DNA from: Salminus brasiliensis
Lineage: Eukaryota; Chordata; Actinopteri; Characiformes; Bryconidae
Length of the DNA stretch: 64,000 nt
Reading direction: 5' to 3'
Assembly: GCF_030463535.1 (NCBI RefSeq)
Contig: NC_132878.1
Location: 38,548,761-38,612,760, forward strand
Shown here: in pieces, positions 1-64,000 of the stretch
How positions within the stretch are numbered: the stretch's first letter is position 1
How the letters are laid out: each line of letters opens with the position of its first letter
Position numbers and translations under genes: made by a program
Notes under the pieces: model-generated
Databases searched by the model: none
What the model was told of the DNA's origin: nothing
Seen by the model: only the letters and a program-made list of their open reading frames with translations

Positions 1-1858
1 ACCATAATCATAAATGTACAATGTGTATACACACAGCTTGATATGGATGCCCATTAACATAATGGTCCCAAGAAAACAACAACTTGCATTAATGCAGAAA
101 TCAACTGCCATCTGTATATAACTTGTATTTTACAATGGCTCTGCACGTGCCTCAGCCGGCCAGATTCTGTTTAATTAGAAGATCATTATAAGGTATTAAA
201 ATGACCCGCATTTGAGAGACGCTGACATTGTTATGGAATCTGAGCTGAGGTAAGGGATAGCTGAAGCATATGGCCAGGCACACTTGTGGTTAAGCTGTTT
301 ATGTCAGCAACCACATACTGACTGAGATATGGGGTATCAGTTAGATAACCCACAACACACAAACATTCTCTTCAGTCTCTTCTAAATCTAGTCTGGGACT
401 GCTATCAATATCAGTAAGGGAAAACAGCATCAGTACAGACATGCTCAGGACCGCTCCAAAAATGCCCTTAGAGGTGCCCTAGAATGGAAAACTGTATTTA
501 CTTTGGCAGAGTTGAATAATGAGAGTTCAGTACATGAAAGTGACGATTCTCAAACACATCGGGAGAATATGTTGATCATTTTAGTCAGTTTTCTGATACA
601 AGAAAACCAGGCTTTGTGACTATGTCTTTTCCTGTGCCAGTGCACAGGATAAAGAGCAGAATTCATAGTTCACAGAATTCATAGAATTCACAAGTCCTCA
701 TGCTCCTGCAAAAACAAAGCACCCCAGATCATCTGGGTTAGTTTGTGACCTCCTGGAAAAGTTGTTGATGTACACTTGGTAAAATTTTGGTAGGCCTTCA
801 ATTCAGCTTTAGCCATGTTAGCGTATTTGGTTAAGGTATAGCTTATATATGTATAAAGTCTTAAGATACTATCACTTAATTCAAGGTGTTGTAATGCACT
901 GGCCTGTTCCACAAACAAACTTAAATACCTAAAATGCCCCTAAACATATTTGTACAGTCTTGATGTGTGCCTAGATCCATAACATACATTTTATGGACTG
1001 ATACCACATGCAGGAGAGCACCATTCTTTTTTTTATGGAAAATAACTACTCGGAGATCTGAGACGAGCTGAAAAACTCCCAGCACAGCAATGTCTAATGC
1101 CCCACAATGCATAGACTTAGATGTTACAGTAGAATGAATGTGAGCGGGGCCAATAATAGGCAAAGGGACGAGTGGTGATCTTCACCTCAAGCATTAACTG
1201 AAGCCCTTACTCAGAGTTCCATTTAACGCATGAAAAAGCCAAGACCGGGCAGGAAGTCTACATGTTTTCATAAACACTTAAGTCATCTGAGCTGGGCGCT
1301 CCAAGGTTACTGCGCGTTCCTATTCGGGATGGAAAAACAAGGGACACAGGAAACTTTTAATGCTATAAAAAAAGAAATGCTCAATGGCCTGAAATATTAG
1401 TGTGTGGTTCTACCAGCTTTACGATACAAGTGTATCTCCCTGGCTTGTTTGCATTTAAATACAAAAAGTCTATTTGGCCAATGCTGTATTTTTGAAACCT
1501 GGTTTCAGGAACGTCTGGAGGGAGCAGTAAAAAAGTGAAGGCGTTGTGAAAGTGGCTGATAGACACAGTATTTAAATGGAAAAAAAGAGAAAAAAAATTG
1601 CAGTAGTCCAAAGTGGGTCAGCCCCCTTCTGGCTCGCGGGCACCGCCACAAACAAACAGCTCTCCGCTTTCCTAGAGGTTTTTGAATGTGTTCCAGCCTT
1701 ATGTTTGAGGCACTCACATTCTCCAGCCCTCTCTTTTTTTTTACACTCCTACTGCTCTCGCTCTCTCCCGCTCACTCTCCTGCTCTCTCAGTTTTTTCTT
1801 TTTTTTTTTTCTTTTGCACAAACACATTCTAGAGGTCTGTAGGTGTGTCTGCTCTGAA

Positions 1859-2066
1859 CCAATGGCATCACAGCCAGGCGGTGCGTCTCAGCCAATAGGA
1901 AACAAGTGGAGGGGTGGAGCAATACTGGCTATGTGAAGAACTGAGCTTGTTGTTTTGCACTCTACTTTTCTCTCCCCACCCAACCCCCCACTTTTTTGTG
2001 GTCTCTCTCGCACACTCTCCACGTATTGAATTAATGACGGAGAGGTCAGGACCTGGCATAAATAGA
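1859..2066. promoter_or_regulatory. Twin CCAAT boxes and TATA-like motif
   Basis: Two CCAAT motifs on the + strand (1859-1863 and 1892-1896) lie 33 bp apart, about three helical turns, as is common in NF-Y promoters. A CATAAATAG TATA-like motif lies at 2058-2066. The surrounding 1600-2170 is richer in GC than the neighbouring AT-rich DNA. No first exon could be recognised on either strand. It could be an alternative promoter inside sesn1 or chance. Confidence 0.25.
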
Positions 2067-2278
2067 CTCTCGTCCATTTTACAGAGGACTTGCAGGCCAA
2101 ACCATGCACACACACATACACCCCACACACACATATAGATGAGTTATTGAGTAAGCCCGTGAGTGGGCGGGGTAGCCTATAACTCCAACTGAAAGCACTA
2201 TCTGTACTGAGCAGAAGCAAAAACACCTGGACATTAGCTTCATTACAGTCAGAAGGGGCACAAACACAGATATAAACA

Positions 2279-2291
2279 CCCCCCCCCCCCC

Positions 2292-2327
<36 letters not shown>
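2279..2327. repeat. C-run followed by (CA)n microsatellite
   Basis: A run of 16 C (2279-2294) passes directly into about 17 CA units. Confidence 0.95.
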
Positions 2328-2328
<1 letters not shown>

Positions 2329-3388
2329 ACTTAGTAACTGAAACCAGTGGTAGGGTGGAAATCTATTTCAAGAGGTGTCCATTGCAGTACAGCTCTATAA
2401 CATGTACACAGTGTTACTGCAATAAAATACAAATGCAACAAGTCATTAATTATCAGTATTACTATTTATGAGACTGACATAGCATGACTTCTTGGTAGTG
2501 CAAGTGGAGAGATGACTAGTGAAGCCCAGTCATGCTATCTTGAGTTACATTTTTCCACTTATGGTCTTTATTTCAATTGAACAGTCCAAGAACATCTCGT
2601 TGTGGTTTCACTCTTACGCTGATTGACTGAAATCCAGCTTTGGATACAGAAAAGAACCTGAACATGAAAGCACTCCTGCACTGGACCGAGACCGAACAGC
2701 ATCGAGGAGGACAGACAGGCTCAGAGGCCGGGGAGCCTATCAAATGACCTGTACAGGCGATTCCTGGTCTGTGTTGACAGTCAACATACGGTGCTTTGAA
2801 AAAGGAAACACAACACAATCAATTCAAAGAACCATTTGAGAGTTTGAGATGTTTTTATGGTTAAATATGCCTTTGTTATGATGGAAACTGATTCAATGAA
2901 TCCCTTGCATATTTGTTAAGGCATGTGCGAAAATTACAGGTAAAGCTATCTCTCCTACCAGTAAGAATATATCACGATTACTACATTACAATAAATTCTC
3001 CTCAAGAACAATCTCCAAACTTCTCAAGGGAGCCCAGTTTTACAGTTATAAATCATAATTATTAATAAATCTTTTATTAAAGTAATTCAGAGGAGTTGCT
3101 TTTGGAACTGAACAAATGAATACAGTATAACCACTTCATCAATAACGGTTTCAGAAATACATAAATCACTGCCAAAATGAATCGTTTTCTACCATTTTCT
3201 TTCCCAAACACATCCTTTAGACTTCACTGTTGTCCTGTCCAGATGACAAGGCCAACTCATAGTTTGTTCACAAAGGTCAGAGGCAAATGAAGTGGCTTTA
3301 AGGTTCTTTATTAGGAAATATCTACAGAAATGCCCTACAGAGCTTACACAATGGCACACTGCACACACCTCGGCACACATACCTGCAT

Positions 3389-3472
3389 GGACACACACAT
3401 AGCCAACTATCCACCCACTCAACCACCCACCCACCCACCCACACAACCACCCACCCACCCACCCACCCACAC
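3389..3472. repeat. CCACCCAC minisatellite
   Basis: Imperfect tandem copies of CCACCCAC with interspersed ACAA. The open frames seen here, rich in PTHP or GGW, are products of the repeat. Confidence 0.9.
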
Positions 3473-3697
3473 CTCAGCACCTTCTCACATACCTACATGC
3501 ATACACAGAATGATCAGGAATTTCACGTTGACCCCACAACTCCGAAACACTCCATTTAAGCCATTAACTCTAGTGACCCAGTGTAAAGCTCACACACTTC
3601 ACAAAGAGACCTCCCATATGATCCATAACAGCACTCTCTATTCTCTACTGAGCAAATGGAGCAGTAGCAGCATTCTGTCTTGCATACTGAACGGATC

Positions 3698-4000
3698 TAC
3701 ACTATACAGACAAAAGTATTGGGACGCCTGCTTATTTATTGTTTCTTAAAAAATCAATGATTAAAATCAATGATCTTGAGGAAAAAAAAGTTCACCCTGC
3801 TTCCATTCTGGTGCAACTGTCTCTAGTGTCAGGGAAGGCATGCTGTGAGGATCACCACCGTACCTCATTCCCAACTCCACAACTCATTCCAAAAGTGTTG
3901 GATGGAGCACCATCATCATCATTCCAGTGCATACAGTTCCACTGCTCCACAGCTCAATGCTGGGGGGCTTTATACCCATCTAGTCCCTTGTCGAAATGTA
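3698..4000 (+). mobile_element. Tc1/mariner-type non-autonomous element, copy 1
   Basis: Begins with CACTATACAGACAAAAGTAT followed by TGGGACGCCTG, the terminal motif of a very common teleost DNA-transposon family. A second copy in reverse orientation at 63178-63312 shares the terminus and the following 80 bp or so. No transposase frame remains. The right boundary is approximate. Confidence 0.7.
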
Positions 4001-5109
4001 TGTTACTGTGAGTAGTTAAGTGAGCAGAAGATGAAGAATTCTCACCGAGTTCTCAGTAAAAAGGTCTAATTAGCGTAGGGTCTAATTAGGTCTATGGCTT
4101 GTTCACAATAATCATTAGGAAAGGCCAGTAAATGCAAATTTAGCACTCTAAACATTAAAATAATCTACCTCCAGAGGCCCTCACGATCCTAGCATCATCA
4201 AAAATCTGTAGATGGACCTCAAAAAAGTAGTGACAGCAAGACGGCCCAAGAATTTCTCTAGATTTCACCAGAAGCCTTTTACAAGTATGACTGGGTGACA
4301 ATTCCCTAAACAAGAACTGCAAGAGTCTTAGCTCTAAGGTGCTACAAGCAGCATTTACAAGCTGTGATTCTTACAAAAGGGTAAGCTCCTAAATGTTTTG
4401 CTTCATAGTCTTTTCCTCTTCAAGATGGAAAATCAAACTAAATAACCTTTTTTTCCACCGTACCGCTGTGATTTACATTCTGCGTCAACAAGTTCCAGCC
4501 TGCACTTTCAGTTCTGTTTCGAGGTCAAACAGTGAGCAAGACACTGACAACAACCATAATGGGTGGTTTATCCTTCTGTCTGAGGTGTTTAACGATATAC
4601 AGGCCAAAGGGGGCACACAAAAACTGCAAAAACAATGCACCTGAACTTTGGGATGGGATCTAATGTACAATGCATTTTCCTCCACATGATTTCTATTGGT
4701 TTACTGACAATGGCTTTTGCTTGCATTTGCGTGGCCGCAAAGATATGCAAGTACAGTTAGATTCCTAATTACCCATCTCCCACATTGCAGTCATAGGGCC
4801 CCTTTGCAGCGGTCACAAACAATCCCTGGATTACTTTATGAGGAGGGCTTAGAGGGCTTATCTGCTGAAAGAAAAGCTAAAGTCACATGAGAATCTGAAG
4901 ACTGGCCGACAGCTGACCACATAGCTGACTCCGTATGGCAGAGACGGGATTGTGCTGACATCACTATGGAAACAAACACCGAAAATACAAGCGCGAGGCA
5001 GATGCGCCCATATTCCTGTCTGCCATGCAGACACATCACACATCTTTAAAACAAGCACTGTCCAACATGCAAACACATTAATAATAACAACCGATACAGA
5101 TAAGATGAT

Positions 5110-5132
5110 CACACACACACACACACACACAC
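5110..5132. repeat. (CA)n microsatellite
   Basis: About 11 CA units. Confidence 0.9.
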
Positions 5133-6013
5133 AGACGCACCCTAAAAGTCTCACTATGGTCTCCAAAGAGCCAGCAGAGGAAGAAGGCAATGCTTTTCTC
5201 ATCCAACTTCCCTAAAAGTGCATAAAGTGATTCAGCAGTGTCTGTGCGTGACACACGTTGCTAAATGCAGGTTGCCGGCAGGTTATTGGTACAAACCACA
5301 GTTCTGGCCGTTCATGCTCCTGCTGGAGGTTTCCTAGCAGTCTGTAATTTGAAAAAGCTACATCCTTTATAAACAGAAAGCTCCGACATACCAATCCGCA
5401 TGACAGGCCCTTTGTCTGATTGTACTGGTGCATGTCCAAGCTCAAATATAACTTAGATTGTCATAAGCCAGGCCTCTTCCCTCAAGGACTGGACTAATGC
5501 CAGGTGAGGAGATGGCCGGTTAGCCAACCACAGCAGACTTCGCTAGACTGGGAGAGGTTTATGTCATTACCCAATAAATAAGCATTTAATCAACTCTATC
5601 AAATGTCTTTCGCAGGGAAATCCAAAACAACTCTGTTTTATAATATTTGGCTGGATTAGCATGTAGCCGATGCCCGTGTCCATGCATGCTGTGTTCTGTT
5701 TTAGGGTACTGCAGGACCACAGGACTATTTCAGTACTATTTAAGGTTTGAAAAAAAACACTACTACTGACTTCAATAGCCAATAAAAAAAATAACATGCA
5801 ATCAACAGTATCAAAAGTCATGCCCAAGGAAATCTAAAGAACCTTGCTTTCGTAACACTGGATTGGCTTGGCCAGTTGCCTGTGTGTGTTCTTGTACTGC
5901 TATCTCGGTTAGAAACAAAAGTCCTCACAAACATACATACATGAAAAATTAGGAGGACATTTTTCTTGGTCCTCACTTCTACATGAATGTAACTTTTTTT
6001 AGGAACCGTCAAG

Positions 6014-6176
6014 TTTAAGGTTAGGTTTATTTGTAGGTTACTTAGGTTAAGGTTGAGGTTAGCTTTTGGCTTAGGGTTAAGACTAGGGTTTGTTGGGTTA
6101 TGATTAGGGCTAAGCTTAGAGTTTGTTTAATTAAGTGTAGGGTATGATCACGATTAGGGTTAAAGTCAGATAGGTT
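6014..6176 (+). repeat. Degenerate TTAGGG/GGTTA-like minisatellite
   Basis: Many degenerate copies of GGTTA, TTAGGTT and TTAGGGTTA spread over about 160 bp, for example CTTAGGGTTAAGACTAGGGT. It resembles an old interstitial telomere-like tract or a GGTTA minisatellite. It is too diverged to be a recent telomere insertion. Confidence 0.65.
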
Positions 6177-7166
6177 GTAAGATTTAGCTTCGTAGAATTA
6201 TGATTCCCCACAAATATAGCAAAACAAGTGTGTACGTTTGTGTGTGTGAGCCAGGTTACGAAATTCTGGCTTAAAGACCGAACTTATCTAATTCCTCTCT
6301 CTCTCTCTCTCCCTATTATCCAATTCTTTAGCTTTGTCCCTCAGTCATAAGCTCCACTTCCATGGGCTCCCACTGCTCTCTTCCTCTCCGAGCACCATGG
6401 CCCGTGACCCCTCCTCTGGCATTACACATTACACAATGTTCTATATTGTTTCCAGAAGTACAGGAGGTGTTTATGTTGCGCATAGGCGTACATCTTGTCC
6501 ATACACACAGTGAGCAGTCACAGACGGAATTTTGGACCTCGGTTGTACACACAAACAGTCTCACACACACCCTCAAAGATAAAAATAAAAGATAAACAAA
6601 CAACCACACAGAGTTTCTCCTGCTCTTCACTCACACATGTTTTCTAAAGCGTTGAATGTATTTAAGAGGCCCACGAGTGACCTCACCAAATTGGACACAG
6701 AGCTTCATCAGGTTTCCATTTGCCACAACCTGGCCCTCAGGTAGACAATTACTCAATGGATTAGCTAAATCAAAAGTAGCGTTCTTCTTCAATTTCATGA
6801 CATGAGCCCTTTAAACCATTCACAAGCCACTGATTGGGGTTAAAATAAGGAAAGCCATGCACACACACACAAAAAAGTGACCACTACTGCCATATGAAAC
6901 TGAAGCAGAGGCATTCTCTCATCCTAACTCCCGAAAAAAGCAGCACCAAAGATCTGAACATATTTACAAACATATTTATTTACTTTAGCATTCAATTAGC
7001 TCCTATTGCTAGTCTATTCATTTATTTATTTTTAAATCATCAACTTTCTTTTGCTCCCAATTCAGCACTGACAATTAACCCACTCATTAGTAGCTCCCCG
7101 TAGCACCGGCAATGCTCCCGACACTAGGAGGGTAAGGACTTAACCAGCCACCATCTGCCTTTTTTT

Positions 7167-7619
7167 CTAACTGCTGCCAGCGTGGCATCCCCTGGGCAGC
7201 CGGCACGCTCTGAGGAAATGACCGGGTCTGAATGTCTGCACTTTGAGTTCATGTTCGTTATTTAATTTCACCTCTGATATGCTGAGGTGGCTAAAACCAC
7301 AATAACTGTATGTATCAGTCAATAACTGTATCAACTCTATGTCCAAATTCTGCTCAGATAAATATGCAGTTAAATGTTTTAGCTCTTCAAATATGTTTTC
7401 ATATTTCATAGGTTTATTATTATTATCTACCAAAGCCAACAAGCATTCGATATGATCCCTAGTAATTGTTGCATTTCTCAAGGACAGGACAGTGCAGGAC
7501 AGTCCAAATACCGAGCATTCTATTAGCAGATTTTTCCCTAGCAGAGTTGCTTCAAAGTATTTGGAGTATGCAAACTTGCATACCTTACTGAATGTGCTTT
7601 TCAGTGTGCATACTGCACT
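7167..7619 (-). other. Unrecognised 150-codon open frame
   Basis: Reading the minus strand, there is no stop for about 150 codons, from just after a stop at about 7620 down to the stop at 7167. There is no ATG at a convincing start. The right part overlaps a sequence that looks like a dispersed repeat (TATGCAAACTTGCATACCTT). The middle (about 7210-7480) reads as a mixed polar/hydrophobic sequence including ITRDHIECLL and FEELKHLTAYLSEQNLDIEL, which I cannot assign to a family. The short resemblance to the sestrin ITKEHIEGLL motif does not continue on either side. It may be a transposon-derived fragment, an unrecognised exon or chance. Confidence 0.2.
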
Positions 7620-8349
7620 CTAGGCCAGCAGAATTCTGAGGTACTAAATGGATGTACTATGGCGCCTCTTTTTAGTGTGCAGAGGAACATAGTGTTCAGG
7701 TGCAGGCACTGTTCTGGTCATTAGGATAGGCAGTCTTTGGCCTTTATCCGCCACTACTTGGACGTTGCTTAGAAACCACAGCAAGGAAAACGCCACAGGT
7801 CAGTGGCAGCAGGAGACTGTTATGAAAGAGGCCATCCTGCTCACATCTCATGACCGGCTGAGACGGCACGGTTCAGAAAACAGAGCGGTATGGGACCTGG
7901 CATCTCTGCAAGTTAGTCTTTTTTTTTTTTAAAGGAAGGTTTCATGAGGTATTTCTAAGAATGCAAGTTCATGGTAGAAAATGAGGAGGGAAAAAAACAG
8001 GAGGCTTGCAGTAGGCTAATTTGAGCTTTCAGGTTTTGGACTTGGTGGAATGCAGTTGCTGCTAGCTACTTTCCTCAAGCCACTGCAATGGATATATCTA
8101 CAGTGCTAAGTTTTTTTGAGCAGGTATTGCTTCCAAAGCTGGCTAGCTTATAGAAGCCTGTCAAATTTACAAAGCATCTCCAAAAATCTCCTCTTATTCA
8201 CATAGCTTATCTTTGTAAAATGTTCCAGATGACAACTCTTATTATTTTTTTTTCCTGTTTTACGTCCCTTTACTGCGATTTCCTTTTTTTCACTTCGCTT
8301 TGAAACACGGCAAATGAACACTCATGCCTTCTAGAGCAACACCACAGTT

Positions 8350-8690
8350 TCCTCTTTGCATCTGGGTGCACGTGTGATCTGCGGCACATGCGGCCCGTGG
8401 CTCACGTGGTATCTCTGGCACCTCCTTTCGCCTGTGCACCCTGACGCCCAGAGTCACCACAGAAGCCCAGGTCGCCACAAACAGGGCCCCAGAAATGCTG
8501 CTAAGAAAACCAGCCCTGGTACAGAGAGCCCTAAGAGAGCCCTGAGTCGGGCACAGCCCAGCTCTCAGAAAGATTTGCTTGATCAGATCCTTGGTCATCT
8601 GACTCAACTGGTGAACCCCGTGCTCCTCCAGCGCTGTTTATTGCTTCGCTGGAGCACGGATATCAGTTTAATCCAATTTAAAATGCCACG
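8350..8690. other. GC-rich island with open frames on both strands
   Basis: Clearly richer in GC than its surroundings, open for more than 100 codons on both strands (minus 8290-8607, plus 8356-8694), and containing two CACGTG-core E-boxes (GCACGTGTG near 8370, TCACGTGGT near 8403). No protein family was recognised. It could be a regulatory element, an unrecognised exon or a pseudogene fragment. Confidence 0.2.
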
Positions 8691-8754
8691 TTAAATCCAC
8701 TGCGGATCAGCCTAGTCAGCTAAAACGAAAGGCAATTAGCACAAACACAGTGAT

Positions 8755-9691
8755 GTACAGTTGCATGCAAAAGTTTGGGCAACCCTAGTCATTTCGTTAA
8801 TATTTTATGCAAGATTGCCTTAGTAGTCTCCTTCTGCAAATGGAAAAGGGCCCAAAGCGAAGGTTTTGGCACCCTGCATGAACAGTACTAAGTGTCACAG
8901 CTTCTTGGGCCACCTTGCTGCACTGCTCGTTTGAGATCCATCCACAGATGTACGCTGATGGCTAGACAATGCAGCAGTGAAGGCCAGAGCAAAACCTTTA
9001 GGTTGGTCACTGTTGACTTTGTGGTGTGTTTAGGATCATTATTCTGCTGTAGAAGCCATTCTCTTCTCATTTTCAGATTTTGGGACAAGGTTTAAGTAGT
9101 ATTTCTAAAGCTTTGGAATTTGCATCACCTGGCCTTTCCGAACAATGATCTTGTACAAACCCCAGCTAATTAGGGCCTGAGACCCTCTCTACACCTGGTC
9201 ACTTCATGTGACTAGCATCTGGATTGTAATCTGATTAGATTTTGGCCACATGCATTTACGCTTGGCAGTCAAATGCGTCTCTGGTTAGTCAGACGCTATG
9301 TGGGGGTGGAATATGCAAATGCACTCGTTGTGCAGTAATTATTACTGGTGTTTCAGGTGTACTGGGAGGGAGTTACATAGTTACTTTTCTTTTTTCATTC
9401 AAAACTACCAAATAACTACCTTGAGGGGCAGTGGTGGCTTAGCGGTTAGAGCTCTAGGCTATTGATGACAAGGTTGTAGGTTCGATACCCAGGCTCGGCA
9501 AGCTGCCACTGTTGGGCTCTTGAGAATAGCCCTTCACCCTCGCTCCTCCCCGGGCGCTGGAGTTGGCTGCCCACCGCTCTGGGTGTGTGTAAAATCACTG
9601 TCCCTAGTTCACGTGCGGGCGTGTGTGTGTGTGTATGTTGAGCATCAGACATTCTAACCAAGGGTGCCCAAACTTTTGCATGCCACTGCAC
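8755..9691 (-). mobile_element. Tc1-like DNA transposon relic with inverted ends
   Basis: The ends are inverted copies of each other: left GCATGCAAAAGTTTGGGCAA (from about 8763), right GGTGCCCAAACTTTTGCATG (about 9663-9682). On the minus strand around 8890-9090 a broken transposase fragment reads QQNNDPKHTTKS, matching the Tc1-family motif QxDNDPKHT near the catalytic residues. Stops and frameshifts break the frame, so it is inactive. A SINE is inserted at 9424-9640. Confidence 0.75.
9424..9640 (+). mobile_element. tRNA-derived SINE
   Basis: The head has both parts of an RNA polymerase III internal promoter: an A box TGGCTTAGCGG (9435-9445) and a B box GGTTCGATACC (9479-9489), 33 bases apart, the spacing of a tRNA gene. 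The tRNA part is degraded and has no paired acceptor stem, so this is a SINE head and not a functional tRNA gene. The body (GCTCTTGAGAATAGCCCTTC) runs into a (GT)n-like tail near 9620-9635. It is nested inside a Tc1-like relic. Confidence 0.8.
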
Positions 9692-10077
9692 CATATCAAA
9701 AGCAAACATCCACAAGCGATAAGTGTGATGCATGGTGGTGTGAAGTAGGTCACACATTGGTGCGCAAAACAACAAAAAAGGCCAGTAAGCTCATGCAGAA
9801 CACTGAGACATTTTAGTTTTTATTTTATTATTATGGCTGCGCATTATTTTTCCAGCCGTTTTCGAGATATCTACACTGCTCCAGATTGTCCAGATAACTC
9901 CAGATTGTCCGGTCTCACAGTGCAATCCGAGCTTGTATGCAGCTTTTTGACTGGATGCAAGGTTTCTACACAGCAGTTTTGCTGTATTTTTTTCTCCCCA
10001 TAAGAATAAATGGAGTGCAGAAGCGTTGGCACTTTTCCTGTGCAACAATGATACAAATACAATAGAAACACCCAGCC

Positions 10078-10480
10078 AACCACTTGACATCCTCCTCAAA
10101 CACCATAGCAAGAATCTGGAATAACCATAGCAACCACCTTGCAACCATCTACCAACACCCTAGGAACCACTAAACCCAAACACCACATCAGCTTTCTGAA
10201 ATACCAAACCAATATTCTTGCAGCACTCTAGCACCATCACAGCAATCATTAGGAACACACTAATAACCACCTGGGACACCATAGCTACAAGCTAGCAACA
10301 CCTCAGAAAGCATCTCAGACCTCAGACCATCTAGCAACATCGTACCAACCACCTGGGATAGCATAGCAACCACCACGCAGCACTACTGCAGCCAACAACC
10401 ACTTAGCAGCCACCTAGAAACTGCTTATTAACAGCAAGCAACCACCTAGAACACTATAGCAACCAGTGGGTACCACATAA
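10078..10480 (+). repeat. AACCACCTAGCAAC-type degenerate minisatellite
   Basis: About 400 bp of degenerate units around AACCACC-TAGCAACACC-ATAGC, recurring every 15-25 bases. Strand composition is strongly biased to A and C. There is no coding potential. Confidence 0.75.
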
Positions 10481-11743
10481 GCTGCACAACATTCCACATT
10501 TCCTTCAGAAAATGCACTCTTATAAATTGCAAGCCAAGTGACAAGCTAATCACATGCATGGCATTTATTGCCATTTGACCTGGTCTAGTAAAGGGTGAAC
10601 ATTAGAACACTTCTAGTAGCCTATCGCTTTACATTCCACTGATCTCATGAAGATCCTGTTTACTTACCATATACCCATGAAGGTATTGTAGTTGTCAGCC
10701 CCAAGTGTTCTTAGCTAGAGTTTGTTTAAAACTGTGACAGGAAAATTCAGGCCATTGACTCTAATGCCTAGACTCAGTACCATGTTCCATGGTCCATGCA
10801 ATGAACATTTTAATACAGAATTCAGTCGACGTGCGTACATATGTCTAGTATTTCAGCTACAAATGTGGCTAAGCCAGTCAGTTTCACAACTGATACTTCA
10901 CTTGTACCGTTCCAGATGTTAGGGCTTATCCCAAGATATTATCCCAAGGGCTTATCCCAATATTAATTACCTCTTCTCATTTAAAAGAACGAAAGTAAAC
11001 GAAGAAGAACCAGATATAAAACATGAATTTTACTAATGCAAAGGCATTACCTAGAGTGCAGGTAATCTCTAGCACATTTACAGCAATACCGAGAAGAACT
11101 TTTACATCGCAGAAGAAATTTTCTACAGAAGAAATGTTACTCTGTAGGTCCTGTTCACACCTTAAACGAATACCCAGCATCAACACAATTCCCAGGCCCA
11201 ATTATACAGCATTTCCCACCCACAGGCTATACCTGGGCACACCATTACTCTCTCTGACCAGAGACCTAAGTCTCTGAGGTTTTTGTTGGAATCTCTAGAC
11301 AGTACTTATAACCAGGCATATCATTAACTTAGATATACAGTGTTCTCTTATAGAGGTTTCTAATGAAAGTATCAGTGTTTTGCTGCATTCAGAAAGGCAA
11401 GCTTGAAAAAATGCTTCCTGCTGTCTGCTTGCGTCATCTTACCGCTGAACCTCAAACCCATTACATCGTGTATGGACAATGATCTGTTTGCACCTATAAA
11501 ATTATTAGGGGATTGACAATTATTCCATCACCTGGACTGACTCCCTAACGTGGGTGTGTAGATATGACTGGCCTTGATTGACGGAGCTCTACGTAGTTCC
11601 TATCTGCTGTAATATCACTGTTAATCAAGATGTCCAGCTCATGAAGGCATGCTTCCATGGTCCCAGCTAAGCCAAACCTTTGTTCGGGGGATTTCAGAAA
11701 CCAGAGTGCAAGTTAGTCTGATGGTAGTGATCCTCTGGGTGCT

Positions 11744-11765
11744 TTAAAAAAAAAAAAAAAAAAAA
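11744..11765 (+). repeat. A-run
   Basis: About 22 consecutive A. It may be the tail of a retroposed sequence, but no body was recognised. Confidence 0.8.
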
Positions 11766-12548
11766 CTCATATATGTAGATTATGTATGTATTAAGTATGT
11801 ATTACGCAATATTATATTATGTATTAAGTCCCAAACCAATATTTACACAACATTCTACCAGCAGAAACAGGTAGCGGTGTGGAGTCGTTGCCTTGTGTTC
11901 CTTCGGAAGATTTTTACATAGGGCTACAATTACAATTATTTCTATAAAATCAGCAGATCAACCCATTATACTTTCTGCACTTTCCTTTCACTTCGCTGTA
12001 GAACCGATCATAGGATCCCTATAATCAAAGTCCACCTGTGTGATAAGCCATTCCTGTCATGACAACAGAACCCATCTCATGTTCATTGTGTTCCGCAAGG
12101 CCTCAAACACATAAAAGCCACCATACATGCATCTTAATTGTGGTACACTGGGTATTTATCAGTTCTTAAAAGAGGAAGAGTAAACACATGCCGGAGCTGA
12201 AATCCCCTTAATGCTGGCTCAACAATTTACTTGCACGAGACCTAGTGCAATACCCATGACATCTAGATGACAGGAAAAGTATTTTGAACATCATACTATA
12301 AAGAAAATGGGAAACAATTAAAATTATGACCCTGCTTGTGTGCATGGCTGCTTCTGTACAGCTGGCAAAGCACCATGCAACGTGTTTGTTTTTACAGTTG
12401 AGTTTTCAGGGATGAGGATGTCATGTCCTGCTTACTGGGAAAAATATGACATCTATGAATTTGTACATTCTGGCACATTACCAGTAAAAGCAGCCCAGTA
12501 TGTTTCAGCGTTTAAAGGTGACAATGACTGGACAACATCATACAGTAC

Positions 12549-12553
<5 letters not shown>

Positions 12554-12604
<51 letters not shown>
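12554..12604. repeat. (TA)n microsatellite
   Basis: About 25 TA units, followed by an A-rich spacer and a second short (AT)n at 12618-12631. Confidence 0.95.
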
Positions 12605-12608
<4 letters not shown>

Positions 12609-13399
12609 AAAAAAAAATATATATATATATAAAATCTATAATCAACATTAGGGTTTTCACAGAATGATAACCATGTCACTTAATATAGTGGATATCACAC
12701 TATGATATTTCACAATTCTCATTGTTGTTGTTTTGATTATAATCATCATTATTATACGTTGACTTCATTGCAAGGAATGCAATTTTTACCATTTTTTTTT
12801 TGGTTAAACAAAAGCTTACAAGCAATTCAAGCCTGAAACTATTTACTAAAAATGGAAGTATTTGTAATGTCTCTCTTTTAAATAAATAAATAAATAAAAT
12901 AAGAAAGCTGCATATGAGGTGACGCTCTTTTTTGTCTCCAGCTAATGATTATTTTCATTATTGATTAACCTGCTTATTATTTTCTCCATTAGTAGACACT
13001 TGATCATTTGGTTTTAAACTCTGAAAATAATAAGAAATTGGCAAGTTTTTGGCAAGTATTGTGCCACAACTTCCTGAGACACACTGGAACTATTCCTCAG
13101 TGTGAATTCACACACTGTGGCACTGCAGGCCCCAAATGAACAGAAACAGCTCTTTTACAACTCAGCTATTCTGAACGAGTGGATATGTCTACTCTTGTGG
13201 ATGTTTTAGCATAGTTATCTACAGAGAGCTCGAACTTGGTCAATCCTGAGATTATAGGACACATATTTTACGTCACAGGACGCTGAAGTTCCTCATTCAA
13301 CCACTAGAAAGGCAATACGGACCACCAGTTCTTTTTTTCTCATATATAATTCAAACTCATATATTTGTAAAACTTATATAAAAGCAATGTGCCTTGTGG

Positions 13400-13795
13400 A
13401 GAAAGAGTAAAGACTTTTAACAGCACTAATCTGAGAATGCTCTCCAGAGTCCATCACTCTGTGTTCTAATTACTATGAGAACCCAGCAGAGCTAGCCAAG
13501 ACCACTAACACCACTGAGCTACTCAGTGCAGTTCTGCTTGGGAATTCACAGGCTCTCACAGCTGGTGCTCAGAGTTCAACCAACTTTTAATTAACCAATG
13601 TGGTCGATTCCAAAAAGCTAATCTTGGGAGACAATGCGCTGAACATTACAAAAGCCCTGCATGATGATTCATTACCAACTTTGCCTGGAAACATTAAACT
13701 GGCATCCAGCTCCACTCTCGGTGGGTATTGGCGATCAGCTGATTGTACTGAAAGGCAACCGGTGATCAGTACTGGCTCTGAAAACACTAGCTAGC
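13400..13795 (+). repeat. Dispersed repeat family R1, copy 1
   Basis: Homologous in the same orientation to 22905-23340. Shared blocks include GTAAAGACTT near the start, AGAACCCAGCAGAGCT, a block around GTGGTCGATTCCAAAAA, and ATTACCAACTTTGCC, then CATCCAG. The copies are diverged and have no open frame. The family is not identified. Confidence 0.65.
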
Positions 13796-13859
13796 TAATA
13801 ATCACATAATATACAAATGTATATTTGTGATACAAATGTAGACCACTAAGCAAAATGGG

Positions 13860-14050
13860 TTCTACATAGCACTAAATAAGAGTTCATATAGAGTGGAAAA
13901 TTTGGAGGTGCTGTAGAGAACAATCTACAGAAGTTTTCTACCAATCCAAAGAACCCTTTAAAGTTCTCAGAGTGCTTATGGTTGTATATAGAACCACTGC
14001 GTTTCGTAAAGAACCCTTGAAGAACCTTCTTCTTTAAAGTGTACTGTGTC
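13860..14050. repeat. AGAACC-rich MITE-like element
   Basis: Contains repeated AAGAACCCTT, AAGAACCTTC and TAGAACCACT motifs. This is typical of short teleost fold-back elements of the GGTTCT/AGAACC type. Boundaries are approximate. Confidence 0.4.
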
Positions 14051-15632
14051 AGAGACCACCTTCTTTTATTCATGTTCTCACATTAAAAGGACAGCCAGAA
14101 ACTTCTCTCTCAAACATGAAAGCACTGTTTATCTGATGGTGACAGTTTTGGTGACCTATCAGGTTATCCACACTTGTAAGGAGCCCCATTTTCCCTTTAT
14201 CTTTAACCACTGCTTGAACTTGAGTTTCTGACTCACTTATTTCCATTTTACTTTTGTTTTTCCTTATGCAGAAGGCTTATACATGCACAGTAATGCATAT
14301 AGTCAAGACGTTAGGCGTATATAGTCAATATATATATATATTTTTTGCTCCAAACATGCAATCAGCCAAGCCCTCACCCTGTTCACGCATGTGTCTGCAT
14401 TACAGACCACAGAATGCTGCTGTGCTGTTGCTTAAGCAGAAAGTGCTTGTGTGTTTTACACATTCATTTAGTTCACACGGTGTGAGTTTTAGGTTAAAAA
14501 AGGCTCATGTACATCAACTAAAGAATAGCAATTAGTCCAAAAAACAATAAAACAACTGATCACCCCAGACCTCTACATCATTGAATGTGTTGGGGATTTC
14601 TTGGATCATAAGAAGCAGCATAAGAAGAATGCGCAGTCCTACTATTGTGCATTTTATATGAAGGTGTTGTTTTCATGGGAGCTCTACCGATGGCTCGAAT
14701 TGGCATGTCTGTATATGAATTCTTTTACAACTTTAAAGTCAGTAAATAGCCAAAATGCTTCTACCAGCTTCAATGAGGTCATATTCATTTTCTCCGTATC
14801 ATTTTAAAAGATGAATATGCTAAACTACAAAATGGTCAGTCTTAGTTTAAACCCATTTTTGTGTTTGCAAAAGGCCATAAACAACTTCTTAAAAACTCTT
14901 TAAGCCAGGACTCTCACTAACCCAGTGTTATTCACAAAGGCTCAGTGCAGCAGGAGGTTTTCATTGCAATCAAGCAGAAGCACACCTGATTCCACTTGTT
15001 GAATCAGTTCGTCTCAGGCTTCCAAACACTGATTAGCTATACGAGGTGAGCTCCTGCTTGGCTGAAATGAAAACCTGCAGCCACGCTGGCCCTCCTTAGG
15101 TAAGATTCTTAAGCCAGCTCTAAGCATCAGATAGGCAGGACCATCTAAAGATGATGTTTGACAACTGGCACAACAACAAGCGCCCATTCCTGTTGTTGTT
15201 GACTGATCATACATGCAGATACATATTGCTTCATGGACTAAAATGCAATGTCATCCATCATTGTTTTGGTTATAATGATAATAGTGCATAACTAAAACGT
15301 ACACTATGGCTAAAACTAAGAAGTAAGACTAAGGCTAAATTTTAAAGGGGGAGATAAAACTGCCATCATGGTCAGAGATTACTGATTTACATGCAAAGGT
15401 TCTATGGGTGCATACATATATACACACACACTTAAAAACGGGGCTCAGGCGAACACCAGGGGTGGACCTGGGTCACATTTGGTTGTCCTGACACACACAC
15501 ACGCGCTTGTTTTGCCATCCGATCCTGAAGCCTGTCAAGGCTGCATGAGCACCACAGTAATCTTTGACATGCTTGGAGTGTGTGTATGTGTGTGTGTAAA
15601 ATGATCTGGTTGTCAAGAAATAAACCCCACAT

Positions 15633-15635
<3 letters not shown>

Positions 15636-15687
<52 letters not shown>
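15636..15687. repeat. (CA)n microsatellite
   Basis: About 26 CA units. The CVCVCV/THTHTH open frames on both strands are products of the repeat. Confidence 0.95.
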
Positions 15688-15691
<4 letters not shown>

Positions 15692-15774
15692 CTGCAAGCA
15701 TTCAGGTCAGCCTGTGGAAATTTCCGCTGCAGGCCAAGGCTGGAGCTGGTGTTGGATGTTAGCAAGGATCAACA

Positions 15775-15788
15775 GCGCCCCCTGCAGC
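15775..15788 (-). promoter_or_regulatory. CTCF-like motif
   Basis: On the minus strand the sequence reads GCTGCAGGGGGCGC, matching the CTCF core consensus CCASYAGRKGGCRC at 12 of 14 positions, including the whole AGGGGGCGC half. Function is not shown by sequence alone. Confidence 0.35.
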
Positions 15789-17568
15789 CCAAACGTTTGC
15801 ACTGTAGAACCAGGAAAGGGAGTTTTAGGAATATTGTATGTTTTCAGGGCTTCATCAAAGCAATCATGGCAGAAATGACTTAAAGCTCTAATTCCAAGAA
15901 TCAGGATCTTCTTTACGGCCAATATAAAACGACTTCCGAAGCAAGAAGCAAAGTCAATAATTAACATTATAGCAAACCATAATTCTCTTAGATAGATCTT
16001 CCTGCCTGGCCAAAATCAAATTCTGTATGGATGTATGTCAAGAACTCTACACCCCATTCAATCAAATGAATCAACAACAGATGGGCTGTAATCTGATCTG
16101 CACACCCAGCATGAGACTACACTCTCATGTCATTCTCGCCGTCTCCCACTCCCTCTTCCACTCCCTCCTTCTGTCTCTATTTGTTTTCCCTTTCTCTGTC
16201 CTCCTCATGCTTTTGTCCGCCACCGCTCCATTGCAGGCGGGTTGCTTTCCATCCCTCTCTTCTTCCATCCCTCATTAACTCCACCTGTTTTTCCTTTCCA
16301 CTCCCATTCCTTTTTAAAGATGACGTGCTGAGCAAATGCAAGACTAAGATTAGTACCAAGAGCTGCAGCAAGACTAAACCTCCTCCGATAGTGAAACCAT
16401 CTGGGTGAGGGTGAGACTGGCACTGGTACTGAATCCATTTCGTGTTATTTTCTGCTAGGATATATTAGCAATGAGAGTCTATGAGAGGCTTTTATTTATG
16501 GCTTGTTGCAAGCCTTAGGCAATTACCCTACACTTATTATTATTTCTATTATTATTATCTAACAGGACTAATGCTCTTGTGATGAAATATGACTAAGTAC
16601 TGATGATAATCACAATATGCTCAGAATAGCATGCTGTTTTTCAAATAAAATTGTAAAAAAATTTAGCTTATTATTATTATTATTATTATGTTGTTGTAAT
16701 ATTTCCCACGTCTACCAACAGGACAAATATCAACACAGGAGAAGGAATAACTGTAAAAGCAAAAATGGCTGATTAAACATAATTAAACAAATATTAATAT
16801 AAATGAATGAATATCAATGCAGTGTTGGAATCCTTATCAAAGATATAATAAGGAACCTTAAATATGTTCATTATTATGATTAATTAATGACTAACATACT
16901 AACATTAATACAGTTGTGGTTGGTCTTTTTATTAAAGGAGCTGTATATGATTTCCATTCAATACACTTTATGTAAAATTCAGCTAATGTTTCCTTGAGGT
17001 TTGCTAGCTCTCCGGTCTGTTTGAACGCTGGACAAAACGTCTGGTGTTCGTAAGCAGATCTGGGAATGGGAAACAAACACAGTGGCTCGGCTCGAACCAC
17101 ATAACACTGTCCCAGCCAATCAGCAACGGGGGGGGGGGAGGGTCTCTGTATCTGGCACTCGTTAGCTACATGTTGAACTACATGCATCGTCAAGGAGAGA
17201 TGGCTGAGAAACAGCCAGAAAGAAAAACAAAAAACTGACGAACAAAAACTGAAGAGAAAGTTCGTAGATCAGGCAGGGGGATGATGTGGATCTATTCCTA
17301 CTGGATAGAAATGGGTAACACTGACTTATTTTTGTGGTTTTGTCCCATTTGTGAATGTTTGTGATAGATAAATCATGTCTGGTTTGCTTAGCAGTAGCAA
17401 TTGAAGCAACAGTTTGCTAAAGCTAATTACTTGCTCTCTCAAACATTACATCATGGTATTTGATTGTACAGCGGCTGCAAAGGGTTTTATGGGCACAAAG
17501 ACCTAAAAAAGTGGTTTGTGGCTAGCACAGCTGCTTAGATATATATACACACACAAACACACACACAA

Positions 17569-18481
17569 ACAGTTATACATATGGGGTCAGATTTATACAT
17601 ACAGCACATTTAAATGTGGTTAAATGTCTCTTTTCCAGATGCTTTTGGTAGCAATCGATAAACTTTGACCACTTTTTCTTGGGAGGGTTCAATTACATTA
17701 GCTGGTATTCTGGCATAGGCTTTACCTTTAAGGATAGCTACATATTTTTGAAAGGGTTAAAAGGTCAGGACTTGGGATAGACCAGTACAAAAGCTTAAGG
17801 ATAGCCTGCTTCATCCATTCCACCTGTGAAGTATGTTTGCGGTGTATGTGTACGGTCGCTGTCCTGTTGAAACACCAAATTCTGTACAGGTTACATGCCA
17901 CAACCACCACCAGCATGCCTAACAGAGGGTACAGTGTTCTTGGGTGGAAGGCCTGACCTTGGGGTTGAACGCCCCCCTGAACATACCTCTGGTCATTCTA
18001 ACCATAAAACGTCCATGAAATTGTAGACCGTGAATCTGGGTTTCCAAAGGTTAACGGAAAGCCTGAGCACTGATGGTTCCTGGGTTGTTCCCTGACCATC
18101 CAAAGCAATTTTCTTTCAACTGAGGGTGACCGTTTAAACAAACCCTGTTTTATGTGAACACAGATACACTACCATCTGTAGTCAATCATGGTCACTAACA
18201 GGAAGTTGAGAGGCCTTGGGAAGTTTGGAAGTTGGGAAGTCATTCTGAAACCTTCATTAGTAGTCTAAGTGGGTGGTTGTATAATTTAGACTTTGTGTTT
18301 ATTTAAGAAAACCCTAAAGAAATTAAAACTTGTGCAAAAACTCTAATAGAAGAAGAACTGTGTATTGTACACTCATTCTGCGCCAGAAAAAAAGAACTTG
18401 GTGAGAGTTCAAAGACCTTACTGAAAGACAGACATCCTGATCGGGATCCGTACATGTAAACTTCTGACCCCACAACTGTAT
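17569..18481 (-). mobile_element. Tc1-like DNA transposon relic
   Basis: The right end reads CATGTAAACTTCTGACCCCA and the left end TGGGGTCAGATTTATACATA, inverted copies and close to the widespread fish Tc1 terminus. The internal sequence on the minus strand (about 17640-18120) is a decayed transposase with many stops. It is inactive. Confidence 0.75.
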
Positions 18482-19569
18482 ATGAACATAAGACACATAT
18501 TCAGGAATCTAGGACACCACCATATAGAATCGAATTGTGTTTTACAAGTTTTACAGCCCTATCAAATAGGAGTATCTCATATTTATTTTTCTAGTCGTTG
18601 CATAAGAACTGTGCATGATGGACACTGGGCAGGTGGGGGAGTCAAAGTCTGTGTGTGTATTGATTTTTTACTCCTTTCCATTCCAAAAGCAATTCAACTG
18701 GCAAAGTGCAATATACCCATTACTCACTCTCCAGCAGGAGTCACTTTTCAGCTCAGGCAGAGCTTTCCACCATCCCAACAATTCCGAAAGCTAAGTCGAA
18801 GAATCCTCCAGCCCAACAACCACCACCACCATCGAAGCAAACATACACACACAGCTTTTTTTTGAGTGATGCTGCAGTTGTTGCATTGTTTCCATGGGGG
18901 CATTTCGGTCATCTTAACCCTCGTCTCACCCCTACAAGAGCACGGAACTCCCATCTCTCCCATCTCTCTCCAGCTCCCCATACTTTGCCTTACGCCATGG
19001 TATCGCTCTCAGCCTGGCAGCAATTGCAAGCATCCTGCAACAGATACACACACACAAATACACACTCTCCAGGCCAGTCCCTGCAAGCCATGGACCTAAT
19101 TTAAGAGCAGAGAACTTGAAACTCTTTCAGTCCACTAATAATGCAGGCCAAAAAGTAGTGACTGAAATGCACTGTTTTGAAAAGGCGTAATCATTAACAC
19201 TGAAGATGCAGATACGGGTCACTATACAATCCGGTCTCCCCCATAAGTTGAAGTGTAAACACTGTAAGTGCAAAAAGTCAAGGACCCAAATCTTCCGACA
19301 ACATCCCTTTTCAAGAGCATGCAGCGTATCGGAGCATAAATAATCAATATTATGATTCATGATTATGTTTATCGAAAGTGAACCGAGTGATCTCTTATTC
19401 AAAGAATACACAGGCCTGCACGTCTCTAAATCTAGAAGCCCTCATCTACCGTCATGAGTCAGCATCAAGAAATGTGTTTTCTCTCCTTTCATTATAAAAA
19501 GCTTTGACAATGACCTAGATCTGTCTTTCCGTCCAGCCCCTCATGCAAACATGCATACAGACAAAAACA

Positions 19570-19614
<45 letters not shown>
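19570..19614. repeat. (CA)n microsatellite
   Basis: About 22 CA units. Confidence 0.95.
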
Positions 19615-19615
<1 letters not shown>

Positions 19616-20385
19616 AGAGTGCAGATACATAAACCAACCTAAACACTGCAGTTTGTGTATTTGCTTTGGACCTACTTTGCATTGCAGTGTGTAGAACGAA
19701 TGAAAGCAGGAATAGAAGGAGGGGGGAGAGGAGAGAGAGCGAGAGAGTGCTGCATGTCTAGCATAGCTGGCTGCATAGCATTGCACATACAATAAGCCCA
19801 CCACAGCATGGGAATGGAAAAGTCCTGATACAGTGACAATGAACCATGACTTGAACAACTGCTGTTTCTTGCATTTCAACACACATTTTTATTGCGTATC
19901 TGTACTCACTGTGTGCGCTTGTGTGTGTGCGCTTGTGTGTGTGTATATAAGCCATAGCGTATGTGTGGTGCTTAGTGGGCCAAAGGTCATTTTCATTTTT
20001 GAGTAGTGCTGTGTGAGGTTGGCCGGGTTTTAGCTGAAACCCACTGAGATCTCATAATCCTTTGCATCCCAGCAGAACGCTCAACGCTGATACAGTAAGC
20101 AGTGAGGGTCAAAAAGGCACGTCAAACAAAAGAGCTGAGAAAAAAGGAAAACGTCCTGCCGCCCAGACGACAGCCCAAGAAGAGCAACGAGGCTTCTCAG
20201 AAACAGAGACACATGGATTTAAATTATAAAAAAAAGGGGGGAAAAATAAACACAGACACTGATATTTCTCAGAAGAGGCCATGTTGTGCAAAGCTGAGGA
20301 GACACAAGCAGTAAGAAAATAAAGCTGTTGGCTTGCACATCCGCTGGAATTCCCTCCTGGTTTGATCTCGGAGAACAGAGGCTCT

Positions 20386-20389
<4 letters not shown>

Positions 20390-20421
<32 letters not shown>
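20390..20421. repeat. (GT)n microsatellite
   Basis: About 15 GT units. Confidence 0.95.
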
Positions 20422-20422
<1 letters not shown>

Positions 20423-22043
20423 ATTTGGGATGCAGTGAAGTGAGATCCGGGGTTAATGAAATCACACACTGGTGTTAATTACCAGACGGGCTGAGCCAAG
20501 CATAATGAAGAGCAACAGGTGAATGTAAATATGCCCGCACCATACACACAGGGGCAAACACAGCACGCTCGCCCCTACAACAGACCCAAACACCCAATGG
20601 ACCAGCAAATGAGCTCGAATCCCAATGATATTCTGGATATACCAACAGAATGACACATTTTTAAATAACTGAAAATAGTAGAAGGAGAATTGAGGGCTAG
20701 GGGCTTGTTTGAGGTATCTGACCAACTGCATGACATCAGACCACCAGGTTTTTGCTGGTTTATCCAGAATTCCTCAAATTATGTGTCTGTAAAATCTGGT
20801 CCATTTCAGTAGAGATGCAATACAGTGTGTTAGTATAGTGTACAGTAGTTAGCATATAGTGCATATATACACACATAATAGAGGGTATGCACGTGACATC
20901 ACAGATGGTGGAGCGACACCCACCGAGTGGCAGCGTAAGCGTTCAGTGTGAATGCCGCTAACACGCAAACGAGAAAGAGCTGTTGTGTGACTGACTGTGC
21001 AAACAGATTCAGCAGGAATTCAGAGCTTCCTTTTACAGACTGCTGAAAGCTAAAGAGAAGAGAAATTAATGGACTGCTGCAATTCTGAAAACCGGTGGGA
21101 AATAAACCAAACCCACTGTTAGTTAGAAGTTTAGTGATGTGCCAAGTTCGAGTAACAGCCTCAGTGACTCTGACATTCCTGGCTACACACAGCGGTCCAT
21201 GGATCATTGGTTCTTTAGTCATTTGGATGGATCGCTGTTGTCAAGTCCAGCTGTCTTTAACTTGAGCAAGGTTATTGCAGTTTCCCCTAATAAACGCAGT
21301 AAATGCAGTGTTACAGAAGGTATTAAACCAGTAGGCTCATTCATGCTCAGTATCGCTGGGGCTTCCACACTCTCTGCACATTTTAAAAGACAAAAGGTTA
21401 TGGTCAAAAATGAGCATGTTGCCTAATGAGGTGCGGCCAGGGTAGAAAGCATGGCAGCATGAGGAAGGTTGCTACCCACCACTATGCAAAAGTGGGAAAA
21501 CTTTCTCTTTCATCATCACTTAATGAGGAGCTACAGATGCAGCTGATATACATTTTCAACCACCTGGGGACACACATTTTCATTTTATTATTACTTCATT
21601 CAATTTACCAAAAAAATAAAATGACCAAATCTATTGCTTCTTAAAATAAATGACCTATTCCAGCATTCAAAGCTAGTGCAATTGACCATCACACTGAGAC
21701 TGATTTATGGCATTTAACTGTTATGTGCACAATGTTTTTACACCCCTAGCATAAACACACACACACATACACACACCCTTGTTAACCAATGGGGCAGGGT
21801 CTTATAGCTACAGTTCCAGTCCAGTGATTTCTGGTTAACCTCTTGGTTGCATCTGTGCCTGTCTGGCAAGGCTGAGGAGGGCCACTGATCCTCTTTGACC
21901 CTGAGAGCTGAACCCTGTGACCCTGAACAAAATGCACTGTGGGAACTGACCCCCTTAAACCCGGGCAGACCTATTCTGAGCGTGCATGCACACGCACACA
22001 CATAGATAAAAATATATATACAGTAACACAAATACTTGACATT

Positions 22044-22378
22044 AGGACTGGACAATATGATAAAAATACTAGATCACAATATTTGAAGTTTTTTTTTTCG
22101 CAATACACAATATTTATCCCAATGCATGTAATCACAGACTAAAAACATCAGTAGCGGCTACTAAAAGCTACTATTCAGATTCTATATTCTCCTGTACTTA
22201 ATACTTGCTCTTCATCTAATTAAACCAGTCTAATTACACTGTTAGCAATGAAACCTGCAGCTGATCAGTGTTTATTAAGCACTAACAGTGTCCTTAATAT
22301 GCTTAGAAAAGCATGTTGCTATCACGATAACAAAATTTATCACAATACGATTATATTTTGTCATATTGCTCAGCTCTG
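22044..22378 (+). mobile_element. Non-autonomous DNA element family R2, copy 1
   Basis: Terminal inverted repeats: left GGACTGGACAATATGATAAA, right TTGTCATATTGCTCAGCTCT. Related copies lie at 44246-44572 (reverse) and 47549-47773 (same direction), sharing an internal GAAACCTGCAGCTGAT block. No open frame. The GCTGGGCAATATGG-type terminus is frequent in teleost hAT-like MITEs; the superfamily assignment is tentative. Confidence 0.65.
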
Positions 22379-22904
22379 CTTTATCTGTCAGCAGGTGTTG
22401 GGTGTTTTCTCAGCAGTACTATTTAAGCAAAGTAATTTTAGCGAAGTCATAATCATATATAGTGAGTTACACAGATCAAAAAGGCACATCTAACAATAAA
22501 GGAATAAAGAGATAAGTCCTGTCACCAAAACGTTTTTTTACGGCTATTTTCTCCGCTGTTCATTGTTCTCAATTTTATCCAATAAAATTAATGAGAGAAT
22601 CAAAACAACTAGATATGGAAAAATCTGTAGGCTTTGTATCGGTCCAACATGTGCACACTGTATAAACATATGTGATCGGTGACTATCTGGCATGATCCTG
22701 ATTTATCTGATGCTGATCAAATCATATTCATGAGTTAAGGATTGCAGCAGCTCTGCCGAGTCTCCTCAGTCACAGGATGCTCTAGTACTGTTCAACCCCT
22801 AGATGGAACCCCATTAAAGCCAGCATTGTACTCACACTACTTGTGCTGTACTCACCAGTCTGGCAATTTTTACAGTATCTGTCGCTGTACAAGTAACTAT
22901 GGAG

Positions 22905-23340
22905 GGAGGGTAAAGACTTAACACCACTAACCAGATGCACACTGACAGTACATCACTCAGCCCAGTACAGTGAGTATCAGAACACAGCAGAGCTTGTTTA
23001 AAAAAATAAAAATAAAAATAAAAGAGACACACACACACACACACACCTAATGACACAAAACAGCAAAGAGTGCAGACCACACTTAACCACCACCAAAAGT
23101 ACAGCAGCAAAGTCGGAAAGCTAAAGGAATCGTACCCAATGTGAAGGAATTTTAGCACTAGATAATTCTGGTTGCTGGTGTTTTGAGTTCCACAGCATTT
23201 TAAATGTGGTTGACTCCAAAAATGTGGCATTACCAAGTTTGCCACTAAAGGTTAAGGTGCATCCAGGCGATCGCGCCTCAACAAATGGCCAATCGCGGTC
23301 TAAAGACAACAGATGATCTGTACCGGCCCCCAAAACCACT
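22905..23340 (+). repeat. Dispersed repeat family R1, copy 2
   Basis: Second copy of the repeat at 13400-13795, in the same orientation and interrupted by an A-rich/(AC)n insertion near 23000-23045. Confidence 0.65.
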
Positions 23341-23580
23341 TAACAGTCCATCTCTAAAAAACAACCAATTTATGCAATGCTAAACTTAAAGAACACAATG
23401 TGAATAGGAAATCTATTGCAATTGAACTGTAATTATCATCACTGTTTAATGAAAATACTTTCAGCAATCTTTTGATTTATTGATTCCTTAAGAAAAAAGT
23501 AAATAAAACTGGTAAATTGGTGAAAATATCTGCACTGTAACATACGTCTTTAAATAGCTAGATCTATGCTGCAGTGGAGG

Positions 23581-23690
23581 TCGGCGATAGGTCAGAATTT
23601 TATCGTTATTGTGATAAACGTTGGTATCCTGATAAACAATATGCCTTTTTAAGCATATCATTGATATCGACAATACCTAAAGAACACAGA
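23581..23690. repeat. Fragment of R2-like element
   Basis: Contains ATTGTGATAAACG and AATATGCCTTTTTAAGCATA, resembling the interior of the R2 family at 22044. No ends are visible. Confidence 0.35.
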
Positions 23691-24191
23691 CCAACTGTAT
23701 GTTCAGTTACATCATTTGTCTTGTGCAGCTGGATGTAGTGCAGTTAAAAGTCACTGCTCTAATAGTTTCACTGTTGTCGCATGTTCAATCTGCCGCTACT
23801 AGGCCTTTTTTGTCCATGTGTCAAAATGTCATTGAACATGTGTGTATCCTGAAAAAAGGTCCTTGTAAGTATCGCGATATAGCACACCAGGTACCACTGG
23901 ATTATGTTCATCACACCCTCCGGCTAGAATTCAGTCAATGCAGTTTGTCATCACAGAGATATGGTGAGAGAATTTGAAATACCCATCGCATCTGCTTAAG
24001 CAGCTTTCTCCCCATGTCAGGCATCCGTAGACGGAAGCAGAAATTAATCTCTTCCAGAGAGCCTTCATGAATTAGAAAAGATCTGTTCACATAGGCAGGG
24101 ATTTCAAAAAGCCAAAAATAACTGCATAACGCATGCACACGTCCACACAGAACTTAAAGCACCCCCTCTTCTGTGCTTTCTCAGCCTATGT

Positions 24192-24230
24192 GCCTGTCTG
24201 CCTGTCTGCCTGCCTGCCTGCCTGCCTGAC

Positions 24231-24274
<44 letters not shown>
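24192..24274. repeat. (CTGC/CTGT)n microsatellite abutting the sesn1 splice donor
   Basis: Read on the minus (sesn1) strand this is (GACA)n then (GGCA)n, starting within about 5 bases of the donor GT at 24279-24280. Confidence 0.95.
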
Positions 24275-24278
<4 letters not shown>

Positions 24279-24280
24279 AC

Positions 24281-24535
24281 CTGAATGCTCCGGAGTAGCC
24301 AGATGCACTTCTCCCTCACGTCGTCGAACGGACACCTCCTGGACAGCATGAGGATGCGTGCCAGTATGTGATTGAGGTCGCTGGCTGCTGGGGAGTAAGG
24401 GGTCTCTGGGACAGGTCCTATACTCTCCACTCTCTTCATCACCTCCTGCTTAAGGCTCTCCATGGCTGCGTCTCTGGAGCCAGCATCACGACTCGCCAAC
24501 CCTTCCCACGTTGCCACACCGTCTCTGCCGTCCAT
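24281..24535 (-). CDS. sesn1: Sestrin-1, first coding exon (partial gene)
   Basis: Eighty-five codons from ATG (24535) to an in-phase donor (CAG|GTGAGA, GT at 24279-24280). The protein matches the N-terminus specific to the long vertebrate SESN1 isoform, with WEGLASRDAGSRDAAMESL near the start and ILMLSRRCPFDDVREK near the end. SESN2 and SESN3 lack this segment. In human the next exon begins ELGIRIP after the same ...SIQ junction. The ATG has A at -3 and G at +4, and an in-frame TAA lies shortly upstream. Known of the family: stress-induced, p53- and FOXO-responsive proteins that bind GATOR2 to restrain mTORC1 and support antioxidant defence. The catalytic-like alkylhydroperoxidase-fold domain and the leucine-binding domain are encoded by later exons not found here, so the gene is partial. 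Read-through beyond the donor encodes only DRQT repeats. Confidence 0.88.
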
Positions 24536-24573
24536 CTTTGTGATTGGTATTCTTGAGCTTTAGTCCTGGTGGG
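24536..24573 (-). other. sesn1: sesn1 5' leader part of the coding exon
   Basis: A pyrimidine-containing stretch followed by TGTTGTCACAG gives a possible acceptor (AG complement at 24574-24575), so the coding exon may carry 38 bases of leader joined to an upstream non-coding exon. If it is not used, the promoter lies immediately upstream. Confidence 0.35.
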
Positions 24574-25147
24574 CTGTGACAACAGCACAAGGAATTCAGG
24601 TCATCCGTCAGCTGAGCTGTTTACAGTGATCACTCCATATACATTTACAGCTCAGACATATTTTGCTCATATGTGCAATATTTGTAAAGAATATTTACAG
24701 ACAACTCACAGCTCTTTGCAGATGGGAAGCTATGCATGCATCACTGGGTATGAACACAATGTCAGCAAACACAGCCCTAGGAGGATTTTTATTAACATTA
24801 ACATGTTTTCCTCAGTGAAGAGGACTGCCATAATCTGAAAGCTCTGTGTGGTTTCATAGCACTGGTGCAAATCTATAGAGAAGTTAGACAGAGCTGCACT
24901 TCTATAAAAAAAAAACAACAACAACAACAACAACGCACGAGCTATAAGCTGACTGTAGAAAAAAAACACACGGCACCGAATAACGTTTTGCAGCTATGAA
25001 GTTGTGTTAGCCGGAGCTGGTCCATTCAATCCCCCCCACAGTGACCCAGAGCGACAGAAAACGAGCTCGTATTTAGTAAAAATGGACACAGAAACACATT
25101 CTCGTCAACTGCGGGAGGACTGCGGGATGTCAAACGTTAATACTCAC

Positions 25148-25340
25148 AATTTTTTACATTCTTTCTTGCTCTTTCTGCTCCCGTTGGACCGTCCCCTGTT
25201 TGCTCTCCCGTCCTGAACAGAAGCACTCAGGAGGAGTGTCCTCTAGCGGAGACCGGAGTAAACAGATGACAGACAGGCCCTGTTCACCAACAGAATTGGG
25301 GTCAATGACAAGTGGGCGGGCACGACGGTTTGTTGAACCA
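25148..25340 (-). promoter_or_regulatory. sesn1: Candidate sesn1 promoter and leader exon
   Basis: A GC-richer patch about 0.7 kb upstream of the sesn1 ATG. It has a CCAAT box in the context AACCAATCAGCG (25338-25342), a FOXO-like GTAAACA (25258-25264) and, on the minus strand, a donor-like AATT|GTGAGTATT (GT at 25146-25147) that could end a non-coding exon 1. Transcription leftwards from near 25250-25330 would fit the human arrangement. This is inference from motifs only. Confidence 0.4.
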
Positions 25341-25870
25341 ATCAGCGCACACATGGGCGTTTCTGGCAATTTGCCGCGTGGACTTCTGGGGATTGTAGTT
25401 TATACGTGTTTTAATCGCGATACCGTTGAATGCGGCTTCGGGAAGCAGGAAACCTCAATTACCGACATCCATAGAGGGGGCTGTTAACTTCAAGAGCCCC
25501 GCCACCACTTGTTTATCTCAAAACCTTATAATTTACGTAAACCGTGAAGCACATCCTCAGCTTTTATTACCACCGAAGCTAATACACCGGTTTATTCACA
25601 CAGAAACGCGGGGATTAATAATAATTAGCAATTTACTGTTAAATAATATGCATTTGCAAAAAGGTATCAAAAAATAATAGCACTTTTTGGATCGTGTGAT
25701 ATGCCTATGTTACCATTTTAGAATAGAATGTGTTTATAATTATATTATAACACATATATATTATATTATATTATTAAAAATATATATCAATACAACAATC
25801 AGCATAACTGTACTGCAGAGTCTCTCTTCTAGGTGTCTGTTATGTGTGCTTTGCAAGAGCTGTGCACAAC

Positions 25871-25880
25871 AGACATGTTC
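25871..25880. promoter_or_regulatory. p53 half-site upstream of sesn1
   Basis: AGACATGTTC fits the p53 half-site consensus RRRCWWGYYY at every position. The adjacent decamers fit poorly, so it is a single half-site. It lies roughly 0.55 kb upstream of the candidate sesn1 promoter. Confidence 0.35.
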
Positions 25881-26929
25881 AACAGAAGCCTTTCAGTTAG
25901 ACATCCTGTCCTCTCATGACTTTGTGATTTTTCCATGATTGGTTTAGTGCTCTGTTATGATTTAGTAGTTGGCAGAAATTGTACAAAATTGACTTATGAT
26001 ATGAATTGGGATTCAGATCACTGTCAATGTGAACCCTGGGCCATTAAGCTCACCTGGTCGGTTTGTGTAAGCAGGTTGTGTTGTAAAGCCTAATATTAAA
26101 ATATTAAATTCAATATAAAAAAAGATAATGATAGAAGCCTGTGAACACATTCGTCACCCTCATACTTCCTCACCACATCAAACGGCCTAAGATTTACACT
26201 ATTTCAGTCACCTGTGAGGAGGCACTATTAGGCTGAGAAATGCACAGGTGGTGTGCTGCTACTGTCAGATCATCAAATTTGTTCTTGGGAAATGATACGT
26301 TTCATATCTACAGTCCATCTGTTTTCAACATTTCAGAAGATGAACAGCACAAATGAGCCTGCTATGATTCTGAATGCTTTTTTAAAAAAAATGCTTTTTT
26401 TTTTTTAAATTAATTGAGAGCAACTCATTTCAGCTTCTGGTAGCTCTTTGGAAACCATGTGCCGCTGCTCATCCGATGCAAGTGTAGTGTAGCAACAGCA
26501 ACTGCACTGTAACTCAATGAAGCTTTTGTTCACATTTGCTCTTGATGAGAGTACAAGGTTTGCACATGACGGGTGTAAGGTATCAAATGAAGTGCTTTCT
26601 CTACTGATCTGGTTTAAATTACTCAGTAATAGGTGCAGCATGTCCAAGGCTTGCTGCTACTTGGAAATCTCTGTCACTGCATGCTCAACTGCCCAATAAG
26701 TAGGCCAGACAGTGTGTGAGAATAGTATGAGCTGCCCTTTGCAGCTATCGCTCTTTTTTTTTTTTTTTTTAGTATTTTACAGTCAAACAAAGACACGTCT
26801 GTTTAAACACAGGTTTATAGCAGATAAGAACATGTGCTGATTCGCTGAAACATCCACCTAAGACCAGCAGGCCTAAACAACTGGACAAAACAAGTCATAT
26901 ACTGGTGATGTAGTCTAGCTAGGAATGCT

Positions 26930-27230
26930 GGCCGACTGGCTTGGTGAAGTTGTTTATTGTGCTCAGGTTAGTGATACTGGTTGACCAGCTTTGCCAGTGA
27001 ACAACATGCCCTACACTGGTTTTAAGTCATTAAGATAATGCTGGACAACCAGCTTAATCAAGGCGGTCATGGTGGTGGACCACATTGGTCAAGTTAGCGC
27101 TTGGTCCACCACAATGGTGAAGCTGTTTGCTTTGGTAAAGCTGGTTATTTTGGTTGACCAAGCAAACCATAGCATGCTTGTGCTGGGCAGCAGCCAAGCC
27201 GGTCTACCAGCTTAACCAGCTTCTCAGTGT
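26930..27230. repeat. CTGGTTGACCAGCTT-type degenerate minisatellite
   Basis: Degenerate copies of TTGGTTGACCAGCTT and its complement (AACCAGCTT, GACCAGC, GGTGGACCA). This is a self-complementary minisatellite type common in teleosts. Confidence 0.65.
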
Positions 27231-28019
27231 GGCAGTTCCAAGAAATGACAGGAGAGTAAAACAGGAGGACGTGAGTGGGTTTTTTGGCTCCATCTAGAGG
27301 ACACATGTGCATACTGGACCCATTGCTGGACACTCTGCAGTTACAATGAGAGAAACCATAGAAGTTTGAATGCTTGCTTAAAATAAAATACATTGAAATA
27401 CATTGATACAAAATGAAATTTAAAATAATATGAAGAGTAGAAAGTTCCTAAAACGTTCCTAAATTCAATTAACAATGTAAGTTCTTAAATATTGTATTTT
27501 TAAAAATATTTCATATACTTCATATTTTTCATGGTAGCCTTTTGTGCTGCAGATCTTTTTAATGTGTAGATTATTTAGTAAATATGTCTAAAATTGAGGA
27601 AAAACAGAATAACAAATAAACAAATCCTCGCTGAAAAAATAACTGGCATATTATCTGAAAGCATTTTGTTAAATGAATATAAATCAATAATTCTAGTAAC
27701 TGAATTATGTTAAGTGATAATTTGATCATTTTAGAGGCTGAAAATATATTTACATTTTTTTCCTAATATCAATGGCTCTTTAATTTTATTTTTAAATAAA
27801 AGGTAAGAAAAAAAATGAATACAATAAATACAAATATAATTTATATTTATTATTATAATATAAAGGACTTTTGTGAAACCGGCCTCAGATCAAAAACGTC
27901 AAACGAATGAAACTCACCCTGTGTTATTAATGTAACGCTGTTTTCTTCCTTTTACTGTGTTGCTGTTTGTGATATTATAATAATATCATATCGGATATGT
28001 CTGAAACATGTCGCTAGAG

Positions 28020-28200
28020 GCTCTGCGAGCGCAGTAGTGTGAGCGCAGGCGGAGCTGCAGAGAGCGGCAGCAGAGGAGGGAAATTCAAAGCGGAGAAGCG
28101 GCCGCTGTCAGACTCAGCTGTTAGCTCTCTGTTTTTAGCGTAGCTAACTACTGTGTACTGCAGCCTGATCTACTGCTGACGACGTGTGTACTGGTCAACG
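28020..28200 (+). promoter_or_regulatory. cep57l1: cep57l1 promoter / 5' leader
   Basis: A GC-rich, CpG-containing block (GCGAGCGCAG, GAGCGCAGGCGGAG, GCGGCCGCTG) directly before the ATG, in otherwise AT-rich DNA. It contains TTCAAA (28084-28089), the complement of the TTTGAA cell-cycle homology region. No TATA box is evident. The exact start of transcription cannot be placed. Confidence 0.5.
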
Positions 28201-28886
28201 ATGGAGCATTTGCGAGATCTGGTAATGTTACACTGCGTAAATTCAGCTCTGGATGTGGAGGAGTTAGCTAGTTGAATTGGTGCGGTGTTGCCTAGCTAGC
28301 GTTCACAGCAGCGCTACGGTGGACACTCAGCCGGGTAGCTAGCGCTAGCTAACCTAGCTAGCTATAGCTAGAATCCAGCCTGACTAGCGATAAGAGCCAC
28401 AAAAACACAGTGAGGCAGTGTTAACGCGAATTTAACAGTTTAGTTCAGTGCCTAAGCTAAAGTAAAGAATCTGCCGATCATTTACTAGTGCTACCGTACA
28501 ACCAGTAGCTAACTACCCTACAGTTGTTGTTCCGAGCCGCTAGCTAGCTATAGCTAAGTTAGCACTGTTCCTGCATGACTCCTGAGTAACTAGCCATCTA
28601 TAGATAGGTAGCTATCAGGTGCTACGTTGGACTGTAGTTGGTGATGTTGAAGGCTGAATGTGTAAGTGTATTAACTTTACTCATTTATCACAGAATGACC
28701 TTTTTGACCTTTCATATGAGGCTAATATTAGACTGAATGCTCTCAGTTGTTTACTTTTACGTTTATATATACACTGTAGCTATATAGCGCTATGTACTTC
28801 AGCTGCTAGCTAGCTAGCTTCCATCTTTTGTTGCACAGCCTCTTACCTGCAGTTACTTTGTGACCTGTTTATGTTTATTGTATGTA

Positions 28887-28959
<73 letters not shown>

Positions 28960-31900
28960 TTTTTATTTTTTATTTTTTTATTTTATTATTTTTTTTTATT
29001 ATTATTTTTTCTTTCATATTCTGATTCTTTTGCTCCCATTTTAGAGTTTGTGTCTAGACTCCCCTTCAAAACAAAGTTACGTTGGGAGCTTTTATAATCC
29101 TCCAGAGAAGCTGTCGCATCAGCTGTGCTCCACCACAGTGCCGCTACGACCGGACAAAGGCATCAAAGCTGTGCACCTGAAGAAAATCAATGCCCAGACG
29201 TATCAAGCAGTGCCTGAGGCTGGGAGCAGAGGTGAGGGACATCCCTGTGTTGATTTCCTTCGACTCTGCACAGCTGGTGACCATGCAGAGCGCTTATGTA
29301 CAGTATGGCTTCTAGTTTTGTAAAAATCTATTATATAAACAATATAATGGTGCTGTTAAAAGTTATATAATTGTACATGGTTAGTTGTTTTTATGGTCTT
29401 GGGTTGAGTATCGGACCACTGCAGAAATCAGACTCGAGTTATATATTTGCTGTGACCTTAGTATGACCTGCAGTACAACCACACCGCACAAAAACAGTGA
29501 GGTAAACCAATTCAGTGGACATGTAAACAGCAAATACTAACATTTTGTCTAATGTACCCAAATGATGGCCATGCTTTTACATTACAGGATTAAATTACAG
29601 GTTTATACAATAGGAATAGGAATACAGTACCTTTAAAATTGGTCTTGTTCTGTAGGAACATTTGTGGTGTCCCTGCATGGTGAGTTATAATGCAATACAG
29701 AGAATTGTGTTTTTCAGAAGGTCCTCTTACCTTCTCTTAGGAGTATAAATAGTACTGTATCTGTTTTAAAGCTTCAAATGGTTATGATAATTCTTACTGT
29801 AAGCAGTGCGTGGTCCGTAGTAACTGGCAGATGCTTTTGTGTTGCGCAGCAGTGTTGACTGCGCTAAAGACGCTGCAGGAGAAGATGAGGCGACTGGAGC
29901 TGGAGCGATTGCAGGCAGAGAGGAATGTGGAGCAGTTCTCCCAGGCTGCCCACCGGTATGCCAGCTCTACTGCACAGACTGAACGGCAGCTTGGTGCTAG
30001 AGAGAAAGACTCTTCACAGAGGAAAGGTGACTGAGGTCCTGCTGTTGTAAAAATGAACATCCTTTGTGTCCCATTCCTCCACTAACACAACTTATTCTCT
30101 CTCTGCTACAGAGCTTGTGTCTCAGTTGCACTCAGCAGAAGCACGCTGCTCTCTGCTGGAGAAACAGCTGGACTACATGAGTAGGATGGTGGAGAGCGCA
30201 GAGAGGGAGAAGATCACCTCAGTTAACAAAGAGGTGAGTGCAGGGATCATAGAACTATAACGGGGAGGGAAGACTATTCCCCAAGGACCAACAGTGACTG
30301 TAGGGCCACCTATTCAGTAACCTGCTTAATTTGGTTAATTTATTATGCAAAAATGTGGGCACCCCCGGAGGGGTGGGGAGGGAAAGTAACAACCACTGAT
30401 TTTTTTCTAATGTTAATGCTCAGTTAAAGAACACCCTGCCAACTGTTAAGCATGGTGGAGAATGTGTTGTATTTAGTGGGGTTGTACAATTACATGAATG
30501 CTTGAATAGTTTAGTTAGATGTTAAAAAGCTTTTTTACACTGGTTATTTTGGATATAATTTGAACTGGCTTAATCAGATATCAGTCAATTTAAGTAATTG
30601 ATATATTTACAATTTAGATATTTTATTCTCTATTCTCCTACATTTTTATTCTCTATAAACCCCCCCTTTTATCTTTGTAGGAGAGTGTGCAGCAGAATGA
30701 GAGTTTACAAACTGATCTGCGGTTCCAAGATCAGCTGCAGAAACTAGACAGGCTGGAGAAAGAATACCATAAGCTCACCAATACACAGTCCGAAGCAGAG
30801 GTATGGATACATTCACTTCAAGCAAAAGTGTCATTCATTCAGAATCGATTAAATTGCCATTTGGACTGTTTACTGCAAATAGAAGACACAAATAATTAAG
30901 AACATTTGGTAGATGGCAACAATGTCTTGGCATGCAGTCTGGTGACAAGTGAGCAATCTAAGTAACAGAGTTCCCTTAGATCCAACAATTCAGCTTGCAT
31001 GAATGTTTTTCTAGTTCTGTTTACCTTTACTGTACCTTTACCTTCACTGTGGATTTGATTGGGTACTAATAGTTTTCTCTCAAGTGCTTTGTACAAGTAC
31101 AAGTAATCTACTTGTGTGTTCTTTTAAGAGGAAGATTGAGCTTTTGGAACGGAAGTTACTCAAAGAAGAACATGAACGCAAACTTGTGCAAGAGAAAGCA
31201 GAAGAGGTACAGACAAAAACAGTTACCCAGAGGATCAGCTTACTGTTGGCATGCTTGTTTACCCAATATCAGTGTTGTGTAAATGTTTGTGCTTTTTACC
31301 CGCAGTTACAGAGAGAACTGGAGGCTAATCTGGTCACCCTTTCAGCTGTTGAGACTAAACCGAAAAAGAAAAAGAGTAAAGACAAGGCCTTGAGTAAGGT
31401 AACAACTGCCTGTCCTAGGATGTACACTAGATGGCACTACATTCAAATAATATGGGTGTTATTGGAGAAATTTTATGAGCTGCTTCTTTTTCTTCATTCC
31501 GGTCCCGACAATCAACAACATTCATAATTTCAGAAATCAGTTAGAACGGAGGTCCCAGTTTCTCAGTGCCTTTCCAAAGCCAATCGCATGCCTTTCGTTG
31601 CCGGAACAGTAAGTACGGATTTTGATGGATTCATCTCCCATCCCCTTCCTCCACAGCTAGATGTTAATATTTACATTTGTCTGGTTCTCTTTGTTGCAGT
31701 CGACAAGCCCCAGTCACTCTGTTAATGCCAACGTTCAAAGTGTGCTGCACCTGATGAAGACCAGGCAGCCACGACTGTGTGAGAAGGTCCGTGCTCTGCA
31801 GAGCGGAACAGAACACCGCAGGAGCCTTCGCCAAGCCCCATCATCCAGTGATGGAGCTGCCGCTCTGGGCAGTTTGTCTGAACTGCTGCTAGCCTTACAG

Positions 31901-33283
31901 GATGAACTAGGCCGGATGAGCTTGTGGGTAACTGTGGGATGTAGGGGTTTAATCTTGCTTAATATGGGTAAAGGCATGTGAACATTTCATACAAAGATAG
32001 CACCAGTGTAAGCACTAATGATCCAATATTTGAGGGTATTTACGACTGATTTGAGAGCTGGCATCATGCTGTTTGGTACCACATTGATTCAGAACTGTGT
32101 GTCCGTATGTTACAGTGAGCATCAGGAACTGGTCAGGCAGATAGATGAGACTGATCAGTGTAAACTAAGGGACGATCTGGAGCGAGAGTTGGATTGCTTG
32201 GTTGGGAGGATGGAGGAGAAAGCGGCCCAAATTTGCAAACTACGCAAGCACCAGCAAACAGTGAGTACATGTTTGTGGTTGAACATCCATTTTAAAGCAA
32301 AGTAGGTCATTCTAATAATTGTAATTTAATTGTGTAATACGTATGAGGAATAGGGGTGTGACGGTACGTGTATTCAACAAGAACTGTCTAGTAACAGACA
32401 TTATGGTTCGGTGCATGCAGTTGTAATGCAGAAGCAAATTTCACAAGTGCAAGTTCCAAGCTAAATCCTTAAGCTGTAAGCTGCTATCAAGTTAGCACCA
32501 TGCCATGCTAAGCTTCCTATCAATTACATGACTACACTGACGAACCCCAGCAAAACCACTTCTGCCAGGAAAATAGCTTATGAATGGCTGTCCTGGCGTT
32601 AAACTAACTATTACTTCTGAAATATTTTTTGTCTTTTTGGGAGAGTTGGGCTTCAGCTTTTATTTCTTGAAAATTGTAAAATGAATAGAAGCACTCTTCC
32701 AAATGCAAAGTTTTATTTTTTATTATTCTAATAACTTAGGCTTTTGAGTTTTGTAGCCAATTGTGACTTACTACCCTACATAATATGACCTGATATGGAA
32801 GTTCATGCTCACTGCTTAATGCACTACAGGCTGTTCCTCTACTCTAAGGGAACTATTATACTAGGTGGAGCAAACTGTAACTGGCACTACTGCCTGTAAA
32901 TTACCCACATAAAATTGGCACATTAGAGGGTTATGATAAACAACTCAGGGGCACATTAAGGGCTTTCATGATGTCTGTTTAATTAGGAATGCACTGATGG
33001 GCCACTGTAATAAAAGTCTGTGTGTGTGCATATCCAGGTCCAGAAGCTCTCTCAGAGTAGTCCAAAGCAGAAGCAGAGGCCCAGGCGTGCAGCCAGCGCG
33101 GATGGCCGTAATGTGGACAGAGGTATGAGCGGGGTCCGCGCTTTGCCTTCCTCACCCGTTAAAGCCTCGTCCTCCACAACACAGAGGCATCGTAAGGTCA
33201 GTCAGGAGCGCCTGCAGCTCCTCAGAGACACCCAGAAGCTACGCTCAAGTCTCCGCGAACAGGACATCAACTGGGAAACGTAG
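28201..33283 (+). CDS. cep57l1: Centrosomal protein 57 like 1, complete coding region
   Basis: Eleven coding exons join in frame to 495 aa: 28201-28221, 29045-29231, 29850-30026, 30112-30233, 30681-30800, 31129-31206, 31306-31398, 31534-31608, 31700-31923, 32116-32260, 33038-33283 (TAG). All introns are GT-AG. The N-terminus has the CEP57L1 motif YVGSFYNPPEKL (human VGSYHKPPER). There follows a long coiled coil (LTALKTLQEKMRRLELERLQ through exon 7), a basic KPKKKKSK patch, the CEP57-family MPFVAGTSTSPSHSVNANVQ and LSELLLALQDELGRMSFEHQEL motifs, and the C-terminal LREQDINWET (human LRRDDIMWEQ). CEP57-family proteins sit at the centrosome, bind microtubules through the C-terminal half, and help hold centrioles engaged. 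Exons 5-8 are each a multiple of three in phase 0, so any may be skipped in frame. Synteny with sesn1 and cd164 favours cep57l1 over cep57. Confidence 0.93.
28290..28590. repeat. TAGC-rich tract in cep57l1 intron 1
   Basis: Dense GCTAGC/TAGCTAGCTA tetranucleotide words, scattered rather than in one array, just downstream of the promoter; another patch lies at 28803-28818. The same words occur around the cd164 promoter. Confidence 0.7.
28892..28955. repeat. (TA)n microsatellite in cep57l1 intron 1
   Basis: About 32 TA units followed by a T-rich tract that leads into the exon 2 acceptor (TTTTAG, AG at 29043-29044). Confidence 0.95.
30335..30500. mobile_element. Tc1-like fragment in cep57l1 intron 4
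   Basis: ATGCAAAAATGTGGGCACCC resembles a Tc1-type terminus, and AACTGTTAAGCATGGTGG resembles the transposase segment coding TVKHGG. It is short, decayed and has unclear ends. Confidence 0.4.
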
Positions 33284-33610
33284 GCTCAGCCGTAGTGTAG
33301 GAACTGAGAAGAAAACTGGAATAGGACATGACCCTTACTGAGCTGTAGCTCTGAAAACGCGCGAAGAATGTTTAGCATGATTGTGGTATGAAGTGAATGT
33401 AGCAGCACCATGGTAAGACAAAAAGTAGGCTGTTGACTATGGGCTGAGATTTCTCAATGGTGCAACTCATTGGATTTTTTTCGTAAGCTTATGTCTTTCC
33501 AATGCATTGTTTTATCAAATTCTTTGTCGTCAGTGTTTTCTTTTTTTTATTATTGTGTTTTATTTTCATGCTCTGCGCAACCCTCAAGTGTATAAATATT
33601 AAGATATTTT

Positions 33611-33616
33611 AATAAA
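33611..33616 (+). terminator. cep57l1: cep57l1 polyadenylation signal
   Basis: AATAAA 328 bases after the stop codon, preceded by a T-rich 3' UTR and followed by a GT-rich stretch (GTTGTTCATG region). Confidence 0.65.
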
Positions 33617-34637
33617 ACCGTGTCCTGGGCATATTCAGTTGTTCATGTACTTAATTTGGGCTTTACATTTCTACTCCTGAAATAGTATAAATAGTTTGTG
33701 AGTGTAAAATGCCCAGATGTGGTTTTACATGGTCATTAAAGGCCTGTTATTTTGACTTGAGGGGGAAAAAAAACACAGATTTCCCTTTTATAGTGGGCTT
33801 GTTAAAGAAGAAAAAAGGAAAAACACTTTTTTTTATTGGCTAGTTTAATTCACTGTAACTACATATAGCTGCCTATAGTAGCGTAGAACTGTTTATATAC
33901 TTGAATACAAATAAATACCAGATAGTGCTGCTCTCCTGTGTCCTCTCTGCTCAGTGTGAGATCAGCTAGCTGTGGAAATTCTAGCCAGTCGGCAGAGTTA
34001 GCTTGTAGCCTAGCACCCACTTGATTCACTGGCATTACTGTGGTGTATATGGAGCTCCCAGGTTTTCGGGCCTAGTGTTTTGGCACTCCCCCTGGCTTTC
34101 TCGTTCTGATACTTTGAGCAATGCTTTCTCTGCTCAGCACTTCGTTAACCTTTAGCCTTGAGTCTTAAGTATCTATTGCACCCAGCCTCGAAAGGTTTTT
34201 GCTAGTGAGCTGAATATATGTAATTTAAGGGTTAAATATAATGAGTCAAGACTTTTATTTTGGGGTTTTGGAATTGGTTTGTTTTCCAGCCATCCAAAGA
34301 TTTTCCATTGTAGGTCATCTATAATGTCCCAGCCTTTTAATACAGTGAAGGTAACCTATATTGTTTACCTGCACTGTGTATCTTGTGCTTCAAGAAAATG
34401 CTGACATTTCGTACTGTCAGTGTCATACCAAAGTGCTAAAAAAAAAAGTGTCACACCCTGTGATAAACGGGAAACTCCACACCTTGCGCTGGAGCACTGT
34501 ATGAGTCAACACTTCTGAGAAGGACTGAGATGATTAAACAACTTTTTAAAAATCTCCTTGTTAAAGAGGAGAATACATGTTGGGGGTCAAGGCCATCTCG
34601 TACAGAAGTGTTCCTCTTCTGGTCTATGTAAGGGAAA

Positions 34638-34638
34638 G

Positions 34639-34693
<55 letters not shown>
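34638..34693. repeat. (GT)n microsatellite
   Basis: About 28 GT units. Confidence 0.95.
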
Positions 34694-34694
<1 letters not shown>

Positions 34695-35769
34695 AAGACC
34701 AGACAGAAGCAACAGCTGCTGTGGTGGTGACATATGGTGTTGTATGGCATATTCTTATAGCTGGAAAACCCCCAAAAGTCCAGAAGCTTAACTGAGTGGA
34801 CACACAAATACAAATAGCACATCACCTTGTAACGTTAGCTCTAACAGCTTTAAACACGATGAAGGGGGAGGGCTGAAAGTGATCTCATTTACAGGTACTG
34901 TACAAAACAATCTCAAAAATGACACTTGAGTACAATGCTGAGGGCCCTGTTCACAGTGGTGGTGACAGATGCCAGACACCCAACAAGTTTATGGTCTCTA
35001 AAAGCTCTACCTAAGAAATATATTACATAAAATTCAAAATAATTAGCAAGACATTGTTTTATGGTGGTTTTGGGAGAAGAGTTTGAGCTTAAACATATGT
35101 TGGAATGGGAGCTGATCCAGCTGATCCTCCTTTATCTTACCCCCTTGTCTGTGGAATTGGAGTGGAGTTACTTATTAAGTAAGCATTTGGATGGGCTGAT
35201 TACTCCGATGAATAGATATGCATATCCTCGTCCTTTGTTTCCATAAGACGAGTGACCTGTTTGACGTTTACCCACAGTTACATACATGCTTTCTGGGAAG
35301 AGTCCAGATCTTTATGGCTTAATATGAAGGGGGGGTGGGGGGAAAACCAAAGACGCAGCACAACTTGGAATCTGGAAATGGAAACAAGAAACAACACAAC
35401 AAGGATATTCTGTAGACAAGAACATACTGCACACACTAATACAGAGAAACGGTCAACTCTGTGCTTTGTCCAGTCAGTCTTATTGGATTACATTGTAACT
35501 GTCAATAAATTGCATTAACCTACAGTGGGTGGGCAGACCATGCAGTGAACCCTGTACTGCGTCTCAGTGGTGCTTCTTCTGCAACAGCTTTTTTTTGTCA
35601 GTTAGGTAACTCTTTATAGAAGGGCTGTGTTTGTAGGGCTATATGATACCTACATAAGCTTTTTATGATAACTGATATAAACCAGTATAGACATTTCGTA
35701 AGACTTTTCCAAGAAGAGGCAGTTGCCTCAGGTACAGACAAAAAAAACAATGCTTCTTAAAACAGGTGA

Positions 35770-35945
35770 AGTGATCAACACTGATTGAATCCATGGAGTC
35801 TCCACCTCCAACTGCTGCTGTCATCTCCATGTCAGATGTCAGAGGAAGCCTTCAAAGGACTTAACAGGTCAGAGCAGTTCTGGCAGCACAAGGGGGACCT
35901 ACACAATATTAGACAGGTGGTTTTAATGTTATGGCTGATCTGTGT
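35770..35945. mobile_element. Mariner-like 3' end fragment
   Basis: Ends in CAGGTGGTTTTAATGTTATG followed by GCTGATC, a terminal motif shared by a common fish mariner-like family. The preceding sequence has a decayed, stop-containing frame. The left boundary is uncertain. Confidence 0.5.
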
Positions 35946-36379
35946 CGTCCGAAGAGGACACGTATTCCATTGTGTGCTGTTGGTGGTGTGAGACAGCTGG
36001 AGTTTGTCATGCTTCAAAATGTCAATGAGAAATGCAGAACCAGACCTGTCCTCTAGTGGCCAGCTGTTGTTTGCAAATGGAGATGTTGAGCGTTGAAACT
36101 GTAGAAAAGGGCATCTCTCCCCCACACGTCCTGTCCAAAGTGAACTGTGATCACTGCTGGCTCAACAGGAATTAAAGTGACCCTGAGGGTGAGCGTGTAT
36201 CCTGTTAGCCATTCTCTGTGGAGTGGAACTGGACAGATAACTGGCCTTATGACTTGATAATGCAACACGAACAGAGAGATAGGATGAGTCAAATGTTTAA
36301 TAGCGTCGGTAAGAATAGAAACACAGTTGTGAGAAAGCAATGATGGAACCTACACCAATGGATGTATAATATCCAGTGT

Positions 36380-37160
36380 AGACACACTGAGCACTTTATT
36401 AGGAATTAAGTTTATGCAATTATCTAATCAGGGGACCTCTTGATAGAGGTCAACAGGAAATGCCCAGACTGGTTTGAGCTACAGTAACTCAGATAAACGC
36501 TTGAGAGTGAGCAGAAAAGCATCTCAGAACACATAACATGTCAAACCTTGAGGCATGTCGCAGGGTTCCACTTCCACCAGCCAAGAACAGAAAGCTGAGG
36601 TAGCCTGATCAGACTAAATCTAGATTTCTACAGAGGAACACAGATCAGATAGTAGAATTTGCCACCAACACCATGTATCCAAGGACATAACCTGCATTGT
36701 GTGCCCAGTCCAGGCTGGTGGAGGTGGAGGAATGATGTGGGGAATGTTTTCTTGGTGCACTTTGGGCCTGTTAATACCAACCGTTCAAGGCTTGTAATCC
36801 ACATTTGAGTATTGATGCTGACCATGTGTGTCCCTTCACGCCAACGGCTTACCTTACCGTCTTCTAACGGCTACTTCCTGCTTGGCGATGCGCCATGTCA
36901 CAAAGCAGAAGTTGTCTCAAACTGGTTTCATGAACAGGACGATGAGTGAAGCGTTCTTCAGCAGCCTTTCCCAGTCACTTCCCAGATGTGAATCCAATGG
37001 AATTTGGCATGTAGTAGAACAGGATATTTGCTGCATGAAAGTGCTCCAGAAAGAGTTCAGAGGAACGTTTCCAGCAATCCAGACAACAAAGAGTTCAAGC
37101 TGTTTTATGAACAAAAGGAGGCCCTATCTAGTATTAGTATAGCAATCCTAATAAACTGCT
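36380..37160 (+). mobile_element. Tc1/mariner-like transposon relic
   Basis: Left end GAGCACTTTATTAGGAATTA and right end AATCCTAATAAACTGCTCT are inverted relatives of the CACTTTATTAGGAACACC terminus. The plus strand carries a decayed transposase, for example GDAPCHKAEVVSNWF coded near 36883-36930, with stops soon after. It is inactive. Confidence 0.65.
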
Positions 37161-38145
37161 CTGAACTATGAATGAACTGCTCCCAGAACTACACTGACCG
37201 AAACAGATCCCCATTTGTGTACTATTGAGGGTACTATAACGATCATTGGCGTCCAGGTCAGAACATGGAATTCCAGGGAGACCGTAAAGCCCCCAGTCCA
37301 CATTCAAATTAAACGTTTGCATAAAATGCTGCCTGCTGTGGTTCTTTCAAATGGATATTTTGATTAGCCTTTTTTGTAAGGTCTGCATAGATGTTTGATA
37401 TCCTGTGCACTGACACAAAAGCACCAGCTGTGCCACAGTTGAAGAGAGAGACAGCTTCATTTACCAATACGTTATTTGTGAAGGCCTGATTTAAAAGGTT
37501 TATTACTGACATAACGGCTCTTGGGTCGTTTTTTCACACATTTAATTTGTGTAAAATTTCAACCTGAGAATGCAGTGGTTGTGATTAGAGCTGGGAGTAA
37601 GAACCAGGAGCAAAACAAAAGAATCAGTTAGCGGTACACTATTTCCCTATTCGGATCGGATAAAACGAACACAGGCTGCTTTGCCAATTTCCTCTTTTAT
37701 AGGTAAACTACAGGTTTAAAAGACACTTAGCCATTTTAGCAATTTTAATGGGCTGAATGGGCTGTACATTTTCTTCCTCCTCCCCTGAGAACACTACAGG
37801 CCAAATGACCTTCTCAAAGCTCTGATCAACGTATCAATTCTGGATAGAGATCTCTGTGGTTTTTCCAGGCAGGATTCCGACCACTGCCACTCTTTGTATT
37901 TAGTCTCATATTTGTGGCCCCTAAACCTGGTCCTCAAGGTCTGGAGGTAATGATATATAAAATCTGGACAAAATAGGCCCGCTTTATCAAGCATCTTAGA
38001 CAAGTACCGATTCAAGAACAGCATTCCTTAGCTGTTTAATTGAAGTCTGTGTTAACAGTGCCAAAGCATCAACTAATACCAGCATTCGTTCTATGAGAAG
38101 CTTGATAAATATGGACCAATGTATAAGAAACACAAACGAAGAACT

Positions 38146-38151
38146 TTTATT
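38146..38151 (-). terminator. cd164: Candidate distal cd164 polyadenylation signal
   Basis: AATAAA on the minus strand (TTTATT on +). If used, the cd164 3' UTR would be about 3.8 kb. Another AATAAA lies closer at 41001-41006. Which is used cannot be told from sequence. Confidence 0.3.
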
Positions 38152-38487
38152 ACTTTCACTTTTTAATTAATTATTGTTTTTAACATCTTCAACCTAATTG
38201 CAATCTCACAAAAAAAAGAAAGAAAGAAAGAAAAAAAAAAGGGAAAAGACTAACAAAAGAATGAAAGAGATTTCCAGGAAACTAAAACCAACATCAACAG
38301 AGCTGAAAACATCCTTTAAGGCAGACTTTGTGGCAACACAATGCGATAGCAAGTGTAGGTGCAGGGTGTCTATATGCATGTGCGTTTGCTCTCAAATAAA
38401 ATGCACTTGTGGAAACCTTTAACACATCTGGACCAACCTCAGATTCATTTACGATTCCTTTTACACACTGTTAAGGACCAGAAAGGT

Positions 38488-38490
<3 letters not shown>

Positions 38491-38521
<31 letters not shown>
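38491..38521 (+). repeat. A-run
   Basis: About 30 consecutive A, that is, a T-run in the sense of cd164. Confidence 0.9.
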
Positions 38522-38523
<2 letters not shown>

Positions 38524-41500
38524 CACAAAGCTAAGCACTGGAAAATGAAATTAAATGACTGCGCATTCTACAAACCACTCATAAGTAATCAGAGATAAAA
38601 CAGAGTCAAATACAGAGCGGTGCAATGGTGCAAACTAGGCGCTAAGCTCAGCTCTCAGCGTTTATATAGGTACATTAATAGTGAACTAAATTTTCACCCA
38701 GGCAAGAACATGCAAAGTCCCTTTAAGAACCATCAGTTTAAAGATTAGAATCTTCATCATTTAACCTTCTGCATAATTAAGGCACTTCGTCTTCAAGAGG
38801 TGCAACACGGCATGAGGGATGATAAATCTGAGAGAAACGACCAAAATAGTTGGGTGGGGGTGGGGGGGTGCAAAAGAGAGTGAGAGAGAAAATGTGAGCA
38901 CTAGAACGAGCAAAAGGGAGAGACAGAGAGGGCACAAAAGAGAAAGAGCAAGAGAAAGAGAGAGAGAAAAACAGGGCAAAGTTAGGCACTCCTAAGAGCT
39001 TCTCTGTGGGCAGAACACTGGAACTCAACCCCATCATCATTCCACATTCCCTCTTACAAGCTCCAGCCTCAGACCAACACAACGGGATCTTTGGATGTAG
39101 ACTAACGCTGTTCATGCAATAGTGTGACTCCAGTTAGTTACGCTCTGTATCTATGGCATTTAGTAACAAAAACTATTAAAGACCCAATCATGTGCAGAAA
39201 AGAGCAAAAAACAACAATCTAGTAATCTAGCATACATGTCATTTGGCATGATTCCAGCAAAAACAGGCAAGCCCTCAATCTCTTTTTCCTTTAGCATTAA
39301 AACATGACCAACAGTCCCAACAGTGCAAGGCAAAAGCTGATGGAGCAAATCAGCAACCCCCTAAAATCATGCAAGGACAGACAACTTTGGCGTTGAAGCA
39401 ATCTATTCAAAGACTGCACAATTGGCTTAAGTGGTTTCGGTGAAACGTGTAGGAGGCCTTGACCGCAGACCTTAAATACATCAAAAAAATCAAAGCGACA
39501 GCAATATTTAAGCAGAGTCATTGATGGGTCAGCGAATAAGCATGAGCCACAGGAAAAAGAAATAACTCAACACACAGCTACAGCACAAAGATCAATGCAA
39601 AAAAAACTGCAGAGGAAATATATATAATAAAATAAAAAGCAATTCTGACATTTCATCAGAACAGGTGACATCACATTATTAGCAGCAAGCTATTCAAGAT
39701 TACTCGATTCAACACGGGAATTCCAACCGTTCATCTCAATGCGGCCACTCGTCTCCTCATCTACACAGCCGCACACACACACACACATTCTTGTGGTGGC
39801 CTGATAAAAGCAACGAAATGAAGAGAGTATCAAACAAAGTACATGAAATGCCACATATACAAGGAAATTTGGTATGCAATCCAATTCAGGAATAACCTAC
39901 AGTCGGTCATCGCAGACCACGATAATTATACAGACGTTCTAAACTAGGCAAGCGAACCAAACCATGTGGCCTTATTGAGTTTCTAAATTTGAGGAGTTTA
40001 GCTCTCACAAACGAACCTAGCTTTTTAACAATCGTCCTTGCTTAGGTAGACATAAACAGCTCTGGTCATATTTTTAATGTTTTAGGGTCTTTTTTTTCCC
40101 ACCAGAACTTGGCTCACTGTTAGCACAAGGACTAGACAATAGCAGGATATAAAGGGCCTCTGACCTGTGGCCAGAGCTGAGCCCTGCCATCCCTTGACCT
40201 GAGCACTGGCAAAAGGGATGCATTCAAATAGTTTCTTTTCCTTCTGTCCATCTGGGGAGGAGAGGGGGGTCTTGCTTAGTATATAAAGTACCTTTATGTT
40301 TTTTTTTATATGACTAAATACAAGCTTTTGCTTAAATTATACCAATATAGACCTACAAATGACTGCATTCAAAGAAAGAAGGGACTGCGGACCAATGAGA
40401 TGCAGGGAAAGGAAAAAAAAAAAAAAGCTCTTGTGGACGAGCACAAGGCTAGATAAACAGAGCCAAGGCTTTAGGTGACTATACAAACCATAACATGGCA
40501 ATTTTTTTAAACTACCAAAACTAATCATCTCTCCATTAATAGACTCTTCATAATATAGCAATCAGTCCAGCTGGCAGACTTTACATCAACTTCATTGAGA
40601 ACATTGAGCACACGCTCGTGCAAACACGAAGCCCGCTCCAGCAGGAGGTGGCAGACCACGAAACCCATGCATGGCGTCAATGGGTGGTCAGCACTCACAC
40701 ATTCATACTTTTAAGGCTCAGAGGGAAGGAGTGGAGACGAAGAGCATCAATAACCGACAACAAGCGGAACAAGCCACGGTGAACAAAAACCCTGAAGGCA
40801 CGCCGACACAGTTTCTTTATGAAACGACCATCCAGAGCCCTCCACCAACACTTTCTGGCTTACAATACGCTATTACCATTATTAGTACTGGATTTGGCTA
40901 GAGGGTTTCTACCGACTAATCCTGGCAACAGGTACTAGACCAGACTTAAATCGGTTGTATTACAGACGTAAATGGCAAAAGGTTGAGCTAGGTACTCTGA
41001 TTTATTGCAAGGAGGTCATGCTCTTGTGTTTGGAGAAAATGAGAGTCGCAGCAAAACAAACAACAGCCATAAGCTACAAAAACAACACCACATAAATGGC
41101 CTGTGACTGTTAGTAGGGCTTTAAGCTCAACACAAAATAAACAACCAAAAAAAAAAAACCTCCACTTATTAACTTAAATTATTCTTCACTGATTTTCAAC
41201 ATGCACGTATGGCTTCAAGGATTCTGGGAGGATGGATCCGTAAGTTTTCCTTCTTTTTTATAAGGCTTATGTTGAATGAACATAACAGGTCACAATCAGC
41301 ACCAGAAAAATAAGCTAGCCAGTGTGACTTTGAGTACTGTCATAACATCATAATTTAGTTCTGATTAAGCTAATGTAAGGGCCATGGGCTAGCATTAACT
41401 GGTGTTATTAAACCTTTACCTCCTAGAGCAGTGGCATTTCAAACCATTTGCAGGAATACAACTGGAGCAAAAGGGTAGCTTTAACCTATGCAAGGTCATT

Positions 41501-41882
41501 ATTATTAATAATAATAGAAGCTACTGGGATAAGAGCTCAATGAAGAGCTCACGCAGATGGGACGGTTACATCGGAGATGAGCTGCAACTGAGAATACTGG
41601 AATTCAAACAGGGAAATGCCACTGCTCTAGGGGGTCACATTTATGGCAACAGGTGTGTCTTTGTGTATATCTACACATTTGTGAGAGCCTTGACTTCATC
41701 GAAAAGTAGAGCTCAAACCACAGGCATCAAATACATTATCATGGTTGACAACACAGGAGGATGGGAGAATACAAGTTGCGTGTGTGAGAATGAAACTGGG
41801 GATGTGTGTGCGTGTGTGTGTGCATGTGTGCGTGTGAGTGAATGGATTATGTGAGCTCAGTGTTTATGTAGTGCAAGGTGGT

Positions 41883-41896
41883 GCCTCCAGATGGCG
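41883..41896 (+). promoter_or_regulatory. CTCF-like motif just after the cd164 stop
   Basis: CCTCCAGATGGCGG matches the CTCF core consensus CCASYAGRKGGCRS at 13 of 14 positions. It is 11 bases beyond the cd164 stop codon. Confidence 0.35.
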
Positions 41897-41906
41897 GCAA
41901 CGTATG

Positions 41907-48850
<6,944 letters not shown>

Positions 48851-49020
48851 GGTCTCAGCTTCAGGTTCCCCCACTCAGACCGCCGAAAACACGCTAGAGC
48901 CCAGACTCTGGAGAGGAGGTGAATGCTGGATGTGTACTTTGTGACGATGGTCAGCGGCGTTTCCTGCTTTCTCGGTCATGTGGCAGGTTTCCTCCCCCCC
49001 CAGCTGATGCCACGTGTTCC
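48851..49020 (-). promoter_or_regulatory. cd164: cd164 promoter / leader region
   Basis: GC-rich DNA directly upstream of the cd164 ATG with an E-box CACGTG (49011-49016) and a TCATGTG motif (48976-48982), both binding words of TFEB/MITF-type factors that act on lysosomal genes. No TATA box is clear. Confidence 0.45.
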
Positions 49021-49261
49021 CTCCCCCTTCACCCTCCTCCTCCTTCTTCTGCTCCTCCTGTCTCTCCAGGCGTACCGATGGGCACATACTAATATACTAA
49101 TCATTATGAATATTCAGTATCTACAGGCTAATCGGATCGACAGACAACCACGACAAACCTCAGATAATTACTACGCAGCTACATCAACACTGGAAGCGGA
49201 GAGGCTCTGATATCCTTCAGCACAACTCTTTATAAACACAGAGACCACTCGATGTCCTACA

Positions 49262-49275
49262 GCGCCGTCTGCTGG
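49262..49275 (-). promoter_or_regulatory. CTCF-like motif
   Basis: Minus strand reads CCAGCAGACGGCGC, 13 of 14 positions of the core consensus CCASYAGRKGGCRC. Confidence 0.4.
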
Positions 49276-49733
49276 ATTGCATACAAGCTTTATATCATGA
49301 AGTGTGATCGTTGTACATTGACCATATATATGGGTGATATAATGGATTATATTAAATCATATCCTCACCCTCATCTCCAATGCTGCGCAAACCACACACC
49401 ACAATCCTTAATTCATTACTTTGTCCTTGTTTGTATTTTATGCTTCTTGTCTTTGCCTGTGTGACTTGTCTGATTTCTTCCTGATTTCCACATCTATATA
49501 GTCTACACATGGATGCTAGGCTGCAAAACAGCCCAGCTTTGTAAATGAGGCCCAGCACAAATCAGCCAATCAGAATAAAAGACATCAACCCAACAACAAA
49601 AACAGACTGGTTGAGTGTAAGGATCAGAAATCTACATAGCTAAAAGTAATTAATGACTGAATCCTAAATCCAAGCAGGCCGACGTGGACCTGAGGGAGAA
49701 ATATACTCAACACACGCGTCATCCTAGCGTTGA

Positions 49734-49747
49734 CCAGTAGAGGTCAG
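49734..49747 (+). promoter_or_regulatory. CTCF-like motif (weaker)
   Basis: CCAGTAGAGGTCAG: agrees with the CTCF core except for T in the GGC triplet, when aligned on AGTAGAGG. Confidence 0.25.
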
Positions 49748-49961
49748 CACTGCACCATCAATGAATTTAAACTGAGCCTAAAATGTGCTTTGTGTGTGTG
49801 TGTGTGTGTTGTCTCATGGCTAACACACCTGTTTATGTTCCAGATATTTTTCTCGAGCGTACTCGAGTTTGTCAGAAATTATTAATGAATTATTAATGAA
49901 TTATTAATTGATTATTAATAGTCAGGAGAACATCGCGATCAGGAGTTTATGAACGTTGCGA

Positions 49962-49975
49962 CCGCCAGATGGCGC
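49962..49975 (+). promoter_or_regulatory. CTCF-like motif
   Basis: CCGCCAGATGGCGC, 13 of 14 positions of the core consensus, in a locally CpG-rich patch. Confidence 0.4.
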
Positions 49976-50721
49976 GCTTCGCGTTATCCGTCCACTGTTT
50001 GCCCAGAAGGACTTCAGATGCCTTAGGCTCTTAATGAATGTGTCATTAGTCCAGTACTGTATTGATCTTCAGATGCCTCAGACGCCACATGTCTGATAAT
50101 TACAACAAGAAGAACAAACCTTCTGCTTTCCTTCTTTTAGATGTGCTTTCTCTTCATCCTATTAGTGCGGTGTAGTCATTGCATATTGAATGAAATTTGG
50201 GATCAGACACAGGCCTAACCCATACACTGAGATGGGAAGTAACTGGTTTGGTTTACTCAGTTACATGTACTCCAGTACTCAGGTTTTGATGGATCTTCGG
50301 CATATTCTAATGACAAAGGATTTCTCCCCATTCATTTTATTATGATCCATTGGTGAGAATTTGTGCTGCTTGGTGCTGGGTGATCAAGCCCACCTTTCAC
50401 TTGTGGGACGTGTCAGTTTCTCTAAGACCAAAAAAAGATGTGTGAGATGCCTTAAATGGGAAGATTCATTTACATAGTTAAACTGTACAATTTAAAGTCA
50501 CTCAGACTCAACGCTCGAGAAAAAAACATACACAAAGAGAAGTTTTTATATGAAATGATTACAAATATGATATTGATCGTGAAGCACAGCATTACATGAA
50601 TAGTTTTGAGGTAGAAATTTGAGGTAGGTATTTAAAAAAAAAAAAAAAAGCTATTCAAGAGGTGTAATGCTTTGGTGGTGGTAATGGGAAGTAGTGAATC
50701 AACACTAGGTTTTATAAGGTG

Positions 50722-51480
50722 ATGTCCAAAATGATTTGGACAGCTACACACATTAAAGTGTAGACTTATAACTCCAATGAATTAATATTGCATTTACACC
50801 TTAATAATTAATAAATTAATAATAAATAAATTAATAATAAAGTACTGAGACGAGCACAGTGATAAATATAAAGATATTTCTAATACTTAAGAAAGCAGAT
50901 CATTTGTAGTCTGTAGCCAGTTTTGTCTTCAGTAAGTGAAAAGCTGTTTAATTGGTTTGAGGTCAGGTGACAGATTCTGTCATAATCCTGTGAGGGGCCA
51001 TCATATGAGGTTGCAGCATTTGATTGAATATGAGCAGAAAGTTTAGTTCTTAACGGTCCAGAATTCATCCCGTGTTTCCCATCCCATCAATAAACACCAG
51101 TCATCCAGTTCCATTGGCAGCCATACATGCCCGAGCCATAACAATGCCCCCACCATGTTTGACAGATGGTGGGGTATGCCCTTCCTTTCATCTTCCTTTT
51201 ATCTGTCCAAAGAATCTTGGTCTAGAACTGAACAGGCATTTGAGATGTTTTCTAGCTATATCTAATCTGGCCTTTCTGTTCTTGAGTGTTACCAGTGGTT
51301 TGCATGTTGAGGTTAACCCTTGGTGTTTACATTCGTTAAGGGATCTCTTGATTATAGACTTGGGCAATGACACGCTCTGTCTCTTCAATAGTGCTTTTGA
51401 CATGTCTAGATGTCGTAGAGGGACAGAATCCTGTGTTCATCCACTTTAGCTGTCTTCTGTTGACTTCCTGGCCTTCCTGA
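50722..51480 (-). mobile_element. Mariner-like transposon relic
   Basis: Left end TGTCCAAAATGATTTGGACA is a terminal motif of a common fish mariner-like family. Interior GCCATACATGCCCGAGCCAT and CCACCATGTTTGACAGATG match the transposase-derived segment read on the minus strand. No intact frame. The right end is not located with certainty. Confidence 0.5.
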
Positions 51481-51756
51481 TGCTGCTGATTTCAGCAGTT
51501 TATTCCATTTTCTAAATAATGACCACTGTTGAATTGGCCACTCTTAAAGTCTCTCTTATAGGTGTGTTCCTATTAACAGCTACCAGTATTTAAATAGCTG
51601 TAAAAACAGTTAATGCAGTATCTTTGTTAAACTCATTGAAAGAAATGTGAAACTCTACATTTCAATAACATCTTAATCGCTTAAATGGTCTCCCTATTCA
51701 CAAAGCTATTGGCCCGATTGCATGTGTTATTGATTCACATGTGATGGAGATTACAT

Positions 51757-51965
51757 GTACACTGTTAAGAGTGGGAGATTCTTGAGGTACTTTTGGAGGT
51801 TCCTCAATCAAAAACTGTAGAGGGACATCCTAAGATGCTTTGAGGAACCTTCAAGAAAAGTTTTTTTAAAATAAAAAATTAAAGGTTCATCAAAGCACCT
51901 TACAAGGTTTCTCCACAATGTCAAACTGAAGAACCTCCAAAAGTCTTTTACTTTTAACAGTGTAC
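51757..51965. mobile_element. Fold-back MITE
   Basis: Starts GTACACTGTTAAGAGT and ends ACTTTTAACAGTGTAC. The inward sequences are also complementary over most of their length (TTTTGGAGGTTCCTCA against TGAAGAACCTCCAAAAG), so the 209-bp element could fold into one hairpin. TA dinucleotides at both ends fit a Tc1/mariner-type target duplication. Confidence 0.7.
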
Positions 51966-52287
51966 TTCATAATTTGTACCCATCACCATCACTGTTGGAG
52001 TTGGCTTCTCTAACAATGAACCAATTCACAGCAAACCACTCTGACTTCGTTTCCATATCAACAACTGAATAATGCAGGAATATGAACAGTATTTTTAATA
52101 ATGTAATTCATATGAAGTCTTGTAAGTAGATATCCTCAATACTTCAAGGGGTTTTAAACCTGCTACTTTTGTAATTGTTCTCAAACTGTTTCTTGAAAGT
52201 TACTCTTACTTTGACAAGAGTTGAACATTTTGTGCATCTTCACACACACATGTAATCTCGTACAATGTGCTGCTGCTGAGTGTTGCA

Positions 52288-53530
52288 CTATAGAACACAC
52301 TGATACTTTTAATGAACCACTGCAGTCTCACAATTATTCAAGCCCCCCAAACAGAATCCTTCATAAGACACACATTAACAAATCAGGTTTCAAATCAGGG
52401 CTTCATTGGTTTCTTCAGGTGTGCTTCAAAAACCCATCAAATACTGGACTGTGTATGATGGCTGTGGTGTTTGACTGCATGTTAGGAATATGACTCAGTC
52501 AAGAGAGTTGTCCAGAAAGTTCAGAGAAGAGATCACTGCCCTTACAAACAAGGACAAGGATACAGAAGGAGAGCACTGAAGGCATCGAATGTTCCTAGAG
52601 ATTCAGCTGGAAGCACAGTTCACAAAGTTCAGAGTTAAAGGACCACTGGATACATCACCTGGACGTAGCAGAAAGAGGAAGCACCAGATTTATGAGGAGG
52701 CAGGTGGTCAAAAACCTGGTAGTAAATGCATAAAGACCAACAGCAATATTTAGTGGCAGCAAGCACAGAAGTTTTATACTAAACACTGAAGATCTCCATG
52801 TCCAAAATTCAAGGACCTCTACTGACCCTAACGCACAAGAAGAGTCAGCTCAAATCTGCTCAGAACCAGATAAATAATCCACAGAGGTTGTGGAATTCTG
52901 TTCTGTGAAGCGCTGAAGCAAAACAGGAATTTTCTTCTGGCCTATGGATCAGCGGTATGTCTGAAGGGGGAAGAATGAAGCATACCCTGTCTGCAGTGAA
53001 GCATCGTGGAGGCTCTGTGATGTTCTGGGGCTGCTTTGCTTCCTCTGGCACTGGAAACCTGCAGCGTGTGGACTCATGGCAAGATGGAATGAATCAAGTT
53101 TTAGAAAACTTGATTGTGCCTTTTGTGAGAAGCTGAAGCTTAGACCTTATTGGACCTTCCAACAAGACAACGATCCCAAGAATACCTTCACTAAGGCTTG
53201 GTTTCAGAAGAAGTCCTGGAGGAGTCTGGAGTACTTGTCACAGTCACAAATGAGTGAACTGGAGGTCACTGCCTATTAGGAATGGGCTAAGATTCCTCAG
53301 GAACACTACCAGAAGCTGGTGTCTCGCTATGCATCACGTTTGCAGCAGGACACTTGTGATGAAGGGGTTGAATAACTGTGAGACTGCAGTGGGTCATTAA
53401 AAGTATCAATGTGTGTTGAATGTGGAAAATAATACTTGTTCTATTAGTTCTATTAGTCTATTAGTTAATCACAATACTTTTACTTCAGTATGGATTTGGC
53501 CTAATTTACCCACCTCTGCCAATATACTGG
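52288..53530 (+). mobile_element. Tc1-like transposon, family R3 copy 1
   Basis: Ends are inverted: left CTGATACTTTTAATGAACCA then CTGCAGTCTCACAATTATTC, right AATAACTGTGAGACTGCAGT then GGGTCATTAAAAGTATCA. The plus strand carries a transposase in pieces: VKHRGGSVMFWGCF is coded near 52998-53040, then FQQDNDPKNTFTK near 53155-53195. Stops and shifts separate the parts, so it is dead. A second copy in reverse orientation is at 63395-64000. The outer right limit is approximate. Confidence 0.8.
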
Positions 53531-54956
53531 TGGAGCATTTCATGCACTGCTGTTGTTCTCATCTGTGTGGCAGCACAACACAAGCGTGTGCGTTTGGCTA
53601 TATATTTAGCTTTTTGGGGGCACTAAATGTCCCATGGATTGCTTTTTGTTTTTTGAGGTTAGGGGATGAAATGCACCCAGCTGGTGGTACACCAACAGCT
53701 CTGTTCCCTCTTTCACCCGAAATGAGAAGAATGTCCGCTAGTCATCCACATGTGCTTCATGGACCGAAGCCAAGCAGACGAATGATCACCGGAAGACATG
53801 CCATTTATTGAAAACACACAAACAAAAAAACAACCTCCATTATCATCATGTGCCATTAAGAAAATCACTGCAATCACAAAAAAAGATGTGGAAAAAGTAT
53901 TCAGTCTTTTTGCATTTGAATCTTATGTCTTATAAACAGTCTGAAAATGTTGTTGGACTTGGACCAACTGGTTAAAATCACCTCTTCTTTTTCCCAGTGT
54001 TAGTCTTTTGATATTCATTCCATACTTCCATTCAACTTTTAGCTACTTAAGGGTGCAAAATAGGGCAAAATCCAAACATGAATAGCAGTAGATTAGCCAG
54101 TGGAATAGCTTAACTAACCCAACGTGCCTTGGAATTCTTAGGAATTCTTCTGTTATTAAAGGAATTAGTAGCAATTCTACTGTTATTAAATAGTAGAGAT
54201 TTTACTAAGGGGTACCCTATGAAGTCCTAACCCAAAGCCTTTAACCACAGGCAGAATTAAAACTAGCATTACATCAGAGAATCTAGCCTGAAAACATCTC
54301 CTTGAAACACTGGATGGCACTTTTCAAAGAAATGATCAACTTTCTGAAATGAATATTGAATCAATCTGCCGTTGACTAAAACTAAATTGATGCTCTGTTT
54401 AAAGTTGGCTTGTCGTCCCTCTACATAAGAAGGAAGCACCACCTGTTGGTTTATGTTTACAGAGCTCTGTTGAATAAGCGTCCTCTATACATCTCACCTC
54501 TGCTTACTTTCAGAATGAATGAGATAAAAGATTGTCTAGTTGGGTGATATTCTTATCTACAGGATTTGGTAAGAATTGCATTTTCATGCAATGCTCTGTT
54601 AGTGCAGTCTGACTTAGGGACTGAGGGACAAAATAGGCATTTTGATACCTCTACTACCTTTTAGTAAATGTAGTAAATTTGAACTACTTAAAGACTTCAA
54701 AGTTTTACTTTGTTTTACTAAGTTTTATTTTTTTTTATTATTAATTCATGCTTTATTTGATATATTGCTCTCAGGGTTTAGATATTCTATGCAATTATAG
54801 TTCTATGGTTAATTAAAGCACATTTTTTTAGACTTTATCATGTGTTGTATGTATGTATGTATTTTACTATTTATTACAGTGCACCACTGTAAAAAAAAGA
54901 CCTTTGTCTCAAAGGGTCAATCAATCAATTAATCAATTAACAAAACAAACAATTGC

Positions 54957-54958
54957 TA

Positions 54959-54992
<34 letters not shown>

Positions 54993-54993
54993 G
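54957..54993. repeat. (ATT)n microsatellite
   Basis: About 12 ATT units. Confidence 0.9.
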
Positions 54994-55070
54994 ATCTGAA
55001 TGCAATCTCATGCACGCTCTACCAAGATGTGGTAATGTTGTAACTGACGAGTAAGCAAGGGGGGAGGAGG

Positions 55071-55075
<5 letters not shown>

Positions 55076-55116
<41 letters not shown>
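55076..55116. repeat. (GA)n microsatellite
   Basis: About 20 GA units at the edge of the grm1 upstream region. Confidence 0.95.
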
Positions 55117-55118
<2 letters not shown>

Positions 55119-55119
55119 T

Positions 55120-55845
55120 CTCACTGGTTGAGTGGTGTAAACTGAAGTATCACATCCCAGCACCGGCTGCTCCAGAAGCTGGGAAGGCGATGCATGAAGG
55201 GCTCAGGTGCGTAGCTCCCAAATTCCTCTACAGACGCCAGACCTCCTGACCGGCGCGTTCTCCCGCTGCTGGCCAGATGTGAAGGAACGCGTTATTTACT
55301 GTTATGCTATATGGCCATTCAGCTACACGGTGGGGTCGCTGCATCTGCTGAACGGGTAAAGCTGGCGAGCTTAGCAAACGCGTGAGTGGGAAGGAGAAGA
55401 CGACCGCGCACTGTGATGAATTGTCATTCTCGAGACGGCTCGTCTTGAACGTGGTTCAGTAAAAGCTGCTATAGGTCGCAGTGTGAGGAGGACCGATGCT
55501 GCATACAGAGGCTCAGCGGTGTACAGAGAGGACCCGTGATGGAAATCAGTATTGGGTTTATTCGCGTTGCGAGAACGGTGAAGCTGCTGATTTGGCTGAT
55601 CTAGTGTAGAGCACGGGGCAGTTCTGCTTTCACCTTCAGGACGCGTGAGGTGTCCGTGTGCGCTGTCCGCGGTGCTGAAACTGGCTGCAGGGCGACTGGG
55701 AACCCCAAAAAGGTCGATTTTGGTTTGGTGTTCCCTCGCTGGTGTACAGCTACAATACAGCATAAAATGCAAGCTGATCGTAGAGCGGTGGATGGCTTCG
55801 AAGCTGTGCTAGTGCAGTTTTATTTTGCACAGTGAATGGTGCAAG
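55120..55845 (+). promoter_or_regulatory. grm1: Candidate grm1 promoter and leader exon
   Basis: About 700 bp that is GC-richer and rich in CpG, 3.5 kb upstream of the grm1 coding exon, with an RE1 site inside. Possible splice donors on the + strand are CAG|GTGCGT (55207), GC|GTGAGT (55382) and AAG|GTAGGT (55846). One of these could end a leader exon joining the acceptor at 59310. I cannot choose between them by sequence. Confidence 0.45.
55659..55679 (-). promoter_or_regulatory. grm1: RE1/NRSE (REST binding site)
   Basis: The minus strand reads TTCAGCACC-G-CGGACAGCG-CA, agreeing with the canonical 21-bp RE1 (TTCAGCACC-N-CGGACAGCG-CC) at all positions except the last. Both half-sites are intact with canonical spacing. 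REST silences neuronal genes in non-neuronal cells, which suits a glutamate receptor. REST control of mammalian Grm1 has been described, as far as I recall. Confidence 0.8.
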
Positions 55846-55979
55846 GTAGGTGTGTGCCCCAAAAACTTTTAGATGGGTTAATTGAAGGAGCATTGGTCCA
55901 TGCTGAACAGGCTCTTTACACAGTATAATCTCCAGAGCTGCGAGCGAACTGTGTAGTGCTGTACTGCTCATTTAATTGA

Positions 55980-58900
55980 ACAGTGATTGATTCACTCCTA
56001 CAGTACTGAACTCACTTGTAGTGTCTAAATCAGTCTTATTGTGGTGGGTTCGCTCTCTCAATGCTGTTTGTACTCTCGCAGTGTTGAGTTCACTCTTGCA
56101 ATGTTGAAATAATTCTACTCTTCTGCACTGAAATAATGATGCACTTCATTTTTCACAGTTCTACGTGTCAGTCAGTTTTACATGAATAAAGGTCAACTGA
56201 AAAAACACTGACAATTTTTTAAATCAGTATTGCAGTTTTTAATTCAGCCTTATCAATGATGTTACTCCTTGAGTATAGAAATCACTCTTAACAGTGTTGG
56301 GTTCTCTATTGCAGTGTAGAAATCACTCTTAGAGGTGGTGGATTCTCTATGGCAGTGTAGAAATCACTCTTAAGGTTGTTGGATTCTCTATGGCAGTGTA
56401 GAAATCACTCTTAAGGTTGTTGGATTCTCTATGGCAGTGTAGAAATCACTCTTAACAGTGTTGGATTCTCTATTGCAGTGAAGAAATCATTCTTAGAGGT
56501 GGTGGATTCTCTATTGCAGTGCAGAAATCACTATTAACAGTGTTGGATTCTCTATTGCAGTGAAGAAATCATTCTTAGAGGTGGTGGATTCTCTATTGCA
56601 GTGCAGAAATCACTCTTAACAGTGTTGGGTTCTCTATTGCAGTGTAGAAATCACTCTTAGAGGTGGTGGATTCTCTATTGCAGTGCAGAAATCACTCTTA
56701 ACAGTGTTGGGTTCTCTATTGCAGTGTAGAAATCATTCTTAGAGGTGGTGGATTCTCTATTGCAGTGCAGAAATCACTCTTAACAGTGTTGGGTTCTCTA
56801 TTGCAGTGTAGAAATCATTCTTAGAGGTGGTGGATTCTCTATGGCAGTGCAGAAATCACTCTTAACAGTGTTGGGTTCTCTATTGCAGTGCAGAAATCAC
56901 TCTTAACAGTGTTGGGTTCTCTATTTCAGTGTAGAAATCATTCTTAGGGGTGTTGGATTCTTTGTTGCAGTTCAACAGTGTTGGGTTCTGAGAGGTGGTG
57001 GATTCTCTATGGCAGTGTAGAAATTATTCTTAACAGTGTTGGATTTTCTGTTGCAGTGTAGAAATCACTCTTAACTGTGTTGGATTCTGTGTTGCAGTGT
57101 AGAAATCACTCCTTACAGTGTTGGGTTCTCGGTTGCAGTGTAGAAATCACTCTTAACAGTCTTAGATTCTTTGTTGCAGTGTAGAAATCACTTTTAAGGT
57201 TGTTGGATTCTCTATGGCAGTGCAGAAATCATTCTTAGGGGTGTTGGATTCTCTGTTGTGGTGTAGAAATCATTCTTAACAGTGTTGGATTCTCTATTGC
57301 AGTGTAGAGATCACTTCTAAACAGTGTTAGATTCTCTGTGGCAGTGTAGAAATCACTCTTAATGGTGTCGATTTCTCTGTTGCAGTGTAGAAATCACTCT
57401 TAATGGTGTTGATTTCTCTGTTGCAGTGTAGAAATCACTCTTAAGGGTGTGGATTTCTCTGTTGCAGTGTAGAAATCACTCCTAACAGTGTTGGATTCTC
57501 TGTGGCAGTGTAAAAATGACTCTTAATGGTGTTAGATTCTCTGTGGCAGTGTAAAAATCACTCCTAACACTCTTAATTCTCTATTGCAGTACAGAAATCA
57601 TTATTAACAGTGTTGGAATCTTAAGGGTGTTGGTTTCTCTGCAGCAGTGTAGAAATCATTCTTAGGGGTGTTGGATTCTCTGTTTCAGTGTAGAAATCAC
57701 TCTTAAGGGTGTTGGATTCTCTGTTTCAGTGTAGAAATCACTCTTAAGGGTGTTAGGTTCTCTGTTTCAGTGTAGAAATCACTCTTAAGGGTGTTGGATT
57801 CTCTGTTTCAGTGTAGAATCACTCTTAAGGGTGTTAGGTTCTCTGTTTCAGTGTAGAAATCACTCTTAAGGGTGTTAGGTTCTCTGTTTCAGTGTAGAAA
57901 TCACTCTTAAGGGTGTTGGATTCTCTGTTTCAGTGTAGAAATCACTCTTAAGGGTGTTAGGTTCTCTGTTTCAGTGTAGAAATCACTCTTAAGGGTGTTG
58001 GATTCTTTGTTTCAGTGTAGAATCACTCTTAAGGGTGTTAGGTTCTCTGTTTCAGTGTAGAAATCACTCTTAAGGGTGTTGGTTTCTCTGTTCCAGTGTA
58101 GAAATCACTCTTAAGGGTGTTAGGTTCTCTGTTTCAGTGTAGAAATCACTCTTAAGGGTGTTGGATTCTCTGTTTCAGTGTAGAAATCACTCTTAAGGGT
58201 GTTAGGTTCTCTGTTTCAGTGTAGAAATCACTCTTAATGGTGTTGGATTCTCTGTTTCAGTGTAGAAATCACTCTTAAGGGTGTTAGGTTCTCTGTTTCA
58301 GTGTAGAAATCACTCTTAAGGGTGTTGGATTCTCTGTTTCAGTGTAGAAATCACTCTTAAGGGTGTTAGGTTCTCTGTTTCAGTGTAGAAATCACTCTTA
58401 AGGGTGTTGGTTTCTCTGTTCCAGTGTAGAAATCACTCTTAAGGGTGTTAGGTTCTCTGTTTCAGTGTAGAAATCACTCTTAAGGGTGTTGGATTCTCTG
58501 TTTCAGTGTAGAAATCACTCTTAAGGGTGTTAGGTTCTCTGTTTCAGTGTAGAAATCACTCTTAAGGGTGTTGGATTCTCTGTTTCAGTGTAGAATCACT
58601 CTTAAGGGTGTTAGGTTCTCTGTTTCAGTGTAGAAATCACTCTTAAGGGTGTTAGGTTCTCTGTTTCAGTGTAGAAATCACTCTTAAGGGTGTTGGATTC
58701 TCTGTTTCAGTGTAGAATCACTCTTAAGGGTGTTAGGTTCTCTGTTTCAGTGTAGAATCACTCTTAAGGGTGTTGGATTCTCTGTTTCAGTGTAGAAATC
58801 ACTCTTAAGGGTGTTAGGTTCTCTGTTTCAGTGTAGAAATCACTCTTAAGGGTGTTGGATTCTCTGTTTCAGTGTAGAAATCACTCTTAAGGGTGTTGGA

Positions 58901-59090
58901 TTCTCTGTTTCAGTGTAGAAATCACGCCTAACAGTGTTTTACTTTTTTACTCTTAGTGTTGAATTCACATATGCAGTGTTGAATTAACTCGTAGTGTGCT
59001 GATTTCACTGTTTCAAAGTTAAATTCTCTCTTACAGTGTCAAGCTCATTCTAAGAGTGGTAAAGTCTCTCTTGCAGTGTGCGTTTCAGTG
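55980..59090 (+). repeat. 41-bp tandem repeat array with diverged flanks
   Basis: Core 56272-58940 holds about 65 copies of a 41-bp unit (AGAAATCACTCTTAAGGGTG then TTAGGTTCTCTGTTTCAGTGT). Three zones differ. In 56272-56990 units ending TATTGCAG alternate AACAGTGTTGGG and GAGGTGGTGGA, giving an 82-bp dimer. In 56990-57660 copies are mixed and more diverged. In 57660-58940 units are nearly identical, with GGATTCT and AGGTTCT variants that often alternate and some one-base (AGAATC) deletions. Diverged CAGTGTTGAATTCACTC-like pieces flank the core on both sides. The array lies in the presumed leader intron of grm1. Confidence 0.95.
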
Positions 59091-59255
59091 TTCATTTGCG
59101 TCAGCGGGGCTTAAATAGACACTGTAGTTGTTCCTCTATCACTGAAGGTCTGTCTTCCACGCTGGGGAGTTTGCTGCGCGCGGTTGGATAATTGGGGATG
59201 TTTAAAGTGTTACACTTTCTCTGGCCTACTTCTCTTTCGCGCACAGCCTCTAACT

Positions 59256-59310
59256 GTCTGTTCTCGCTCTCTCTCTCTCTCTATATCGCTCTCTCTCTCT
59301 CTCTCTCCAG
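59256..59310 (+). promoter_or_regulatory. grm1: grm1 3' splice site made of (CT)n
   Basis: Two CT microsatellites interrupted by ATATCG run directly into CCAG|GTGGTGG. The AG at 59309-59310 is the probable acceptor for the exon with the start codon. Confidence 0.6.
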
Positions 59311-61410
<2,100 letters not shown>

Positions 61411-61479
61411 TCTGTCTGGCTGCACTTGTCTGTTCGACACTGACTCTTTGTATTAAATGAAGAAACTGAAATTGGCAGT

Positions 61480-61760
61480 TTGATGTGCTGAATTTCAGTG
61501 TAATGGTCAGAGCAGCACTTTCCATCCACGTTGCTGTATAATCAAATGCTAATTCTATTCCATTAGATGTGTACAAGTGGGCTCCCTTTCCTCCTAATTA
61601 TTTGCATATCTAAGCATGCTTTAATTAATCAATCACCTTCCCCATATTTAATGAGGGAACTAATACTTCCCTCTGCCTCTCGCTCTCCTGAGGCAGCTTC
61701 AGCTTTACCAGTTCCCGCACTGGCCTCTAATGGCCTTGTGCTTCTCAGAGAACTCTGACA
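61480..61760. promoter_or_regulatory. grm1: Candidate intronic enhancer (conserved-element-like)
   Basis: Repeat-free DNA with clustered homeodomain and POU words: CTAATTATTTGCATATC contains the octamer ATTTGCAT (61600-61607), followed by TTTAATTAATCAATCACC. Conservation cannot be seen from one sequence. Confidence 0.25.
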
Positions 61761-62298
61761 TGTTCCACTCAGATTTCAAAACTCTTGGACAGCCAAGCTG
61801 TCAGATGAATGAGCCTTTTCAGTTTTCCAAGCTGTCAAACTTCTAAATGGTAAGATTTCAAACCGGTAGGTTACTTCCCTTTCTGGTTTCGGAATAGGCC
61901 AATGTCTTTACTGTCTAATTTTTAAATGGCAGATGTTTCACTGACAGATGTCTGAACTGGCATTTTTCTTGACTGCTCAAATAGTTAACGTGTAAGATGC
62001 TGCCATAACCTTGGGTTTCAGTTTTCAGTCAAAGCCCCTGTAGAACATTGAGCTTAGTAGACTCTTATAAATATATATAACTTATAAAAAGTGTGTAAAA
62101 CACTCAGCTGGTATGAAATAGTTAAAAATAGTCCCATACACAAAATTCATGCACAGCAAAAGCATGTAACCAGCCTTTGTGCGGTGGCCTTTAGTGTACA
62201 GTGGGTGAACATACATGTACACACACATACACACACTCAGAGTTAGGCGCCGCACCAGCAGCTGCACTCCTCTGCCACAGACATCTTCAATGCTGCCT

Positions 62299-62313
62299 GT
62301 TGCCCCTAGCAAC
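62299..62313. promoter_or_regulatory. grm1: X-box (RFX site)
   Basis: GTTGCC-CCT-AGCAAC, an X-box with two good half-sites (GTNRCC/RGYAAC type) and a 3-bp spacer. It lies in repeat-poor DNA followed by GCATTAATTACC and a TTGGCAAATGGCAA NF1-like motif (about 62430). Confidence 0.45.
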
Positions 62314-62819
62314 AGCAGAGGTCCCTGATTGCATTAATTACCTGGACAGATTCAGATCTATCTGTCTGACTGACTAAAGCATTTTTAAATGGCCGTGTGT
62401 CAATAGGCATCCGTTCGTCCTCCCCTTGATTGGCAAATGGCAAGCGAACTGGACTGCATAATGGTGTTCCTGGTGTATAGATGAAATCTCACAGTCAACT
62501 GTCATCAAAGCAGCACAAGAGAGAAACAGACGGAATTATGTCTGTGGTACACTGTCGAGATGAATTCATTTAGTGTCACACAAGTTCCATTACAACATAT
62601 CAGAGGTCAAAAAGAGGTACGAGGGAGAAATGAAGAAATAGACAATCAGCAAAAAGGCTGCAGCCTAATGATGAGAGCTGGGGCAGGGACCAGTGCTTCC
62701 AGCATTCAACCACATAATTCCATCCATTTATCTGCAATTCTCACTTTTTCATACTAATTAGTCCAGGTTGTGAAAAAATTATATTGACAACCACACTCTT
62801 GCTAGACCTACAGACTGAA

Positions 62820-63180
62820 AATATGGTCTTATTCCATTAAATTCAGCTCAATTAAATTTATTTCAATGAATGTTGAAATGAGTTCAGTTCAGTTGAGCTT
62901 ACTTTATTTCAGTTGAATCAGTTCAATTCAGTTCAGTTCAGTTCAAATTTGTTAAGTTTGGTTTTACTGAGTTTGATTAAGTTCATTTCAGGTCACTACA
63001 ATCAGGTCTGATTCGATGCAATTTCAGTTATTTTCAGATTAGTGCTGTTCTATTCAGTTTAGCTCAATTTAGTTCAGTTCAGTTCAGTTAAATTCAGTCA
63101 GGTTTGATTTAATTCAGTTCATTTCATTTCAGTTCAATCTGGTTCAAATCAATTCCATTCCATACAATTAAATCTTTACA
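62820..63180 (+). repeat. Degenerate (TTCAG)n minisatellite
   Basis: TTCAGTTCAGTTCAGTTCA cores with many point-changed copies (GTTTGATT, ATTTCATTTCAG). Confidence 0.85.
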
Positions 63181-63312
63181 GCAATGCCCCTCCAAATCTA
63201 GTAGAAGGCCTTCCTCCCAGACAGTAGAGATAGTAGGATAAACTCTCTTGAATGCCCTTGATTTCAGAAGAAAAATGAATAAGCAGGTGTCCCGATACTT
63301 TTCCAGATATGA
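63178..63312 (-). mobile_element. Tc1/mariner-type non-autonomous element, copy 2
   Basis: Reverse-orientation relative of 3698-4000. It ends AAGCAGGTGTCCCGATACTT then TTCCAGATATGAT. The other end is lost. Confidence 0.65.
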
Positions 63313-63394
63313 TTCAGCCTTCGCTACAAATTGAGTTTATTAGCAAAATGTGGAAACCTTCAGCTGTTTGTAAGAGGGTAAAGACCAATTTAAA

Positions 63395-64000
63395 CATCTC
63401 AACACAACTAATAGAACAAGTGCTTTCTCCACATTCAACACACACTGATACTTTTAATGACCCACTGCAGACTCACAATTATTCAACCCCTTCATTACAA
63501 GCGTCTTTAGTACTTAGCAGAACCCTTTTACTGTTATGACCTGCAGCAAACGTGATGCATAGCCACACACCAGATTCTGGTAGTGTTCCTGAAGAATCCT
63601 AGCCCATTACTCATGAGCAGGGGCCTCCAGTTTACCAATACTCTTGAGTTTGCTGCTGTAACCTTCAAATTTCACTGAAGATCTTCTAAGATTTAATTCA
63701 GGTGACTGTGACGACCACTCCTGAATGTTCCAAGCCTTGGTGGACTTTGAGGTATGCTTGGCATAATTGTCCTGTTGAAAGGTCCAATGACGCCCAAGCT
63801 TCAGCTTCATTACACAAGGCATGACATTATCTCCTAGGATGTCCTGTCCTGAGGTTTTCAATTCCAGAAAAAGCAAAGCAACCCCAGAGCATCACAGAGT
63901 CACCACCATGTTTCAATGTAGGCAGAGTGTTCTTTTTAGCCTATGCTTCATTCTTCCTCCTCCAGACATACCGCTGAGCCATAGGCCCATTTCCTCTAAG
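63395..64000 (-). mobile_element. Tc1-like transposon, family R3 copy 2 (cut by window end)
   Basis: Left end CTGATACTTTTAATGACCCA then CTGCAGACTCACAATTATTC, matching both ends of the copy at 52288-53530. The minus strand reads HWTFQQDNYAKHTSKSTKAW and further PELN-like transposase. The equivalent of the Tc1 DNDPKHT motif is changed to DNYAKHT. Frameshifts are present. It continues past the window. Confidence 0.8.

Follow-up and report, generated by a model that had tools for sequence, protein, structure and literature searches.

In this work, we describe a binding site of the RE1/NRSE kind upstream of grm1 in the fish Salminus brasiliensis, which by its letters is a real, near-ideal RE1 and is very likely functional. 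We hold it highly probable that this site is bound by the fish REST protein, as predicted, and that it would keep grm1 silent outside neurons. It is a known kind of site, and it lies at a gene that REST is known to target in mammals. Since REST control of mammalian Grm1 has already been reported, what is added here are the sites at a grm1 duplicate and at grm5: by pattern matching, each group I gene found in this genome has an RE1 near its first exon, and the control receptors have none in the stretches read.

The features to which we refer are the following, in positions of the window, that is, the whole stretch of 64,000 nucleotides that was analysed:

55201 to 55800, no strand: CpG-rich block that contains the RE1, taken from its composition as the putative promoter and first non-coding exon of grm1
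55207 to 55212, plus strand: second strongest predicted donor, CAG/GTGCGT, from splice weights
55659 to 55679, minus strand: RE1/NRSE TTCAGCACCGCGGACAGCGCA, 14/14 core positions, its core at 55663-55678 being the same as one REx2 element
55671 to 55679 and 55662 to 55668, minus strand: left and right half-sites of the RE1
55846 to 55851, plus strand: strongest predicted donor of 55000-59450, AAG/GTAGGT, from splice weights
56272 to 58925, plus strand: 41-base minisatellite, about 65 copies, most of the predicted grm1 intron 1
59293 to 59310, plus strand: strongest predicted acceptor, polypyrimidine tract and CAG/GTGG, from splice weights
59422 to 60145, plus strand: grm1 first coding exon, with the ATG at 59422, a predicted donor at 60146 and the N-terminal ligand-binding domain

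The site TTCAGCACCGCGGACAGCGCA differs from the pattern TTCAGCACCNNGGACAGCGCC by a single mismatch, at the last letter. In 100 dinucleotide-shuffled copies of the window, this pattern had no match with three mismatches or fewer. The 21-mers of both strands were scored over a core made of positions 2-9 and 12-17, following the definition given in PMC1794552, and over 19 informative positions, both middle letters being set aside. The site has 14/14 of the core and 18/19 of the informative positions, and the runner-up in the 64 kb has 11/14 of the core, so the window holds a single RE1. Both half-sites are intact and are joined by the canonical two-letter linker (TTCAGCACC-GC-GGACAGC); at the less constrained ends (positions 1 and 18-21), only position 21 is off consensus, with an A for a C, and A is the third commonest letter there (15/97 genome sites, among the matches listed). 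The preliminary description, which had announced a near-perfect RE1 at 55659-55679 with both half-sites intact, is borne out on these points. Its count of 20 matching positions out of 21 is true when both middle letters are ignored, and it is also true with the AC-linker consensus quoted from PMC3529185 when position 10 alone is ignored. It had placed the site 3.5 kb upstream of the ATG; upstream it is, at a measured distance that is slightly larger, 3743 bases.

The gene downstream of the site is grm1 as judged from its protein sequence, in agreement with the name first given to it. Indeed, the frame of its first coding exon carries the receptor ligand-binding domain PF01094 (E 2.1e-39, Pfam), and the closest of the solved structures is mGlu1, with 363 bits versus 341 for mGlu5. 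Further upstream, Cep57-like exons are found at 29.8-32.3 kb of the window. A frame at 24242-24559 had no match in a PDB search, and the window had no Rfam match at gathering scores.

The control of mammalian Grm1 by REST, which the preliminary description had given as reported, is documented in two reviews (PMC9496915, PMC8345431). As they relate it from the work of Crepaldi et al. 2007 and Lee et al. 2012, the start codon of mouse Grm1 is preceded, at 5 kb or at no more than 5 kb, by an NRSE, the binding of NRSF to this NRSE explains why the gene is silent in BHK and NIH3T3 cells, and results in human melanocytes were similar to those for mouse Grm1; PMC4192595 has the same premise of a REST-controlled Grm1. 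The fish site is alike in that it belongs to the same gene and precedes the start codon by no more than 5 kb, a likeness in ATG distance that is drawn from the wording of the reviews rather than from the letters of the mammalian sites. It differs in that the grm1 duplicate of the fish has an RE1 too. For grm5, PMC2782136 lists Grm5 among the REST/CoREST-bound genes, so that a group I receptor is among the genes with bound promoters there, whereas grm1 is absent from that text. No report on fish grm1 and REST appeared in the literature searched, whose reach left out most subscription papers.

A parallel in a teleost is the zebrafish REx2 element, described in PMC3531662 as two 16-letter cores that are 27 bases apart, which silences non-neuronal expression in zebrafish and is relieved by rest knockdown. 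The 16-letter core of the window, TCAGCACCGCGGACAG, is letter-identical to one REx2 core, and the grm5 core, TCAGCACCACGGACAG, to the other. REx2 thus acts through Rest in a teleost with a core identical to that of the window, but as a pair of cores, whereas the window has a single site. According to the portion of PMC3531662 used here, the core of the window type (with a GC linker) was tested only within the pair, the single test being that of the grm5-type core, and the three top-ranked cores are stated as shown to bind Rest. The second-ranked one contains accATGg, which fits the core of the grm1 duplicate as compared by that part alone. The same principle is found in PMC3529185, with the full 21-letter consensus, a rest morpholino and a rest mutant.

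The window RE1 is also a member of a genome-wide and non-random set. The 18-letter RE1 core TTCAGCACCNNGGACAGC has 396 exact matches in the source genome (1.066 Gb), versus 0 for its reversed control pattern in the same 1.066 Gb, and 0.6-1.7 would be expected according to the composition of the window or of the block. The free positions and flanks were analysed in 97 of the 396 sites, taken from 100 matches listed, leaving out the window's own site and two sites of one cluster. Among these listed matches, positions 10, 11, 19, 20 and 21 prefer A, T/C, G/A, C and C, with 0.22, 0.48, 0.47, 0.28 and 0.35 bits respectively, and positions -11 to 0 and 22 to 33 have at most 0.16 bits, so that the signal stops at position 21; when sites with at least 70% alike flanks were merged, 92 were left and the values were nearly the same. 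Because the free positions follow the RE1 and the signal ends at 21, these sites look like 21-letter RE1s, that is, like sites maintained by a protein whose reading spans 21 letters.

Some of the exact cores belong to repeats, tandem or inverted, and the 396 may therefore include cores that are not under selection. A tandem array at L073:1-283 (G000:C4:3073890-3074172) has a period of about 41 bases with a unit that is itself RE1-like, and it holds four exact 18-letter cores within 183 bases; at L076 (C4:5534695-5534852), two exact cores are separated by 40 bases and accompanied by a piece of a third. At L010:2973-3103 (G000:C1), a 64-base inverted repeat, whose arms are 98% complementary and separated by a 3-base spacer, has an RE1 core in each arm and resembles a palindromic element by which RE1s could be spread. 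Two more places among the 97 sites listed have the very same 21 letters as the window RE1, namely L013:2998-3018 (G000:C1:61024998-61025018) and L033; a reading frame at 908-1744 of L013 is putatively of the forkhead type, as judged by eye.

The first coding exon of grm1 had 87 matches in the genome. The second one is 82% identical and is another mGlu1 (376 versus 342 bits against solved structures), and the third is 69% identical and is mGlu5 (389 versus 342 bits). The 10 kb upstream from the start of each of these coding exons were scanned. The RE1 of the grm1 duplicate, ATCAGCACCATGGACAGCATT, has 14/14 of the core and 15/19 overall, is antisense to the gene like that of the window and lies 364 bases before the ATG; that of grm5, TTCAGCACCACGGACAGCTCC, has 14/14 of the core and 18/19 informative positions, and lies 671 bases 5' of the ATG, in sense orientation. 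By pattern match, grm1, its duplicate and grm5 therefore all have an RE1 with an intact core in the 4 kb that precede the start codon. In both paralogs, the predicted order is donor, RE1, acceptor and ATG, with the RE1s 267 (duplicate) and 266 (grm5) bases 3' of the predicted donor, although this near-equality may be accidental, since the grm5 donor was chosen in a near tie with another (4.82 versus 4.84). Between RE1 and ATG, the duplicate has an acceptor that ranks third in its stretch, and grm5 has the two best of its own.

The next ten mGlu-like first exons, which are 41-47% identical to the query and one of which has an internal stop, were taken as controls. When the grm1 first coding exon was taken with two flanks of 1.5 kb (L089), it had no RE1, the best core being 10/14; as such short flanks would miss the window's own site, the controls were extended to about 5 kb. 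In nine of them, the best core was 11/14 over the match and 1.5 kb on each side, and 12/14 over 3.5 kb further upstream, where one stretch is all N; the tenth reached 10/14 over 5 kb upstream. Thus, a core of 13/14 or 14/14 occurs in 0/10 controls in the stretches read, nine of them covered over about 5 kb upstream. The comparison of 3/3 group I genes with 0/9 controls gives 0.0045 in a one-sided Fisher test, and when the site of the window, from which the comparison had started, is dropped, 2/2 versus 0/9 gives 1/55, or 0.018. A dense cluster of weakly matching receptor-domain frames, many with stops, was seen at 32.46-32.87 Mb of G000:C13; it is possibly a class C receptor family, possibly of chemosensory receptors.

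How the group I genes came by these sites can be read in two ways. One is separate gain at each of the three loci, grm1, its duplicate and grm5, by convergence rather than by inheritance from one ancestral site, and we give this about an even chance. The flanks of the three RE1s do not align beyond shuffles (of 60 shuffles, 4, 8 and 18 score at least as high), nor did the block align significantly with the DNA upstream of either paralog. This is what separate gain would leave, but non-coding flanks of old duplicates are seldom alignable anyway. The grm5 site is sense and the other two are antisense, and the ATG distances differ (3743, 364 and 671 bases); on the other side, grm1 and its duplicate share the orientation, all three RE1s are predicted to fall within the first non-coding exon or shortly 3' of it, and the mouse Grm1 NRSE is at a comparable distance in the account of the two reviews (PMC9496915, PMC8345431). 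A frog study found that NRSE locations in homologous regions are not conserved with human and that 8% of target genes are shared (PMC4430910), which also favours separate gain. The preliminary description had held that REST control of grm1 is ancient, and the unalignable paralog flanks, the opposite orientation of the grm5 site and the frog locations make this no more than a possibility. An ancestral origin is possible: in its full form, in which all group I REST silencing would derive from a single RE1 at the first intron or leader of the common ancestor of grm1 and grm5, having survived the early vertebrate and teleost genome duplications and never having been present in group II/III, we regard it as a tentative reading that is less likely than not.

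The place of the site within grm1 depends on the CpG-rich block around it. This block has 52-56% GC and a CpG observed/expected ratio of 0.87-1.18, and the ratio is 0-0.41, in 200-base steps, over 54001-55200 and 55801-59000; from its composition and position, it is the predicted promoter and leader of grm1. Splice sites were scored over 55000-59450 with simple weights from general splice-site frequencies. With the strongest donor (55846), and given a transcription start upstream, the RE1 would lie within a non-coding exon, and the predicted acceptor ends at 59310, 111 bases 5' of the ATG; with the second donor (55207), it would lie 452 bases into intron 1, again given an upstream start, which is the arrangement predicted for the grm1 duplicate and grm5. 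Strict patterns for the RFX X-box, TATA, CCAAT, Sp1, NRF1 and full CRE had no match in 55000-59450, and half CRE sites occur there at 55045 and 59099 only.

It is conceivable, though unlikely in our estimation, that the RE1 is real but lies away from the grm1 promoter, as a separate silencer or in the first exon of another transcript, with grm1 starting elsewhere. The ATG is 3.7 kb away from the block, CpG richness is also seen at 59001-60200 around the first coding exon (observed/expected 0.69-1.34), and the donor at 55207 would put the RE1 in an intron. Against this, the intron is bounded by the donor and the acceptor that are predicted most strongly, the paralogs share the predicted order of donor, RE1, acceptor and ATG (with an acceptor that is only third best in the duplicate), and three reading frames between the Cep57-like exons and grm1 yielded no Pfam family above the cutoff. 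As for the earlier claim that the block is the true promoter and leader of grm1, its CpG richness, the strongest donor and the acceptor just before the ATG agree with it, and it stands as a prediction: the paralogs suggest that the RE1 may be intronic, and the region of 59001-60200 could hold another promoter.

Several repeats accompany this region. An (AG)21 tract (55075-55116) lies just 5' of the CpG-rich block, and an imperfect ATCT array of 1.2 kb (60211-61417) directly 3' of the first coding exon. Two consensus units of the minisatellite had 27 matches in the genome, all in 56272-58925, a result that does not prove its absence elsewhere. It contains 60 loose acceptor-like patterns (T-rich, [CT]AG, then TG), so that potential decoy 3' splice sites abound in the intron.

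That the window RE1 is a chance match, being one 21-letter match in 64 kb picked by a reader, is very improbable and was rejected on sequence, as the 20-letter pattern is expected about 6e-7 times (window dinucleotides) or 6e-6 times (block composition) per 64 kb, and any one gene has a chance of about 0.2-1% of having a core within 5 kb, or about 6e-9 to 8e-7 for all three genes, these ranges running from a genome count of 396 (measured, 18-letter core) to one of 2000 (assumed, 16-letter core).

Some points count against silencing of grm1 by REST through this RE1, which is nonetheless our preferred explanation. Beside the paired test of the window-type core and the repeats that hold some of the exact cores, the RE1 of the duplicate is weak outside the core, and pattern matching carries a load of false positives, 41% in one human scan as quoted in PMC1794552, yet the chance expectation is small here. 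Following general knowledge of REST, the protein present in non-neuronal and progenitor cells would bind the window RE1 and, once bound, would recruit the Sin3/HDAC and CoREST complexes to the nearby grm1 promoter, from which these complexes would strip the active chromatin marks; the drop of REST in neurons would then release the promoter. By analogy with mouse Grm1, all three group I receptors would likely be kept off outside neurons by their RE1s.

A near-perfect RE1 at fish grm1 extends the predicted REST control of this gene to teleosts, and the site offers a small and deletable element for a fish model. It was unexpected that three group I genes should have an RE1 where nine comparable receptors have none over 5 kb. 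With this contrast among the receptors read, the ancestry of REST control of group I receptors can be addressed by scanning gar, shark and tetrapod genomes, and, if the single ancestral site were true, an inherited regulatory switch would define the group I mGlu subfamily.
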